Of a stretch of DNA of 64,000 nucleotides, positions 1 through 64,000 are shown piece by piece. The translations under genes were made by a program, and so were the position numbers. Each line of letters begins with the position of its first letter. Position 1 is the stretch's first letter. Location: NCBI GenBank assembly GCA_030920305.1, contig JARLUB010000005.1, positions 1-64,000 of the forward strand. The letters are read 5' to 3'. The stretch is from Eubacteriales bacterium SKADARSKE-1. GTDB lineage: Bacteria; Bacillota; Clostridia; Oscillospirales; Acutalibacteraceae. Below the pieces are notes generated by a model. The model ran no database searches. It was not told the DNA's origin and saw only the letters and a program-made list of their open reading frames with translations.

Positions 1-1137
1 AATGATACTTATTATGCAGTTCTAAACTTAAAAGAAGGAGGCAAATATAAACAAAATTGGGTTTCTATAAAATTAAATACAAAAGGTAATAAAAGACGTG
101 CAAATGAAAATTTAAAATAAATTAATAGCTTAATATGAAGAAAAAGAGACGAATTCAAATACAAATAACATCTTAATTTTCGGATTATTTAATGCAATGG
201 TTGGAAAAGAAAAAAGATAAAGTTGAAATAATAACTTTTGAGGGGGATAAAACACAAGCTGAAAAGCATATTTTCCCCTATTTTCAAAAAAAGAAGCTTA
301 ATTTGTCTGAAATAAAACCATCTCATATTGCAGATTATTACGAAAATAAATTTAGAAGTGGTCGTCTCGATGGCAAAAAGGGCGGTCTATCAATTCGTAC
401 AATAAAAATGCAAAGCTTTATCATTAAATCTGTTTTAGAAGAAGCAGCTTTCTATGAGCTAATACTGAGAAATCCTGCAGCGAAAGTACCCTTACCGAAA
501 AAAGAAGACGAGGAAAGTAAAGGGGGTTTTCTTGACGCGAAAGAAGCAAATGATGTTTTAAAATTATTTCGTGATCATCACTTACAACCTTTAATTTACA
601 TGACATTGTATTATGGGTTGCGTCGTAGCGAAGTGTTGGGGCTTAAATGGTCCGCTATAGATTTTGAAAATGATATTGTCGAAATAAAGCATACGGTTGT
701 TAAAAACCTTACCATAGTAGCTAAAGACAAAACTAAAACTGCCGCTGGGAAACGAAAATATGCCTTACTTCCAGAAATTAAAGATGTTTTAATCGATTTT
801 AAAAATACAATTAAAACTAATAAAAAAAATTTTGGAGACACCTATATAAATACTGATTATGTTTTTACTTGTCCGGATGGAAAGCCCTACAGACCAGATT
901 ACATAACCAAAGAGTTTCAGAAAGTGTTAGCAAATAATGATTTCCCCAAAATGCGGTTTCACGACCTGAGGCATAGCTGTGCAAGCATATTATACGACAA
1001 GGGCTGGGGGCTGAAAGATATACAAACTTGGTTAGGTCATGCTGGCATTGAAACAACAGCGGATATATACACACATATTAGCCATACCAGAAAAAAATGC
1101 TATGGCCAAAGATATTCAAAATACTTTTTCTTTGTGA
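1..1137 (+). pseudogene. decayed tyrosine recombinase (phage/ICE integrase)
   Basis: This is a site-specific tyrosine integrase of the conjugative-transposon or phage type, now broken. Bases 1-117 encode the end of an arm-binding domain (YYAVLNLKEGGKYKQNW, then a KGNKR motif) and stop at a TAA at 118. The core and catalytic domain resume in another frame: homology restarts near 177 (FSD, then MQWLEKKKD from 192), directly after an in-frame TAA at 174. It continues through LYYGLRRSEVLGLKW, HDLRHS and WLGHAGIETT, which contain the catalytic Arg, HxxR and His. Near 1092-1100, at a run of seven A, the frame shifts again; the expected C-terminus (MAKDIQNTFSL, with the Tyr in IYTHIS just before) is in frame 1 and ends at 1137. 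The 5' end lies outside the window. It is probably non-functional unless the shifts are sequencing errors. Confidence 0.85.
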
Positions 1138-1189
1138 ATAATGTGTTCAAGAAAATTCGTAGAAAAATTCTTAGAAAAGCAGGTTTTGT

Positions 1190-1241
1190 TCAAAAACAAA
1201 ACCCCCGCACAAACACTGAAAATTCAGTATTCATGCGGGTT
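1190..1241 (-). terminator. rho-independent terminator after tRNA-Pro
   Basis: An inverted repeat CCCGCA (1204-1209) / TGCGGG (1234-1239) with an inner CTGAA/TTCAG stem is followed on the minus strand by a T-rich tract (TTTTGTTTTT). It lies just past the 3' end of tRNA-Pro and would end the tRNA-Gln/tRNA-Pro transcript. Confidence 0.75.
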
Positions 1242-1250
1242 AGTGTATGG

Positions 1251-1324
1251 TCGAGGTGACAGGAGTCGAACCTGCGGCCTCTGCGTCCCGAACGCAGCAC
1301 TCTACCAAACTGAGCCACACCTCG
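1251..1324 (-). tRNA. tRNA-Pro (anticodon CGG)
   Basis: A full cloverleaf can be folded on the minus strand. The acceptor stem is CGAGGTG/CACCTCG with discriminator A, the D arm contains GGTAGAG, and the anticodon stem CTGCG/CGCAG encloses the loop TTCGGGA, giving anticodon CGG. The T arm contains GGTTCGAGTCC. CCA is not encoded. Its 3' end points at the integrase remnant, which makes it the likely attachment site of that element. Confidence 0.95.
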
Positions 1325-1380
1325 AAAAACTTTTGATGGGTTACAGCTTAAAATAATCCTATTAAATCTAATACAAATGG

Positions 1381-1451
1381 CTGCGGAACTAGGATTTGAA
1401 CCCAGACAAACAGAGTCAGAGTCTGTCGTGCTACCATTACACAATTCCGCA
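1381..1451 (-). tRNA. tRNA-Gln (anticodon CTG)
   Basis: A minus-strand cloverleaf has acceptor stem TGCGGAA/TTCCGCA with discriminator G, anticodon stem ACAGA/TCTGT around the loop CTCTGAC (anticodon CTG), and a T arm with GGTTCAAATCC. CCA is not encoded. It precedes tRNA-Pro by 56 bases and probably shares its promoter. Confidence 0.93.
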
Positions 1452-1470
1452 ATCAATAACTATACTGTAA

Positions 1471-1498
1471 ATTATAATTGAAAAATAAATTAAGTCAA
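1471..1498 (-). promoter_or_regulatory. sigma-A promoter of the tRNA-Gln/tRNA-Pro unit
   Basis: On the minus strand TTGACT (1493-1498) and TATAAT (1471-1476) are separated by 16 bases, about 20 bases upstream of the tRNA-Gln 5' end. Confidence 0.75.
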
Positions 1499-1780
1499 GT
1501 AAATAAAAAAATTTAGAAGGCTTAGAAAAATTAAAAAACTTTACTAAAGTGGCGGAATTTGTAGAAAAAGCAAACAAAATAAAAAAGCCTTAAGTGGGTT
1601 AAGAAACAACCTATATATACTAAAAAAATATTATTTTCATTTAAGAATTTAAAATAAAGAATTAAACAGACAAAAGTGTTCTTTATACAGTTCTTTTTAT
1701 TTTGGTTTGTGGCATTTGCTATTTTGAGTCTAATTTTTAGGTTCAAAAGGGCCTGTGCAGGTTTGTTGTACTATACCAGA
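1499..1780. other. AT-rich intergenic region between tRNA-Gln and nfeD
   Basis: Very AT-rich sequence between divergent transcripts. I see no credible gene, RNA fold or repeat here beyond the flanking promoters. Confidence 0.5.
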
Positions 1781-1809
1781 TTGATTTTAATTTTTGAGTG
1801 TGATAATAT
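1781..1809 (+). promoter_or_regulatory. sigma-A-like promoter of nfeD
   Basis: TTGATT (1781-1786), a 17-base spacer and TAATAT (1804-1809) lie just upstream of the AGGAGG ribosome site and ATG at 1835. Confidence 0.6.
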
Positions 1810-1834
1810 TAAAAAAAGAGGAGGATATTTTTGT

Positions 1835-2275
1835 ATGTTTAATAATATGTCCCTTATTTGGTTAGGTATAATAATAGTTTTATCTCTGGTTGAATTGGTA
1901 ACAGCGCAATTAGTCTCTATATGGTTTGTTATAGCAGGTATAATAACTCTAATAGTTAGTTTGTTTTGCGAATCAGTATTAATACAAGTGATTATATTTG
2001 CAGTGGTTACATTAATATTATTAGCGCTTATGAAACCAATTTTGAAAAAAGTTATGAATTTTAAAAAAGAAGATACGAATTTAGGTCGAAATATTGGAAA
2101 AAGAGCTTTGGTTACGGCAGAAATAAATAATGATATTGGAACAGGGCAAGTTAATGTTTCCGGAATTATTTGGACAGCACGATCAGTTGATGGCGCAATT
2201 ATACCAAAAGGTACTAGCGTTATAGTTGAAAGAATAGAGGGAGTAAAACTTATTGTTAGAAATATTTCTGGCTAA
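1835..2275 (+). CDS. NfeD family membrane protein
   Basis: A 146-residue short-form NfeD protein. Two to three hydrophobic segments (about residues 6-66) are followed by a C-terminal OB-like domain (about 80-146) with the family-typical GxIxxxG-like turns and IPKGTSVIVERIEG. Members accompany SPFH/stomatin proteins and are thought to act with them in membrane microdomain organisation or quality control. The start is the ATG at 1835, which has AGGAGG 10 bases upstream; the frame stays open further 5' but without a ribosome site. The SPFH gene follows after 21 bases with its own GGAGG, so the two form an operon. Confidence 0.87.
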   Translation: MFNNMSLIWLGIIIVLSLVELVTAQLVSIWFVIAGIITLIVSLFCESVLIQVIIFAVVTLILLALMKPILKKVMNFKKEDTNLGRNIGKRALVTAEINNDIGTGQVNVSGIIWTARSVDGAIIPKGTSVIVERIEGVKLIVRNISG

Positions 2276-2296
2276 TAGTATGGAGGTAGATTTGTT

Positions 2297-3211
2297 ATGA
2301 GTTTAGCAATGTTTGTTTTAGTAGGATTAATAATACTTGTTGTTTTAATTGTGATTTCTAATATTAAAGTAGTTTCTCAAGCAAGTTCTTATGTGGTAGA
2401 ACGTTTAGGTGCATATCATGCTACTTGGGAAACAGGACTTCATGTGAAGGTTCCTTTTGTTGATAGAATAGCAAGAAAAGTTTCATTGAAAGAACAAGTA
2501 GTAGATTTTCCCCCGCAGCCAGTTATAACTAAAGATAATGTAACTATGCAAATTGACACTGTGGTTTATTTTCAAATAACAGATCCTAAACTTTATACAT
2601 ATGGTGTAGAAAGGCCAATTTCTGCAATAGAAAATTTAACCGCAACAACGCTTAGAAACATAATAGGAGATTTGGAGCTTGATCATACTTTAACTTCGCG
2701 CGATGTTATAAATACAAAAATTCGGGTAATTCTTGATGAGGCAACAGATGCTTGGGGTATAAAGGTTAACAGAGTTGAACTTAAAAATATTTTACCGCCA
2801 AGAGAAATTCAAGACGCGATGGAAAAGCAAATGAAAGCAGAACGCGAAAGGCGCGCCAAGATTCTTGAAGCTGAAGGTGAAAAACGCAGTGAAATTTTAG
2901 TGGCTGAAGGGCATAGAGAAGCTGCGATTTTAAGAGCTGACGCGGTACGTGAAACAAAAATCAGAGAAGCTTTGGGTGAAGCGGAGGCTATTATTTCTGT
3001 TCAAAAAGCATATGCAGATAGTTTGAAAATGTTAAATGAGGCAGCACCAACAGAAAAAGTTATTGCACTAAAAAGTTTAGAAGCTTTTGCTAAAGCGGCC
3101 GATGGCAAATCAACAAAAATTATTATTCCATCTGAAATACAATCGCTTGCAGGGCTTGCAACTTCTTTAAAAGAATTTGTAACAGATAATAAAAATATTG
3201 AATCTAAATAA
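2297..3211 (+). CDS. SPFH/Band 7 (stomatin-like, QmcA type) membrane protein
   Basis: A 304-residue stomatin/prohibitin-type scaffold. An N-terminal membrane anchor (about 3-22) leads into the SPFH domain with VVERLGAYHATWETGLH, a typical Band 7 opening, and DNVTMQIDTVVYFQITDP. A highly charged coiled coil follows (about 175-240, with repeated AEGEKR/AEGHRE patterns), then a C-terminal region with IIIPSEI. Proteins of this family oligomerise on the inner leaflet of the cytoplasmic membrane and work with NfeD partners. It is encoded directly downstream of nfeD, and a strong terminator follows 21 bases after its stop. Confidence 0.93.
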   Translation: MSLAMFVLVGLIILVVLIVISNIKVVSQASSYVVERLGAYHATWETGLHVKVPFVDRIARKVSLKEQVVDFPPQPVITKDNVTMQIDTVVYFQITDPKLYTYGVERPISAIENLTATTLRNIIGDLELDHTLTSRDVINTKIRVILDEATDAWGIKVNRVELKNILPPREIQDAMEKQMKAERERRAKILEAEGEKRSEILVAEGHREAAILRADAVRETKIREALGEAEAIISVQKAYADSLKMLNEAAPTEKVIALKSLEAFAKAADGKSTKIIIPSEIQSLAGLATSLKEFVTDNKNIESK

Positions 3212-3232
3212 TCTTAACATTCTAATAATAAT

Positions 3233-3272
3233 TGCACTATGCTAATTTGATAGTATGGTGCATTTTATTATT
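3233..3272 (+). terminator. terminator of the nfeD-SPFH operon
   Basis: TGCACTATGCTA and TAGTATGGTGCA pair as a 12-base-pair stem with two G-U pairs, followed by TTTTATTATT. Confidence 0.85.
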
Positions 3273-3324
3273 AGGAGGCAAAATAAAAGGTGCAGATTAA
3301 CCTGGGATAATAAAGTAAAAGGAT

Positions 3325-4305
3325 TTGATTGCTTTGTTAAAAATTTTAAAGATAATCCTACCAATTATTTTAATCTTTAGTTTTACTCCTTGTAAGGTTA
3401 TAGCTCAGTCAGAAATGAGCATGTCTTTAGTTCCTAATATAAATAATCCAGTGTCAGGAGAGGCAATAGCAGTAAATTTTTCTGTAGAACCAAATAGTGA
3501 AATAAATATTGCTACCTTTAGACTAAGAGTTTCTTTTGATAGCACAAAGCTTAAATATAATGGAATTTATTCTAATTTTGGAACAGATGACTTTAAAACG
3601 TATTTATCAGGAAATAACCTAACGGTAATATATTTGACAAGTGAAACTGGGGTTGATATTAGTGCTAGTCCAACTGACTTTTTAGAGTTAGATTTTAAGG
3701 TGCTTTCTACCGCTGGAGCAGGGGCTACAACAATTAGCGCACAAATAGATGGTATTGGAAATTATGATGCAGTAGAGCTTGCGGCACCAGAAATTGGAAA
3801 CGCAAATCTTGAAATTTCTATGGTGCCGGCAGCTGACTGTAATTTAAAATCTTTAACAGCCGAAGGTTATAAGCTTACACCAAGTTTTTCACCAAGTGTT
3901 ACACAATACTACGCAACTGTTCCGTCTACAAAAAGTACTATAAATATTTCGGCTGAAACTAATGACAGTGAAGCAGTTGCAAAAATTAGTCGAAAGACTT
4001 TAAATGCAGCTGGAAAAACTACTGATATAAAAATAACTGTAACGGGTTCTGACAATAAATCTAAAAAAATATATACTGTAACAGTTAAAAGAAATTTAAA
4101 AGATACAGATTCCTCTAGTGATTCTTCTAGCAATTCTTCAAATAATGAAAGTAAGTCAAGCTCCTCAACTAATACCAATTCACAAGGTAGAAACTCAGGG
4201 ATTTCTCTGATAAAAAACAACTTTAACTTTATTTTATTTTTTGTAATTATGGCAATTTGCATAGTAATCGCAAAAATTGTTATCAAAAAAAAGAAAAAAG
4301 AGTAA
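3325..4305 (+). CDS. membrane-anchored cohesin-like surface protein
   Basis: About 326 residues. An N-terminal signal peptide ends near IAQS (about 28). Residues 32-165 resemble a cohesin-type beta sandwich (SLVPNINNPVSGEAIAVNF, FRLRVSFDSTKLKY, DFLELDFKVLSTAG). A cadherin-like beta-sandwich domain follows (about 170-257: LKSLTAEGYKLTPSFSPS, ending YTVTVKR), then a Ser/Asn-rich linker (about 262-292) and a C-terminal membrane helix with a Lys tail. It should sit on the outer face of the membrane and bind carbohydrate or a dockerin-like partner; its ligand is unknown. The start is uncertain: TTG at 3325 or TTG at 3334, both near AAAAGG. A better AGGAGG at 3273 serves a different frame, a GTG at 3290 that stops after six codons. 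Confidence 0.72.
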   Translation: MIALLKILKIILPIILIFSFTPCKVIAQSEMSMSLVPNINNPVSGEAIAVNFSVEPNSEINIATFRLRVSFDSTKLKYNGIYSNFGTDDFKTYLSGNNLTVIYLTSETGVDISASPTDFLELDFKVLSTAGAGATTISAQIDGIGNYDAVELAAPEIGNANLEISMVPAADCNLKSLTAEGYKLTPSFSPSVTQYYATVPSTKSTINISAETNDSEAVAKISRKTLNAAGKTTDIKITVTGSDNKSKKIYTVTVKRNLKDTDSSSDSSSNSSNNESKSSSSTNTNSQGRNSGISLIKNNFNFILFFVIMAICIVIAKIVIKKKKKE

Positions 4306-4375
4306 GTTGTAAATTATACATTCATTTGTCAAGCAAAATTAGACAGATAAAAAAACTAATAAATCTATAGATGTT

Positions 4376-6844
4376 TTATTTTTTGATAAAAATAAAATTT
4401 TTATCATCTTTATTAAAGCTGCAAACAACTGTTTGACCAGCCTTTATTTTATTCTCCAGCATATCTTCAGATAGTTTATCCTCGATCTTGGACTGAATAG
4501 CACGCCTTAACGGCCTGGCACCATATATCGGGTCAAATCCGGCATCAGCTATTGCATCAATTGATTCTTCAGTAAACTCTATATTTATTTGAAAGTTTTT
4601 AAGTCTAATTTTAATTTCGTCCAATAAACGTTTTGCAATTTGTCGGATATTTTCATTTGTTAATTTATTAAAGACTACAATATCATCGACACGATTTAAA
4701 AATTCAGGCTTAAATGTTTTTTTCAGTTCAGCTAAAACTGTTTCGCGAAGTTTTTCTTTATCAGATTCTTTATTAGAACTTTCATGAAAACCAAGGCTGG
4801 TTTGTTTTTCCGTAATTAATCTAGCTCCAACGTTAGATGTCATTATTATTATTGAATTTTTAAAATCTACTCTCCGACCTTGAGAATCAGTTAAACTACC
4901 ATCTTCTAAAACTTGTAACAACATATTAAATACATCAGGATGTGCTTTTTCAATTTCATCAAACAATACCACAGAGTACGGTTTACGTCTGATCTTTTCA
5001 GTTAGCTGACCCCCCTCGTCATAGCCCACATACCCAGGAGGAGAACCAATCAATTTTGATACAGTATGTTTTTCCATATATTCAGACATATCAAGCCGTA
5101 TAATAGCATTTTCATCTCCAAAAAGCACACTAGCTAAAGCCTTGCAAAGCTCAGTTTTTCCAACACCTGTTGGACCTAAAAATATAAATGATCCGGTAGG
5201 CCGTTTTGGATCTTTTAAGCCAACCCTACCTCGTCTTATGGCTTTTGCTACAAGAGACACAGCCTCATCTTGCCCGACAATTCTTTCATGAAGAATACTT
5301 TCAATTTTTAAAAGTCGGCTACTTTCTTCTTCTGTTAATTGAACAACAGGTACACCACTCCAATTAGATACAATATATGCTATATCTTCAGTGGTAACTT
5401 CGCCACTGGTTTTTTCATTTTTGTCTTGCCACTTTTTCTTTGCTTCACTAAGTTTATTTCGTGCTTTTTTTTCATCATCCCGAAGCTTCGCAGCACGTTC
5501 AAAGTCCTGTTCATTAATAGCAGCAGATTTTTCACTTTCAAGTTTTTTAATTTTTCCCTCAAGAGATTTTAATTTATCAGGAGCCGTATAAGCACGAAGC
5601 CTGACTCTAGATGCTGCCTCATCAATTAAGTCAATTGCTTTATCTGGCAAATATCTGTCAGTTATATAGCGGGAAGAAAGCTTAACAGCTGACTCTATAG
5701 CTTCATCTGTAATTTTTACTTTATGATGAGCTTCATACCTATCTTTTAGCCCCTTTAAGATTAGTATAGCTTCCTCCTCTGTTGGTTCGCCAACCGTTAT
5801 CGGCTGAAACCTTCTTTCCAGCGCAGCATCTTTTTCTATGTGCTTTCTATACTCTTTAATTGTTGTAGCACCTATAACTTGAAAATCCCCTCGAGCTAAA
5901 CTAGGTTTTAAGATATTTGCAGTGTCAGCGGAACCTTCAGCAGAACCTGCGCCGATTATTGTGTGAAGTTCATCAATAAATAAAATTATATTTCCCGACT
6001 TCTTTATTTCATCTAAAGCATTCTTTATTCTATCTTCAAAATCACCCCGGTACTTAGTACCAGCAATCATACTGGTTAGATCAAGAGAAAATAATCTTTT
6101 TCCTTTTAATGTTTCCGGAACATCTCCTGACACTATTTTAAGTGCTAAACCTTCAGCAACAGCAGTTTTGCCAACACCTGGCTCCCCAATCAGACACGGA
6201 TTGTTTTTTGTTCTTCTTGACAAAATTTGTATAACTCTTTCTATTTCCTTTTGTCTTCCTATAACCGGGTCAATAGCTCCAGAAGAAGCTAAAGCAGTTA
6301 GGTCACGACCAAATTGATCAAGTGTTTTTGTTTTACTTTTAGAAGCAATTAACCCATTTTGGGAACTTGGAAAGTTACTATTAAGAAAACCTCCGTTATT
6401 ATCAAGGCTTCCCATAGCATCGCTAATTGTTTCTAAAATATCCCTAACACTTATACCAAGCTCACTTAAAAACCTTACAGCATAACTGTCGGATTCGCCA
6501 ATTAAAGCAATTAACAGGTGCTCTGTTCCCACATAGTTATGTCCCATGCTAGAAGCCTGCATAACAGCTAGTTGTAATATTCTTTTAGTTCTAGGTGTAA
6601 AGTCATCCGTTCCTAAAGAACTTCTGGTTCCTACACCTATTTCATTTTTAAATATATTTTCAAGTTCTTCTTCATTAAGGTTAAGGCTTCTTAAAACTAC
6701 AGCTGCAACACCGGTTCCTTCTTTTAAAAGACCAAGCAATATATGTTCGCTTCCAACGTAAGTATGTCCAAAGTTTTGAGCACACTCAATAGCAATATTA
6801 AGTGCATTATTTGCTTTTTCTGTAAATCCATTAAATCTATACAT
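4376..6844 (-). CDS. clpC: ATP-dependent Clp protease ATPase subunit ClpC
   Basis: An 822-residue Hsp100 unfoldase. Two N-terminal Clp_N repeats (about 1-145) contain GHTYVGSEHILLGLL and GHNYVGTEHLLIAL. AAA domain 1 has Walker A GEPGVGKT (about 220). A middle coiled coil carries a UVR motif (INEQDFERAAKLRDDEKKAR). AAA domain 2 has GPTGVGKTE and LFDEIEKAHPDV. It feeds unfolded and phosphoarginine-tagged proteins to ClpP; the UVR/M region marks ClpC rather than ClpA or ClpB. I chose ATG 6844 because GAGGTG sits 6 bases upstream; a GTG at 6853 overlaps that site. It is the last gene of the ctsR operon. Confidence 0.97.
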   Translation of the reverse strand: MYRFNGFTEKANNALNIAIECAQNFGHTYVGSEHILLGLLKEGTGVAAVVLRSLNLNEEELENIFKNEIGVGTRSSLGTDDFTPRTKRILQLAVMQASSMGHNYVGTEHLLIALIGESDSYAVRFLSELGISVRDILETISDAMGSLDNNGGFLNSNFPSSQNGLIASKSKTKTLDQFGRDLTALASSGAIDPVIGRQKEIERVIQILSRRTKNNPCLIGEPGVGKTAVAEGLALKIVSGDVPETLKGKRLFSLDLTSMIAGTKYRGDFEDRIKNALDEIKKSGNIILFIDELHTIIGAGSAEGSADTANILKPSLARGDFQVIGATTIKEYRKHIEKDAALERRFQPITVGEPTEEEAILILKGLKDRYEAHHKVKITDEAIESAVKLSSRYITDRYLPDKAIDLIDEAASRVRLRAYTAPDKLKSLEGKIKKLESEKSAAINEQDFERAAKLRDDEKKARNKLSEAKKKWQDKNEKTSGEVTTEDIAYIVSNWSGVPVVQLTEEESSRLLKIESILHERIVGQDEAVSLVAKAIRRGRVGLKDPKRPTGSFIFLGPTGVGKTELCKALASVLFGDENAIIRLDMSEYMEKHTVSKLIGSPPGYVGYDEGGQLTEKIRRKPYSVVLFDEIEKAHPDVFNMLLQVLEDGSLTDSQGRRVDFKNSIIIMTSNVGARLITEKQTSLGFHESSNKESDKEKLRETVLAELKKTFKPEFLNRVDDIVVFNKLTNENIRQIAKRLLDEIKIRLKNFQINIEFTEESIDAIADAGFDPIYGARPLRRAIQSKIEDKLSEDMLENKIKAGQTVVCSFNKDDKNFIFIKK

Positions 6845-6887
6845 AATATTCACCTCGTATATTGATAATCATTTATAACTTTACTTG

Positions 6888-7907
6888 CTATAATATTTCT
6901 CTTATTAAATCAGCTCTTTTTTGTTCTTTTTCAATAGCGGTAAGATCCTTGTTTGCAAACTTTGAAAGCATTGCAGGTTGAGCCTCTATCATAAGAAAAT
7001 TTATAGTGTCTAAAGAAACTCCTTTAATTTCACCTAAAGCTACTCCCAGTCTAACAGCTGAAATAAGCTTCATAAATTCGTTTGTACTTATAAGCCGTGC
7101 ATTTTTTAAAACGCCTATTGCTCGATGAATAAAGTCTATTGTTTCAATGTGTTTTGCCATTTCAGACCTGACAGTTCGCTCTTGTAAAATTATTTGTTTT
7201 GCAATGTCTTTTAAATTATTAATGGTGGTTTTCTCAGACAACCCCAGAGTCACTTGATTTGAAAGTTGATACATATCTGCTTGTGGTTCACTGCCTTCAC
7301 CGTAGATACCTCTCATTGTAAGACCTAATTTTAAAAGATTTGCTGAAACTTTTTCCATAACTCCGCTTTGCTTAAGACCTGGTAAATGAAGCATTAATGA
7401 GGCCCTCATTCCAGTGCCCAAATTTGTTGGGCACTGTGTTAAATATCCAAGCTTATCATCAAAAGCAAAAGACAATTTTTCATCTAATAATGAGTCTAAA
7501 CTATCTGCTATTTCAAAGGTTTTTTCCAGGTCAAATCCTTGGCTCATAACTTGAAGTCTAACATGGTCCTCTTCATTAATCATTATACTAATTGATTCAT
7601 TTTCAGATAAAATAAGGCTTTTCTCTATTTTATCAGAAACAAAGTCAGGACTTAAAAGGTGTTTTTCTACCAAAGAGATCAAGGTTATTTTGTCTAGTTT
7701 TTGTGTATCGATATATTTAAAGTTATTAGAGCTTAGTTGTGAATTAGAAGATAAAACAGCCTCTTTAACTAAATTTATGACGGCATCTGCACCCTTTTTT
7801 TGTAACTTACAAGGAAATGGAAATTCTGATAAATTTCTTGCCAGCCTAATCCTTGTACTAATAACAACATCACCGTCAGCACCGGATTTTTCATACCATT
7901 TATCCAT
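6888..7907 (-). CDS. mcsB: protein arginine kinase McsB
   Basis: A 339-residue phosphagen-kinase-fold enzyme that phosphorylates protein arginines, marking them for ClpC-ClpP. Family motifs are present: STRIRLARN near the N-terminus, the NEEDHVR loop that binds the guanidinium group, the conserved cysteine in CPTNLGTG and GTGMRASLMLHLP. The start is ATG 7907 with AAGGTG upstream; a GTG at 7916 lies within that site. Its first eight bases overlap the end of mcsA (ATGGATAA), consistent with coupled translation and with the known need for McsA as activator. Confidence 0.96.
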   Translation of the reverse strand: MDKWYEKSGADGDVVISTRIRLARNLSEFPFPCKLQKKGADAVINLVKEAVLSSNSQLSSNNFKYIDTQKLDKITLISLVEKHLLSPDFVSDKIEKSLILSENESISIMINEEDHVRLQVMSQGFDLEKTFEIADSLDSLLDEKLSFAFDDKLGYLTQCPTNLGTGMRASLMLHLPGLKQSGVMEKVSANLLKLGLTMRGIYGEGSEPQADMYQLSNQVTLGLSEKTTINNLKDIAKQIILQERTVRSEMAKHIETIDFIHRAIGVLKNARLISTNEFMKLISAVRLGVALGEIKGVSLDTINFLMIEAQPAMLSKFANKDLTAIEKEQKRADLIREIL

Positions 7908-8409
7908 TAATTTCACCTTCTTTTTTTAGGTCCTTTATTTTGTCTCGAATTTTTGCGGCTTCTTCAAAATTTTGTTCTTTGATAGCTTCTTGAAGCTTAT
8001 ATTCCAATTTCTTAGTTTTATTTTCAATTTTTTTATCTGCACTTACATTTGCTGCTAATTTCCCTGAATGATTTGTGTTTCCATGTATTCTTTTAATTGA
8101 CGGAATAAGCTTATCATAAAAAACTTTGTAACAGTTGGCGCATCCAGCTTTTCCGCTGTTTGAAATATCTTCAATTGATAAACCACATTTTTCGCATCTA
8201 GTGGGTTCGCTTTTTAACATGTAAGGTATATTTTCAGTAAAAAAGCTTCCTAAAAAGTCGTCAAGTTTTAAGTTAAAATCATTAAATATATTTCCATAAC
8301 CTAATTTCTCGGCACAGACTTCGCAAAGCATATATTCCTTAATGTCCCCATTTACAACTCTTTTTATATGTGTATTTGCTTGATTTTTTCCGCATGATTG
8401 ACATAACAT
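7900..8409 (-). CDS. mcsA: McsA, zinc-finger activator of McsB
   Basis: A 169-residue protein with four CxxC pairs: CQSC, CEVC, CEKC and CANC. Together these form two zinc sites. The C-terminal UVR motif is LQEAIKEQNFEEAAKIRDKI (about 140-160). It activates McsB and bridges it to ClpC and CtsR. The start is ATG 8409 with AGGAG 8 bases upstream; GTG 8418 overlaps that site. Between mcsA and ctsR are 116 untranslated bases with no clear terminator. Confidence 0.95.
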   Translation of the reverse strand: MLCQSCGKNQANTHIKRVVNGDIKEYMLCEVCAEKLGYGNIFNDFNLKLDDFLGSFFTENIPYMLKSEPTRCEKCGLSIEDISNSGKAGCANCYKVFYDKLIPSIKRIHGNTNHSGKLAANVSADKKIENKTKKLEYKLQEAIKEQNFEEAAKIRDKIKDLKKEGEING

Positions 8410-8525
8410 AGTATTCACTCCTTTTTATATGAAAAATAAAAATTTTTTAAACAAACAATTTTTAGAACGGTTTTTGTTTTTGTATAGCATTTTTGCGGTG
8501 CCTGAAATTTTTTAACAGTAAAAAA

Positions 8526-8990
8526 CTAATAAAAACTTGCATTCATGTAAGTAAGTAGCATATTTTTAAAAATAGCAGCCCTCAAATAATCTCTAAGCTC
8601 AATTGGTACACAGGCATAAGCTTTATCTGATACCGCAGATAAAATTAATTTGGCGGCATTATAAGAAATAGTTTTTCTATCAATCATATTTTGGAGCATT
8701 ATCTTACAGGTGCTATTGTCAAGCTCTTCACCTATAGAGTTTATTATATGCGCACAAACTAAATTTTTGTCCATTTTTATTCTAGTTATTTTTATATAGC
8801 CCCCACCACCTCGTCGGCTTTCTACAATATAACCTTGTTCAGGTGTAAACCTGGACGTTAAAACATAATTGATTTGGCTTGGAACGCAACCAATTACAGT
8901 TGCCAACTCATTTCGTTGTATTTCGGCATTGCCATTTGATTCATCTAAAGCTTGCATAATATACTTCGTAACGATATCGCTTATTCTCAT
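8526..8990 (-). CDS. ctsR: transcriptional repressor CtsR
   Basis: A 154-residue repressor of class III heat-shock genes. The winged-helix N-domain includes CVPSQINYVLTSRFTPEQGY and the glycine-rich wing ESRRGGGGYIKI that senses temperature and contacts DNA. The C-terminal dimerisation half follows; it is the part recognised by McsB. AAGGAG lies 8 bases upstream of the ATG. It is the first gene of the operon and autoregulated: two CtsR operators flank the promoter just upstream. Confidence 0.96.
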   Translation of the reverse strand: MRISDIVTKYIMQALDESNGNAEIQRNELATVIGCVPSQINYVLTSRFTPEQGYIVESRRGGGGYIKITRIKMDKNLVCAHIINSIGEELDNSTCKIMLQNMIDRKTISYNAAKLILSAVSDKAYACVPIELRDYLRAAIFKNMLLTYMNASFY

Positions 8991-9074
8991 TTAAAGTCTC
9001 CTTATTTCTTAGTACTAATGTTAGCAAAATAAATCTCTAAAAGTTTTAATAAAAAAAGCTGTTAAAAACTCCAA

Positions 9075-9091
9075 TTTGACTTTGATTGACT
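9075..9091 (-). promoter_or_regulatory. CtsR operator (downstream copy)
   Basis: On the minus strand this reads AGTCAAT-CAA-AGTCAAA, one mismatch from the tandem heptad consensus RGTCAAA-NAN-RGTCAAA. It lies between the ctsR promoter and the gene, where binding would block transcription. Confidence 0.8.
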
Positions 9092-9099
9092 TTCATTTT

Positions 9100-9129
9100 A
9101 TAATAAATTTTATTTTTTCTCAAAGTCAA
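9100..9129 (-). promoter_or_regulatory. ctsR operon promoter
   Basis: Minus-strand TTGACT (9124-9129), an 18-base spacer and TATTAT (9100-9105). The -35 hexamer is inside the upstream CtsR operator, so repressor and RNA polymerase would compete. Confidence 0.65.
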
Positions 9130-9140
9130 ACAAGGTCAAA
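9124..9140 (+). promoter_or_regulatory. CtsR operator (perfect consensus)
   Basis: AGTCAAA-CAA-GGTCAAA on the plus strand matches RGTCAAA-NAN-RGTCAAA at every position. It overlaps the -35 of the minus-strand ctsR promoter. Confidence 0.9.
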
Positions 9141-9309
9141 TTTATCCTTTGAAATTAATTTATTTGCCAATATCTTGGCGTTCCTTTTATTATCTATTTT
9201 TTTCTTTTATTTTGTTAATATGCCGTAAAAATTTTTTAAAAATTAATTGTAGCAACAAAGGTTAGTGGTTCGTATACTGTATTGAAAGACTTAAAAGGAG
9301 GGAAACGAT

Positions 9310-9426
9310 ATGTGTAATAATGTTTTTGGTGGCGGGAACTGCACATGGATTATCATATGCATCGTAGTATTGATGTGCTGCTGTGGTAACAACGACAGTG
9401 GTTGTGGCAACAGTGGTTGCTGCTAA
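9310..9426 (+). CDS. 38-residue cysteine-rich hydrophobic peptide
   Basis: A small gene with AAGGAGGG 8 bases before the ATG and a very strong terminator 17 bases after the stop. The peptide has nine cysteines in 38 residues: an N-terminal MCNNVFGGGNC, a single hydrophobic segment (TWIIICIVVLM, about residues 12-22), a CCC triplet and a Gly/Asn/Cys tail ending GCC. Similar tiny Gly/Cys-rich one-helix peptides occur in clostridial genomes and are often suspected spore or membrane proteins; I cannot assign a function. It is transcribed away from ctsR. The isolated unit with good translation and termination signals argues it is real. Confidence 0.7.
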   Translation: MCNNVFGGGNCTWIIICIVVLMCCCGNNDSGCGNSGCC

Positions 9427-9443
9427 ATAACAAGTTCATAATC

Positions 9444-9484
9444 CTAAAGATCTCCTAGAATATTCTAGGAGATCTTTAGCTTTT
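9444..9484 (+). terminator. terminator of the cysteine-rich peptide gene
   Basis: A perfect 36-base palindrome (CTAAAGATCTCCTAGAAT and its complement, 9444-9479) followed by CTTTT. Confidence 0.88.
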
Positions 9485-9614
9485 ATAATTGTCGTTGTGA
9501 GGAGAAACGTGTTAAACTTGTTTAATTTTCTAAAAAATACTCTATAAACATGATACACAAATTTACACTTTTTAGGTTGTCGGCTGTATATGAAAGTGTG
9601 TTCTTATTAATAAA

Positions 9615-9650
9615 TGTGCCCATTCCACTATGGTAAGTGGAATGGGCACA
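9615..9650 (-). terminator. terminator of the giant gene
   Basis: TGTGCCCATTCCACT and AGTGGAATGGGCACA form a perfect 15-base-pair stem with a six-base loop, 48 bases beyond the stop of the giant gene; the minus-strand tail is TTTATTAA. Confidence 0.8.
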
Positions 9651-9697
9651 TAATAAAAGTTTTAAGCTATACCTCCTTCTTCTTTTTGGTCTTTAAC

Positions 9698-12600
9698 CTA
9701 TTGACCTTTAAAAAGCTCCTCTATTGCTTCTCTTTGAAGTTTTAACATGTTTCCTGGCTTTACTTTAAAAATTTTTACGTTACTAATTAATGCCTGTCTC
9801 TCTTCTTCGCCCATAGCCCTAAGTTTTTCACCAACTGCATTTCGTTCCATCAACTTACTGTTAAGAAGAATTCTTGCAAAGTTTTGCCTTTCTACACTCT
9901 CAGCCTTTCTGCTGTTGGTATTGGTGAATACTAATTTGTTTTCTTCTTGGCCAACTATATATCCATTTCCATCTGACACAAAAATTTCAATATTTCCTTC
10001 ACGATTAATATCAACTCTAGTTGTTGCAAGTTTTAAAACAGATGAAATTTTTGCCTCTTGACAAGATAAATATTGTTCTTCCTCCAAAAAGCAAATGCCT
10101 GTTGGGTTATTTAAAACATTTTTTGTAATTTCTAACCTTTCTTCAGGTTTTAAAATTCCGAGGTTGACTAGGTGGTCAATTTCAAGCCGTACTAGCTCTT
10201 GTTTAAAGCTACCTTCTGCTACTCTTAACTTACTATCTTCATTCATAACAAAATAAAGTGTTAAGCGGTCTTGGGAAAGCCGAGCTTCATCTACACCTAA
10301 ACCTACTAAAGTTTCAAGTGATCCTTTCCTTACTAACTTATTATCTTCTTGTCTAAAGAAAACACTAAGCTCTCGGTCCATTCTTATGTTGGCATCTTTT
10401 AAAGCAATTTCAGTTATATTATAAGCGTCATCGCCAGCAACTCCTTTTAAGGCTTCCATTGTCAAAATGCTTCTTGCAGGTGCCGTACATTCAACAGTCT
10501 TGCTACCAAATTCATATTTAAAGTAACCATTTCCTACTTTAACAGATCTAAATAATAATTTATTACCTTCATATACCGACGCCCTGCAATAATCTTCATT
10601 TCTTACTAAAGGATTTATACCAGGCGCAGCATCAACTATTACTCGCAAATGTTCGCTTATAAAAGCTAAAATTTGTTGGTCTGTAGCATAAAAGGGTAAA
10701 CCTGCATTTTCTAAGGCACCTCTCTTGACTTTATACAACTCTGCGCGAACTAACCCAATTAAAGTATCTTTATTTAAACCTAACTCTTGACCTTTAGGGC
10801 TAATCTTCAAGTTACAATTATATAGTCCATCATCTTTATTAATTGAAAACTTAAAATCAGTTAAAAGCCCAAGTTTAGTTCGCATTTCTGCTGCCAGTGT
10901 ATTTGTTCCAAACTCTACTTTTTCCATATAGTAATATACTTTACCACTAGTATCATGCCAACCGAATCTCTTTAGTTCTGCATCAATTGCAACTGTTGTA
11001 GTTTTATCATGGTAAACATATTTCAAGGTATTAAGGTTATTATGCAACATAGCCCATTTTAACATAGTTGCTGTTACTATTATTGGTTCTGATTTGTCGG
11101 CTCTTTCATCTTTAATAGTAACATAGTTTCTAGTAAAATTGTATTCTAAAGAGACACCTCGATACAAGGCAAGTTTACTTTTCATAACTCCTTCAACAAT
11201 CTTCAAACCAAATACTTCGTCTTGTGCTGCCTTACCATCCTCATCAATTTTCCAGCCATCTTGAATTAAAGCCTCATCTAGATTAGGTACCAATCCATCT
11301 TTCGTCCACACGTCAAATTTAACTGCAGTGATTTCATACCCCGAAAGTGCTTCTATTTTTTCAAGATCGGCTTTTGCAAAAGTAGATTTTAAATTTCCTG
11401 ACGCAGATACTCCTATTTTGTCTTGATCTACAAAATAATCAAAGGTTACCAATTCATCAGTACTAGACACAACATACACTCGTGAAATTTCATCTGCAAC
11501 ATCTCTAAATATAACAGAGTTTTTTAGTGTAGAATATAACATAGGAGCACCTATAATGTTAACAGTTACACCGGAAATATCCTCGTTTGCGCCTTGTTTA
11601 AAGTTTGAATCCGAAAGATTTTCTAAAATGATCCTCAGAACCTCTGGATTTAGCTCGTCACTAGCTTCTTCTTTAAATTTAATAGTCAGTTGAGTACTAT
11701 CGTCATTAATGCTAATAGAATCTATAGCCGCTCTAAATGTTATGGCATCGTACTGTTCTTGGGTTAATAAACAAACACCCTTAACACTTCTATTAACTGA
11801 GTAGTTTTCCCCAACAACACACCAAACATTTTGTTCGCCGCGCTCATCATCAAGCATTTCTTGTGTAATTTCAACACGATCTTCTTGATTCTCACGGTTA
11901 TCAACAAAGCGCACCACACCACTTTCATATCGTAGCTCATATTTAGTTTTGTCGGCCTCTTGCAGTGTGGCTAGTTTAACTTCAGCTAGTTTTATCAGGT
12001 CCGCTTTGCCAGGCCATCCTGGTAGATCACTTAACTCTTCTAGTTTTGCTTGGCAAGTTGCTACCGGCTTGTTTTCTGTAGTGGCATCACTAATATTGGC
12101 AATGGCTTTGCGCTCTTTTTGCACTAGCTCCGCTAACCTATTTTGCGCTGCGGTTATCATATTTTTATCTAAAATTTTTTGATACTTATCTTTCTCAGAA
12201 CGTGATTCAGTCTGTACTAGGTTTAGCGAATAAAGAACCTTATTTATAGATACGGTTTTTTCTATCTCTTCTTTAGCTTCCTTGGCTGCTATTGAAGGTA
12301 AAGCTTTTTCTGTTGCAACAAGTTCGGCCTGCAGTTCCCTTTGAAGCTTTTTATTGTTTTCTTGCTTACTTAAATTAATTTTGTCATTTAATTCACTTAT
12401 TCTTCCTAAACAATCAGCAATTGTAGTAATCCGTCCAACTCTGGCTAACATTTCATCTATTTTATATTTATAATTTCCAAAAAGCTTACCACTTACGTCA
12501 ATCCAGCCTGCCTTTTCCATTGTCTCATCTAATTTTATTTGCTGTCCATCTGCAACCTCAAATTTTTCTATGTGTCTGCCACCTAATTCTTGTTCTAATA

Positions 12601-15600
12601 GATAAATATCTGTAGCCGTTATAGTTGGAATTGTTGAATTTTCATGGGTAACTATCAATAAATTTTTAGATTCGGCAAAGCTTAGCACTTCGCCCCATTC
12701 AGTTCTAACAGATTTAACTTCTGCATTTGCAATACGTGTAGCTTCTTCTGCTGCTGCCTTTATACGTGCTTCTTCTACACGCTCACTTTCATCACTTGCT
12801 GCATAAAGTTCTTCTTCCCCTTCTGCTTTACCTGCCTGGAATAAAACATTCATAAACTTACCTTCGTCGCCAACTGCCCAGCCATCCCTTGTTAAATCAT
12901 TGTCCAATAGAGGTGACACTGCTTTCGAACTAACATCTATAAATTTAGCTGCAGTGATTTTATCTCCCAAAAGTGCTTCTATTTCTTCAAGATCAGCTTT
13001 TGCAAAGGTAGGTTTTGCTGTGAAATCATCTACATATACCGCTATTGTTTTCGAATTTACAAAATAAATAAATTCTACTAATTCATTACTCTTAGATCTA
13101 ATATTCACCTTTTCAACTTTATTTTCGCTATTTTTATATATAAAAGAGTTTTTCGTTTTATTTATTAGAGTCTCATTACCTATAATGTTAACAGTTACTC
13201 CGGAAATATCCTCGTTTGCGCCTTGCTCAAATTTTGAATCTGAAAGATTTTCTAAAATGATCCTCAGAACCTCTGAAGATATTTCATGAAAAACTTCTTC
13301 TTTAAATTTAATAGTCAGTTGAGTACTGTCGTCATTAATGCTAATAGAATCTATAGCATTTCTAAATACTATAGCATCATACTCTTCTGGGGTTAATAAG
13401 CAAACACCCTTAACGCTTTTGTCAATTCCGTAGTTTTCCCCAACAACACACCAAACATTTTGTCCACCGCGCACCTTATCAAGCATTTCTTGTGTAATCT
13501 CAACAACATCTTCTTGGTCCTCACGGTTATCAACAAAACGCACCACACTATTAGCATATTGTAGCTCATATTTAGTTTTATCAGCCTCTTGCAGCTCAGC
13601 TAGTTTAGCTTCAGCTAGTTTTACCAATTCTCGCTTACCGCCCCATTCTTTTAGAGCTCTTAATTCTTCTAGTTTTACTTGGCAAGCTGCTACTGGTTTG
13701 TTTGCTGCAGTTTCGTCGCTAATGGCCTCAATAGCTTCGCGCTGTTGTTGCTCTAGCTCTGCTAACCTTTTTTGCACTGCGGGTGGTACAATATTTCCCA
13801 GAATTTGTTGATACTTTTCTTTCGTACTAGCCTGTTTTCCGTTTATAATATCAAGACATTCATTTATAGATACAATTCTTCCGACATCTTCTTTAACTTG
13901 CTTGGCTGCTATTGAAGGTAAAGCTTTTTCTGTTGCAGCAAGTTCGTCTTGTAGTTTCTTTTGGTTTTTGGGGTTATTTCCCTCCTTATAGAATTTTATT
14001 TTATCTTTTAATTCATCGATTCTTGCCATATAAGCATCAATTGTAGTAATTTGCGCAACTCTGGCTGCTATTTTATCTATTTTGTATTTATAATTGCCGA
14101 AAAATTTACCACTTACGTCAATCCAGCCTGCTTTTCCCATTGTTTCATCTAATTTTATTTGCTGTCTATTCGCAACGTCAAATTCCTTTATACGTCTGCC
14201 AAAACCTATCTCTTGTTCCAATGAGCGAATATCTGCCGCCGTTATAGTTGGAGTTTTTGAGTATTTATGGGTAACTATCAATAAATTGTTAGATTCAGCA
14301 AAACTTAGCACTTCGCCCCCTTCAGTTATAACAGATTTAACTTCTGCCTTTGCAATATGTGTAGCTTCTGCGGCTGCTTCTTCTTTTATACGCGTTGCTT
14401 CTCCTGCTTCTTCTCCTTCTTCTTCCTCTGCCTCTTCTTCTGCCTCTTCTGCTTTTATACGTTCTTCTCCTGCTTCTTCTCCTTCTTCTTCCCCTGCCTC
14501 TTCTTCTGCTGCTGCTTTTATGCGTGCTTCTTCTTCTTTTATACGTGCTTCTTCTACACGCTCACCTTCATCAATTGCTGCATAAAATTCTTCTTCCCCT
14601 TTTACTTTACCTGACGGGAATAAAACATTCTTAAAATTACCTTCGCCGTCAACTGTCCAGCCACCTTCCTTTAAAGCCTCGTCTAGGTCAATTTCATATG
14701 GTTGCCACCTCCTAGCATCTACAAAGAACCCAAACTTAATTTCAGGGGTTTTATAACCCAAAAGTGCTTCTATTCCTTCAAGATCAGCTTTTGCAAAAAC
14801 AGGCTTTACATCTTCTGGTGCAGCTACTTCTATTGTTTTTTTACCTACAGTATATTCAAAGATTACTGAGTTATTAGTACTAGACTCAATACTCACTTGT
14901 ACAATTTTATTTGAAGCATCTCTATATATAACATGGTTTACTAATGTAATCCTTAACTCAAAGTTATCTATAATGTTAACAGTTACACCTGAAATATCCT
15001 CGTTTGCTCCTCTCTGAAATTTTGAACCCGAAAGACTTTCTAAAATGATTCTCAGAACCGCTGGCGTTAACTTAGCATCAGTTTCTGTTTTAAATTTAAT
15101 ATTCAGTTGAGTACTATCGTCATTAATGCTAATAGAATCTATAGCATCTCTAAATTCTATGAGATGATACGCGTATGGGTCTAATGCACAAACACTCTTA
15201 ACACCTTCGGAAATTTGGCCGTATTCGCCAACAACACACCAAACATTTTGTCCGCCGCGCACATCATCAAGCATTTCTTGTGTAATCACAACATTATTTT
15301 CTTGGTCCTCACGGTTATCATCAAGGAACACTACACCATTTTCATATCGTAGCTCATATTTAGTCTTGTCAGCCTCTTCCAGTTCGGCAAGTTTAGCTCT
15401 AGCAAATTCTACTAGTCCCTCTTTACCAGGCCAGTCTGGTAGATAACCCAAAGCAACCAAATTCAAATGACAAGTAAATACTGGCTTGACTTCACTAGCA
15501 GCATACCCTTCAATCTTCGTACGCTCTAATTGCTCTAGCTCTGCTAACCTATTTTGTGCTGCGGCCGCTCCAAGATTTCCCACAATTTGTTGATACTTAT

Positions 15601-18600
15601 CTTTCGCAGAACGTAAATTAGCCTGGTTTATGTTTATAAAATTAAGACAATCACGTAGATTCTCGATTGATCCAACAAATTCTTTAGCGTCCTTAGCCGC
15701 GAGTAAAGGTAAGACTGCTTCTGTTGCAGTAAGTTCGGCTTGTAGTTGTTGTTGATACTTTTTGTTATTTTCTCCCTCACTTAAATTAATTTCGTCATTC
15801 AATTTTCCGATTCTTACCAGGCAAGCATCAGCTGTAGTAATCTGTGCAACTCGATTGGGATTTTGCTTTTTATCCACTGCTTTTAAAGCTTCCATGCACT
15901 GATCTATCTTTATATCACATTCATTTGCAAATATAACTTCCTCATTTTCTGGATCCTTATAGGTAAATTTTTCTAAAATCTCTTTATATTTATCCAATAG
16001 ATCGCAAAAATTTCCGATCTCCAAAACTAAAGATTCACTTTCCTCTAAATTTAGTAAGATAACTTTTTCACGCACTTTGTCTTTTAACTTTTTCAAGCTT
16101 TCAAGTTTTTTATTTACAATTGTATTAACAGAGGTAGGATGATAATCTTTCGGTACTGAACGTTCTGCCTCTGTAGATTTTACCACTTTTGACTCCATAA
16201 ATGATTGGACTTTCAATTCATATGCTTTTAAGGTATCAGAATCAAGGGGTCCTTCAAGCTCTTTATATATTGCCTTTAAAGCTTGAATACACTCCACTAT
16301 TTCTTCGACACATTTATTTGCGATGTCCACATCTGCAACATTTGGGCCATGTCCAGACTGAATTTTTTTAAAAGTACCTGTATGGTTGTCCAAAAATTTG
16401 CAAAAATCATCAATATTCTGAACAAGAAGTGTTTTATTTTCTGAAAGTAATGTCAAATCTTTACCAAGCATTTTGTCGCTTAAATCTTTTAATTCTTTAT
16501 GGTATTCATTTACTATGCCCAAGATGCCGTGATAGACAGGAGCCTCTTCTTTTGCATGTAAAAGTTCTTGCGCCCTTAATTCCATAAATGGTTTGAATTC
16601 CTTAGAAAAACTTGTTAATTTATCATTAGCAATATTAATGAATCTTTCATATTCGGCCTTTGCGTCGGCTGCTTCTGCTGCGGCGCTTGTTGTTTCAGGT
16701 GCTTGTGGTTTATCCTGTATAAAATTATAGTTCATCCAAAAGAACCAACTACTGTTGTCTTTCCACCCATTTGCTTTCAATGCGTCGTCTAGTTCCACCT
16801 TATATCCAGTGTTAACGACTTCAATTTTTTCAAATTTACCATATCTACTCTGAAGCTCCTCAATATCTTTGAGCATTATGATTGATTTTTTTAAGCCATT
16901 TTTTGGAACAAGTTTTAATTGCTTCGTAACTTCATTATACGTCGTCTTACTTTCATCAAATCGGTCACTAAAACTTTGGGGTATTGCGTTTGCATCAGCT
17001 GTTGGTATTGTTGGTTGTTTTAGTTCTTGTTGCTGAGGTTGGCCAGGGGTAGTAGATTTGTGGGTTGTTGTGGCTTCAGGTATTGCAGCGGTGGCTGTTA
17101 TTGTTGTGGGGGCAATGGTGGTTGTTGTTTCAGGTGCTTTTGTCGTATCTTTTACAAAAACAAAGATGCCCGGGTATCGAACATTACTTTCTTTCCACCC
17201 TTGTTCTTCCAATTCCTCGCTTAGTGCCACATGCTCTGCTATGCCATAGAGTGTAATTTGATTAATTTCACGATGTCTACTTTGAAGACCTTCAAGATCC
17301 TCAAGATCCTTGAGCGTTATGAGTAAATTCTTTACGCCTAATTTTATATTAAGTGATATTCTTTTCTCAGGTAAATTATACGTCGTCATATCTTCAAAAA
17401 ATCGGTTGCTAAGGCCTTCGAGTGATGTGGTGGCAGGGGTAGTAGGTAATGCCGGTTGCGAGCCAGATTTTAAATGGGTCGGTTGTGCATTTTGTTGTTG
17501 AGACGCTTGTGGTGTCACCCTTTGAAAAATATAATTATTCGAGCCTGGATCTTTATATTCTTTCCACCCTTGTTCTTTCAATGTCTCGTCTATTTCCACT
17601 GTTGATTTACCGTTCGGATGGATAATAATTTCATTAAATGTACCATATTGACTCTCAAGCTGCCTAATATATTCATCTGTTAGGGTTATCTTTTGATCCA
17701 TCTTTAGCTGAAGTATTATTTTCTCCTCAACTAAATAATAATTCGTTAGATTTTCAAAAAATGAGTCCCCAGGGTTTTGTACTTGAGCCGCTTTTCCTTT
17801 TGTCATGGTGGCTGTTTGGTCTGGTTGCTGTACTTCTTGAGTTCTAGCAAGATCTGCTGTTCTCGCGGGGCCCCTTGTGGTAGCTGTTGTGGTTGCAACA
17901 GCTTTTGGTTGTGCATCCATTGCTTTCAAAGCCTCAATGCATTCCCTTACCTTTGCTTCGCATCTAAATAAAAGTCTCATTTCCTCATCGGTTAGACCTC
18001 TAGAGCTAATTTTTCTTAAAGTCGCTGTATTGATATTTAAGAACTCGTAAAAATCACTGATTGTTTCAAATGTCCTAGAATTTTCCACAGATAATGATAG
18101 CCGTTTTGTTTCTATTTTGCTTTTTAATGCTTTCAATTGTGGGAGACGTTCATTTATAATTACAGCGACGAGGCCCTTAAGAGGAACATCCTTTTCTACT
18201 GCTGCCAAAGCTGAAAGTTCTTCACTTTTTGACGTCAAAAATGTTATGAACTCTAACTTATATGCTTTTAAAGTATACTCAAAGGAGTTTTCAATTTGTT
18301 TATTCATTACTTTTAAAGTTTCAATGCACTGCATTATTTTTGTATTGCATTCAGTTACAAGTGCTATCTGCTCATCGTTTAGAACTTTCATGTTAACTTG
18401 TTTTAAATCACCTGCACGAACTATAAATAAAGTGTAAAACCATGAAATTTCCTCAAATAAATCCTGACTGGTTTGGGGTAATAAATTCGAATTTTTCTCT
18501 ACTTTTTCTTTTAAATTTTTCAAGTCTTCGAGAGTTTTGTTCATTACAACGAAGAAGTTATCAGGAAGCGATCCCTTTTTTCCCTCTTCCAAATTTGAAA

Positions 18601-21600
18601 GTTTTTCCACATCGAAGGCAAGAAAGTTTACTAATTCTGTCCTATAAGCGTTTAAGGTGCCCTCATCAATAGATTTTGCAGATTGACCTTCTTCACTTTT
18701 TGTGGTTGCAGGTGTTGCCATAGACATTGGCAAGGATAATGGCGGTAAAACAAATTTGGTTACCGGATTAGCTGGCTGTGGCTGTGCTGGAGTTGGAGTT
18801 GTAGTTGTAGTTGTAGCTGCGGGGGTTGCAGCTGTTGGTGTGGATATTGTGGCCGCGGCCACTGGTGTTATTGGTTGTTGCTGCGGCTGCTGGTGTACTG
18901 TTTGAGTTGCTATAGTGACATTTTTTGCCTGCGCTGCTGCTTTTGCTGGATTTTTTTCAAACTTATAATTCCCATGCCATCTACTACTTACATCTTCCCA
19001 GCCTTCATCTAGCATTGTCTGGTCTAATTTTATTTGCTTCTTACCTTCAACTTCAAACTTGTCTATACTTTCGTGTTTTATTTCTTCTAATTTATGAATA
19101 ATTTCTGCAGTTATAGTTGGAACTTTACCAGTTTCAAGGACTACAAAAGAATCCTCACCAAAATGATATTCTAATTCTATATTATCTTTATCCCTAAGAG
19201 ATACATAAGTCATTTTTGGATCTGTTGCCTCTGCCCACCCGCCAAGATCATACATAATTGGTAACGTAGCCTCTTGTTTCTGAGGTTGGGCAGCAGTCGT
19301 ATCTTTTACAAAAACAAGGCTGCTCATGGATTGAGAATCATGTTTTTTCCACCCTTGTTCTTTCAATTCCTTGCTTAGTTCCACATGACCTGCTACGCCA
19401 ATGAGCATAATCTGCTCAAAAGATCGGCCAATAAGACGCTCAAGATCCCCAAGATCCTCGAGCGTTATGACAAAATTATTTACTCCTGATTTTATATTAA
19501 GTGCCACTAAATTCGTAGCAAAACTATACGTCGCCTTATTTACATCAAATCGGTCGCTAAGCCTTGGGGTCATTGCGGTTACATCAGCTGCTAGTTGTTG
19601 CTGTGCTTGTAGATGAGATTGGGGTCTTGGAGTAATTCGCGGTGGAAACGTTGATTCTTGTTTATTTTCAGCTGTTGGTGTGGATGTTGTGGTCGCAGCC
19701 GCTGGTGTTGTTGGTTGTTGCTGTACTTGCATTTGAGGTTGGGCAGCAGTAGATTTGGGGGTTGTTGTGGGTGTTTTAGTTGCAACAGCTGCTAGTTGTG
19801 CATCCATTGCTTTTAAAGCTTCTATACACTGCATCACTTTTGGATCACATTCAGCTACAATTTGACTCTCTCTAGCCGTTAGACTGTTCATGCTAATTTG
19901 TTTTAAAATCTCTGCACGAGCATTTAATAAATCGTAAAAAAATGAGACTTGCGAAAATAAATCCTGACTGGTTTTAGGTAAGTAATTCAAATTTTTATTT
20001 ACTTTTTCTTTTAAAGCTTTCAAAACTTCTAAATTTCTGTTCGTTACATTGAAGACGTTATCAGGAGGAAGCGATACCTTATTTCCTGCTTTCAAATCTG
20101 AAATGCCCTTTGCAATATTGTTAATAACCTCTGTTAAATTTACCCTATAACCCACTAAGGTGCTTTCATCAATGGGTTTTGCAGATTGACCTTCTTCACC
20201 TTTTTTGGGGGTTGCAGCTGTTGGTGTGGATATTGTGGTGCTTGCTTTTTCAGGCGCTCCTGCCATATCATTTTCAAAAACATAGGAAGCCGTGCTTTGA
20301 TCTGTAAGTTCTTTCCACCCTTTTGCTTTCAAATTCTCATCTATGTCCACTTTTTTTTGTCCGTTGTAACCGATGATAATTTTATTAATTACACCACCAC
20401 ACTTACTTTTAAGATGCTCAATATGCTGGTCTGTAAAGATCATAATATTTACGCCTGGTTTTTGAAAAAGCCTTGCTTCGTGCGTTTCTGGGAAATATTC
20501 GCTCTTGCCTTCATCAATTAGGTCGCTAAAGTTTTGTTCATGGCTCGCTTTTCCTGTTGCAGCTGCTGTTGGTTGTTGCTGTACTTGTTTTTGAGGTTGG
20601 GTAGCAGTAGATTTGGGGGTTGTTGCTGTGGGTGCTTGTGGTATACCCTTTCTAAACAAATGGTAACTAGGGTGTGCAAACATAACTTCTGTCCACCCTT
20701 GTGCTTTCAATGCATCATCTACTTCCACTGGATACATGGTGTTATTGACTTTAAATTCATTAAAGTCACCATATTTATTCAGAAGCATCTTAACATATTC
20801 ATCTGTCAGGGTTAATTTTTTTTCTGTATTTGAAAAAAGTTCTATTAGCTTCTTATCAGCATTATATGTCACATTAATTTCATTAAGCTGGTCGCTAAAG
20901 CTTTGTACTTGACCCGCTTTTCCTGTTGTGCCTGTTTTTGTGGTTGTTGTGGCTTTTTGACCCGTGCCCATAGCTTCCGCTTTGGGAATTAATCTAAATG
21001 TTGTTAAATCACCATTTTTTTCGCCCTCACCAAATCCCAGATTTTCTAAATCCCTACTTAGTTCTGGGGTCCCTTTTCCTTTGTATTCAATAATCGTTAT
21101 ATCACTTAAGGGCTTCCCTTTTATTTGCAAAAAAGTATTTATCAAAGATTTAATTATTGGAACGGAGACATTTCCACTTTTTGTATCGGTAATAACAACC
21201 TTATTAGCACCTTCCAGCTTATATCTTAGATGCGAAATATCTTGGGGGTTCGCTGCTGGTGTTGCTGGGTTTGCCTGTGTTGCTGGTGTTACTGGTTTTG
21301 TCGGTGTTTCCGATTTTGCCGGATTAGTTGTTTTGACCTGCTGGCTACTTGTAAAACTACTGCGCAATGAGGCTCTATTAGAATGACTCCTACCTGCACT
21401 GACTGTGCCAGATGAGCCAAGCATTGCAATAGCCGAAAGCCCCATTAGTGCCGACAAACACATAACGCTTGTCCGCACACCTAAACCACCACTTACATCT
21501 GCTAAACTTTCTGCATCTAATTTTATAGCATTAGATTTTAATGTTTGTTGTTCATATTCGAATAATTCTTCAGCTGTAAAATTAAATCCCTGCTTTTTTG

Positions 21601-21754
21601 CAAATGGAATTGTAACTTCTTTTGTTATTACATCAAAAAGCTTTTTAGGATCTGAAATTTGTTTATATTTTTCTTTAGTTACCTCTAGTTTTTCTTGAAA
21701 ATCTTTGTCGCTCGAAACTTTTTCATAAAATCCCTTAATTTTCTCCTTATTCAT
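9698..21754 (-). CDS. giant 4018-residue modular repeat protein with a Nif11-like leader
   Basis: One uninterrupted frame, AAAGGAGT before the ATG and its own promoter and terminator. Order of parts: residues 1-90 a Nif11-like leader ending SLADVSGG; 93-120 a hydrophobic stretch ending TVSAG, like a signal peptide or membrane anchor; Pro/Thr/Gln/Ala-rich linkers; seven to eight copies of a roughly 75-residue domain ending L(K)xxGWK...Y.F between residues about 170 and 1680, interspersed with helical repeats bearing a CX6C pair; three long tandem repeats (about 1970-3515) that also contain Gly-Trp domains; and a unique C-terminal 500 residues. Two acidic Glu/Ala-rich stretches lie in the repeats. 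I recognise no enzyme motif. It could be an exported adhesin or structural surface protein; the leader suggests export by a C39-peptidase ABC transporter, but none is in the window. Function unknown. Confidence 0.85.
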   Translation of the reverse strand: MNKEKIKGFYEKVSSDKDFQEKLEVTKEKYKQISDPKKLFDVITKEVTIPFAKKQGFNFTAEELFEYEQQTLKSNAIKLDAESLADVSGGLGVRTSVMCLSALMGLSAIAMLGSSGTVSAGRSHSNRASLRSSFTSSQQVKTTNPAKSETPTKPVTPATQANPATPAANPQDISHLRYKLEGANKVVITDTKSGNVSVPIIKSLINTFLQIKGKPLSDITIIEYKGKGTPELSRDLENLGFGEGEKNGDLTTFRLIPKAEAMGTGQKATTTTKTGTTGKAGQVQSFSDQLNEINVTYNADKKLIELFSNTEKKLTLTDEYVKMLLNKYGDFNEFKVNNTMYPVEVDDALKAQGWTEVMFAHPSYHLFRKGIPQAPTATTPKSTATQPQKQVQQQPTAAATGKASHEQNFSDLIDEGKSEYFPETHEARLFQKPGVNIMIFTDQHIEHLKSKCGGVINKIIIGYNGQKKVDIDENLKAKGWKELTDQSTASYVFENDMAGAPEKASTTISTPTAATPKKGEEGQSAKPIDESTLVGYRVNLTEVINNIAKGISDLKAGNKVSLPPDNVFNVTNRNLEVLKALKEKVNKNLNYLPKTSQDLFSQVSFFYDLLNARAEILKQISMNSLTARESQIVAECDPKVMQCIEALKAMDAQLAAVATKTPTTTPKSTAAQPQMQVQQQPTTPAAATTTSTPTAENKQESTFPPRITPRPQSHLQAQQQLAADVTAMTPRLSDRFDVNKATYSFATNLVALNIKSGVNNFVITLEDLGDLERLIGRSFEQIMLIGVAGHVELSKELKEQGWKKHDSQSMSSLVFVKDTTAAQPQKQEATLPIMYDLGGWAEATDPKMTYVSLRDKDNIELEYHFGEDSFVVLETGKVPTITAEIIHKLEEIKHESIDKFEVEGKKQIKLDQTMLDEGWEDVSSRWHGNYKFEKNPAKAAAQAKNVTIATQTVHQQPQQQPITPVAAATISTPTAATPAATTTTTTPTPAQPQPANPVTKFVLPPLSLPMSMATPATTKSEEGQSAKSIDEGTLNAYRTELVNFLAFDVEKLSNLEEGKKGSLPDNFFVVMNKTLEDLKNLKEKVEKNSNLLPQTSQDLFEEISWFYTLFIVRAGDLKQVNMKVLNDEQIALVTECNTKIMQCIETLKVMNKQIENSFEYTLKAYKLEFITFLTSKSEELSALAAVEKDVPLKGLVAVIINERLPQLKALKSKIETKRLSLSVENSRTFETISDFYEFLNINTATLRKISSRGLTDEEMRLLFRCEAKVRECIEALKAMDAQPKAVATTTATTRGPARTADLARTQEVQQPDQTATMTKGKAAQVQNPGDSFFENLTNYYLVEEKIILQLKMDQKITLTDEYIRQLESQYGTFNEIIIHPNGKSTVEIDETLKEQGWKEYKDPGSNNYIFQRVTPQASQQQNAQPTHLKSGSQPALPTTPATTSLEGLSNRFFEDMTTYNLPEKRISLNIKLGVKNLLITLKDLEDLEGLQSRHREINQITLYGIAEHVALSEELEEQGWKESNVRYPGIFVFVKDTTKAPETTTTIAPTTITATAAIPEATTTHKSTTPGQPQQQELKQPTIPTADANAIPQSFSDRFDESKTTYNEVTKQLKLVPKNGLKKSIIMLKDIEELQSRYGKFEKIEVVNTGYKVELDDALKANGWKDNSSWFFWMNYNFIQDKPQAPETTSAAAEAADAKAEYERFINIANDKLTSFSKEFKPFMELRAQELLHAKEEAPVYHGILGIVNEYHKELKDLSDKMLGKDLTLLSENKTLLVQNIDDFCKFLDNHTGTFKKIQSGHGPNVADVDIANKCVEEIVECIQALKAIYKELEGPLDSDTLKAYELKVQSFMESKVVKSTEAERSVPKDYHPTSVNTIVNKKLESLKKLKDKVREKVILLNLEESESLVLEIGNFCDLLDKYKEILEKFTYKDPENEEVIFANECDIKIDQCMEALKAVDKKQNPNRVAQITTADACLVRIGKLNDEINLSEGENNKKYQQQLQAELTATEAVLPLLAAKDAKEFVGSIENLRDCLNFININQANLRSAKDKYQQIVGNLGAAAAQNRLAELEQLERTKIEGYAASEVKPVFTCHLNLVALGYLPDWPGKEGLVEFARAKLAELEEADKTKYELRYENGVVFLDDNREDQENNVVITQEMLDDVRGGQNVWCVVGEYGQISEGVKSVCALDPYAYHLIEFRDAIDSISINDDSTQLNIKFKTETDAKLTPAVLRIILESLSGSKFQRGANEDISGVTVNIIDNFELRITLVNHVIYRDASNKIVQVSIESSTNNSVIFEYTVGKKTIEVAAPEDVKPVFAKADLEGIEALLGYKTPEIKFGFFVDARRWQPYEIDLDEALKEGGWTVDGEGNFKNVLFPSGKVKGEEEFYAAIDEGERVEEARIKEEEARIKAAAEEEAGEEEGEEAGEERIKAEEAEEEAEEEEGEEAGEATRIKEEAAAEATHIAKAEVKSVITEGGEVLSFAESNNLLIVTHKYSKTPTITAADIRSLEQEIGFGRRIKEFDVANRQQIKLDETMGKAGWIDVSGKFFGNYKYKIDKIAARVAQITTIDAYMARIDELKDKIKFYKEGNNPKNQKKLQDELAATEKALPSIAAKQVKEDVGRIVSINECLDIINGKQASTKEKYQQILGNIVPPAVQKRLAELEQQQREAIEAISDETAANKPVAACQVKLEELRALKEWGGKRELVKLAEAKLAELQEADKTKYELQYANSVVRFVDNREDQEDVVEITQEMLDKVRGGQNVWCVVGENYGIDKSVKGVCLLTPEEYDAIVFRNAIDSISINDDSTQLTIKFKEEVFHEISSEVLRIILENLSDSKFEQGANEDISGVTVNIIGNETLINKTKNSFIYKNSENKVEKVNIRSKSNELVEFIYFVNSKTIAVYVDDFTAKPTFAKADLEEIEALLGDKITAAKFIDVSSKAVSPLLDNDLTRDGWAVGDEGKFMNVLFQAGKAEGEEELYAASDESERVEEARIKAAAEEATRIANAEVKSVRTEWGEVLSFAESKNLLIVTHENSTIPTITATDIYLLEQELGGRHIEKFEVADGQQIKLDETMEKAGWIDVSGKLFGNYKYKIDEMLARVGRITTIADCLGRISELNDKINLSKQENNKKLQRELQAELVATEKALPSIAAKEAKEEIEKTVSINKVLYSLNLVQTESRSEKDKYQKILDKNMITAAQNRLAELVQKERKAIANISDATTENKPVATCQAKLEELSDLPGWPGKADLIKLAEVKLATLQEADKTKYELRYESGVVRFVDNRENQEDRVEITQEMLDDERGEQNVWCVVGENYSVNRSVKGVCLLTQEQYDAITFRAAIDSISINDDSTQLTIKFKEEASDELNPEVLRIILENLSDSNFKQGANEDISGVTVNIIGAPMLYSTLKNSVIFRDVADEISRVYVVSSTDELVTFDYFVDQDKIGVSASGNLKSTFAKADLEKIEALSGYEITAVKFDVWTKDGLVPNLDEALIQDGWKIDEDGKAAQDEVFGLKIVEGVMKSKLALYRGVSLEYNFTRNYVTIKDERADKSEPIIVTATMLKWAMLHNNLNTLKYVYHDKTTTVAIDAELKRFGWHDTSGKVYYYMEKVEFGTNTLAAEMRTKLGLLTDFKFSINKDDGLYNCNLKISPKGQELGLNKDTLIGLVRAELYKVKRGALENAGLPFYATDQQILAFISEHLRVIVDAAPGINPLVRNEDYCRASVYEGNKLLFRSVKVGNGYFKYEFGSKTVECTAPARSILTMEALKGVAGDDAYNITEIALKDANIRMDRELSVFFRQEDNKLVRKGSLETLVGLGVDEARLSQDRLTLYFVMNEDSKLRVAEGSFKQELVRLEIDHLVNLGILKPEERLEITKNVLNNPTGICFLEEEQYLSCQEAKISSVLKLATTRVDINREGNIEIFVSDGNGYIVGQEENKLVFTNTNSRKAESVERQNFARILLNSKLMERNAVGEKLRAMGEEERQALISNVKIFKVKPGNMLKLQREAIEELFKGQ
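11220..12441 (-). repeat. long repeat copy C of the giant protein (shorter)
   Basis: It begins RVGRITTIADCLGRI and runs through TKYELRYESGVVRFVDNRE, ITQEMLDDERGEQNVWCVVG, IDSISINDDSTQLTIKF and ISGVTVNII to DEALIQDGWKIDE. It lacks the Glu-rich segment and the second Gly-Trp domain seen in copies A and B. Boundaries are approximate. Confidence 0.8.
12442..14064 (-). repeat. long repeat copy B of the giant protein
   Basis: It begins RVAQITTIDAYMARI and ends with the domain containing AGWIDVSGKLFGNYKYKID. The DNA is closely similar to copy A in several blocks, for example around 12460-12540 against 14080-14165, which points to recent duplication. Confidence 0.82.
14065..15848 (-). repeat. long repeat copy A of the giant protein
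   Basis: It begins RVAQITTADACLVRI, has a coiled-coil part, then an all-beta-looking part (VVITQEMLDDVRGGQNVWC, IDSISINDDSTQLNIKF, ISGVTVNII), a Gly-Trp domain, an acidic Glu/Ala stretch and a second Gly-Trp domain. About 595 residues. Confidence 0.82.
14362..14570 (-). repeat. acidic Glu/Ala/Gly low-complexity stretch
   Basis: This part of the giant gene encodes about 70 residues built from EEEAGEE and RIK units. The DNA is an imperfect TTCTTC/TTCTGC repeat on the plus strand and probably a slippage hot spot. Copy B holds only a short remnant of it. Confidence 0.85.
15865..16250 (-). repeat. helical CX6C repeat 5
   Basis: About 125 mostly helical residues, from DSDTLKAYELKVQSFMES to CDIKIDQCMEALKAVDKK. 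The paired cysteines six residues apart are conserved with the other four copies. Confidence 0.75.
16251..16655 (-). repeat. helical CX6C repeat 4
   Basis: From YERFINIANDKLTSFSKEF to CVEEIVECIQALKAIYKEL; same layout as copy 5 and directly adjoining it. Confidence 0.72.
17905..18292 (-). repeat. helical CX6C repeat 3
   Basis: From FEYTLKAYKLEFITFLTS to CEAKVRECIEALKAMDAQ. It follows copy 2 without a linker. Confidence 0.75.
18295..18670 (-). repeat. helical CX6C repeat 2
   Basis: From DEGTLNAYRTELVNFLA to CNTKIMQCIETLKVMNKQ. The middle contains LPQTSQDLFEEISWFY, closely matching copy 1. Confidence 0.75.
19800..20172 (-). repeat. helical CX6C repeat 1
   Basis: From DESTLVGYRVNLTEVINN to CDPKVMQCIEALKAMDAQ, with LPKTSQDLFSQVSFFYDLL in the middle. 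Confidence 0.75.
21485..21754 (-). other. Nif11-like leader region with double-glycine site
   Basis: Residues 1-90 of the giant protein. KIKGFYEKVSSDKDFQEKL, the ISDPKKLFDVITKE helix, KKQGFNFTAEELFEYE and the end LDAESLADVSGG match the layout of Nif11-type RiPP leader peptides (TIGR03798): helix, acidic GF.FT..EL motif, then L..VSGG. Identification is by pattern only. Cleavage after GG (residues 89-90) would be the expected site. Confidence 0.72.
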
Positions 21755-21829
21755 AACTATGTACTCCTTTCAATTTCCTTTATTTGGTTATTATCATTCA
21801 CAATATTTCCATTTTAAACTATTAAATAT

Positions 21830-21858
21830 ATTATATCACTTCGATATAGCAAAATCAA
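21830..21858 (-). promoter_or_regulatory. promoter of the giant gene
   Basis: Minus-strand TTGATT (21853-21858), a 17-base spacer and consensus TATAAT (21830-21835), about 75 bases upstream of the ATG. Confidence 0.75.
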
Positions 21859-21926
21859 CAATATTTTTTCTGTACATTTCTTATATTTATTAGTAATAAC
21901 CTTTTAACCTTAAATTATTATAAAAT

Positions 21927-22538
21927 TTAAAGGTATGTATCTTTTTTAGTCACTAAAATAACTATTAAATAAAAACTAATGAGCAGTAATGAAAAATTGC
22001 ATTTTGATATTAATAAAATATAAAATCCTGCAGCTGTGATTGGAAAAATAACTGCAATTGATATTATATTAAGAATTTTATCAGCATTTTTTGCTCCAAT
22101 TTTCCTAGTTAATAAAATTAATAAAATTTGCCCACCATCTAAAGAATACACTGGAAGTAAATTAAATAATGCAAGAAACAAATTTTCTAAACTAAAGTAT
22201 AGAAAAACTTTATATGAAACAAAGTTATATAAAGCAAAAAAAATAATAAAGCTAAAAAGGTTAAACAACGGTCCAAAAATTAATATCACAATATCATCAA
22301 AACTGCTTTGCTTGATTATATTGTGATCAACAATGTTTATATTAAAAAAATCCATATTTATTTCTTTTGTTACATATCCTCTTGACTTCATTGCAATGAG
22401 ATGTCCAAATTCGTGAATAGCTGCCGACAAAATTCCCAATACAGATAAAAGGCTTTTATCTATAACCATTAAAGTTACAATAATTGCAACAAACGGGAAG
22501 CTTATCTTTATTTTGCATCCAAATAAATTAACGCCCAT
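21927..22538 (-). CDS. spoIVFB: site-2 protease, SpoIVFB-like (M50)
   Basis: A 203-residue polytopic metalloprotease. HEFGH (about residue 43) binds zinc, and NLLPVYSLDGGQ (about 130) supplies the third ligand. About six membrane segments. In Bacillus, SpoIVFB cuts pro-sigma-K inside the outer forespore membrane. The ATG at 22538 shares its A with the TGA of spoIVFA (TGATG), indicating coupled translation. It lacks the C-terminal CBS domain of the Bacillus protein, so ATP sensing by that route is absent. The sigK gene is 15 kb away in this window. A generic M50 peptidase is the alternative, made less likely by its partner gene. Confidence 0.83.
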   Translation of the reverse strand: MGVNLFGCKIKISFPFVAIIVTLMVIDKSLLSVLGILSAAIHEFGHLIAMKSRGYVTKEINMDFFNINIVDHNIIKQSSFDDIVILIFGPLFNLFSFIIFFALYNFVSYKVFLYFSLENLFLALFNLLPVYSLDGGQILLILLTRKIGAKNADKILNIISIAVIFPITAAGFYILLISKCNFSLLLISFYLIVILVTKKDTYL

Positions 22539-23293
22539 CAACAAATATAGTTTCCTTTAAAAAATTGTTCCGGATCATATTGGACACCGTTTATCAATAA
22601 TTCAAAGTGAAGATGACTACCTGTTGATCTCCCACTGTTACCAACTAAAGCTAGCTCTTGGCCCCTTTTGACAATTTCACTAGGATTTACTTTAAGTGCA
22701 GCACAATGTGCATACAAAGTTTCTATATTGTTCCCGTGGTCAACAATTACACAGTTACCATAAGAGCCAAATTTCTCAGCCTTTTTTACCATGCCAGGTA
22801 ATACTGCATATATTGCATCTCCTTTATTTGCACTAATATCAAGCCCATAATGATTTTTATCTTTTTTTGTTATTGGATCAACCCGAGTGCCAAATCGAGA
22901 GGTAATTGTTCCTGCTGATAAAGGTTTTGTTAACACAACAGAAAGATCTACAGGATTAATTTCCGCTATTGTATTTTGGCAGGGAGTTTCTTTTTCAAAA
23001 CTTCTCTTCAATGAAATATTTTGTTTGAAAACTTGTTTATAATTTTCTATATCATCTCCAGCAATTAAAGAATCATTTATTTTTTGCAAATACCAACTTT
23101 TAATAGGCTCAAGATAATCTAGTTTTGAATACTCCACCACCAGTGCACTTAAAATAATCAAAATTGAAACTATAATCTGTACTAAAAGTATAAAATGTTT
23201 TGCCTTATACCTTTTTTCTTTTGGGTTTAAAGCAACTTTTTCCTCTAATATTTCTTCATCATCAAAGTCTTCTAATAAATCATAATTTGTCAT
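22538..23293 (-). CDS. spoIVFA: SpoIVFA-like M23 (LytM) domain membrane protein
   Basis: A 251-residue single-pass protein with a charged N-terminus, a membrane segment at about 32-52 and a C-terminal LytM domain. The zinc residues of an active M23 peptidase are all present: HYGLD (HxxxD) and SHLHF (HxH). In Bacillus, SpoIVFA holds and inhibits SpoIVFB at the outer forespore membrane. Whether this copy cuts peptidoglycan or only scaffolds is open. Assignment rests on the size, topology and direct coupling to the M50 gene. Confidence 0.8.
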   Translation of the reverse strand: MTNYDLLEDFDDEEILEEKVALNPKEKRYKAKHFILLVQIIVSILIILSALVVEYSKLDYLEPIKSWYLQKINDSLIAGDDIENYKQVFKQNISLKRSFEKETPCQNTIAEINPVDLSVVLTKPLSAGTITSRFGTRVDPITKKDKNHYGLDISANKGDAIYAVLPGMVKKAEKFGSYGNCVIVDHGNNIETLYAHCAALKVNPSEIVKRGQELALVGNSGRSTGSHLHFELLINGVQYDPEQFFKGNYIC

Positions 23294-23424
23294 ATAAAAT
23301 ATTTGTCAGACATATAAAAGTAATCGCTCTTACAAAATATATATCTTATTCCTCCTTTTTATTTTATCCATAATTAATATGATAAATCAGTAAATAAGAT
23401 AACCAAAATGTAGGACTTTATAAT

Positions 23425-23470
23425 AAAAAAAGTCATGGACACCTATTAATTAGGCATCCATGACTTTTTT
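23425..23470 (-). terminator. terminator after htrA
   Basis: AAAAAAGTCATGGA (from 23425) pairs with TCCATGACTTTTTT (to 23470), flanked by A- and T-runs, so it can work in both directions. It abuts the htrA stop codon. Confidence 0.85.
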
Positions 23471-24774
23471 TACCCTTTATCTTCTAAAAGTGTTACTCTA
23501 GCATCAAAAGTTGTTGAATTCGTTCCCATTATTGCCGTACGATAAATTGTAAGCGTAGCAGTATCTCCGGGACTATGCTTTGCAAGTTCGCCATACAGTG
23601 TTGAAGTAGTATCTGTTGAAATTCCATCAATTTTTGTTATAATGTCTCCAACTCTTATACCTTTACTTGAAACATCACTATCATTGCTTATTTCTAAAAT
23701 AAGAAGTCCTTGAGGAACATTGTTAAGCTGCGCTTCATATGCTGAAATTTGCCTAACTGATATTCCAAGCCGAACTCTCCCTGAAACATACCCTCTATTT
23801 ATTATATCATCCACTACAGTTTTTGCAGTATTAACAGGAATTGCAAAACCCATACCCTCATAATCTACAAGTTTTGAACTATTTATACCAACAACTTGAC
23901 CATACATATTTAAAAGCGCGCCTCCAGAGTTTCCCGGGTTAATCGCAGCATCGGTTTGAATAAACTTTACCAAACTGTTTGCTGAACCAATAGAACGATT
24001 AAGTGCTGAAACTAGCCCCCTCGTAAGAGAATTTTCAAGACCCCCTGGGTTACCAATAGCTAAAACCCACTCCCCTACTGCCAATTGATCAGAGTTTCCA
24101 AATTGAGCTGGAGTTAAACCAGTAGCATTTATTTTAAGTACTGCTAAATCAGTTCTTGTGTCAAAACCTATTAATTTTGCAGGATACTCTTTTTCATCTT
24201 TTACAACTGTGACGTTACTTTTATTACTATTTCCTACAACATGAGCATTTGTTATTATATATCCGTCGGCACTCATAATTATACCAGAACCTTGCCCTGC
24301 CGAGGAAGAGATAAGCCCTTGGCTTGGATTATATGTCACAACGCCAACTATAGACGGTGCCACTTTTGAGTATATTACTTCAGCTGTCATCGTACCTTCA
24401 GTTTCAGTTCGATCAACTGTATTTAACGCTGTACTATGAGAATTGTCTTCATTATTTGAATTCCAAGAAAATGGCAACCAGCTTGTTGTCCCTTTAATAT
24501 ATGAAATAACAATTGATGAAGTAAAAAATATAAGAGCAAAAGATATAACTATACCAAATATCCATAAAAAGGCTTTTAAACCTTTGTCCATTCTGGGCTT
24601 AGAAATTACTTCATTTTCTTGATAATCTAGCTCGGATTGATCGCTTTTTTCATCAAAATTTGTTTGCTTTGATTGTATTAATTCATGACGTTCTTTTTTG
24701 TTAATATTTGTTTCTTTAAAATTTTCCTCACTACTGTTCTGACGATCAATATCGTCTTTGTAATCATCATTCAT
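23470..24774 (-). CDS. htrA: HtrA/DegP-type serine protease
   Basis: A 434-residue membrane-anchored quality-control protease. A long acidic, hydrophilic cytoplasmic N-terminus leads to a membrane helix (about 66-90). The trypsin-like domain has its triad in ITNAHVV (His), DLAVLKI (Asp) and GNSGGALLN (Ser). One PDZ domain follows (about 335-420: GLLILEISNDSDVSSKGIRVGD). It degrades or refolds misfolded proteins outside the membrane. A two-component pair lies 57 bases upstream on the same strand, like the CssRS system that controls htrA in Bacillus. AGGAG precedes the ATG. Confidence 0.93.
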   Translation of the reverse strand: MNDDYKDDIDRQNSSEENFKETNINKKERHELIQSKQTNFDEKSDQSELDYQENEVISKPRMDKGLKAFLWIFGIVISFALIFFTSSIVISYIKGTTSWLPFSWNSNNEDNSHSTALNTVDRTETEGTMTAEVIYSKVAPSIVGVVTYNPSQGLISSSAGQGSGIIMSADGYIITNAHVVGNSNKSNVTVVKDEKEYPAKLIGFDTRTDLAVLKINATGLTPAQFGNSDQLAVGEWVLAIGNPGGLENSLTRGLVSALNRSIGSANSLVKFIQTDAAINPGNSGGALLNMYGQVVGINSSKLVDYEGMGFAIPVNTAKTVVDDIINRGYVSGRVRLGISVRQISAYEAQLNNVPQGLLILEISNDSDVSSKGIRVGDIITKIDGISTDTTSTLYGELAKHSPGDTATLTIYRTAIMGTNSTTFDARVTLLEDKG

Positions 24775-24831
24775 AAAAAATCTCCTAACTTAAGCTTAAA
24801 AAACTAATTGTAAATTATTATAGCATAAAAT

Positions 24832-26328
24832 TTATTTGGAACCAAAATCATCAGGAATAAAAAATTCAAACACACAACTATTCCCATCAATGCTAGTAGC
24901 AGCAATATTACCTTTGTGAAGCTGTAGAATTTTTTTAACAATATAAAGCCCCAAACCTATTCCAGTTTTGTCAAGACTTCTTGATTTGTCTGTTTTATAA
25001 AACCTGTCAAATATTAAACCAATATCTTCTTTTGATATTCCGTCTCCACTGTTTTTTATTGAAAAAATTGTTTGATTTTTTGCATTGTAAAGACTGATTT
25101 CTATAAACCCATGTTTGTTTACAAACTTTGTTGCATTTTCAACAAGATTAAATACCACTTGGTAAAGCATATCTTTATCAGCTTCTACCAATACATTGTC
25201 AGATCCAGGTAAAACTTTTATTTCCACGTTCTTTTCTTTTATAGTTTTTTCAAAAGTTGACAATACATTTAAAGTAAGTGCTAGCAAATCAAATTTCGTT
25301 TTTTTAATACTTACTTTACCACTGTCTATTCTAGATAAATTCAGCATCGATTGAACTAACCTTGAAAGTCTTTTGATTTCACTTGAAACTATATTCAAAT
25401 AATATGTTTGTTTTTCTTCTTTTATTGTTCCATCTAAAATTCCATCAATAAAGCCGGCTATCGTTGTCATAGGCGTTTTTAACTCATGCGACACATTAGC
25501 TATAAAATTTTTTCTAGTTTTTTCAGAAAATTCGAGTGATTCTGCCATTTCATTAAACGCTATTGCTAACGAGCCAATTTCATCATTTGATTTTACAAAA
25601 ACACGTTTTGAAAAGTCTCCTTGACTAAATGACTTTGCAGCTTCTGACATTTGTTTTAAAGGCTTTGCCATGTTATAAGATAAAAGCCAAATAATTAGCA
25701 ATGCTATTAATAATGAAATAAGTGCTGAAAATACAAATAATTTTAATATTTCAAAACCTAAGCTATCCATTTGAGCAGCATCGGATGCTATAAAGACAGA
25801 TCCTATTACAACCTTTTCACCTGCTTTATTATTAGCTTTAATTGGAATACCAACAGAATAGCAATTATAACTATATATTTCTCCCAAATGATTTATGCCA
25901 ACATATTGTCCATTTTCAACTGCTGACAGTATTTGTTCCGGAATAACTTTTTGAGTATCAATAACACTATCAGTATTTGAAAAAAGTAATATCTTGCCGG
26001 AAGAATCAGTTATAAATATATCAGAGTCTAAATTCTGAGAAACTGTATTTAATATACCTAGTAAAAGCTCTTCATTTTTTAAAGCATAACTTATTTCACC
26101 AGAATTATTGATACTTTTATTAGCTGTCTCAACCTCTAAACCGCTATCAGAAATGGTAGCGGCAATATTGTTTGCATTCTTAATTAAGAGCTCCTTTTTC
26201 TCACTTATTTTATAATTAGAAACAAATACATATAGCATTATTCCAAGAACTAAAAAACTCATCAAAACAATTGACATAAATACGCCAAGATATTTTTTAA
26301 ATAATGTTTTACGTCCTAACTTTTTCAT
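24832..26328 (-). CDS. sensor histidine kinase
   Basis: A 498-residue membrane sensor. Membrane segments at about 14-34 and 190-213 enclose a roughly 150-residue extracytoplasmic sensor. A HAMP domain (about 215-268), HisKA with the phospho-acceptor in ANVSHELKTPMTTI, and HATPase_c with NATKFVNKHG, GDGISKED and GIGLGLYIVKK follow. Its ATG overlaps the response regulator stop by one base (TAATG). Downstream HtrA suggests it senses envelope or secretion stress; that is inference from gene order. Confidence 0.92.
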   Translation of the reverse strand: MKKLGRKTLFKKYLGVFMSIVLMSFLVLGIMLYVFVSNYKISEKKELLIKNANNIAATISDSGLEVETANKSINNSGEISYALKNEELLLGILNTVSQNLDSDIFITDSSGKILLFSNTDSVIDTQKVIPEQILSAVENGQYVGINHLGEIYSYNCYSVGIPIKANNKAGEKVVIGSVFIASDAAQMDSLGFEILKLFVFSALISLLIALLIIWLLSYNMAKPLKQMSEAAKSFSQGDFSKRVFVKSNDEIGSLAIAFNEMAESLEFSEKTRKNFIANVSHELKTPMTTIAGFIDGILDGTIKEEKQTYYLNIVSSEIKRLSRLVQSMLNLSRIDSGKVSIKKTKFDLLALTLNVLSTFEKTIKEKNVEIKVLPGSDNVLVEADKDMLYQVVFNLVENATKFVNKHGFIEISLYNAKNQTIFSIKNSGDGISKEDIGLIFDRFYKTDKSRSLDKTGIGLGLYIVKKILQLHKGNIAATSIDGNSCVFEFFIPDDFGSK

Positions 26329-27008
26329 TAGTGCACCTCAAATTTATATCCAACTCCCCAAACTGTCTCAAGCTCCCATTGGTTTGATACACCATCAAGC
26401 TTAGTTCTAAGTCTTTTTATATGTACGTCAACAGTTCTTGAGTCCCCAAAATATTCAAATCCCCAAACTTTTTCTAAAAGTTGGTTCCTTGTAAAAACCT
26501 GATTTGGATGGCTTGCCAAATAATAAATAAGTTCTATTTCCTTAGGCGGTGCATCAATCTTTTCTCCATTAACTTTTAATTCATAATTAGAAATATTAAT
26601 TGATATCTTATCAAACTTTACAATTTTAATACTATCAGATAACCTTTCATTAGACCTACGAAAAACAGCTCTCATCCGAGCAATAATCTCTTTAGCTTCA
26701 AATGGTTTCACAACATAATCGTCCGCACCTAGTTCAAGCCCTAAAACCTTGTCAAATGTTTCACCTTTTGCAGTGAGCATTATTACAGGACAATTTGAAG
26801 TTTTTCTAATTTCTTTTAAAACTTCTAAACCATCAAGTTCTGGCAACATTATATCAAGTATAACTAAATTAAGATTTTCTTTTTGAAAAAGTTCAATTGC
26901 TTTTTTACCATCATTTGCAATAACAGTCTCTAACCCTTCTTTTTCTATATATAGTCTTAAAAGCTCACATATATTTTGGTCATCATCTACAATTAAAACT
27001 TTATTCAT
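26328..27008 (-). CDS. OmpR/PhoB-family response regulator
   Basis: A 226-residue regulator. The receiver domain has the acidic pocket (IVDDDQN), phospho-acceptor Asp in LVILDIMLPELDG, then MLTAK and VVKPF. The C-terminal winged helix contains SRTVDVHIKRLRTKL. The histidine kinase gene starts at its stop codon, so they form a cognate pair. Confidence 0.94.
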   Translation of the reverse strand: MNKVLIVDDDQNICELLRLYIEKEGLETVIANDGKKAIELFQKENLNLVILDIMLPELDGLEVLKEIRKTSNCPVIMLTAKGETFDKVLGLELGADDYVVKPFEAKEIIARMRAVFRRSNERLSDSIKIVKFDKISINISNYELKVNGEKIDAPPKEIELIYYLASHPNQVFTRNQLLEKVWGFEYFGDSRTVDVHIKRLRTKLDGVSNQWELETVWGVGYKFEVH

Positions 27009-27249
27009 ATTAAAACCCTTTCTTAATCCTAAATTTGACCTAAACTATTCAAGTATATCATAAACCTTTTTAAAACGAAAATCTACTATTTAGCTATTTT
27101 ACAAACTTACATTGTATTTTAATTTCTAAATAAAAATTGACAGGTGCTATACTTTGACAACACCCATCCTTTTATAATAATATTAATTTTTTAAATTCAC
27201 TTTAAGTAAAAAAGATAATAGTGTAAATGCTTGTCAAATTTTGATTTAA

Positions 27250-28677
27250 TTACCCCATACCTGTAAGCTTAATAAAAAAATACAGGCAAGCTGGTGTCGA
27301 GCAAATAGCAAAATTAATCGCTGCTCTAACCCAAACCATCGTTCTAATACTCGTAACACTTTCTTGCTTTATTAGCATTCCTTGAACTGAATCTTTCCGT
27401 TTTAATAAAGAATAATAATTATATACTGCAAACACTATAATACTTGCAACAAATATTCCTAGTAAGGTTGATCCAATATAAGAGCGTACATTCTCACTTT
27501 TAATAGCTACAGCCAAAATAGTACCTATACTATAATGCACACAATGTTCCGAAACCTTCCCTAAAACTTTTGATAATAAGAAATTATTTATATTAGTCAT
27601 CTCGTAGACAAAGCCCCAGCTAAGCATTAAGGACAGCGCAAAACTTCCAGACAAAAGTGTCTCTATTAATATATTATTTTTTATATTATCTTGATGTGCA
27701 AAGGTTAATATACAAAGATATGGAATCAATAATATAATCCACTGAGGGTGTGTAAGTGAGCAGGTAAATAGTATCACCATTGCTAAAAAAGAAATATAAA
27801 TAGGACGAATTTTTAAGGTCTCATCCCATTTTTTCAAATAGCAATAAAAACACAGACATACCATTGCAACAACAAATATAGAAACTTCGCTAGTAACTAG
27901 AGGCCATTTGTTTTTGAATAAATATCCCATTAGTCCTGTATGAAGATTTTTTTCCTGTTGTGGCATTGGATGAAAAATAAGAAATGAAAGAATATAAACA
28001 CTACCACTGCAGATTAATAATGCTAAGATTCTAAGTATCCGTTTTTCCTTCAAAAGTAATAGTGGAATAAATATAAACAAAGCAAATAGCTTAAGAGAAA
28101 TGGCAAGTGCAAAGAACAACACAAACCTCTTGGTATAACCTTTTAAATAATAAAATATTCCCATTAACGTAAAAAAAACTGAAATTATATCATACCCTGC
28201 TTGAATACAAATTGTAAGCATAACAAGACAGCAAGAAAGAAAATAAAAAGCACTCCATAGCGCATTTTTTATATTAAGTTCTTTGCATATTTTATAGATA
28301 AGAAAAGCTGTGCCTAAAATAAAAGGAATTAAAATGCATTTTGAATATAAAATCAACCAACTTGAATTCATAATACCTATGCTAAAAAGCTTGCCGATTA
28401 CCCAAACTGGGAAATTCCAAATTGCAAATATTGCATACATTGGAAATGGATATATTGCTCCAACTGCATCTATATAATAGTCTAAAAATCTTCCAGCAAA
28501 TAAAGAATCCCAAAATATTATTCCATGCTGTGTTGTTGCAATAATATCACTAAAACAGCTTGTTAAAAACAGTAATAAAAATATTACTCCTAAAATAATC
28601 CACTCTATATTATGAATTTTATCATCATTGAGACAAGATTTTTTCATAGCAGAAAAGCGATCTTTTACCCTATTCAT
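27250..28677 (-). CDS. polytopic membrane protein, GT-C glycosyltransferase-like
   Basis: A 475-residue protein with about ten to twelve hydrophobic segments. The layout fits a lipid-linked-sugar GT-C transferase: an extracytoplasmic first loop with acidic residues (WDSLFAGRFLDYYID), then alternating helices. I cannot identify a donor or a catalytic Asp with certainty. It is the last gene of a run of polysaccharide genes on the same strand, 55 bases after the 750-residue glycosyltransferase, which supports a role in decorating the exported polymer. Confidence 0.55.
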   Translation of the reverse strand: MNRVKDRFSAMKKSCLNDDKIHNIEWIILGVIFLLLFLTSCFSDIIATTQHGIIFWDSLFAGRFLDYYIDAVGAIYPFPMYAIFAIWNFPVWVIGKLFSIGIMNSSWLILYSKCILIPFILGTAFLIYKICKELNIKNALWSAFYFLSCCLVMLTICIQAGYDIISVFFTLMGIFYYLKGYTKRFVLFFALAISLKLFALFIFIPLLLLKEKRILRILALLICSGSVYILSFLIFHPMPQQEKNLHTGLMGYLFKNKWPLVTSEVSIFVVAMVCLCFYCYLKKWDETLKIRPIYISFLAMVILFTCSLTHPQWIILLIPYLCILTFAHQDNIKNNILIETLLSGSFALSLMLSWGFVYEMTNINNFLLSKVLGKVSEHCVHYSIGTILAVAIKSENVRSYIGSTLLGIFVASIIVFAVYNYYSLLKRKDSVQGMLIKQESVTSIRTMVWVRAAINFAICSTPACLYFFIKLTGMG

Positions 28678-28732
28678 AATCTTCTACCCACACTTCTTAA
28701 CTTATTCTTATTAATTAATGACAAGTTTTATC

Positions 28733-30985
28733 TTACTCATAAAGCTTTAAAATATCCTCCCTTATATTCTCCCATGAACGAGATTTTGCTAATTCTTGCC
28801 CGTTTTCATAAAGAGTATCTCTAAGATTTGAGTCTTTACAAATACGCTCAATTGCCTCAACAGCTGCTTTTACATCTCCAGGTTTATAAATAAGGCAGTT
28901 TTCCTCATTAACTAAATACTCAGAACTGCCTTCATTAAATGCAACTACTGCAAAGCCTCCTGTTGCTATCATTTCTAGTGGAGGATATGAAAAGCTTTCT
29001 AAAAGGCTAGATTTCAATAAAATATGGCATTGTCTGTATACATCCGCTACCTTCTCATATTTTACCTTATGCAAGAACTTGTCCACTTTATAAAAAGACT
29101 TTGCCGTTCCGTTATACGACATATACCAAATCTCAAATTTATTGGGATCTAATTGATTGGCAATTTTAAAGCTTTCATCTACATTTTTATAATCGACTTG
29201 ACTATCTCCCTCAATTAAAATCCGAATTTTTCCATTAAAGTCTCTCTTTTGGGGATAAAATTGTTTTACGTCTAACCCATTTGGAGCATAGCGTGCATCT
29301 TTTTCAAAATTATTTTTTAGCCACCTTTGGCACCATTTAGAAATAGTTAAATATTGAATTGGCACTAAAGTTGCATAAGTCTTATTAGCTAGATATCTAA
29401 GTGGTGTATTACTGGGGTAAAAGTCTGTTTCAAAATTTTGCACTAAATAATATTGTTTTTTTACTGTATTATTAAAAAAAGTAAGGTCAGCCGTCGTCCA
29501 CATAGTTGCAACATAGCGGTCAATAAAACCATACTTAGGGCTTTTGAGTTGTAATACGGGAAACGAATGTTTCTCAAATTTGAACCAATCAGGAACAACT
29601 TCAGCATCTACAAGCAAGGTAACATCAAAACCTGCATCTTGCAAAAACACACAGTGTTTAAGTGCCACCATAATTCCGCCCGAAATATTCAATGATGGAA
29701 GTGCCATCATAATATTGGGTTTATAACTTTTTCTAATATACTTTGCAAGAGGAAATCCTGTATACATGGTTAAACAATGCTCGCTACAATACTTATATGC
29801 TGCATTTGCAATTTGATTTCTAAAACCTTCATCATCTACCATTTTGGTTAAAGCTTCATACCAATCTTGTTCTGTTTTACAAAGCACTCCAGTTTCATTA
29901 TTTTTTATCATTTCAGAAAAAGCTCCAACATCACTTGCAATCGTAGGCACCTTAACCAAAGAAGCCTCAACCCACTTATTTTCAGATTTAGCTTCATTGA
30001 AAATAGTATCTTTAAGAGGAACAATATTAATATCAACCGAAGCAATCTTTTGCGGTAAACACTTCCAGTCAGAAAAAGGAATTGTCCTTAATCTATTTTT
30101 GAAAGGTATTAATGCCTTGGGTATATCCAATTCTCCCATCAAATGAAGTTCTACATTGGGCTTTTCTGACATCACTCGTACAATCACCGGGAGCAGAAAA
30201 TTAAAATCATCATTATGAGTTATACTTCCACTAAAATAACCTATTCTTATTTGTTTCCTCCGTTGAGCTACCATTAAGCATGCCTTTTTGAAATGCTTCC
30301 TTTCCTCTTTATTCATTTCATTCTTGTTTTTATTGGGCAATATATCACGTTCATGCCATGCCTTTTCTGATATTTCTCTCATCGTTTCTGATGCTGTGTT
30401 TCGGTTAATAAAAACTTCGCCTGGTACATAATTTGAAAGCTCAGTAGCTAAACGTTTTGTTGTTGTAATTGCTGCTTCACAAAGCTGCAACGTTTTCCCC
30501 ATTCTTTTAACGCCTTCATCATAAAGTTTTCGATCAGATTTTGTCATCGCATCAAGATACTTTAATTTGTCAGTATACTTAGTATCTACTACTAGATCAT
30601 CAATATCAAAAAGTACAGTCTTGTTTAATTTTTTAGCTTTTTTTATAAATTTTCCAACCACCTCAGTATATGGACAACGGAAAAAAATAAAAACTCGTGC
30701 ACACCTTAAGTAATCAAGATTTAAATTTCCATAAAAAACTTCTGAGCTAAAAATCCCATTTGCTAAGAGTTGCTCTTTTTGATGTGTAATTCTATACCTT
30801 ATTGGATGTGGAACATCTAAACCACATCCATTAACAAATATGACATCGAAGTAGTCTTTACAAACATGTTTTTGAATAGATCTTTGCTCAAAAAATGATT
30901 TAATATAAATAAATGTTTTTTTTATTAATGGGAAAAAACCTTCCTCCTTAAATGTTTCTTTTACTTTACTCATCAACTGCAACAT
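28733..30985 (-). CDS. bimodular GT-B glycosyltransferase
   Basis: A 750-residue cytoplasmic protein with two GT-B-type modules. The first (about 1-420) carries LFDIDDLVVDTKY and a C-terminal half with SENKWVEASLVKVPTIAS. The second (about 425-750) has LPSLNISGGIMVALKHC and the GT4 signature ESFSYPPLEMIATGG (E-x7-E). Such tandem transferases assemble repeat units of rhamnan-type or O-antigen-like polymers. I chose ATG 30985, five bases after GGAGG; an ATG at 30997 would place that site inside the gene. Sugar specificity is unknown. Confidence 0.85.
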   Translation of the reverse strand: MLQLMSKVKETFKEEGFFPLIKKTFIYIKSFFEQRSIQKHVCKDYFDVIFVNGCGLDVPHPIRYRITHQKEQLLANGIFSSEVFYGNLNLDYLRCARVFIFFRCPYTEVVGKFIKKAKKLNKTVLFDIDDLVVDTKYTDKLKYLDAMTKSDRKLYDEGVKRMGKTLQLCEAAITTTKRLATELSNYVPGEVFINRNTASETMREISEKAWHERDILPNKNKNEMNKEERKHFKKACLMVAQRRKQIRIGYFSGSITHNDDFNFLLPVIVRVMSEKPNVELHLMGELDIPKALIPFKNRLRTIPFSDWKCLPQKIASVDINIVPLKDTIFNEAKSENKWVEASLVKVPTIASDVGAFSEMIKNNETGVLCKTEQDWYEALTKMVDDEGFRNQIANAAYKYCSEHCLTMYTGFPLAKYIRKSYKPNIMMALPSLNISGGIMVALKHCVFLQDAGFDVTLLVDAEVVPDWFKFEKHSFPVLQLKSPKYGFIDRYVATMWTTADLTFFNNTVKKQYYLVQNFETDFYPSNTPLRYLANKTYATLVPIQYLTISKWCQRWLKNNFEKDARYAPNGLDVKQFYPQKRDFNGKIRILIEGDSQVDYKNVDESFKIANQLDPNKFEIWYMSYNGTAKSFYKVDKFLHKVKYEKVADVYRQCHILLKSSLLESFSYPPLEMIATGGFAVVAFNEGSSEYLVNEENCLIYKPGDVKAAVEAIERICKDSNLRDTLYENGQELAKSRSWENIREDILKLYE

Positions 30986-31021
30986 AGTGCCCTCCATAAT
31001 AAATTGTTTATCAAAATAAGT

Positions 31022-32701
31022 TCAGATCAAATTAAAATTTACTAGATTAGGATTACAATATAAATCATCCTGCTTTAAATATTTACTCCAAACTTTAATA
31101 AAATTTTTTGTATATTCTAAGCTTGGTTCATTTTGTGGTGAAAGATTAAAATAAGTTTTAGCAAAAGGAGTCCATAATACATTTAATTTTTTTTCTATTA
31201 ACTTAAGTCCCATGTCAACTCCCTCATATTCTGGCATATTATCAGAAAATCCTCCAGTATTTTTCAGCACCTGCTTTTTTATCATAAAACAGCCTGCCCA
31301 TAACCCTGTAGTATTTCTTACATGGCATAAGCAAGCTTCATAACCCTGATTATCACTATGGAGCCCATGGTGCCAATAAATAAGTTTACTTTTAATTTTA
31401 TCGCACAGAGAAATCCCTGCATAAAGGATAGTTTTATTAGCATAGCAGCATTTGCAGCCAACTGCTCCAACGTCTTCACGTTGAGCTAGCATCAACATTT
31501 CCTCTATCCAAGTTGAATTTTCAATATCGCATAAAGCAGCATTTAGCATTATTATGTATTCTCCAGTAGCCTGCTCTATTTTTTTGTTCCAGGCTCTAGC
31601 TGATGATGAGTCCGCTCCAGGCAAAATTGTTAAAATTTCTAGATTTTTATATGAAGTTTTCTTTTGCAAAACCTTAATTGCCATTTCAATTTGGTTCTGA
31701 GTTTTCGCGCTATGAATTATTATCGTTATAAGCGGATTTTCTAAAAGTTCATACGAGACTTTATATAAAGTCTGAAATGGCACAATACTGTCAACGCTAC
31801 CTCTTAAATTGAGTCTCTCAAGTTGCTCACTAACTGCCACTTTCGCTGCATCAACCGCATAAGACTTAGTATTAACATTAAACGAAACAGAGCCCTTATG
31901 AACTCGCCAGTAATACAATACCTTTGAAATATGAACTATTGATTTAGCATGCTCAGTTAACCTAAGCACCATATCATGGTCTTGGCTGCCATCACATTTG
32001 CTTCTGTAGGTCCCCACTTCATCTAAAAGTTTTCTGCTATAAGTGTTAAAATGACAAATATAGTTGTGTGCCCTTAATTCGTCTGCAGAAAAACCTGGTT
32101 TAAAGTTCGGGTCATGAATTTTATCTACAGCTTCAAAAAATTTTGCTTCATCTGTGTAAACAAAGTCAGCATTTTTTTCTTCAATAGCCTTCATACTTTC
32201 AAAGAATGCCGATGGGTGTAATATGTCATCATGATCTAAAATTGAAATAAAATCGCCTGTAGATAAAGACAAACATTCATTTGTATTTTCAGAAATACCC
32301 TTGTTTTCTGAGAGTTTTTTATATTTAATGCGGTCGTCAGTTGCAGCAAAATCTTTACAAATTTTTTCAACATATTTATGGTTTTCATCACTTGCATCGG
32401 CTAAACAAAGCTCAAAATTTTTATAAGTCTGATTTCTAACTGATGAAATCATATCAATTAAAAATTGTTCCGGTGTATTATAAAGTGGCGTCAAAATACT
32501 AAAAGTGAGTGGTTTTTTAAAAATATAGTTTCGTTGTTTTTCAAGTTGATCTTTCGAAACAATATGAAACTCTTTATATTCTTTTCTTTTTTTTATACCT
32601 TTTAATTTACTATAAACACGGTGGGCCGTCGCGAGAATTCCAATTTGGAATAACATAGCTATTCCCTTTTTAATATACACTAATAAGTGGCTAATCCCCA
32701 C
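31022..32701 (-). CDS. bimodular GT2 glycosyltransferase
   Basis: About 559 residues. After an N-terminal amphipathic region the first GT-A domain starts SILTPLYNTPEQFLIDMI and carries ILDHDDILHP, the metal-binding acidic motif. The second (from LITIIIHSAKTQ) has MLNAALCDIENSTW where DxD would be expected, so it may be inactive. A GTG at 32701 with GGGAGG 7 bases upstream is my start; the frame is open to 32797, where it would overlap the ATPase gene. It belongs with the ABC exporter genes directly upstream. Confidence 0.85.
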   Translation of the reverse strand: MGISHLLVYIKKGIAMLFQIGILATAHRVYSKLKGIKKRKEYKEFHIVSKDQLEKQRNYIFKKPLTFSILTPLYNTPEQFLIDMISSVRNQTYKNFELCLADASDENHKYVEKICKDFAATDDRIKYKKLSENKGISENTNECLSLSTGDFISILDHDDILHPSAFFESMKAIEEKNADFVYTDEAKFFEAVDKIHDPNFKPGFSADELRAHNYICHFNTYSRKLLDEVGTYRSKCDGSQDHDMVLRLTEHAKSIVHISKVLYYWRVHKGSVSFNVNTKSYAVDAAKVAVSEQLERLNLRGSVDSIVPFQTLYKVSYELLENPLITIIIHSAKTQNQIEMAIKVLQKKTSYKNLEILTILPGADSSSARAWNKKIEQATGEYIIMLNAALCDIENSTWIEEMLMLAQREDVGAVGCKCCYANKTILYAGISLCDKIKSKLIYWHHGLHSDNQGYEACLCHVRNTTGLWAGCFMIKKQVLKNTGGFSDNMPEYEGVDMGLKLIEKKLNVLWTPFAKTYFNLSPQNEPSLEYTKNFIKVWSKYLKQDDLYCNPNLVNFNLI

Positions 32702-32756
32702 AATAAAGCCTCCCATAAAAATAAAACTTACAAAATCATTAATTAAAAGCTGTAAA

Positions 32757-33485
32757 TTAAGTGTTCTTATATGCATCACAAACAGCCTGACTGTCACCTA
32801 TCATTCGAATGCCTCCATGTTCTAACCACAGGCAGTGTTGGCACAATCTTTCAATTTGATCTATAGAATGGCTAACAATAATAACCGTTGTATTGCTATT
32901 CATAATGTCATTAATGCGCCTTTCACACTTTTCTTGAAATTTAAAATCTCCAACGGATAAAATCTCATCAACAATTAAAATATCCGGTGTAGTCATTGTA
33001 GCAATAGCAAAACCAATTCTTGCAACCATACCAGAAGAATAATTTTTCATTGGTGTATCTAAAAAGTCACGCATCTCTGAAAATTCAACAATCTCGTCAA
33101 ATCGCTCATCCATAAATTTTTTAGAAAAACCTAAAACCGAACCGTTAAGATATATATTTTCTCGAGCAGTCAATTCCATATCAAATCCAGCACCAAGTTC
33201 AATAAGCGGTGCAATAGTTCCGTGTGTTTTTACATTTCCTTTTGTAGGCCTCATTATTCCCGAAATTAATTTTAACAAAGTAGACTTTCCCGAACCATTA
33301 AGGCCAACTATACCAAATACATCACCTTGTTCTATTTTAAAAGATATATCATGAAGAACTACAAAGTCCTCAAATCGTAATTCTTTTCTTACCATTTTCA
33401 AAAAATATTCCTTTAACGTAGTCAACCTTTCTTTGCTCATGTTAAAGTGCATTTCAAGACTTTTTACCTCGACTGATAGCGCCAA
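32757..33485 (-). CDS. polysaccharide ABC transporter ATP-binding protein
   Basis: A 242-residue ATPase of the Wzt/TagH/RgpD type. Walker A is GLNGSGKST, the signature is NYSSGMVARIGFA (a degenerate LSGGQ typical of this subfamily) and Walker B is ILIVDEILSVGD. It has no C-terminal carbohydrate-binding domain, so export is probably not coupled to a capped glycan end as in some Wzt systems. I chose a TTG at 33485, 11 bases after AAGGAG, giving MALSVEVKSLEMHFN, which matches how relatives begin; the frame is open to 33593. Confidence 0.9.
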   Translation of the reverse strand: MALSVEVKSLEMHFNMSKERLTTLKEYFLKMVRKELRFEDFVVLHDISFKIEQGDVFGIVGLNGSGKSTLLKLISGIMRPTKGNVKTHGTIAPLIELGAGFDMELTARENIYLNGSVLGFSKKFMDERFDEIVEFSEMRDFLDTPMKNYSSGMVARIGFAIATMTTPDILIVDEILSVGDFKFQEKCERRINDIMNSNTTVIIVSHSIDQIERLCQHCLWLEHGGIRMIGDSQAVCDAYKNT

Positions 33486-33549
33486 ACAAATTTCAACTCC
33501 TTTTATTTTTTTAACAACAAAACATTCTTTAGTTAATAATAAAACAAAA

Positions 33550-34350
33550 CTAAATATATAATATAAAATTACGTTGAGCTCTATTAAATACAAACACGCC
33601 CAATATAAAAAATCCCACTGAAAAAGTCACACATATTAAGTTCCAGGTAAGATCTGGTACAATCCCATACATCACGACACTGCGAAAATATTCTACATAA
33701 TAATACATAGGATTGCATCTAATAATATTGTAAACTAAAGTAGACCCTTTAACTAAAGACACTGGATAAATAATTGGCGTTGCGTACATCCAAATTGTAA
33801 GCACAACACTATATAAATGCAGTAAATCACGAAAATAAACACTTAAAGCAGATAATATTAAACTCACACCAATAGCAAACACAAAACAATATAAAATTGG
33901 TACCCAGAACAATATTATTGTCCAGCTTGGTACAACAGACTGAAATAACATTACAATAACTACGGCAATTAATGAAAACAAAAAGTTTATTAATGCAAAC
34001 ATACATTTTTCAAGGGGAAAAATGTACTTTGGAATATACACTTTTTTAATTAGTGGAGCTGAGTCTATCACTGAATTTAAAGACATAAATGTAGCGTCAG
34101 AAAAAAAATTCCACATTGCTACACCTACAATATAATAAACTGGAAAATTTTCAACCTTTATTTTTAAAAGTAGCCCAAAAACTTGTGTAATTACAAGCAT
34201 CATTAACAATGGATTTAAAACGCTCCACGCTATTCCTAAAATTGAACGTCGATACTTTAGCTTAATATCTCGCTCTGTTAAATTCTGCAAAAGTGGTAAA
34301 AAACGCTTAAATTTTTTGAAAAACAAATTGAATCTGCCCGTGCTTTTCAC
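33550..34350 (-). CDS. polysaccharide ABC-2 type permease
   Basis: A 266-residue six-helix permease of the Wzm/TagG/RgpC type. TERDIKLKYRRSILGIAWSV is the hallmark N-terminal amphipathic motif, and MYATPIIYPVS lies in the fifth helix region. The start is GTG 34350 with AGGAGG exactly 7 bases upstream. With the ATPase it should export a surface polysaccharide (rhamnan, teichoic acid or similar) made by the glycosyltransferases downstream. First gene of the cluster. Confidence 0.92.
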   Translation of the reverse strand: MKSTGRFNLFFKKFKRFLPLLQNLTERDIKLKYRRSILGIAWSVLNPLLMMLVITQVFGLLLKIKVENFPVYYIVGVAMWNFFSDATFMSLNSVIDSAPLIKKVYIPKYIFPLEKCMFALINFLFSLIAVVIVMLFQSVVPSWTIILFWVPILYCFVFAIGVSLILSALSVYFRDLLHLYSVVLTIWMYATPIIYPVSLVKGSTLVYNIIRCNPMYYYVEYFRSVVMYGIVPDLTWNLICVTFSVGFFILGVFVFNRAQRNFILYI

Positions 34351-34809
34351 GAATTTTCCTCCTAATTTAGACATATTAATTTTAAAAATCTTCTGCTTTC
34401 CATAAAAAAAAATTATATGTTTTTTTATGTGAATTGTCAAGTTACTGCAATTGCAGGGTGTAACAAATAAAAAATTAAATAAGATCTATAAAACTAAAAT
34501 AAGACTTTAATTTTGAAAAAAGCATTTTAGATTTATTAAGAACTTTTACTAAAGTGACTGGCACATTTTAACTATTTTAATTTACCTGTCTTCATTTTTT
34601 TAAGGCAGGTTTTTTAATTATCACTCTTTCAATTTAATTTGCTCAGTTTGAAATTGCCTCTACCTATATGCTAATTAAACTACAAAATGGTGTGGCCCCT
34701 TTTGTTGGTAAAAAATTAAATTAAGTAAAAAAAACTCAAGAATAAAAGCCCCTAAAATCCATACTTTTAAACCCTTGCGATTTATCAAAACTTTTTCAAA
34801 CTATTAAAG
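34351..34809. other. intergenic region between folK and the polysaccharide cluster
   Basis: No coding frame is convincing. It holds the imperfect inverted repeat GTTAC...GTAAC near 34441-34464 and an isolated plus-strand terminator at 34584 with no gene before it. Confidence 0.45.
34584..34616 (+). terminator. orphan plus-strand terminator
   Basis: ACCTGTCTT pairs with AAGGCAGGT (34584-34610) and is followed by six T. Flanking genes run on the other strand, so it may end a short untranslated RNA or be a relic. Confidence 0.65.
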
Positions 34810-35289
34810 CTACCTGTAAAACTCAACCCCAGATTTGTCAATGGCTTTATATTCCTTATGAAAGTCAAAGCCTAATATATTTTTATCAACACAAATATCA
34901 GATAAAGGAACCATGACAAAAGCACGCTCACGAATTCTTGGGTGGGGCAAAACTAAATCATCAGTGTCGCTTTTTTCTCCTTCATATAAAAGTAAATCTA
35001 TATCTATTACTCTTGAAGAATTTTTAAAAGTTCTTTGCCTTCCCATTGCAGCCTCAATTCCTAGACAGGCGCCAAGTAAAGTCTGCGCTTGTAATTTTGT
35101 TTCGATTTTTACACAACAATTTAAATAATCTTCTTGTTTATCCGGTACCATAAATGGTTTAGTTATGTATTTTTTTGAAACTTCAATGACTTTTGTTTTT
35201 GGTAAGCTTTTAATAGCTAAAATTGCATTTGCAATGTTAAGTTCTCGGTCACCCAAGTTTGTTCCCAACGATAAAATCGCCTGCTTCAA
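34810..35289 (-). CDS. folK: HPPK, 6-hydroxymethyl-dihydropterin pyrophosphokinase
   Basis: A 159-residue enzyme that transfers pyrophosphate from ATP to the pterin in folate synthesis. Motifs: SLGTNLGDRELN, GRQRTFKNSSRVIDIDLLLY (signature) and LPHPRIRERAFVMVPL. The TTG start follows the folB stop directly. Last gene of folE-folP-folB-folK. Confidence 0.95.
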   Translation of the reverse strand: MKQAILSLGTNLGDRELNIANAILAIKSLPKTKVIEVSKKYITKPFMVPDKQEDYLNCCVKIETKLQAQTLLGACLGIEAAMGRQRTFKNSSRVIDIDLLLYEGEKSDTDDLVLPHPRIRERAFVMVPLSDICVDKNILGFDFHKEYKAIDKSGVEFYR

Positions 35290-35658
35290 TTAAAAATCAT
35301 CTCTTTTTCTAAAAATTTCAACCGCAACATAATCAAATTCGGCATTAATTGGTGCCATTGGCTTTTTTAATAATATATCAACCTTTAAAAGGCTAGAAAA
35401 ATCCTCAAAAAGTGCTTTGGCAACTTTCGTTGCGGCCCTTTCTATTAAATCATAAGAGCTTTCTGCCATCGCTTTTTTTATAGTTTTTATTGCCTTTGAA
35501 TAGCTTATTGTATCGTCTATACTATCAGTTTTACCAGGCTTTTTTAAATCTCTATATAAAACTACATCTAAAAAAAAGTCTTGCCCATTTTCCTTTTCTT
35601 CTGGGTTTACTCCGTGATATGAAAAAATTTTAAGACTCTTTATAATTATTTTATCCAT
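35290..35658 (-). CDS. folB: dihydroneopterin aldolase
   Basis: A 122-residue enzyme that cleaves dihydroneopterin to the hydroxymethyl-pterin used by FolK. FSYHGVNPEEKENGQDFFLD and the active-site region with SYDLIERAATKVA are clear. AAAGGA precedes the ATG, and folP ends 33 bases upstream. Confidence 0.93.
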   Translation of the reverse strand: MDKIIIKSLKIFSYHGVNPEEKENGQDFFLDVVLYRDLKKPGKTDSIDDTISYSKAIKTIKKAMAESSYDLIERAATKVAKALFEDFSSLLKVDILLKKPMAPINAEFDYVAVEIFRKRDDF

Positions 35659-35691
35659 TTAACTTTTTCCTTTATCTAAAACATTTCTAAT

Positions 35692-36486
35692 TTATGCATG
35701 CAAAATTGCATCAGTAACTTTTGCCGCAAGCACAGCCTCTTTTACATCATGGACCCTTATAATATCAGCGCCATTTATTATCGCCACTGTATCTGCTGCA
35801 ATTGTTCCAAAAAGACGCTCATTAATTGGCACCTCATCACTTGCTCTACCAATAAATCTCTTTTTCGATAGACCCATCAATATTGCATAATCCTTTACTT
35901 TTAAATCAGCTAAATTCTTTATACATAAAAGATTTTCTTCATATGTTTTTCCAAATCCAATTCCAGGGTCAAAACAAACTCTGGATTTTTCAATTTTATA
36001 TTGTTTAGCTTTTTCTAAAAAGTTTTCAAAAAAAGCTTTCATACTGTCAATTCCTTCATTATGCATAACAATAAGGCCACAGTCAGATTTTAATACAACA
36101 GACAGCATCTCTTCGTTTTTAAATCCTGTCACATCGTTTATTATTGAAGCGCCAAGCTGCAATGCCTCTTTTGCAACCCTGGGGTAATATGTATCAATAG
36201 ATATTGGCACATTAATTTTATTTTGCAGCGCTTTAAGAACTGGTAAAAGCCTTTGGAGCTCTTCATCTGCACTTATCTCCTCGTAGCCAGGCCTTGTAGA
36301 CTGTGCACCAATATCTATAATATCAGCACCAAACTTTTGCATTTCTAATGCATGAAAAATAGCTTTATCGGGAGACTCCCACTTTCCACCATCTGAAAAT
36401 GAATCTGGAGTAACATTTAAAATCCCCATTACATAAGTTTTTTTGCCAAGCAAAAATTTATGGTTTCCTGCTCTAAATACTGACAT
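35692..36486 (-). CDS. folP: dihydropteroate synthase
   Basis: A 264-residue TIM-barrel enzyme that joins p-aminobenzoate to the pterin; it is the sulfonamide target. GILNVTPDSFSDGGKW, DIGAQSTRPGYEEI, SIDTYYPRVAKEAL and DPGIGFGKTYEENL are the diagnostic motifs, and it ends with IRVHDV. The start is ATG 36486, two bases past the folE stop with GGAGG 11 bases upstream; an ATG at 36504 would make that site part of the gene. Confidence 0.96.
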   Translation of the reverse strand: MSVFRAGNHKFLLGKKTYVMGILNVTPDSFSDGGKWESPDKAIFHALEMQKFGADIIDIGAQSTRPGYEEISADEELQRLLPVLKALQNKINVPISIDTYYPRVAKEALQLGASIINDVTGFKNEEMLSVVLKSDCGLIVMHNEGIDSMKAFFENFLEKAKQYKIEKSRVCFDPGIGFGKTYEENLLCIKNLADLKVKDYAILMGLSKKRFIGRASDEVPINERLFGTIAADTVAIINGADIIRVHDVKEAVLAAKVTDAILHA

Positions 36487-36487
36487 A

Positions 36488-37060
36488 TTAATTTCTGCCT
36501 CCATATATTAAATCCATCATTTCAGAGCGTTTTTCATTGTCATTTTTGAAAACTCCTCTTAACGCGATCGACCTGGTTTTTGAGCCAAAACTTTTTACCC
36601 CACGCATGGTCATACATAAATGCTCAGCTTCCATAATAACAGATAGACCATCTGGGTCTAGTTGTTCATACAAAAAATCTGCAATTTGTGATGTGAGCCG
36701 CTCCTGAATTTGTAATCTTTTTGCAAAACAGTCAATTATTCTAGAAAATTTTGAAAGGCCCAGAATTTTACCATCTTTAGGTATATAGGCTATATGTACT
36801 TTCCCGAAAAAAGGCAATATGTGATGCTCACAAACTGAATAAAACGGTATGTCACAAACCGTTATAATTTCATTACTTGGTCCCATTTCATTAAATACTT
36901 TGACGTAATCTTGCGGATCATCATCTGTTCCTGAAAAAATTTCAGAATACATACTGGCAACTCGTTTTGGCGTATCACAAAGGCCTTGCCTTTGCACATC
37001 TTCTCCAATTGCTTCAATTATTTGCGCTATTGCATGTTCAATTTTTTTTTTATCTATCAT
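36488..37060 (-). CDS. folE: GTP cyclohydrolase I
   Basis: A 190-residue enzyme making dihydroneopterin triphosphate from GTP, the first step of folate synthesis. Zinc ligands are in SVCEHHILPF (Cys, His) and AEHLCMTMRGV (Cys). GLSKFSRIIDCFAKRLQIQE forms the conserved core. It opens the operon. No folC or nudix phosphatase gene is in the window. Confidence 0.96.
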   Translation of the reverse strand: MIDKKKIEHAIAQIIEAIGEDVQRQGLCDTPKRVASMYSEIFSGTDDDPQDYVKVFNEMGPSNEIITVCDIPFYSVCEHHILPFFGKVHIAYIPKDGKILGLSKFSRIIDCFAKRLQIQERLTSQIADFLYEQLDPDGLSVIMEAEHLCMTMRGVKSFGSKTRSIALRGVFKNDNEKRSEMMDLIYGGRN

Positions 37061-37187
37061 GAATTTTTCCCTTCCATATTATACTGCAATTAAAAATAAA
37101 TCATATCTAACTTTGTCTACTTAAAAATTGATCATCAAATTAAACTTATTTACATATTAATAATACTAAAATAAAGGAGAAAAATAA

Positions 37188-37466
37188 ATGTCAATTATCG
37201 ATTTTTTAAATGAAAACGTGTATACACTTTCAATTGCACTATTCTTGATTGGTTTGTTCTTAAAACAAACGCCTAAAATTCCAAATTGGTCTATCCCTTA
37301 TATTTTAAGTGTTTTAGGAGTAATTGCTTGCAACATAATCATGGGAATTGGCATGGAATCTACTATTCAAGGAATAATTGTAACAGGTGTTGCTGTATAC
37401 GTTCATCAGCTAGGAAAACAAGGCTCTGAATTTTTTAACTTATCAAAAACAATAAACTCAAAATAA
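37188..37466 (+). CDS. holin-like small membrane protein
   Basis: A 92-residue protein with three hydrophobic segments: LSIALFLIGLFLKQ, IPYILSVLGVIACNIIMGIG and GIIVTGVAVYVHQLGK. The layout, including the IPNWSIPYIL segment and a short hydrophilic tail, resembles the Hol44-type (holin superfamily V) phage holins. AAAGGAG precedes the ATG. No other phage gene is nearby, so it may be a domesticated holin used for autolysis, spore release or protein export, or an unrelated membrane protein. Confidence 0.6.
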   Translation: MSIIDFLNENVYTLSIALFLIGLFLKQTPKIPNWSIPYILSVLGVIACNIIMGIGMESTIQGIIVTGVAVYVHQLGKQGSEFFNLSKTINSK

Positions 37467-37731
37467 TGAAGAAAGTGCGCAATAAAAACTTATTTATAGC
37501 CATTTTCTTTCCCTTTTTTAACAACCACCCTATTGCAAAAACCTATTCACACTTCCAAGACTTTTTTGCATAATATATATATGCAAACCATTTTTAGTAC
37601 ATAAATATTGAAAGATAAAAGACTTTTTAAATAAAAAATGAATTTTCACTTTATCTAACCTTGATAAAGGAACCTTTCATTTCATCAATCGCACTGTTTA
37701 TGTATCATTAGCTAGTAAGAGGAGTGGTTCT

Positions 37732-38421
37732 GTGTCTTTGGAATTCATTGGTTTAGGTATTCAAAATTTGTTGTTTTTTGTCCTACACTTAACAAGCCCT
37801 GGTTCTTTTCCTCAACCCTTATCTTCAAAAGATGAAAGAAAATATTTAGTAGAAATGAAAAATGGGAACACCTTTGCCCGAAATAAATTAATTGAGCATA
37901 ATCTAAGGCTAGTTGCACACATAATAAAAAAATATTACTCTAGCACCAATGATCAGGATGATTTAGTCTCAATTGGAACAATTGGTTTAATAAAGGCAAT
38001 TGATACCTTCGATATTTCAAAAGGAATTAGGCTCTCAAGTTACGCCGCACGGTGCATAGAAAATGAAGTTTTAATGTTTTTTAGGAACTCTAAGAAAACC
38101 GCTCAAGATGTATCAATGAATGACCCAATAGACACCGATAAAAATGGTAATGCGCTTGTTTTAATGGATGTGATGTCCGTTGAAGATTCAATAGTTGATG
38201 ATTTGGATATAAAAATTAAGTCTGAAAAATTATATAATTACATAACGGAAACTCTACCCGCAAGAGAACAAACTATTATAAAACTAAGATACGGATTAAA
38301 CGGTCGATCACCGCTTACTCAACGCGAGGTAGCAGCCCAGTTAGGTATATCTCGCTCCTACGTATCTAGAATAGAAAAAAAAGCCCTTTCAACACTAAAA
38401 AGGCGCTTTGAAAAAAAGTAA
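37732..38421 (+). CDS. sigK: sporulation sigma factor SigK (pro-sigma-K)
   Basis: A 229-residue sigma-70 family factor. A hydrophobic N-terminal pro-sequence (FIGLGIQNLLFFVLHLTSPG) is followed by PQPLSSKDERKYL, NKLIEHNLRLVAHI, SIGTIGLIKAIDTF (region 2), and REVAAQLGISRSYVSRIEKK (region 4). It directs late mother-cell genes for coat and cortex. The GTG start has AAGAGGAG upstream. The gene is not interrupted by a skin-like element. Release of the pro-sequence would need the SpoIVFB-type protease encoded at 21927-22538. Confidence 0.95.
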   Translation: MSLEFIGLGIQNLLFFVLHLTSPGSFPQPLSSKDERKYLVEMKNGNTFARNKLIEHNLRLVAHIIKKYYSSTNDQDDLVSIGTIGLIKAIDTFDISKGIRLSSYAARCIENEVLMFFRNSKKTAQDVSMNDPIDTDKNGNALVLMDVMSVEDSIVDDLDIKIKSEKLYNYITETLPAREQTIIKLRYGLNGRSPLTQREVAAQLGISRSYVSRIEKKALSTLKRRFEKK

Positions 38422-38546
38422 GTTTTTTGTAAGGCATAGGAATTAGTTTTGTGTTAAAAATATAACACTCTCAGCATTAATATTTATCATAACCACAAAA
38501 CCTTTTCCTAACCTTTAAGACTTATTTAAAACAAAATAAATTTATT

Positions 38547-38580
38547 AACTCGTAATATAACAAAGGCGAGTTTTATTTTT
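38547..38580 (+). terminator. terminator downstream of sigK
   Basis: AACTCG (38547-38552) pairs with CGAGTT (38567-38572) and a T-rich run follows. It overlaps the last codons of the convergent ackA gene. Confidence 0.65.
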
Positions 38581-39781
38581 TTAAGACAACATCCTTTGTA
38601 TCTCTTGCTATTACTAATTCTTCATTTGTCGGGATAACAAAAACTTGAATTTTTGAATTTGGAGTTGAAATCTTTCCTTCTTTTCCCCGAATCAATAAAT
38701 TATTTAATTCTTTATCTATTTCAACACCTAAAAATTTAAGCGACTCACAAACAGCTTGTCTATGCTCTGGTTGGTTTTCTCCAAGGCCTGCTGTGAAAAT
38801 TATAGCATCACAACCATTAAGAGCAGCAGCATAACCTCCAATAAACTTAGCTATTTGATAACGAAGTATACTGTGTGCTAAAATTGCTCTTTCATTACCT
38901 TCGCTCGCAGCGTCTGTAATGTCCCTATCATCACTAGATATACCAGATACACCTAAAAGTCCTGACTTCTTATTTAAAAGGTCATCCATATCTTGAGGAG
39001 ATTTATTTTCTTTCTGTGCAATAAATGTGACAACAGATGGGTCAAGCGAACCACTCCTAGTACCCATCATAAAACCATCTAGTGGTGTAAATCCCATGCT
39101 AGTATCGATAACTTTGCCTTTATTAATAGCACAAATTGAAGACCCATTTCCTAAATGACAAGATATTATTTTTAGGTCTTTAATATCCTTTCCCATAAAT
39201 TCTGCACAACGATCACTCACATAGCGATGAGACGTACCGTGAAATCCATATCTGCGAATTTGATATTTTTCATAATATTCATATGGAATAGAAAAAATGT
39301 AGGCCTTTTGCGGCATTGTTGAGTGAAATGCTGTATCAAACACCGCAACTTGTGGAACATCTTTGCCAAACGTTTCAATACATGCATTAATTCCTTGAAG
39401 ATTTGCAACATTATGTAAAGGCGCTAAAGGAATAAGTCTTTTTATTTCATCTATAACTTCATCATTTATCAACGTAGATTTTGTAAATTTAGATCCACCT
39501 TGTACAACCCTGTGACCTATTGCACAAACCTCATCAATTCTATTTATAACACCATATTCCTTATTTAACAAAGCATCTTTTACTTGAGAAAAAGCTTCCA
39601 TATGGTTTTGCATTTTAGCTTCTATTTTTTTATTTAAACCATTTAATGTTTTATAAGTTAAAAAACTTCCATCAAGCCCTATTCTTTCACAGTTACCTTT
39701 TGCCATGACTTCTTCTGTTTTCATATCAATTAATTGATATTTAAGTGATGAACTTCCAGCATTAATTACTAATATTTTCAT
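38573..39781 (-). CDS. ackA: acetate kinase
   Basis: A 402-residue enzyme converting acetyl-phosphate and ADP to acetate and ATP, a main energy step in fermenters. Motifs: NAGSSSLKYQL at the N-terminus, FDTAFHSTMP, GFHGTSHRYV, HLGNGSSICAI and MGTRSGSLDP. No pta gene adjoins it. Own promoter upstream. Confidence 0.97.
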   Translation of the reverse strand: MKILVINAGSSSLKYQLIDMKTEEVMAKGNCERIGLDGSFLTYKTLNGLNKKIEAKMQNHMEAFSQVKDALLNKEYGVINRIDEVCAIGHRVVQGGSKFTKSTLINDEVIDEIKRLIPLAPLHNVANLQGINACIETFGKDVPQVAVFDTAFHSTMPQKAYIFSIPYEYYEKYQIRRYGFHGTSHRYVSDRCAEFMGKDIKDLKIISCHLGNGSSICAINKGKVIDTSMGFTPLDGFMMGTRSGSLDPSVVTFIAQKENKSPQDMDDLLNKKSGLLGVSGISSDDRDITDAASEGNERAILAHSILRYQIAKFIGGYAAALNGCDAIIFTAGLGENQPEHRQAVCESLKFLGVEIDKELNNLLIRGKEGKISTPNSKIQVFVIPTNEELVIARDTKDVVLKK

Positions 39782-39840
39782 TTTTACCCCCGCAAGTTTT
39801 ATTGCTATATCGATATACTAACTTTATAGCTATAATGTTT

Positions 39841-39869
39841 ATAATATTACAATATAAAACATTTTTCAA
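39841..39869 (-). promoter_or_regulatory. ackA promoter
   Basis: Minus-strand TTGAAA (39864-39869), 17-base spacer, TATTAT (39841-39846), 60 bases upstream of the ATG. Confidence 0.65.
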
Positions 39870-40025
39870 GCTTGATCTTTCAACACTTAATTCATTTTGC
39901 ATTATCTGCAAAAAATTGCTTAAAATACTTATTTTTCTTCGCCCGTTTTGGTGATAAAAAATTCAAGCTATACTTAGTGCACTAAAATTACCAGCGCCAG
40001 CTTTACCGTTAGATACTATAAAAAA
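39870..40025. other. intergenic region upstream of ackA
   Basis: Apart from the ackA promoter and the terminator at 40026 I see nothing defined in this stretch. Confidence 0.45.
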
Positions 40026-40055
40026 ATAAAGTTCCCAAAAAACTGAGAACTTTAT
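40026..40055 (-). terminator. terminator of the 113-residue Cys protein gene
   Basis: ATAAAGTTC pairs with GAACTTTAT, and on the minus strand TTTTTT follows. Confidence 0.75.
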
Positions 40056-40097
40056 AAAAACAATTATAATATTTTATGGCATAAAAGTTGTATTAAA

Positions 40098-40439
40098 CTA
40101 TTTTGGCGACCATAAGTCCCCACAAGTTTCATCAACGTCAGGAAAGTCTTTGCAAATATCCTTGTCACTTACTTTTAAACACTCTATAATTGGTTTTTCC
40201 ATCAAAGCCTTTGCACCAAATTCAACACAAACTTCCATACAAACTTTTTGCTTTATTTTAAATCTACATTTATCATCAATTGGACCCATCTCTGGTTTCA
40301 CATGAGGTTTTCCATAGCAATGAGTTTTAGTTGAAACAACTTGTACAAAAGGTTCTACTGTTATAGGTGCACTCACCTCTGCTGATTGATAACCTACCAC
40401 ATGTCTACACTTATCATGAAACTTTTCAGTCTCTGGCAT
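40098..40439 (-). CDS. unrecognised 113-residue cysteine-containing protein
   Basis: A soluble protein without signal peptide and with nine cysteines spread along its length. The central part (APITVEPFVQVVSTKTHCYG, then CRFKIKQKVCMEVCVEFGA) alternates hydrophobic residues like a beta sandwich. I recall similar small proteins in other spore-forming clostridia, where they are hypothetical; a spore surface role is only a guess. The start is ATG 40439 with GGGGTGG upstream. Single-gene unit with its own terminator. Confidence 0.7.
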   Translation of the reverse strand: MPETEKFHDKCRHVVGYQSAEVSAPITVEPFVQVVSTKTHCYGKPHVKPEMGPIDDKCRFKIKQKVCMEVCVEFGAKALMEKPIIECLKVSDKDICKDFPDVDETCGDLWSPK

Positions 40440-40612
40440 CAATACCCACCCCGTTCTTTTATAATATTGGATTTAAAAAACATAGTAGCTATATTCCAGA
40501 GTATGTAAAGCCTATAAGATATGTGATTAAAAAACTGTATCTCAAAATATCACTTTTATGGTTGAATTTATATTTTAAAGCCACTTGACAACTAAGCTTA
40601 TGTGCTTTTATT

Positions 40613-41632
40613 TTAAGCAAAAGTATCCATAGTTTCAAAGTAATCATTAATATTATAAGATGGTGAAAACTTTTCCTCGCTAATATATTTAGTTTTCATT
40701 GCTCTTTTTTCTTCTTTTGCCATCTCTAAACTTTTAATGCCCGAATTGTGCCAACGTCTGATAATACTATCTATATAATTTAAAATATATTTACCTTTTG
40801 CATCTATACACCTATCATATGCCTCTTTTATGAGTTCCTCTGACATATTCCATTCATTAAACCAACGACAAGCCGCTTCTTCTTCCTTACTAGTAGGTGA
40901 ACGTTTTTCTATGCCTAATGTTCTTTGAATCACATTCCAAGCTTGTTTACTTTTTTCAAGCATACGGATTTTTTTCTCGGCTTTTTCCACCGTATCTATT
41001 TCCTCATACCCCCATGATATGGCAACCTTTTCTATGTACTTCATGCTACCTTTACCAGAACTTACTGCATATTGTATTAACATTAAAATAACATCAATTG
41101 GCAATCCGTCAGTGTCATGTAACATAAGCAATGTAGATGAATCTGCATTTGAAATAGGCCTTGATAATATAATTTGAGCTTCTTGCATTAAATAATTTAT
41201 TTCTGGTGATGAATTAATTCTTTCTGCAACAAATATAGGATCAGGCTTTTGTACTCTTGAAATTTGCCGGGGTTTACTATCAATAATTTGTGGTGGCTGC
41301 TGCATAGCAGAATTTATACACCCGGTGGATTTTGTTACAACTTCTTGTTTTTCTATAGCTTTTTTCTCTAAATTAAAAGGAACAACAACTTCATCCAATA
41401 GATTTATAAGTTTTGTTTCTACCCAATACCCCATTGCATCCTTAACATCAGCAGTTGACATGGAAAGTGCCTCTGCTATATCATCAGTAGAAAGGCTACC
41501 ACCAGCGTGCCTTAATATAAAAAGTAAAACTTTTAGCTGTGCTGAACCTGCAAGTCTTATATGCTCATCCACAACTAAACTTGGCACTGCAAAAACAGAA
41601 TTCCAACTTCCAAGATTAATTGATAAACTCAT
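40613..41632 (-). CDS. DnaD-domain replication initiation protein
   Basis: A 339-residue protein. The N-terminal winged-helix part (about 20-85: AQLKVLLFILRHAGGSLSTD) is followed by a Gln/Lys-rich linker and one or two DnaD/DnaB_2-type domains (about 130-310), ending in the signature ILNYIDSIIRRWHNSGI (compare YxxxILxxWxxxG). Members load the replicative helicase with DnaA in Firmicutes. No dnaC or dnaI is adjacent. AGGTG precedes the ATG. Confidence 0.85.
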   Translation of the reverse strand: MSLSINLGSWNSVFAVPSLVVDEHIRLAGSAQLKVLLFILRHAGGSLSTDDIAEALSMSTADVKDAMGYWVETKLINLLDEVVVPFNLEKKAIEKQEVVTKSTGCINSAMQQPPQIIDSKPRQISRVQKPDPIFVAERINSSPEINYLMQEAQIILSRPISNADSSTLLMLHDTDGLPIDVILMLIQYAVSSGKGSMKYIEKVAISWGYEEIDTVEKAEKKIRMLEKSKQAWNVIQRTLGIEKRSPTSKEEEAACRWFNEWNMSEELIKEAYDRCIDAKGKYILNYIDSIIRRWHNSGIKSLEMAKEEKRAMKTKYISEEKFSPSYNINDYFETMDTFA

Positions 41633-41805
41633 TAATTTTTAACACCTCATATAATAAAATTGTTGTTCCACAAACAATGTGGGACAATAAAGTTAAAAAG
41701 CAAAGTGGCACAAGTTTTAACCTTGAAGTAAAATTTCTAATTGAGGATTTGTACCTCTGCTTTAAAACTTGATACAAATTACTTAACATTTTATAGTTAG
41801 TCTTT

Positions 41806-42711
41806 TCATATAAACTCTCGAAGTAAAGAGTCCTTTGGCACCAAATTTTCATTAATCCAATTAAATTGTTTTAATTTATCAGAAAAAGTGTTCATATCAA
41901 TCTCTTTTGGAACTGATTTCATAAGGTCTAGCGCTTCTCTTGCCATCACACAAGGTTCATAGGCATGAAGTGAATTTATGCTTATATCTGCAAATTTTCT
42001 AAGTGGTCTCACATATAATTTTTCACCCCTTGAAACATTTTGCCACATAAGAATAGTTCTAGCTGGTAAAGTATATCTATATTTATAATCTCTTTCAATT
42101 CTTCTCATAAGTCTAATAAATTTAGGCGGAAAAAATACTCCTTCTTCATCCCTTATTCCACCCTTTACGTTAATATAAATTTTTATAATGCTTTGTTGTG
42201 CTAACCCTTCTGTAATAGCAGGACTAATAGCATGAAGCCCCTCCATTATTAAAACGCCACCATCAGGTAACTTTATATTCTCCTTTTTTTTTGAAGGAGC
42301 CATTTTAGAAAAATCATATGTAGGTATTGTTGTATTACCTATTTTTATAATTTCCAAAAGACATTTTTTTATTTCATTTACATCAAGCCCATCTATAGAC
42401 TCAAAATCTTTAGTGCCATCCTCTAACCGTGGTACTTTTTTTATTCCTTGATAAAAGTTATCAAGTGGTAAAATTTCAGCCCATATTCCAGCTTTCTCTA
42501 GATATTTACAAAGCATATTAGCAAAAGTAGTTTTTCCGCTCGATGATGGGCCTGAAACCAATATTATTTTACAGCTATTCTTTCTTTCTAAAATATACTC
42601 AATAGTTTTCTTTACTTTATTTTTAAAAGAGTCTTCAACATAATTTATAAGATAACTAGGATCATTCAAAGCCAGCTTATTAATTTTCTCTAACATCCAT
42701 TTTTCTTCCAT
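41806..42711 (-). CDS. uridine kinase-like nucleoside kinase
   Basis: A 301-residue P-loop kinase of the Udk/PRK family. Walker A GPSSSGKTTFA (about 52), LPLDNFYQGI, TYDFSKMAPSKKK and MEGLHAISP are present. The common clostridial relative carries an N-terminal TGS plus threonyl-tRNA-synthetase-like half, absent here. The start is ATG 42711 with AAGGGG upstream, after the hemZ stop. Confidence 0.85.
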   Translation of the reverse strand: MEEKWMLEKINKLALNDPSYLINYVEDSFKNKVKKTIEYILERKNSCKIILVSGPSSSGKTTFANMLCKYLEKAGIWAEILPLDNFYQGIKKVPRLEDGTKDFESIDGLDVNEIKKCLLEIIKIGNTTIPTYDFSKMAPSKKKENIKLPDGGVLIMEGLHAISPAITEGLAQQSIIKIYINVKGGIRDEEGVFFPPKFIRLMRRIERDYKYRYTLPARTILMWQNVSRGEKLYVRPLRKFADISINSLHAYEPCVMAREALDLMKSVPKEIDMNTFSDKLKQFNWINENLVPKDSLLREFI

Positions 42712-42721
42712 ATAAGCCCCT

Positions 42722-44200
42722 TCAAAGTTTGTCATAAAACATCAACACCTTATCTTTTCGAAAAATAATCTCATCAAATCGAGTTATATATTCATATGCA
42801 AATTTAAAATTATATACTCTCTCTATGTAGTCACTGTATGGATCTTTTAACTTTGTAACCCCACCAGCCCCACAAGAAATAACACTATGTGTTTCTTCCA
42901 TTATATGTATATTATAATAATTTTCAAAATTTTCCTTTGCCCAACCTATGTTTTCAAAATTACCTAACATTTTGCTTTGCCTATATAAATAATAAGGAAA
43001 ATAGTTATTTTGATAAAGTTGAGTATTTGCAAAATCTAACATGTTTGATACTATTTCAGCCTGCTTATTTTTTAAAGAATTTTCTTCACGCATCAAGCTA
43101 GCAGCTCTTTTTATTGCCAATGTATGAATTGTAATGTTTTCAGGATTTAATTTACAAACTTTCTCTAGAGTAAAAACAAAATCATTATAAACTTCGCCCG
43201 GAAGTCCAACAATTAAGTCCATATTTATATTTTTAAACCCACATTCTCTTGCCATATTAAAAGCTTCTATTGCCTGGTTTGCTGTATGCCTTCGCCCTAT
43301 TTCTTCAAGCGTTTTATCATTTAAAGTCTGCGGATTTATACTAAGCCTTGTTACCTTTAAAGCCTTCAATACTTTTAATTTTTCTCTTGTTATAGTATCT
43401 GGTCTACCTGCTTCAACTGTGAATTCTCGGCAAGTCTTCATGTTAAAACTAGAATATATTTTCTCAATTAAAATCTTCAGTTCATCTGCATTTAAAGTAG
43501 TAGGCGTTCCTCCCCCAATATAAACTGTCTCTAACTTTAAGCCTAACTTTTCAATAATCATACCGGTATATTCAAGCTCTTTTAATAAAAACATTAGGTA
43601 TTCTGGTATAAGCTTATTTGACTTTTCAACTGATTGCGAAACGAACGAACAGTACGAGCATCTAGTTGGGCAAAACGGTATTGAAACATATAAACTAAAT
43701 GATTTTGGAGTTGATAGATCTAAAATTTTCTTTTGTACATTAGCTATATTAAAACTCAACTTAGCTTTTTGGTCTGACACCAAAAGTTTTTCTTTAAAGT
43801 AATTTAACGCCTTTTCAGCACCTAATTCATTTAGTAATTTTCTCATGAGTTTTATTGGTCTAACCCCTGTAAGAATTCCCCATGGTGGTAAAATGCCAGT
43901 AGCTTTACATAAAATATTAAATAATAATACCGCCAATACTCTTTCACACTCAGACTCGTAATTTTCTCTTACCTTTTCAACATTGCCTTCCTGAAAATAA
44001 TCGGTCGAATTTATTTTAGCCCTTACAATTAAGCTGCTTTTATTCTCTTTTTCTATTATTTCTGTGCATATATAATCATTTAAAGGTTCTATTACCTTCT
44101 TACATGTTTTTACAATTATCTTTCTATATGGAAAAAATACACGACACAAATTTTCTATTTCATAATGAAACTTATGATTTTTAATATATATTACTATCAT
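42722..44200 (-). CDS. hemZ: HemZ-type radical SAM protein (coproporphyrinogen dehydrogenase family)
   Basis: A 492-residue radical SAM enzyme. The cluster-binding motif is CPTRCSYC (CxxxCxxC), preceded by SLYVSIPF and followed by YIGGGTPTTL and the HemN-like GLPGE. A roughly 160-residue N-terminal extension with LPPWGILTGVRPIKLM is typical of HemZ. HemN relatives oxidise coproporphyrinogen III; the true substrate of HemZ in anaerobes is unsure. It overlaps the MBL gene by 20 bases. AAAGG precedes the ATG. Confidence 0.9.
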   Translation of the reverse strand: MIVIYIKNHKFHYEIENLCRVFFPYRKIIVKTCKKVIEPLNDYICTEIIEKENKSSLIVRAKINSTDYFQEGNVEKVRENYESECERVLAVLLFNILCKATGILPPWGILTGVRPIKLMRKLLNELGAEKALNYFKEKLLVSDQKAKLSFNIANVQKKILDLSTPKSFSLYVSIPFCPTRCSYCSFVSQSVEKSNKLIPEYLMFLLKELEYTGMIIEKLGLKLETVYIGGGTPTTLNADELKILIEKIYSSFNMKTCREFTVEAGRPDTITREKLKVLKALKVTRLSINPQTLNDKTLEEIGRRHTANQAIEAFNMARECGFKNINMDLIVGLPGEVYNDFVFTLEKVCKLNPENITIHTLAIKRAASLMREENSLKNKQAEIVSNMLDFANTQLYQNNYFPYYLYRQSKMLGNFENIGWAKENFENYYNIHIMEETHSVISCGAGGVTKLKDPYSDYIERVYNFKFAYEYITRFDEIIFRKDKVLMFYDKL

Positions 44201-44834
44201 TTAAAGCCTTTCTTAAATAAGGGTTATTCTTTTTTTCACATTCTAAACTTGACATATCGCCATGCCCTGGATATATAATATAGTTTTCCTTAAGCTCACC
44301 TATTCTTTTTAAAGAATTAGCCATTTCCTTTATATTAGCAGACTTTAAGTCAGTTCGACCCATAGTGTTTTTCATTAAAGTGTCACCAGTAAATAAATAT
44401 TTATCACAAATATAACAAGCTCCACCTTTAGTGTGGCCTGGGGTGTGCAACATTTTTATTCTTGTTTTGCCCAAATTAATTATGTCGCCATCATTTAAAA
44501 CAAGGTCTGCAGTAAATGGTTCTAAAGCCTTAGGACCAAAATCATGGCATAAATTTAAAGATTTATCAAATATAAAATCTAGTTCATTTTTATTTATAAC
44601 GACCTTTGCATTTGTAAGATCTTTATACCTTTTTACTTTTCTTATATGATCAAAATGACCATGCGTTAAAATAATATATTCAAAATTTTCAGAACCTAAA
44701 TCCTTTATTGTCTTGTCAAGAGCTGCTGAAATTCCGCCTGGATCAATAATTGCCATTTTTTTAGTAGCACTGTCTTGTATCACGTAACAATTAGTTGACA
44801 AAGCTCCTACTCTATATGTTTTAACTAACGACAT
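44181..44834 (-). CDS. metallo-beta-lactamase-fold hydrolase (glyoxalase II-like)
   Basis: A 217-residue MBL enzyme. The metal motif is LTHGHFDH, followed by HTPGHTKGGACYI and YPGHGDMSS; Asp in FTGDTLM completes the binuclear site. N-terminal NCYVIQDSATKKMAIIDPGG is typical. Substrate unknown. In Firmicutes this family often lies between rel and hemZ, as here. Confidence 0.92.
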   Translation of the reverse strand: MSLVKTYRVGALSTNCYVIQDSATKKMAIIDPGGISAALDKTIKDLGSENFEYIILTHGHFDHIRKVKRYKDLTNAKVVINKNELDFIFDKSLNLCHDFGPKALEPFTADLVLNDGDIINLGKTRIKMLHTPGHTKGGACYICDKYLFTGDTLMKNTMGRTDLKSANIKEMANSLKRIGELKENYIIYPGHGDMSSLECEKKNNPYLRKALNDSNIY

Positions 44835-44888
44835 AATTTAAACCTTCTTATTATAGTAATTTTTATTTGTGAAATAAAACCCTCAAAT

Positions 44889-47075
44889 TTATACTCTAGT
44901 GACAGATATTATCTTATTTGACTGCAGCACTTTTGATATTATTAAGTTTAAATGTTGAGTGTTTTTTACTGTTAAAGTTGCATATATCACAGCTTTATTG
45001 TTTTTTGTCTGAGTAGAATTCAATGCATGAATAGAAACATTTAGACTTGAAAACAATGATGTAATTTCTGCTAAAAGCCCTGTAAAATCATTTGCTACTA
45101 TTTTAATGTTAGCTCTAAATTCCTCTTCATTCACTAACCAATGTACCTTTACCCATCTTTCAGGTTTTGATGAGTTTTCTATATCAATAGGAACATTTAA
45201 ACAATTTTTTTTATGAATAGATACGCCATAGCCTCTTGTTATAAATCCTACTATTTCATCACCCGGAATTGGGTTACAACACTTAGAAAACCGAACAAGA
45301 CAATTATCTATTCCTTCAACAACAACACCTTTTTGAACTTTTTTCCTTTGAGAAATAGGTTTTTCTTTAATTTCTATAGGTTTATCTAATTTTCTTATTT
45401 TTGAGTACTCTAACTTTATTTTCGGGGCTATCCGCCAAAGTTGAATCCCACCATAACCTATAGCTTCATATAATTTATCAGTTGATTCACAACGCTGTTT
45501 TTTTGCTATATTTTTAAGCAATTCCTTCACTTCGCCAGTAGATAATTCCATGCCCATACGACGAATTTCTCTTTCTAGTTCAAGCCTTCCATTTGTTATA
45601 TTTTCTTCGCGTCTTTCTTTTTTAAACCACTGCCTTATCTTATTTCTAGCTTCACTAGTTTTTACTATATTAAGCCAACCACGACTAGGTCCTTTGTCCT
45701 TTTCTTTAGTTGTTAATATTTCAATTATTTGCCCGGTCTTTACCTGAAATTCAAATGGGACTATTCTTTTATCTACTTTAGCGCCTATCATATGATTACC
45801 CACTTCGCTATGAATAGCATAAGCAAAGTCTATAACCGTTGCACCCAAAGGTAAGTTTATAACATCTCCTCTAGGTGTTAGCACAAAAACCTCTTCCGGC
45901 ACTAAATCAGATTTAATAGTTCTCATCAAATCAATTGCATCTTCTGAATCAACTTGATTTTCTATCATATTTTTTATCCAGGAAAGTTGCTGTTCAAAAT
46001 CTGTTTGTCCTCCTTTTAGGCCTAACTTATATTTCCAGTGTGCTGCTATACCGTATTCAGCCGTTCTATGCATCTCCCAAGTCCTTATCTGGACCTCAAA
46101 CGGTATGCCATCGCGTCCTATAACTGTTGTATGAAGTGACTGGTACATGTTGGGCTTTGGCGTCGATATATAATCTTTAAATCTATTTGGAATTGGCGTA
46201 AATGCATCATGAATTATACCCAATGCATTGTAACAATCATTTACGGTATCGACTATTACTCTAACAGCATATATGTCATAAATTTCTTCCATTAAACAAT
46301 GTTTAACAAACATTTTTCTATATATGCCGTTTATACTCTTAACTCTACCTTCGAGGTGAGCTTCAGGTATAAAGGGTATTAATTTTTCTTTTAATGTTTC
46401 TTTAATAGAATTTATAAATTGCTCTCTCTTTATTTTCTTTAAATTAAGTGCTTCTTGTATTTCTTTATAAGCTATTGGATCAAGATACTTTAAAGATAGG
46501 TCTTCAAGCTCTTCTTTTATTGTTCTAATTCCTAATCGATGAGCAATTGGCGCATAAACTTCCATATTTTCACGAGCTTTATCGCGACGCTTCTGAGGAT
46601 CCATGCACTCTATTGTTCTCATATTGTGAAGTCGATCCGCTAGTTTAATAATAATTACCCTTATATCTTCAGACATTGCAATTAACATTTTTCTAACATT
46701 TTCAGCTTGCTGTTCCTCTTTTGAAGAGTATGGTATTTTGCCAAGTTTAGTTACTCCATCAACTAAATTGGCTATATCAGGACCAAAACTTTTTTCAATA
46801 TATCCTAGCGAAACATCTGTGTCCTCTACAATATCATGAAGAAGTGCTGCTACAATTGATTCTGTATCCATTCCAAGTTCTGCTAAAATACATGCAACCG
46901 AAGTTGGATGCAATATATATGGTATTCCAGAAACTCTTTTTTGACTTTCATGAGCAGTGAGAGCTAATCTATACGCTTTATCTATTAAATCCATATTAAA
47001 GTCATAACCATTTTTATTTAACAACTCAATCAATTGTTCATAATTCTTATAAAAAGATCTTCGAAGCCCTTCCAT
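44889..47075 (-). CDS. rel: bifunctional (p)ppGpp synthetase/hydrolase
   Basis: A 728-residue stringent-response enzyme. The HD hydrolase domain contains YILHPTSVACILAELGMD, LLHDIVEDTDVS and KLADRLHNMRT; the synthetase domain has KPNMYQSLHTTVIGRDG; then TGS (about 390-450: FVLTPRGDVINLPLGATVIDF), a Zn-finger-like helical part with CCNPIPGDEI and HKKNC, and a C-terminal ACT domain (about 655-728). Both catalytic domains look intact, so it should make and destroy the alarmone. Its ribosome site lies in the end of recJ, six bases away. Confidence 0.96.
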   Translation of the reverse strand: MEGLRRSFYKNYEQLIELLNKNGYDFNMDLIDKAYRLALTAHESQKRVSGIPYILHPTSVACILAELGMDTESIVAALLHDIVEDTDVSLGYIEKSFGPDIANLVDGVTKLGKIPYSSKEEQQAENVRKMLIAMSEDIRVIIIKLADRLHNMRTIECMDPQKRRDKARENMEVYAPIAHRLGIRTIKEELEDLSLKYLDPIAYKEIQEALNLKKIKREQFINSIKETLKEKLIPFIPEAHLEGRVKSINGIYRKMFVKHCLMEEIYDIYAVRVIVDTVNDCYNALGIIHDAFTPIPNRFKDYISTPKPNMYQSLHTTVIGRDGIPFEVQIRTWEMHRTAEYGIAAHWKYKLGLKGGQTDFEQQLSWIKNMIENQVDSEDAIDLMRTIKSDLVPEEVFVLTPRGDVINLPLGATVIDFAYAIHSEVGNHMIGAKVDKRIVPFEFQVKTGQIIEILTTKEKDKGPSRGWLNIVKTSEARNKIRQWFKKERREENITNGRLELEREIRRMGMELSTGEVKELLKNIAKKQRCESTDKLYEAIGYGGIQLWRIAPKIKLEYSKIRKLDKPIEIKEKPISQRKKVQKGVVVEGIDNCLVRFSKCCNPIPGDEIVGFITRGYGVSIHKKNCLNVPIDIENSSKPERWVKVHWLVNEEEFRANIKIVANDFTGLLAEITSLFSSLNVSIHALNSTQTKNNKAVIYATLTVKNTQHLNLIISKVLQSNKIISVTRV

Positions 47076-47081
47076 GTAATA

Positions 47082-49127
47082 TCACACCCTTTTTAATCCA
47101 TTTAATATAGATGATGAATTAAGATCCACTTTTTTTTCTATGCCTTTTATTTTCACACCATATATGTCTCCATTAATATTCAAATCTATCAGGCCAAGCT
47201 CAGCCATAACATCAAATATTAGAAGTAGTTTGCAAAAATCCAGGTTGTATTCTTTTAACCTAAAATATAAAATATTTACATCAAACACTTTTAATCTTGA
47301 GGTTTTTATGCATTTATAAACATAGGAAAAATCTTCTCGTGTGGGAAACACTTTCTCTAATGATACTAAATCTAAATATTCTGATTTTTTTATAGTTTCG
47401 TAAAGTCTTTTTTGTTTTAATAATATTTCATTATCAAGCTGAGAAAATTTCATATCCTCTATAAAAACAGAAAGGCTCTCTCGCCCGTTAAATTCTGATT
47501 TATCTAAAGTTACTGCTAAATCAAGTAAATCTCCCTCTATGTAATAAAATTCTTCAGCTGTCGTAAAAAATTTCATTGCTGTTATACTCTGGTTGTCTCT
47601 GTTAAACTTAAGCCTCAAATGTTTTCCTTGACCAACCGGTTCAATACTGCAAAGCTTCATATCATATAGTCCAAAAACTGGTTTCGGATTATCTTTCCCA
47701 AATGGCTCAAGCAGTTTAACTTGTTCTACCATATCAAGAGACAGTGTTGCAGGGTTTAACTTGCAGCTAATTTCTAAAGATGGGAACGGCACTTCACTTT
47801 TTCCCCAAAAGGCTTCTATATCATTTTTTAATCTTTCAATATTTTCTACCTTGATATCAAAACCCGCCGCCATTGGATGACCACCAAATTTAATTAAATA
47901 GTCTGAGCACACATTAATAGCATCGTATATTGAAAAACCTTCTATGCTTCTGGCCGAACCTCTGGCTATACCATCAAATTTTGTCAAAACAATAGTTGGC
48001 TTCCCATACTTTTCAAGTAGCCTGGCTGCGACTATTCCAATAACCCCATGGTGCCAATTATGCCCTTCAATTATTAAAATTTGCTCCAAAAGTCTTTTTG
48101 GTTCATTTTGCAAAATCATCTCTGCTTGACTTAAAATATCAGCTTCTATCTCTTTTCGCTTCATGTTTTCTGCTTCTAATTCTGAAGCTATGGCTAAAAC
48201 TTTCTCCTCATTATCTGATGTAAAGAGCTCTACAACTTTTTCAGTCGAACTAAGGCGCCCCGCAGCATTAATTCTTGGTACTATATTAAATGCAACATTG
48301 GTAGCCGTAAGCTTTTTCCCAAAAATTCGCGCCTTTTCAAGAAGCGCTCTTAAGCCCACACTATTTGTTCTTGAAATATGTTCTAAGCCCAATTTAACAA
48401 AGAGTCTATTTTGGCCTTTTAAAGGGACAATATCTCCTACCGTTCCTATTAATACCAAATCAATATAATTTTCAATTACAAAGTCAAGGTCTAAATCTTC
48501 ACCTTCCATTGCAACTATAAGTTTAAATGCTAATCCTACACCCGCAAAATCTTTAAATTCTGATGTACAATCATTTCTATGTGGATCTACAATAGCACAG
48601 GCGTCTGGCAAAACTTTTGGAACTTTATGATGGTCTGTTATTACAACATCTATATTAAACGATTTAGCATAACTTATTTCGTCTACCGCTGTTATTCCGT
48701 TATCTACTGTTACAATCAAATCAACATTTTCTGCATGCAATTTGTCTATAATTGATTTATTAAGACCATATCCGTCATTTTCCCGACTTGGAATATAATA
48801 AATAACATTTGCACCAAGGCTTTCAAAATAAGAATAAAGCAACGACGTAGCCGTCACTCCGTCTGCATCATAGTCACCACAAACGCAAATTTTTTGAGAG
48901 CTACCTATTGCTTCTTTTATTCGCAATACAGCTTTGTTCATATCAATAAAGTCAACATTTTTAAGCTGTAAATAATCATCAAATAATAATTCTTTTATTT
49001 TTTTTGAATCTACGGCTTCCCTTATGTCAAGAAGAGCCGCAAGAAAAGGTGGGAGATTATACTTTTCTGCAATAAAAGCTGCTTTTTCCTTATTTAATTT
49101 TAATACTTCCCAATTTTTTATGCTCAA
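47082..49127 (-). CDS. recJ: single-stranded-DNA-specific exonuclease RecJ
   Basis: A 681-residue 5'-3' ssDNA exonuclease of the DHH family. CGDYDADGVTATS, VTVDNGITA, VITDHHKVP (DHH) and GGHPMAAGF (DHHA1) are present. It starts with TTG at 49127 (SIKNWEVLK follows, a typical beginning). First gene of recJ-rel-MBL-hemZ-kinase. Confidence 0.95.
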   Translation of the reverse strand: MSIKNWEVLKLNKEKAAFIAEKYNLPPFLAALLDIREAVDSKKIKELLFDDYLQLKNVDFIDMNKAVLRIKEAIGSSQKICVCGDYDADGVTATSLLYSYFESLGANVIYYIPSRENDGYGLNKSIIDKLHAENVDLIVTVDNGITAVDEISYAKSFNIDVVITDHHKVPKVLPDACAIVDPHRNDCTSEFKDFAGVGLAFKLIVAMEGEDLDLDFVIENYIDLVLIGTVGDIVPLKGQNRLFVKLGLEHISRTNSVGLRALLEKARIFGKKLTATNVAFNIVPRINAAGRLSSTEKVVELFTSDNEEKVLAIASELEAENMKRKEIEADILSQAEMILQNEPKRLLEQILIIEGHNWHHGVIGIVAARLLEKYGKPTIVLTKFDGIARGSARSIEGFSIYDAINVCSDYLIKFGGHPMAAGFDIKVENIERLKNDIEAFWGKSEVPFPSLEISCKLNPATLSLDMVEQVKLLEPFGKDNPKPVFGLYDMKLCSIEPVGQGKHLRLKFNRDNQSITAMKFFTTAEEFYYIEGDLLDLAVTLDKSEFNGRESLSVFIEDMKFSQLDNEILLKQKRLYETIKKSEYLDLVSLEKVFPTREDFSYVYKCIKTSRLKVFDVNILYFRLKEYNLDFCKLLLIFDVMAELGLIDLNINGDIYGVKIKGIEKKVDLNSSSILNGLKRV

Positions 49128-49167
49128 ATATTTTCACACTCTCTAAAAGTAAACTTATCACTATATG

Positions 49168-49196
49168 ATTTTACCTGTTTATTATAAATTTTTCAA
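49168..49196 (-). promoter_or_regulatory. recJ operon promoter
   Basis: Minus-strand TTGAAA (49191-49196), 17-base spacer, TAAAAT (49168-49173), about 40 bases before the TTG start. Confidence 0.6.
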
Positions 49197-49515
49197 GGTG
49201 AACTTATATTTATTGTCAAATCACTCCAACAACAATATAAGATACTTTTAGTAATATTAATAAAATATTCCAGTTAATTTATAAAATTTAGTCTCAATAA
49301 TAGAATTTATTTATTTCGCTTTATAGTTCTAAATAAGAATTATAAACATTATTCTTTATGGTAAACTCAGCGTGGTTTTTGTTTGGTGTTGGCTAAAAAC
49401 TTTCATCAAATAGTAATTGTTGCACTATTTTTTATACAAAAAGTTCTTTTTTAAAGTTTTAAAAGTTTACAACAAACACAGGCTAGATTTTAAAATTAAA
49501 AAGGAGAAATCTCAA
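49197..49515. other. AT-rich leader before the small secreted protein
   Basis: It holds no convincing gene, and I could not settle on a promoter. The frame of the next gene is open from 49417 but without a ribosome site. Confidence 0.45.
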
Positions 49516-49902
49516 ATGAAACAGGTCCTATCAAGTATCCTTGCTGGAATCATGCTGATCAGTTCAATTGGTTTAGTCTCAGCCTTTGCTGACGAGTCAG
49601 AAACTATCAATATTGGTATTATTGATAGCATTAGTGAACCTGATACAAAAAATAGCGATCTAAGTACATCTTTTTTGAAAAATTATATAACTTTAGCAAA
49701 AGACTATCCTGTTGGCAATTTAATACTAAAGCAATTAAACACTATTAATGACAGTGTCGAAAGTTTTACTGGTTTTAATACTAAAGCAAATAGCTTTTAC
49801 ATTGCTGGAGGTATTGCAACGTTACTTACAGTGGCTCTAGCGTATAATAAGTTAAATAACATCTTAACGCGAGAATTTTCTAGTATCTCCTTATCATTAT
49901 AA
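49516..49902 (+). CDS. small secreted or membrane-tethered protein (128 residues)
   Basis: AAGGAG lies 8 bases before the ATG. A classical signal peptide (MKQVLSSILAGIMLISSIG, cleavage after VSAFA) is followed by about 70 polar residues and a hydrophobic segment near residue 100 (FYIAGGIATLLTVALAY), then a short tail ending SLSL. No family recognised. It shares size, order of parts and signal-peptide style with the protein at 59773. Confidence 0.72.
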   Translation: MKQVLSSILAGIMLISSIGLVSAFADESETINIGIIDSISEPDTKNSDLSTSFLKNYITLAKDYPVGNLILKQLNTINDSVESFTGFNTKANSFYIAGGIATLLTVALAYNKLNNILTREFSSISLSL

Positions 49903-50116
49903 TATCTCCCGAAAACTTAAAGCATAAATTTTGGTCATTAGTCATAATTAATATTTAGAATAAAAACTTAAAAGTATAAGTAAGACAATAGTTTTTGAAT
50001 TTATTTAACGGATTTTGTATTTTAGAACAATAAGTAATAATATACTTGCAGCTTTAGTACTTATCCTTCTATAAAAATTTTGTAGTTTGCAATAAGCAAA
50101 AATATATATTTAAAAT

Positions 50117-50148
50117 TTAGAAAGTCTCCTATATAGGAGACTTTCTAA
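50117..50148 (-). terminator. terminator after galE
   Basis: A perfect palindrome TTAGAAAGTCTCCTAT and its complement, 20 bases past the galE stop. The T-tract is weak on both strands, so it may serve both flanking genes. Confidence 0.7.
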
Positions 50149-50168
50149 GCTTTATATAATGCTTTATC

Positions 50169-51191
50169 CTAGTTTATAACGTAGCCAGTTGGATTTTTAC
50201 TCTGCCAATGCCAAGCATCTTCACACATTTTGTTAATATCAAATTGAGCCTTAAATCCAAGCTCACAAAATGCCTTATCGGTGTTAGCATAAACAACCGC
50301 TATGTCCCCTTCTCTTGGCGAACCCGTTTCATAACTTATTCTTTTACCGGTTGCCTTTTCAAATGCCTTTATTAACTCTAAAACGCTATAACCCCTTGAT
50401 GTACCAAGATTATAAATATTAATTCCTTGATTCTGCATAGTCTTTTCTATTGCTTTTATATGTCCCCTAGCTAAGTCAACTACATGAATATAGTCTCTTA
50501 TACAAGTACCATCCGGAGTGTTGTAGTTTCCCCCAAAAACCGTAAGCTTTGAAAGCTTACCGATGGCAACTTGCGAAACATAAGGCATTAGATTATTGGG
50601 AATACCTTTAGGGTCTTCACCAATTAATCCACTTTCATGCGCACCTACCGGATTAAAATAGCGAAGAAGCGTTATGCTCCAGCCATTGTCAGACGAAAAA
50701 ACATCTTTTAGCATTTCTTCTACAATATATTTTGTTCTTCCATATGGGTTGGTAACCTTTCCAGTTGGCATAGATTCTACATATGGAGGTAATGATTCAT
50801 CGCCATATACTGTTGCCGATGAACTAAACACTAATTTTTTAACATTAAACTTTTGCATGACCTCACATAACACTATAGTTCCAAAAATGTTATTATCAAA
50901 GTATAATAGTGGTTTTTTACAAGACTCACCAACAGATTTAAGCCCCGCAAAATGTATCACCACATCAATTTTATTATCGGAAAAAATTTTTTCCAGATCT
51001 TTTTTATTTCTAATATCGCAACAATATGATTTCATATCTTTGCCGGTAATCTTTTTTATTCTATCTATAACTTGAGGTGCACTGTTAGAGTAGTTATCAA
51101 CACTAATTACATTATAGCCGTTATTAATTAGCTCAACGCAAGTATGGCTACCAATATATCCAGCTCCTCCGGTTACTAAAACATTTAACAT
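50169..51191 (-). CDS. galE: UDP-glucose 4-epimerase
   Basis: A 340-residue short-chain dehydrogenase-type epimerase interconverting UDP-glucose and UDP-galactose. NAD-binding GGAGYIGSHT at the N-terminus, catalytic SSATVYG (Ser) and YGRTKY (Tyr, Lys), and RYFNPVGAHESG. It can supply sugar for the surface polysaccharide cluster. AAGGAGG precedes the ATG. Confidence 0.96.
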   Translation of the reverse strand: MLNVLVTGGAGYIGSHTCVELINNGYNVISVDNYSNSAPQVIDRIKKITGKDMKSYCCDIRNKKDLEKIFSDNKIDVVIHFAGLKSVGESCKKPLLYFDNNIFGTIVLCEVMQKFNVKKLVFSSSATVYGDESLPPYVESMPTGKVTNPYGRTKYIVEEMLKDVFSSDNGWSITLLRYFNPVGAHESGLIGEDPKGIPNNLMPYVSQVAIGKLSKLTVFGGNYNTPDGTCIRDYIHVVDLARGHIKAIEKTMQNQGINIYNLGTSRGYSVLELIKAFEKATGKRISYETGSPREGDIAVVYANTDKAFCELGFKAQFDINKMCEDAWHWQSKNPTGYVIN

Positions 51192-51203
51192 AAGTCCTCC
51201 TTT

Positions 51204-52181
51204 TTACTTTATAAGAAATCTTGGTAAATACTCAATTATTGCATAACAAATTAACAAAACTGGTAAAATCTTAACATTAACTCCACCCTGCTCACCAATA
51301 GCATTTTTATAATCTAACTCTGTTGTGCTCTTTTCTTTTATAGATTTTATTAATTTAATACTGTGCTTTAAATATATTCTATTTGCAAAAGCACCTGAAA
51401 AAATCATTATTAATATATTTAAAAAACTAAGTATGTACGGCATAAAAAATAATATTTTTTCAAGTGTTGACAAATCCGGGCTTCCCAATACAAGTTCTAC
51501 TATCCCTATAGAATCAGAATTTAAAGCAGAACCCGTAGAATTTAAAAGTACTTTGGCAATACTTTGAGTATAGTTATAAGTAATAAAAGATGAAGCAATC
51601 ATGATACCAAAAACTAGTGCAGTTATAATAGCTCCTATTTTATATTGTTTTCTGTACAAAAACCAAGCACCAGAAAACAAAAATGCTCCAAAATTAAATT
51701 TGCTTTTATTTTGATCTTTTATTTTTTTGAAAATAGACATATAGTATGGCGTATTAGTTCTTACATATTTAGCAATTTCGCCTGATGGGACTCCATCTAT
51801 AGGTTCATTTGGGTCAACTCCACCCATAGGATCAAAAACAAAAGGAATTCCTGATAAAAATGGATTTCCTTGTGTTGAATTGTTTTGTGCGCTTCCAAAA
51901 ATAAAACCACAGCTTTCACAAAACATAGAATCTTTAGAATTATTGGCGCCACATCTAGGGCATGATTTTAATTCATCCCCATAATTGTTTTCGGAATCAT
52001 TATTACTTTTTGATGGCGAATAAGCTTTATCTGTTCCATGAACATCTTTATATAAGCAGTTGCCAATCAACTCATAACAATTCCTATGGTATGGGGCACC
52101 ACAATCCGGGCAAACCACTATATCATCACTATCAGAAAAAATTTTTTTACAAACAGGACATTCGGTATTTCTATAATCCAT
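51204..52181 (-). CDS. zinc-ribbon/RING-like DUF2628-type membrane protein
   Basis: A 325-residue protein. The N-terminus has a RING-like finger (CPVCKKIF, CPDCGAPYHRNCYE) and then a zinc ribbon (CPRCGANN, CESCGF). After a linker come FNFGAFLFSGAWFLYRKQYK, typical of DUF2628, and three to four membrane segments. Role unknown; it lies 12 bases upstream of galE, with AGGAG before its ATG. Confidence 0.75.
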   Translation of the reverse strand: MDYRNTECPVCKKIFSDSDDIVVCPDCGAPYHRNCYELIGNCLYKDVHGTDKAYSPSKSNNDSENNYGDELKSCPRCGANNSKDSMFCESCGFIFGSAQNNSTQGNPFLSGIPFVFDPMGGVDPNEPIDGVPSGEIAKYVRTNTPYYMSIFKKIKDQNKSKFNFGAFLFSGAWFLYRKQYKIGAIITALVFGIMIASSFITYNYTQSIAKVLLNSTGSALNSDSIGIVELVLGSPDLSTLEKILFFMPYILSFLNILIMIFSGAFANRIYLKHSIKLIKSIKEKSTTELDYKNAIGEQGGVNVKILPVLLICYAIIEYLPRFLIK

Positions 52182-52357
52182 TATTTTTCTCCTATATATT
52201 TAAAATAAAAGCCTTACTTTTTCACTTTCACCTAACTCAAAGGCATTTTCGAACCCAAAACTATCAACTACTTTAAATTGTACATAATATATTGAAAAAA
52301 TTCAATAAAAAGTTCACTTAATATATTGAAAACAAAATACATTTGTTAACCTTTTCA

Positions 52358-52386
52358 TTGACACTTTACTTAGAAAATAATATAAT
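52358..52386 (+). promoter_or_regulatory. consensus promoter of tRNA-Leu
   Basis: TTGACA (52358-52363), 17-base spacer, TATAAT (52381-52386): both hexamers are perfect sigma-A consensus, 18 bases before the tRNA. Confidence 0.92.
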
Positions 52387-52404
52387 TTAAGAAACAAAAA
52401 ATGA

Positions 52405-52491
52405 GCGGATATGGCGAAATTGGCAGACGCGTATGGTTCAGGTCCATATGAAAGAAATTTCATGCAGGTTCAAGTCCTGTTATCCGCACCA
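52405..52491 (+). tRNA. tRNA-Leu (anticodon CAG)
   Basis: A class II tRNA with acceptor stem GCGGATA/TATCCGC, discriminator A and encoded CCA (52489-52491). The anticodon stem TATGG/CCATA encloses TTCAGGT (CAG). A long variable arm (GAAAGAAATTTC) and T arm GGTTCAAGTCC complete it. Confidence 0.95.
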
Positions 52492-52585
52492 AGATATTGA
52501 AATTCAAACCATTTAAGTTATATTAAAGTGAATGCGTTATAAGCAATAATAAAATACTTGAAAATAATAAAAATCCATCTAAAAA

Positions 52586-52771
52586 ATGTTTGCAAACGAA
52601 AGCTCTGGGCATAGTTATTGGTATAAAACGAGAGTATACAATAACGCTATAACAATCGCCAAAAAGGAAAAAGCAGATTTATTTATTATCAATATAGCCA
52701 CTCTCGATAGATATAAATTTATGGTAAATTTTTTAGAGGAATTTTATGATGAATGGAATGGTTTAAAATGA
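52586..52771 (+). CDS. possible 61-residue protein, or a gene remnant
   Basis: A short frame without a clear ribosome site. It encodes a polar, folded-looking peptide (AKKEKADLFIINIATLDRY, FLEEFYDEWNGLK). Its TGA overlaps the ATG of the next gene in an ATGA, which suggests coupled translation. It may be the tail of a decayed gene inserted beside tRNA-Leu. Not recognised. Confidence 0.35.
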   Translation: MFANESSGHSYWYKTRVYNNAITIAKKEKADLFIINIATLDRYKFMVNFLEEFYDEWNGLK

Positions 52772-53460
52772 AATTAATCAAAATTTGCACAATAGTAATT
52801 TTATTAATTTGTTATATAACGATTAAAAGCCCCATTAAAATTTATGCTTTTGGTGTATATACACATTGCTATATCGGAAGTTTAACTTGGCAAGAAAATA
52901 ATATGTCAAAACAATATGAACAAGAAAATATAAAGGCTTACGAAAGTGGCATAATGGTTGCGGATATAGGTCTTTTGAATTGGGACAAAAAATATAAAAT
53001 AGACTCTGATTCCTTCGAATTTAAAAATAAAATGGTTGAAATCGCAAGTAGAAGTAATTCTAAAGATACTAAGTTATTTGCATTAGGATGGTCTGACCAT
53101 GTGTATCATGATAAACATGGATCTGTTAAAAAGGTCATTTCAATTGATGAAGGCTATAGAAAAAGTTGTTTAATTATTGATAAATATATTATAAGTCAAA
53201 TTGGAGAAATCACTTTGAAAGATTTATATATTGATTGTAATTTAATCCGAGATACATATAAGGCTTTGTGCAACTTCTCTCCAACAGATGAGCAAATCAA
53301 GCAAGAGTTAGACCTATCATTAAATATGATGAAATTAATGATAAGTCAAGTTGACAAAAATTTAACAAATCTTGAAAAAGAAAAAGCAGAGACCGAATTA
53401 TTAATGGTTTCTAAAAACTGTGGAAATAAAAATCCTGATAGCACTATTTTACATTTCTAA
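52768..53460 (+). CDS. secreted zinc-dependent phospholipase C-like protein
   Basis: 230 residues with a signal peptide (ICTIVILLICYITI, ending near YAFG). The pattern of YTHCYIGSL at the mature N-terminus, SGIMVADIG, and FALGWSDHVYHDKHG resembles the zinc-binding His/Asp sites of the bacterial phospholipase C/S1-P1 nuclease family. Length is close to that family. Overall similarity is weak and activity is not assured. I chose ATG 52768 for the ATGA overlap and the signal-peptide start; 52753 is possible. Confidence 0.5.
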   Translation: MKLIKICTIVILLICYITIKSPIKIYAFGVYTHCYIGSLTWQENNMSKQYEQENIKAYESGIMVADIGLLNWDKKYKIDSDSFEFKNKMVEIASRSNSKDTKLFALGWSDHVYHDKHGSVKKVISIDEGYRKSCLIIDKYIISQIGEITLKDLYIDCNLIRDTYKALCNFSPTDEQIKQELDLSLNMMKLMISQVDKNLTNLEKEKAETELLMVSKNCGNKNPDSTILHF

Positions 53461-53565
53461 TAAACTATAATCATCCAAAGCCACTAACTCAAATGATGTT
53501 AGTGGTTATCTTGTCATTTATGAATATTTAGATTAATTTAGCAAAAAATAAACCTGGTGATAAAA

Positions 53566-54237
53566 ATGATAATTTCTTTTATTAGAACAATTCTTTTATA
53601 TATATTCATAATTTTGGCAGTGAGGCTAATGGGGAAACGACAAATAAGTGAACTGCAAACTTCTGAATTAGTTGTAACACTTCTAATATCAGACATTGCT
53701 GCTATTCCTATGCAAAATTCCGGACTTCCTTTGCTTAGCGGATTAATTCCAATAATGGTGCTCGTTGCTTGTGAAATATTAATTTCTGTTATCATGCTTA
53801 AAAGCACAAAATTCAGAAGATTTATTTGTGGAAATCCCGTTATTTTAATAAATAATGGGAAATTAGATCAGAAACAAATGAAAAACCTTAGAATGAGCAT
53901 TGAAGATTTAGAGGAAGAATTAAGACAAATGGATGTCTCCAGCGTATCTGATATTGCCTTTGCCATAGTTGAAACAAACGGAAAAATTAGCATAATAAAA
54001 AAACCAGAAAAGCAGCAGCCAGATACATCCATGCTTAACATTCAAGCCCCGGATAATGGTATTGAAACAGTTGTTGTTCGTGATGGAGAGTTATCAGACT
54101 TTTGCATTAAACTTTGTGGTTTAACTAAAGAGTGGATATATGGGGTTTTAAAAAAGCAAAATGTTAACATTAAAGAGGTATTTATTATGACAGCAAACAA
54201 AAACAAAGACTTTAATATTATAAAAAAAGAGGTATGA
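53566..54237 (+). CDS. DUF421 (YetF-type) membrane protein
   Basis: A 223-residue protein with three membrane segments at the N-terminus, the hallmark RLMGKRQISELQTSELVVTLL, and a soluble C-terminal alpha/beta part (INNGKLDQKQMKNLRMSIEDL, LRQMDVSSVSDIAFAIVE). YetF-type proteins are found near spore-germination and stress genes; function unclear. GGTGA lies upstream of ATG 53566; a GTG at 53557 overlaps it. Followed by its usual partner, DUF4363. Confidence 0.88.
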   Translation: MIISFIRTILLYIFIILAVRLMGKRQISELQTSELVVTLLISDIAAIPMQNSGLPLLSGLIPIMVLVACEILISVIMLKSTKFRRFICGNPVILINNGKLDQKQMKNLRMSIEDLEEELRQMDVSSVSDIAFAIVETNGKISIIKKPEKQQPDTSMLNIQAPDNGIETVVVRDGELSDFCIKLCGLTKEWIYGVLKKQNVNIKEVFIMTANKNKDFNIIKKEV

Positions 54238-54242
54238 ATTTA

Positions 54243-54623
54243 ATGAAACGCACTTTTATAGCGATTTTCATGCTTGTTTTTGTTATTTCATTTTGTGTAG
54301 CAGAAGTAATTTTTCTAAATAACTTAATTTCAGAGTTTAAAAGCGACATAGAAATAACAGAAAGCTTTGTAAGTAATAACAAAATAGAGGAAGCTATCAA
54401 AGAAAATCAAAAAATAATACATGATTGGAAAGCAAAACATAATCTAATTTCTACTTTTATTGACCATGAACCTCTAGGAGAAATTGAGACAAGCTTTACA
54501 ATAATGAAGGCAAGTTTAGAAAATGATGAAAAGGAAGACTTTGCTGTAGAAAGCCAAAAAGCCTTAGTACAACTAGAGCAATTAAATTCAACTGAATTGC
54601 CACTTTTGGGAAATATACTGTAA
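54243..54623 (+). CDS. DUF4363 family small membrane-anchored protein
   Basis: 126 residues: an N-terminal membrane anchor and a helical extracytoplasmic part (HDWKAKHNLISTFIDHEPL). DUF4363 proteins commonly follow DUF421 genes, as here. The start could also be ATG 54234, which overlaps the DUF421 stop (ATGA); I prefer 54243, at normal distance from AGAGG. Confidence 0.8.
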   Translation: MKRTFIAIFMLVFVISFCVAEVIFLNNLISEFKSDIEITESFVSNNKIEEAIKENQKIIHDWKAKHNLISTFIDHEPLGEIETSFTIMKASLENDEKEDFAVESQKALVQLEQLNSTELPLLGNIL

Positions 54624-54666
54624 ATTTTGCACTTAATTAAAAAACTTTCTTTAATATAAAATTATA

Positions 54667-54716
54667 AAAGTTTAGCTTGAATCAGTCCACACTGAATTTT
54701 CAAACTAAACTTTTTA
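54667..54716 (+). terminator. terminator after the DUF421-DUF4363 unit
   Basis: An imperfect stem, AAAGTTTAGCTTGAA with TTTCAAACTAAACTTT, followed by TTTTATTTT. Confidence 0.65.
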
Positions 54717-54750
54717 TTTTAGCTCCAACGTAATTAGGCCGTAAAACTAT

Positions 54751-57009
54751 TTAACTTTCATTTAAATTTAACTTTTTTCTTGTAAAAAAACGACTTACTA
54801 TAATAAAGATCAACAATCCTCCAACCATAACATACGGTATAATCTTAGAGGCACTTGCAACTCCATTTGAAATTCCAGCACCAATAAGTGTTGGAGCAAT
54901 ACCACTACCAATTTTACTTACAAATATAAATATAAGTGCAAATGTTGTTCTATCAAGTCCACTTATCTTTTGCTCATATAAGGCTTCAACAATTACTATA
55001 AGTCCGAATGAATCAGCAATTGCTAAAACAATAACAGAAATTATTGCTACAAATAAATTATTAAATAAGCAAAATAAAGTTATCGAAGTAATAATCATTA
55101 ACTCATAAATTAAAATTAACTTTTTATTGGTAAACTTTTTCATACTCACTCTAGAAAGCGGATTTGTTAAATAAGCTGTTGTTATATAGTTCATCATAAT
55201 CATAGCAGATATAATTGTTTGTGATAGATTAATTTCATTTCCAAACAGTGGAATTGAGTAATTAATAAACATGCTGGAAATACATATTGGGATAACTATC
55301 AGAAAAATATAAAGTGTACAAGATGGAATGGTAAATATTTTTTTTACCTGCTGAAAGGAAAATCCACTAAGTTTAATAGTATTTTTTATATTTGTAACTG
55401 GGAAAAGCAATAATCCTATTAATGATACAATTGCCGCTAGCATAAATACAAAACTGTACGAAGTTCTATCTGCTAAAAGACCCCCTATAACTACACCGCA
55501 ACTAGCTCCTACTAACATACCCACACTAATTGCTGAAGAAAACTTTGTTCTCTCTTCAATGCTATTTTGAGCTGAGGCACACATGCGAGTTGACGCTAAA
55601 ATAGCTGCTAAACCGAAACCATATATAAACCTTGAAACAGAGAATAGCCCTAAAGTAGATGAAAAAGAGGATAAAACAAGCCCTATAGCACTAAATGCAA
55701 CTCCTAAAATAATTGCAGTTTTTAGCCCAACTTTAGAAATCAATTTTCCCCAAACCATAACGCCTATTACTGTTGCTAAAATCCCTACCGTTACAGGAAG
55801 CCCTATTAAAGTATTAGGTGCATTAGGATCATTAAGGTTTTTAAACAAATTATAAGAGACAATGGATATAAAACCTGTATCTAAGCCAAGTGCAATTTGT
55901 ATTATAAAGAAAAATAGCCGAATTCCTGAAATATCCATTTCCTTTTTTAATTTTTTCTTTTTACCTTCTTTTATTGAACTTCCTATAAATAAACTTATTT
56001 CTAAAGATAAAAGCACAGTTATTGCAATTAGTACAGCTGCATCAATAGAAACTTCTATTACTTTATTTTGTATGGTTTCTTCATTAACATGAGAGTTAAC
56101 GTTTACATAATAAACATTATTATCAGATACAATTTTAGTTGTAGAACTGTCTCCAATTTTATGGTTTGTAATTGAAATGTCACTAATTTCAGGTATATCT
56201 TGTACTAAAGTATTAAAGTATGCATCAAGTCCCACTATTTCTTCCATTTTTATACCTTGAGCCATAATTTTCTCAAGATCACCTTTTACAGTTTGTGAGA
56301 CCCCGTCAGATATTTTAGAAACAGAAGCGGTATATTCATCTGTAAAAGTTTTCACTACAAAAGTACCTAAAACTAGCTGTGCAGCTATTAATAATAATAT
56401 TCCTGATATTTTTAAAATATTAAAATTTATGCTTCCTTTGATTGAAAGTAAGATGAAAAAAACAAGTAGAGACAATACAGCAACTGCCAACATAACAAGT
56501 AGATCTATTTGTATTATAGATTGAATATAGTCGTTTACATTAGTACTTACAAAGGACTTGTCCAGCAAAAGAACCATCGATGACTTTTCATTTATTGGGC
56601 TACTTGTATATATTCCATTTGAGTCTTCTACATATTTGTTGTTTAACAACTTATTTGAAACGGATGAAATTTTTTCGCCAGATGAATACAATACTTTGCA
56701 GTTTGAATCAATAACACCTACACCTAAGATGTCAGTAGAGACACTCAGAGCATCCTCTAACAACTTATCTATACCATAAAATCGTTCTATTGGCTTACCA
56801 AAACTTGTAGAATATTGAATATTATTGCGTATTCCTGTTACACTTAAATTACTCGCATCAGTGTAAACTTCTGTTGTAAGTTTTTGATACGACATTACGT
56901 TAAGTATAGAAGAAAATGCGGTAACTACTGTAAAAATGGATATCACAAGAGCAAGAAATTTTAAGGACAAAATAATTTGCTTGTTTTTTACTTTTTTCTC
57001 GGTGTTCAT
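54751..57009 (-). CDS. MFS transporter fused to an N-terminal extracytoplasmic sensor region
   Basis: 752 residues. The first 350 hold two extracytoplasmic segments (about 37-165 and 220-325) bounded by membrane helices, like sensor-kinase input modules (ILGVGVIDSNCKVLYSSGEK). The remainder is a 12-helix major facilitator with LIGLPVTVGILATVIGVMVW, GKLISKVGLKTAIILG and RFIYGFGLAAILASTR. It is 26 bases downstream of a substrate-binding protein gene, with no ABC permease or ATPase nearby. The pair may sense and move one ligand. Substrate unknown. Confidence 0.78.
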   Translation of the reverse strand: MNTEKKVKNKQIILSLKFLALVISIFTVVTAFSSILNVMSYQKLTTEVYTDASNLSVTGIRNNIQYSTSFGKPIERFYGIDKLLEDALSVSTDILGVGVIDSNCKVLYSSGEKISSVSNKLLNNKYVEDSNGIYTSSPINEKSSMVLLLDKSFVSTNVNDYIQSIIQIDLLVMLAVAVLSLLVFFILLSIKGSINFNILKISGILLLIAAQLVLGTFVVKTFTDEYTASVSKISDGVSQTVKGDLEKIMAQGIKMEEIVGLDAYFNTLVQDIPEISDISITNHKIGDSSTTKIVSDNNVYYVNVNSHVNEETIQNKVIEVSIDAAVLIAITVLLSLEISLFIGSSIKEGKKKKLKKEMDISGIRLFFFIIQIALGLDTGFISIVSYNLFKNLNDPNAPNTLIGLPVTVGILATVIGVMVWGKLISKVGLKTAIILGVAFSAIGLVLSSFSSTLGLFSVSRFIYGFGLAAILASTRMCASAQNSIEERTKFSSAISVGMLVGASCGVVIGGLLADRTSYSFVFMLAAIVSLIGLLLFPVTNIKNTIKLSGFSFQQVKKIFTIPSCTLYIFLIVIPICISSMFINYSIPLFGNEINLSQTIISAMIMMNYITTAYLTNPLSRVSMKKFTNKKLILIYELMIITSITLFCLFNNLFVAIISVIVLAIADSFGLIVIVEALYEQKISGLDRTTFALIFIFVSKIGSGIAPTLIGAGISNGVASASKIIPYVMVGGLLIFIIVSRFFTRKKLNLNES

Positions 57010-57035
57010 AATACAACCTCATCTATACATAAAAA

Positions 57036-58166
57036 TTATTTATCCAATTGGTAAATGCGATCAACAATTAAAAGAGTGGCAAATGGAATTTTTATACCTA
57101 ACTGCTGAGTAATAGTATAGTTTATAAATATTTTAGGGGTGCTTTCGTTAACTTGCTCTAAGTCTTTAAATGGTGTACCATCTTTATATTTTTTTATTTG
57201 GGCAACAGCAAAGGCACCTTGTTCTTCAGTATCTAGCATCGTTACTCCTAAAGTAGAACCAAAGGCAACTTGTTCTTCATCGGTTTGTGCAATCGTCGGA
57301 ATTTTATTTGGATATATATCCTTTTGTAATAGACCAAGTAACTTATCATTTTCTATTGTAGCAGTTGTAACATAAAGGGTGTCTATTCCTTCTAGAACTA
57401 GCTCTTTGTAAGCTTTTATCAAATCAGAATAATACCGATCATAATCACTTTCATTTTGGGCTTCCACAACATGCTTTTCAGCTATGTCAAAATTTAGCTC
57501 TTCCGAAGCAGACTTTAGTGAATCTATTCCTGAGTATGCATAAGCTGCGGCATCATCTTGATAAACCACACCAATTTTTTTAAAATTTAACAACATATGT
57601 CCTGCTTGAATTTGCCGTTTATACTTATTTTTATCTATATGAGCAAAAGCATTGGGATTATTTTTTTCAGTTTCACTTTTTACTATTCCTGAAAGAATAG
57701 GATCTGCTGCTGCAAATACCATAAATTTATTTTTATTTTCGTTTTTTGCAAAATAAACACCTGCACTAGTCCCCATAACAATTACCAAATCAACGCTATC
57801 ATTGTTTACGGCTTTAGAATATTGATTTTCATTCATATCCTTCGTGTTAAACCACATGCTTTCAACAAATTTATACTCACCAGAAATACAGTTGTTACAC
57901 ATATCTAGCCAAATTTCTTTTGCGCTTTTATTTGCCTCATCAATATTGTACGTATTTAATACTCCAAGTTTTTGAAAATTAAGTGCTATCTGTGCAAGTA
58001 ATGATGTATATAGGCTAAATTCCTCGCTTTCAACATACCCAATTCTTAAAATACTAGAAGATTGTGAGTCTGAACTTGCATCGTTTTCTCCTGTAACTCC
58101 TATACTACAAAAGTTGAAAGAAAATAGCGCTATTGTTAAAAAGCAACAAAAAACACGCTTTTTCAT
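57036..58166 (-). CDS. ABC-type substrate-binding protein (PF04392-like)
   Basis: A 376-residue exported type 1 periplasmic-binding-fold protein. A signal peptide (RVFCCFLTIALFSFNFCSIG) is followed by LRIGYVESEEFSLY. Two alpha/beta lobes contain VDLVIVMGTSAGVYFA, FAAADPILSGIV and FKKIGVVYQDD, typical of the TrpX-like family. Ligand unknown; purine or amino-acid-like small molecules are possible. ATG 58166 with AAGGAG is the start; a GTG at 58175 overlaps that site. Paired with the MFS gene. Confidence 0.78.
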   Translation of the reverse strand: MKKRVFCCFLTIALFSFNFCSIGVTGENDASSDSQSSSILRIGYVESEEFSLYTSLLAQIALNFQKLGVLNTYNIDEANKSAKEIWLDMCNNCISGEYKFVESMWFNTKDMNENQYSKAVNNDSVDLVIVMGTSAGVYFAKNENKNKFMVFAAADPILSGIVKSETEKNNPNAFAHIDKNKYKRQIQAGHMLLNFKKIGVVYQDDAAAYAYSGIDSLKSASEELNFDIAEKHVVEAQNESDYDRYYSDLIKAYKELVLEGIDTLYVTTATIENDKLLGLLQKDIYPNKIPTIAQTDEEQVAFGSTLGVTMLDTEEQGAFAVAQIKKYKDGTPFKDLEQVNESTPKIFINYTITQQLGIKIPFATLLIVDRIYQLDK

Positions 58167-58275
58167 TAGTAACACTCCTTATAATGTATAAAAATTATAT
58201 TTACAAAAACATTATACAATAAAAAAAAAAATAAAACATCGTTTTTTACTAATAAAACATTTTACATTCTTTAGT

Positions 58276-58339
58276 AAAAATTATATAAAAATAGCTAACT
58301 TATAAGTTTGTGTAAAACACATTCTTAACAAGTTAGCTA
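58276..58339 (-). terminator. terminator of the rpsF-ssb-rpsR operon
   Basis: TAGCTAACTT (58292-58301) pairs with AAGTTAGCTA (58330-58339), extended inside by TTA/TAA and GTGT/ACAC; minus-strand TTTTTATATAATTTTT follows. Confidence 0.75.
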
Positions 58340-58361
58340 AAATTTCACAATTACTATTTAT

Positions 58362-58613
58362 TTAATCATTGCTGAAGGGCAAAAGTGCTAAATGACGAGC
58401 TCTTTTAATGGCTACCGTTAAAGCTCTTTGATGATGAGCACAAGTCCCTGTTACTCTTCTTGGAAGGATCTTAGCGCGATCAGAAATAAAGCGCCGTAGC
58501 TTTGCAATATCTTTATAATCAATATTTTCTACTTTATCGACACAAAAATTGCATACTTTTCGACGAGCTCTGCGATTTGTGAAACGATTATCTCTTTCTT
58601 GTCTTTCTGCCAC
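58362..58613 (-). CDS. rpsR: 30S ribosomal protein S18
   Basis: 83 residues with the S18 signature [26 protein letters not shown] (shown in parts: [17 protein letters not shown]). It has a Cys-rich N-terminal half with KVCNFC, the zinc-type variant. GTG start with GAGGTG upstream. Last of rpsF-ssb-rpsR. Confidence 0.96.
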
Positions 58614-58667
58614 AGTAAATATACACCTCTCTTTTTTAAAAAATAATATAACTTCAATTACTTTAGT

Positions 58668-59123
58668 CTAAAATGGCAAATCATCATCTGTTGGAAGTTC
58701 TTTAAAATCATCAGGGCTTCCCACTTCAAAAGAAGAAGGCGTTATACTTGAATGAGATTCAAAACTATCACTTTCTGCCCTTTCAGAATTAGACGAGTTG
58801 TCACGCTTTGATTCTGCAAAATGAACGTTATCTGCTACAACTTCAAAAGCTTTTCTTTTATTTCCGTCTTTATCTTGATATGTGCGAGTTTGAATTGATC
58901 CTTGAACAGCAACTAATTGGCCTTTACTAAAGTACTTTGATACAAACTCAGCAGTGTTTCTCCATGCAACAACATCTATAAAATCTGTAGCACGTTCTGC
59001 ACCATTTTTTGTATACGAACGATTTACTGCTAAAGTAAAACTAGTAACAGCAATATTGTTAGAAGTGTGCCTAAGTTCTGGGTCAGCTGTAAGTCTACCC
59101 ATTAAAACAACCGTATTAAGCAT
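58668..59123 (-). CDS. ssb: single-stranded DNA-binding protein
   Basis: 151 residues. The OB fold (about 1-105) starts LNTVVLMGRLTADPELR and has DFIDVVAWRNTAEFVSKYF and VQGSIQTRTYQDKDG. A Ser/Glu-rich disordered linker leads to the acidic tip DDDLPF that recruits repair and replication partners. Encoded between S6 and S18 as in most Firmicutes. Confidence 0.97.
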   Translation of the reverse strand: MLNTVVLMGRLTADPELRHTSNNIAVTSFTLAVNRSYTKNGAERATDFIDVVAWRNTAEFVSKYFSKGQLVAVQGSIQTRTYQDKDGNKRKAFEVVADNVHFAESKRDNSSNSERAESDSFESHSSITPSSFEVGSPDDFKELPTDDDLPF

Positions 59124-59138
59124 TAATAGACACTTCCT

Positions 59139-59432
59139 TTAGTCTTTTTTTATTATTAGAGAACGTAAAATGCCGTCTGTGATTTTGTATATACGATCAA
59201 GCTCGGCTGGAAAATCAGGGCTACTTGTGAAGGTAAAGAGTACATAGTGACCTTCCGTCTCTTTGTTGATTTCATAAGCAAGCTTTCTTTTGCCCCATTC
59301 AACAAAACTATCAAGTGTAGCGTTAGCCTCTATTAGTTCTTTAAATTTTTGAACTAGACCTGATATAGCTTCATCGCCAATCTTAGTTGAAATCACAAGA
59401 ACTGTTTCATATGAATTTTTTACAGTTACCAT
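59139..59432 (-). CDS. rpsF: 30S ribosomal protein S6
   Basis: 97 residues; SFVEWGKRKLAYEINKETEG and YVLFTFTSSPDFPAELDR identify S6. AAGGAGGTG lies before the ATG. First gene of the operon. Confidence 0.96.
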   Translation of the reverse strand: MVTVKNSYETVLVISTKIGDEAISGLVQKFKELIEANATLDSFVEWGKRKLAYEINKETEGHYVLFTFTSSPDFPAELDRIYKITDGILRSLIIKKD

Positions 59433-59518
59433 TTATTGCACCTCCTTTTGGACTATAGACCCCAAAATAAATTTGGAGTAAGGATAATAATTGCTACAAA
59501 TTTAACAATTACCAAAAT

Positions 59519-59548
59519 ATTATACCATTCTCGGGTTAGGTTAGTCAA
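59519..59548 (-). promoter_or_regulatory. rpsF operon promoter and leader
   Basis: Minus-strand TTGACT (59543-59548), 18-base spacer, consensus TATAAT (59519-59524). The leader down to 59433 contains a hairpin ACTCCAAA/TTTTGGGGT near 59461-59480. An S6:S18-binding leader is known upstream of rpsF in many bacteria; whether this hairpin is that element is not shown. Confidence 0.65.
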
Positions 59549-59570
59549 GAAGTATTTACAGACGTCTGAT

Positions 59571-59641
59571 TAACTTCATAAACCTTTACTAACAATGCCC
59601 AAAACAAATAATTAAAATTTTCGTAAAAGATTATGAAGTTA
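59571..59641. repeat. 11-base inverted repeat
   Basis: TAACTTCATAA (59571-59581) and TTATGAAGTTA (59631-59641) are perfect inverted copies separated by 49 bases, between the rpsF promoter and the small secreted gene. Confidence 0.6.
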
Positions 59642-59772
59642 TTCAGCATTTAACCTAAATACATATTATTTCATTATTTTTCTTAAATTGAATTAATAAT
59701 GAACAATTTTGTGTTAAATTTTTATTGTTTGTTTTAAAAAACAAAAATCTTTTCTTAAAAGAGGTTATAAAA

Positions 59773-60114
59773 ATGAAAAAAATTTTAGCAAGTGGTTTAG
59801 TATCCATAATAATATTTAGTACAATTGGAGGGTTTTCATGTTCTGCTAATGCAGAAAACAATACCTGCCCAAACACAATGTATTTATCTGACTTCATTAC
59901 TTTTAACGAAAAATTGATAAATGTTAAGGATTATTGCCCTAAACAACCTAATATATTAATAGAAAATGACCCCGCAACCAGTTTTAATAAAATTGAAGTA
60001 AATAAAACTTCAAACGTTAAAAGTTCAGAAATTTTCTGGTCGAAAATTCCCCTATGGCTCAAAGTGTGGGGAGCTTGGGTTGCCTTTTGTAATTTTCTAT
60101 TGGCAATTATTTAA
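59773..60114 (+). CDS. small secreted protein (113 residues)
   Basis: Starts at ATG 59773 with AGAGG upstream. A signal peptide (KKILASGLVSIIIFSTIGGF, cleavage near SANA) is followed by a short mature part with two cysteines (ENNTC, KDYCPKQ), many Asn, and a hydrophobic Trp-rich C-terminus (WSKIPLWLKVWGAWVAF). No family recognised. Resembles the protein at 49516 in plan. It has its own strong terminator. Confidence 0.7.
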   Translation: MKKILASGLVSIIIFSTIGGFSCSANAENNTCPNTMYLSDFITFNEKLINVKDYCPKQPNILIENDPATSFNKIEVNKTSNVKSSEIFWSKIPLWLKVWGAWVAFCNFLLAII

Positions 60115-60159
60115 GTAAGCCGCTCTCAAAAGTTTGTTAATATTTTAGATTGAGTATCC

Positions 60160-60208
60160 AAAGGGGCTAGAGGCTTGTGCTTAACAAGTCTCTAGCCCTT
60201 TTAATTTT
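60160..60208 (+). terminator. terminator of the small secreted gene
   Basis: AAAGGGGCTAGAGGCTTGT pairs with ACAAGTCTCTAGCCCTTTT (19 positions with G-U pairs), then AATTTT. Confidence 0.85.
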
Positions 60209-60636
60209 CTAATAACAAAAAACAAGTGGTGTAATTGATAAACTCGATAAACAAATATTAATATTGCAACTATTTTACTCCAAACGCCTTCTTCCCAGCT
60301 AAAATACAAAAAGCCAAACAATCTTTTAAAGAAACTTAGACTTCAGATTTACAAAATGGTTTTATTTTGATAAGGCCAATCTTTACGGAGAATAGCAAAA
60401 ATAATACTAAAAAGTTTGCACGCAACACCTTAAATAATAACCAGGTACTGCTTTCCACAAAAAAACTTAAGCTTTTAATAGTATTAGGATAAATTCTGCG
60501 GTTAGAACATGTCAGCTTAGTTTAGAAAATCTATTTTTACTATCTTAAAAGTCTTCAGAGGTAATTCATTTTATGCTACATCGTTCTTCTTTTGATATAA
60601 AACGACCACAATTTTAAATTTTTTCTACTAAACTCT
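60209..60636. other. 428-base intergenic stretch
   Basis: AT-rich; I find no supported gene, RNA or repeat in it. Confidence 0.5.
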
Positions 60637-62016
60637 TTAATCAACCTTATTAGCAGATACAGCTTCACGCACAAATTTTTTTTGTTTTTTCTCCCATATC
60701 CCCTTTTTAAAGTAAATAGCCCCTATAATGGCTGGAATTATAGACGAAATTGCAACACCAGCATAAATACCTATAAAGCCAAAGTTAAACACAAAACCTA
60801 AAATCCAGCAAACTATTATTCTCATAAATATCGAATCAATAAACGAATTATAAAATCCCAGTTTGGAATCCCCAGTTCCGACTGCAAACATATCATAAGT
60901 AAACATTATCGCATACATTATGCAATCAAGCGAGCAGCAAACTCTTATAAACAGTACGCCTTGTGATATTACATCAGGGTTTGTATCAAACAGCGAAATT
61001 AGTTGACCTGCAAAAACTTGAAATATAAGTACGATAAGTAAATTTACTAAAAAATTTACTTTTACACCTATTTTTCCAATATCTCGAGTTCTCTCAATAT
61101 TGCCAGAGCCCATACTTTGGCCAACCATCGTACAAACTGTCTGCCCAATTGCCCAACAAGGTGTTGTCATTAAATTTAAGATCTTCATCCCAGTCCCTGC
61201 CGCAGAAGCTACTACAACACCATAAACATTTAGCATACTGTTAATAAAAAGAAATGATATATTTACAATAACCATTTGTCCCATTGTAGGAAGACCTATT
61301 TTTAAAAGCAATAACAACTTTTCTTTTTTTAAAGCAAAAAATTTTATTTTTTCGTCTTTAAAATATAAACGTTTAAGAAAAATAAGCGACAGAACAAATG
61401 ACACACATTCTGCGATAACAGTAGAAACAGCAGCACCTTTGGGGCCCATATTTAAAGGACCTACGAAAATTATATCTAAAACAATATTTAAAATAGTTGC
61501 TAAAATCATAAAATAAAGTGGACATTTTGAATCGCCAAGTCCTTTCATAACTGAGCAAACTGAGTTATATCCAAACATAAAAATCCAACCCGTGCAAATA
61601 ACAAACATATAGTCAGACGCATATTCCATCGCTTCAATTGGCACATCCATGATTACGAACAAATATTTATATGTTAAGATACTTAATATAGTTATAAAAA
61701 TAGACAAAATTGCAGTTATCCCAAATAATGTACTAATTGTATCTTTTTGAGATTTTTTGTCACGCGCGCCGGTATACTGTGAAACCAAAACAGCGCCACC
61801 CACTGCAATTCCCGCACCAATAGCATTGACAACCCATATAACTGAAGATACATTTCCAATTGCTGCAGTACCGGCACTTCCTATAAACCTGCCAACTACC
61901 AACATATCTACAATATTGTAAAAGGCTTGGAGTATTAATGAAAAAAATATTGGTGTTCCAAACATCACTAACTTTTTATAGATGCTTCCTGTTGTTAAGT
62001 CAATTGAATTTTTCAT
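60637..62016 (-). CDS. MATE family multidrug/cation antiporter
   Basis: 459 residues with twelve membrane segments. KLVMFGTPIFFSLILQAFY, NIVDMLVVGRFIG and the repeated half with GLPTMGQMVIVNISFLFINS are typical of MATE exporters of the NorM/DinF group. ATG 62016 lies 9 bases after AAAGGAG; a GTG at 62022 is less well placed. Own promoter and a leader with a terminator directly before the ribosome site, suggesting conditional read-through. Confidence 0.93.
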   Translation of the reverse strand: MKNSIDLTTGSIYKKLVMFGTPIFFSLILQAFYNIVDMLVVGRFIGSAGTAAIGNVSSVIWVVNAIGAGIAVGGAVLVSQYTGARDKKSQKDTISTLFGITAILSIFITILSILTYKYLFVIMDVPIEAMEYASDYMFVICTGWIFMFGYNSVCSVMKGLGDSKCPLYFMILATILNIVLDIIFVGPLNMGPKGAAVSTVIAECVSFVLSLIFLKRLYFKDEKIKFFALKKEKLLLLLKIGLPTMGQMVIVNISFLFINSMLNVYGVVVASAAGTGMKILNLMTTPCWAIGQTVCTMVGQSMGSGNIERTRDIGKIGVKVNFLVNLLIVLIFQVFAGQLISLFDTNPDVISQGVLFIRVCCSLDCIMYAIMFTYDMFAVGTGDSKLGFYNSFIDSIFMRIIVCWILGFVFNFGFIGIYAGVAISSIIPAIIGAIYFKKGIWEKKQKKFVREAVSANKVD

Positions 62017-62039
62017 AAACACATACTCCTTTTCTAAAT

Positions 62040-62070
62040 AAAAATAAAAGGCCTAATAAATTTAGGCTTT
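62040..62070 (-). terminator. attenuator terminator in the MATE gene leader
   Basis: On the minus strand AAAGCCTAA and TTAGGCCTTT form a stem with a single bulged base, followed by TATTTTTATTT, then the AAAAGGAG ribosome site of the MATE gene. A terminator in this place must be bypassed for expression. Confidence 0.75.
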
Positions 62071-62102
62071 CCATAAAATAAAATTCTATGACAAATATTA
62101 CC

Positions 62103-62143
62103 ATAGTTTAAAATTATTCATCAACAACTAAAAATTAAACTAT
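62103..62143 (-). promoter_or_regulatory. upstream hairpin in the MATE leader
   Basis: ATAGTTTAA (62135-62143 on the minus strand) pairs with TTAAACTAT (62103-62111), nine base pairs, between promoter and attenuator. Possible ligand- or protein-responsive element; no known riboswitch recognised. Confidence 0.5.
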
Positions 62144-62169
62144 CAAAAACCGGGCTATCCCCTATTTAA

Positions 62170-62198
62170 ATTTTATAACATATGAACTTTTTTGTCAA
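62170..62198 (-). promoter_or_regulatory. MATE gene promoter
   Basis: Minus-strand TTGACA (62193-62198), 17-base spacer, TAAAAT (62170-62175). Confidence 0.8.
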
Positions 62199-62223
62199 GG
62201 ATATTTTAATTTTTAATTCATGC

Positions 62224-62252
62224 TTGACAAAAAAAATATGTTGATGTAATAT
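62224..62252 (+). promoter_or_regulatory. infC operon promoter
   Basis: TTGACA (62224-62229), 17-base spacer, TAATAT (62247-62252). Confidence 0.8.
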
Positions 62253-62396
62253 TATTGATAGAAAACAAAGTTGAATGGATTTAAATCTATTCTCACCTAT
62301 GCAGGTTTACTGACCTAGGTCAATATGGTAAAAGTTATATGTAACTTTTTATGTTGATGGCGAATAGATTGTTTTCTACTCGTTTTTTTGTTTTTC
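62253..62396 (+). promoter_or_regulatory. infC-rpmI-rplT attenuation leader (L20-leader type)
   Basis: CGAATAGA (62361-62368) and TCTACTCG (62375-62382), then seven T, form an intrinsic terminator. TAGAAAACAA (62259-62268) is a perfect complement of TTGTTTTCTA (62369-62378), and AATCTATTC (62284-62292) of GAATAGATT (62362-62370). Those pairings exclude the terminator. Position and logic fit the L20-binding leader of this operon in Firmicutes. Confidence 0.8.
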
Positions 62397-62429
62397 TACA
62401 CAAATTATCATTTTGGAGGTGCATTAAAC

Positions 62430-62948
62430 ATTAGCAGTAAGGAACTACAGATTAATGAACAAATACGCGACAATGAGGTAAGGCTTATAGGCAGTGATGG
62501 CGCTCAATTAGGGGTTGTTTCATCAAAAGATGCTCTTGATATGGCAGCCAAGCAGAACCTAGATCTTGTTAAAATTGCTCCTTTGGCTGTGCCACCGGTA
62601 TGTAAGATTATAGATTATGGTAAATACCGTTTTGAGCAGGCTAAACGTGAAAAAGAAGCAAAAAAGAATCAACATATAATGGATTTAAAGGAAATCAGAC
62701 TCTCTTTAAATATCGATACTCATGACTTTAATACAAAATTAAAACACGCGAAAAAGTTTATAAATGAAGGTAATAAAGTAAAGGTGTCCATTCGCTTTAG
62801 AGGTCGCGAAATGGGGCATCCTGAATTGGGTCTTGAAGTTATGAATAAGTTTAGTGATGCATGTTGTGAATTTGCAAATATAGAAAAATCGGCCAAACTC
62901 GATGGTCGAAATATGTTAATGTTCCTTGCGCCAAAACCAAGCAAGTAA
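62430..62948 (+). CDS. infC: translation initiation factor IF-3
   Basis: 172 residues. LQINEQIRDNEVRLIGSDG begins the N-domain; KIIDYGKYRFEQAKREKEAK is the signature linker; the C-domain includes KVSIRFRGREMGHPELG. It keeps 30S subunits free and proofreads start codons. The start is the rare ATT at 62430, 9 bases after GGAGGT, in ATT AGC AGT as in Bacillus infC (ATT AGC); no ATG or GTG in frame fits. Such starts allow IF-3 to repress itself. Confidence 0.95.
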   Translation: MSSKELQINEQIRDNEVRLIGSDGAQLGVVSSKDALDMAAKQNLDLVKIAPLAVPPVCKIIDYGKYRFEQAKREKEAKKNQHIMDLKEIRLSLNIDTHDFNTKLKHAKKFINEGNKVKVSIRFRGREMGHPELGLEVMNKFSDACCEFANIEKSAKLDGRNMLMFLAPKPSK

Positions 62949-62975
62949 CATCTATTATTTAAGGGGGAACACAAA

Positions 62976-63173
62976 ATGCCTAAAATAAAAACTCACAGTG
63001 GCGCTAAAAAACGCTTTAAACTTTCAAAAAGTGGAAAAGTTATTCGTGCTCACGCTAATAAATCACACATATTAAATAAAAAAAGCAGAAAACGTAAAAG
63101 GGTGCTTCGGCAAACCACAGTTGCAGATAAAACTAATACATTTCAATTAAAAAGACTAATACCATATAAATAA
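62976..63173 (+). CDS. rpmI: 50S ribosomal protein L35
   Basis: 65 residues; [19 protein letters not shown] and [15 protein letters not shown] are the L35 signature. AAGGGGG precedes the ATG. Middle gene of infC-rpmI-rplT. Confidence 0.97.
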
Positions 63174-63196
63174 GCTTTATTACGGAGGGAACAAAA

Positions 63197-63550
63197 ATGG
63201 CACGTGTAAAAGGTGCATTAGCAACTAGAAAAAGAAGAAAAAAGACGCTTAAATTAGCTAAAGGCTACTGGGGCGCAAAAAGCAAACATTTTAAAATGGC
63301 CAAAGAAGCCATTATGAAATCTGATAACTATGCATATATTGGCAGAAAACACAGAAAACGTGATTTTCGTCGTCTATGGATCACCAGAATTTCCGCAGCT
63401 TGCCGTATGAACGGAATTAACTATTCTTCGTTTATGAACGGTCTTAAAAAGTCTGGTATTGAATTAAATCGCAAAATGTTATCTGAAATTGCAATAGCAG
63501 ATGAAGCTGCTTTTAAATCATTGGTTGAAAAGGCAAAAGCTATAAACTAA
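63197..63550 (+). CDS. rplT: 50S ribosomal protein L20
   Basis: 117 residues; [20 protein letters not shown] and [20 protein letters not shown] identify L20, which assembles the 50S subunit and in Firmicutes represses this operon through its leader. GGAGGG precedes the ATG. Confidence 0.97.
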
Positions 63551-63556
63551 AACCAA

Positions 63557-63591
63557 AAACTCTCGGCAATATTTTGCTCGGGAGTTTTTTA
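63557..63591 (+). terminator. terminator of the infC operon
   Basis: AAACTCTCGGC pairs with GCTCGGGAGTTT, followed by TTTT. Confidence 0.82.
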
Positions 63592-63651
63592 TTAGACAGA
63601 AACTTAAATGTATAGTATTATTATCTTATAATAAATTTTGGAGTGATAGTT

Positions 63652-64000
63652 TTGCTAAATAAAGCTTTTAAAATCATTGAAGAAAAAGTTTTTGAAAGCC
63701 TTTCAAAAAAAGGGTTTCAAAAAAATAAATTAGGTACATCCATTCTTTTTTCCAATAAAGACATCATCTATAAAATAGAGTTTGATAATAACCGTAAACA
63801 ATTTTGCCTATCATCTTGTTCAGTACCTGAGGATGGTTCCTCATCTAAAGACTTTTCGATTATTAGCGTATGGCTCTTTGACCCTTCAGTTGATACTGAA
63901 AAAGAAGCCAAATCAATTGCTGCGGATTTTTTAGAGACTTTAGAAGGTCCAAAACAAAAAGTCAAGTTACAATCTTCTTCTAAAAAAACCAATGAACAAA
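63652..64000 (+). CDS. partial gene of unknown function (runs off the window)
   Basis: The first 116 codons of a soluble protein. TTG start at 63652, 9 bases after GGAGTG. The reading frame is open to the end of the window. It starts LNKAFKIIEEKVFESLSKKG and holds SIISVWLFDPSVDTEKEAK and AADFLETLEGPKQ. No family recognised; its position after rplT and the helix-strand pattern suggest a conserved clostridial housekeeping protein. Confidence 0.65.
   Translation, partial: MLNKAFKIIEEKVFESLSKKGFQKNKLGTSILFSNKDIIYKIEFDNNRKQFCLSSCSVPEDGSSSKDFSIISVWLFDPSVDTEKEAKSIAADFLETLEGPKQKVKLQSSSKKTNEQ

Follow-up and report, generated by a model that had tools for sequence, protein, structure and literature searches.

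In the window (the whole stretch of 64,000 nt that was analyzed; 32.4% GC), the minus strand carries a gene for a protein of 4018 aa, P0001 (9698..21754), which is composed of a Nif11-type leader, a segment resembling a Sec signal, a linker and a long run of repeats. The first-pass annotation had treated it as a single odd fusion; it is instead a member of a gene family, as large Nif11 proteins are present in several reduced genomes. We see an even chance that P0001 is an exported giant with a two-step signal, which would be cut by a C39 peptidase at its GG site and then taken over by Sec, and that it is directed at a host.

The frame starts with an ATG at 21754 and its stop codon ends at 9698. 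Assuming independent bases of the window's composition, 4018 open codons would occur by chance with a probability of ~10^-137; the uninterrupted frame reported earlier is real, though it lies on the minus strand. It had also been credited with its own promoter, ribosome site and terminator. A ribosome site (aaaggag) precedes the ATG (21755..21772, minus strand; read from the sequence, borders approximate), and a strong terminator-like hairpin of 16 pairs (9614..9651, minus strand) begins 47 bases past the stop, such matches being in excess in the region (16 vs. 9.0 in shuffles). The promoter-like site TTGATT-17-TATAAT (21830..21858, minus strand; 76–104 bases upstream, 10/12 consensus match with a TG before the second hexamer) is plausible by consensus only, but matches of this kind are no commoner than in shuffles (38 vs. 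a mean of 38.2). Based on Pfam domains, the downstream neighbours are CtsR, McsA-, McsB- and ClpC-like, while M50, M23 and HtrA-like peptidases and a two-component pair are located upstream, 172 bases off; no hint of a peptide-modification cluster was found among the twenty neighbours scanned. A phage-type integrase lies close to the contig start (window 192-1259, plus strand), with an SPFH/Band 7 protein near it (2297-3211, plus strand).

Residues 1-90 (21485..21754, minus strand), ending in L-A-D-V-S-G-G, had been described as a Nif11-type leader with a double glycine, and this description holds. In the genome search, the best stretch of the leader scored 29.7 bits against TIGR03798 and 39.8 bits together with its in-frame neighbours (cut-off 32.3), and S-G-G was invariant across an alignment of nine leaders from the same genome. 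The Nif11 HMM search proposed with the description gave a divided result: the TIGR03798 cut-off was passed in frame, but the Pfam model (PF07862) stayed below its own (21.3 vs. 23.8 bits) and an hmmscan search of NCBIfam with the full-length protein gave no hit at E ≤ 0.1. We consider that the identity of the leader stands despite these weak scores, because the one score is backed by the nine-leader alignment and by the dN/dS of leader pairs. The latter ranged from 0.09 to 0.34 in eight paralogue/orthologue pairs (P0001 not among them), rough values given that several pairs are close to saturation at synonymous sites and that genes recur among the eight; judged by them, the leaders are under purifying selection.

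The leader terminates in GG89-90 and is followed by 3928 residues, so the core is not short. Positions -12, -7 and -4 before the GG are L, L and V, which is the hydrophobic pattern of C39 substrates as described for PCAT leaders (PMC12184118). In order to place P0001 among its relatives, Nif11 proteins from the fetched loci were divided into a large set (n = 36, at least 150 aa past the GG) and a short set (n = 54). These remained from 102 HMM hits after the removal of 7 duplicates, 1 false ATPase and 4 rows without a filter-passing GG (one ending in AG, one without GG and cut by the locus end, and two with a GG missed by the filter); the GG site of L074 was assigned by hand. The hydrophobic -12/-7/-4 pattern was present in 35/36 large and 46/54 short proteins (paralogues and relatives, not independent draws) vs. 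10 of the 385 other GG sites, a background comprising every open frame in the six-frame translation of these loci, without gene calling. The conservation of the GG itself in these sets is partly by construction, since loci were chosen for leader matches and the filter required a GG.

Searches for further genes with the same leader and for C39-peptidase ABC exporters, both suggested by the first-pass annotation, were successful, and the resulting family is stronger evidence for the leader than the scores. P0001 residues 1-141 match nine frames of its own genome (4023, 2060, 852, 805, 570, 504, 204, 179, and 139 aa), and six frames of 504-4023 aa carry a Nif11 leader. The one of 852 aa is cut off by the end of its contig; homology to it extends from the 504-aa frame into a second, overlapping frame. 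Two overlapping frames on contig C2 (L028:4554-7282 and L029:1-2558) have a single-frame counterpart on contig C10 of this genome, and may represent either a paralogue in decay or an error of assembly. TIGR03798 matches were found in 21 places, 18 of them in short frames of 85-178 aa, and 12 of these 18 form an array (C19:68204-72464) that adjoins an NHLM export system (C19:73225-78574). This system, ~51 kb away from P0001 and thus not adjacent to it, has all three genes (TIGR03794/03796/03797) above cut-off. In a second NHLM system, on contig C17, the C39-ABC passes (911.8 vs. a cut-off of 853.3), while its partners fall short (second ABC 705.0 vs. 709.4; HlyD-like 102.4 vs. 156.2). C39-ABC, present twice in the genome, aligns over its full length with PCAT1 (4ry2; E 1.2e-96, residues 9-723). 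The earlier suggestion of export therefore holds as far as exporters and sister genes are concerned, and the refuting outcome named with it (neither a Nif11 HMM hit nor exporters or sister genes) did not materialise; what it had overlooked is the eukaryote-type cargo of the sister protein P0002, described below.

Several observations were made on the short Nif11 genes. The far end of the short array is occupied by a DUF7005 protein that bears an HECTH motif, both here (L011:6985-7863 on C19, assigned by Pfam) and in a related genome, G046 (L088:16600-17493, assigned by eye), which makes it a candidate partner or processing peptidase. The array peptides (L011:7877-13205) have diverse cores, some of them ending in similar TATAQGxxAxSNPT-like stretches. 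A separate short family with a similar core, xAAxKVxxKxIVxxAxxxA, occurs in the genome of P0001 (G000; L030:7677-8069), in G046 (L066:4890-5237) and in G041 (L064:7479-7877), and is a putative conserved small substrate.

The genome was also searched for peptide-modifying enzymes, as the leader had been proposed to act as a docking domain for one of them. Nif11 leaders do serve RiPP enzymes elsewhere (PMC2887384), and P0001 could on that precedent be a giant RiPP precursor, its leader guiding such an enzyme. The docking proposal found no support, given that neither LANC_like nor YcaO had a match in the genome, and the "many" Cys residues once noted amount to 0.8% (32 residues; Ser 5.7%, Thr 7.1%). 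We therefore regard a giant RiPP precursor as highly improbable and RiPP modification of P0001 as unlikely. YcaO had no match in any of the 23 genomes searched (that of P0001 included), and LANC_like had none in 20 of the 23; two full LANC_like genes were found in G103 (G103:C19:60326-64666), and partial ones with stops in G107 and G119, so that at least one reduced genome (G103) may still make lanthipeptides.

The genome of P0001 is 1.38 Mb in size and encodes an ATP/ADP translocase (PF03219, E 2.5e-132). Among 99 genomes of relatives, its own included, the translocase was found in five (G000, G005, G033, G041, and G046), the last four being members of the same family with translocases 47-68% identical to that of G000. 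NHLM ABC1 (TIGR03796, more specific than C39 and searched in these 99 only) was above cut-off in 5/5 translocase genomes and in 1/94 others (G061), with near misses in G065 (10 bits short) and G036 (25 bits short); Fisher's exact test of translocase vs. NHLM gave p 8e-8, though the five genomes are one clade and not independent events. UCH domains were present in 4/99 genomes, all among these five. The leader alignment (A1) matched 7/99: the five translocase genomes (in G033 only in a 161-aa frame), G093, where the match is weak and has two stops, and G030, where it is false, the protein being an ATPase.

A contig search with a translocase alignment found 39 loci, 24 of which belong to Clostridia, Oscillospiraceae, Ruminococcaceae or Eubacteriales records and represent 22 genomes (the copies of G005, G033, G041, and G046 included), all of which were searched. 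TIGR03798 matched in 20/22 and had no match in the other two, and Nif11 frames of at least 400 aa (stop-to-stop lengths) were found in 11/22, 21 frames in total, with no such frame in the remaining 11. A C39 domain is present in 22/22 (in frames of 716-777 aa in 21 genomes, and of 312 aa in G112), but C39 is common by itself, as it was also found in 8/14 control genomes. Of 390 other Clostridia genomes used as a Nif11 control, 14 had matches, at least 25 altogether (a lower bound, since at most 15 candidates were scored per genome), 24 of these 25 being in frames of 77-163 aa and one being a partial match in a 324-aa frame. Among the Clostridia sampled, large proteins with Nif11 thus mark the translocase clade.

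The small genome clade of Acutalibacteraceae described in PMC10579323 includes three members that were found inside termite-gut protists; its genomes carry the ATP/ADP translocase and eukaryotic-like genes, ubiquitinyl hydrolases among them, and at least 20 of 42 eukaryotic-like proteins were assigned there to Sec by predicted signal peptides. The words "Nif11" and "bacteriocin" do not occur in the main text of that paper. G000 appears to group with reduced gut Clostridia like these protist endosymbionts, and is a probable parasite of gut protists.

The earlier account of the N-terminus was right about the leader but overlooked what comes directly after the GG, a signal-like segment that recurs in 36/36 large proteins. 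In P0001, this segment (residues 91-120, LGVRTSVMCLSALMGLSAIAMLGSSGTVSA; 21395..21484, minus strand) has a hydropathy of 2.15 over 13 residues, one preceding K/R and an A-x-A-like end, so that by these simple measures its charged, hydrophobic and A-x-A regions follow each other in the order of a Sec signal. A Ser/Thr/Pro-rich linker (residues 121-180, by eye; 21215..21394, minus strand) separates it from the repeats. As the segment begins at residue 91, it is not at the N-terminus of the primary product, and it would become N-terminal only if the protein was cut at the GG.

We measured the first 35 residues past the GG in both sets, using the mean hydropathy over a 13-residue window. A value of at least 1.2 was reached by 36/36 large vs. 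17/54 short proteins, and one of at least 1.5 by 32/36 large proteins, 9/54 short ones and 163/7200 stretches of 35 residues drawn at random from the large set. K/R ahead of the hydrophobic core was present in 33/36 large proteins, acidic residues were absent up to the core end in 31/36 large vs. 5/54 short ones, and A-x-A occurred past the core in 20/36 vs. 5/54, the remaining 16 large proteins missing it in the tested stretch. L139 (GG|KGNFNRFMAASLLAITGLTGVVNANQAYA) and L151 (GG|TNLATKLSASALTAVQALTMISPANA) are examples of such segments, while those of P0004 to P0006 and of the G041 giants look more like anchors. Overall, the hydrophobic post-GG segments of large proteins appear to be mostly shaped like Sec signal peptides. 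The core starts 3-11 residues past the GG in 32/36 large proteins, and therefore a cut at this site would leave a near-normal signal peptide.

Leader and cargo behave as separable parts. Leader identity over the eight pairs was 61-98%; in P0004/P0005, P0004/P0006 and the L146 pair, conserved leaders precede cargo that has diverged much further or shows no relationship, whereas L139/L143 is the reverse case, with a leader less conserved than its cargo. The cargo behind the leader includes lipase/Mbeg1-like (L140, L151), PARG (L138), APH-like plus peptidase MA (L139, L143) and AAA+ (L068, L142) domains as well as coiled coils; no named domain was found in the G041 giants. UCH domains stand behind Nif11 in G000, and also in G046, where a fragment at a contig end (L080) is below the Pfam cut-off. 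Another contig-end frame, which starts inside the leader (L148, G114), resembles the UCH frame L077 of G046. By contrast, no Nif11 precedes the UCH frames of G005 and G033, whose N-termini look signal-like by eye, and among AAA+ homologues L137, with its Nif11-GG-segment, aligns with L065:16746-18001, with a plain signal-like N-terminus (27%, 278 aa, E 1.5e-12). Because related cargo swaps a plain signal-like N-terminus for the Nif11-GG-segment arrangement, we infer that the segment acts as a signal for Sec, and because of the C39-type pattern and the retained exporter, that the GG is cut. Where the first-pass annotation had considered a mature N-terminus at TVSAG from signal peptidase alone, we think both a GG cut and a signal-peptidase cut likely in P0001.

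In the mechanism that we propose, the Nif11 leader (residues 1-90) would dock on the NHLM exporter, whose C39 domain would cut after GG90 and so turn the internal hydrophobic stretch 91-120 into an ordinary N-terminal signal sequence. Sec would then carry P0001 across the membrane, where signal peptidase may free it. For the clade as a whole, we hold with slightly less than even confidence that intracellular Gram-positive parasites have made a bacteriocin exporter into a gatekeeper, with C39 removing a Nif11 lock and thereby unmasking the Sec signal. If true, this unmasking would make effector secretion depend on a second, regulatable step. Among the best matches listed in a search of the open-access literature, none reported a large protein with a Nif11 leader, or such a leader ahead of a Sec signal.

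The main rival to this two-step route is a type-I-like one, in which the NHLM ABC would cut at the GG and let the entire protein pass by its own pore, the segment serving as an anchor outside, in the bacterial or a host membrane. Leader, GG and C39 exporter agree with this too, several segments are indeed anchor-like without A-x-A, and type I systems of other kinds transport very large proteins. It would leave unexplained, however, the frequent order of K/R, hydrophobic core and A-x-A, as well as the plain signal-like N-termini on homologous cargo, and the C39-ABC substrates known to us are small peptides; we consider it possible but doubtful. The opposite simplification, Sec alone, would make Nif11 a passive or regulatory extension that C39 does not cut, the mature N-terminus being generated by signal peptidase. 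The likeness of the segment to a Sec signal agrees with this, as do the UCH and AAA+ relatives with plain signal-like N-termini, and Ax21, which is reported to be processed by the general secretory system (PMC3897388), calls for caution in taking a GG alone as a C39 site. Neither the C39-type pattern before the GG in 35/36 large proteins nor the purifying selection on leaders would have an explanation under Sec alone, which we find quite improbable.

Most of P0001 consists of repeats, as had been noted before, and these could be resolved into three kinds. Thirteen copies of a ~95-aa domain, here termed 'GW' (10913..20917, minus strand), were delimited by HMM, self-BLAST and alignment (residues 280-374, 403-500, 727-822, 847-939, 1321-1417, 1444-1540, 1589-1685, 2287-2385, 2469-2564, 2882-2978, 3010-3103, 3426-3521, and 3535-3614); the domain was modelled with a pLDDT of 86.9 and has one further copy in P0002 and three in P0004. 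Five ~130-aa copies (15860..20167, minus strand; residues 530-660, 1030-1158, 1159-1290, 1710-1838, and 1839-1965) are probably helical. Three tandem ~550-aa modules with approximate borders (10913..15943, minus strand; residues ~1938-2522, 2523-3062, and 3063-3614) are followed by a C-terminal region (residues 3615-4018; 9701..10912, minus strand), and P0001 has modules and this region in common with its sister P0004 (2054 aa). The Pfam scan of P0001 gave no family above its cut-off, and no recognised effector domain was found in it.

The sister proteins bear on the possible target. P0002 (793 aa as read) carries a ubiquitin-specific protease domain (PF00443, E 3.9e-42) behind its Nif11 leader, with aligned Cys and His boxes and with eukaryotic USP34, USP9X and USP47 as the closest among solved structures. 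In P0003 (L013:7752-9446), a proline-rich stretch precedes a WH2 match below threshold (E 0.015); the protein is possibly actin-binding. At least one large sister protein thus looks made to act on eukaryotic cells. The cargo might instead be antibacterial or adhesive, acting on other bacteria or as surface proteins and not on a host, which could be combined with any of the export routes. PARG, lipase and kinase-like domains, all present among the cargo, are also known from toxins between bacteria, and the P0001 repeats could form a stalk. We judge this unlikely in view of the P0002 domain, since ubiquitin is essentially eukaryotic, and of the translocase, which marks intracellular life. In the host-directed reading, P0001 is probably an effector of a reduced gut clostridium whose repeat domains would serve for binding or as a scaffold outside the bacterium, probably within the host cell.

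For the endosymbiotic Clostridia of protists, PMC10579323 proposes no route but Sec for the export of eukaryotic-like proteins. With a recognisable N-terminal module, candidate effectors could be listed from sequence, even giants in which no domain is known, and the proposed route would widen C39-ABC biology, so far one of small peptides, to proteins the size of effectors. Transport of the large Nif11 proteins by the ABC pore itself would be nearly as novel.

Known systems resemble P0001 in part. The extended signal peptides of autotransporters also place an N-terminal extension ahead of a Sec signal, and in the Fap hybrid secretion system a C39-family peptidase reportedly stands beside Sec-exported subunits; both belong to the Gram-negative envelope and are not known to have a Nif11 leader or a GG site. 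The NHLP-type C39 exporters of Legionella (PMC6959600) are of the same C39-ABC type and likewise come from bacteria living in protists, but are named there as putative bacteriocin exporters, and that account of them mentions no large protein with a Nif11 leader. MAM of Faecalibacterium (PMC12184118), from a related order of gut Clostridia, is bigger than usual bacteriocins and has a GG leader and a C39-ABC partner; it differs in its length of 135 aa, in its 21-residue non-Nif11 leader and in that its gene adjoins its PCAT in most species. With the N11P/NHLM systems (Haft et al. 2010, PMC2887384), P0001 shares the leader type and the Gly-Gly site, and its genome shares the TIGR03794/03796/03797 genes and the many paralogues. 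Unlike the N11P described there, the leader is followed by large proteins instead of short cores, with a signal-like segment past the GG, the genome has no LANC_like/YcaO match, and P0001 is not beside the exporter. The organism itself is closest in kind to the small genome clade (Takahashi et al. 2023, PMC10579323), with which G000 shares the character of reduced Clostridia, the translocase, the eukaryotic-like genes and the ubiquitinyl hydrolases.
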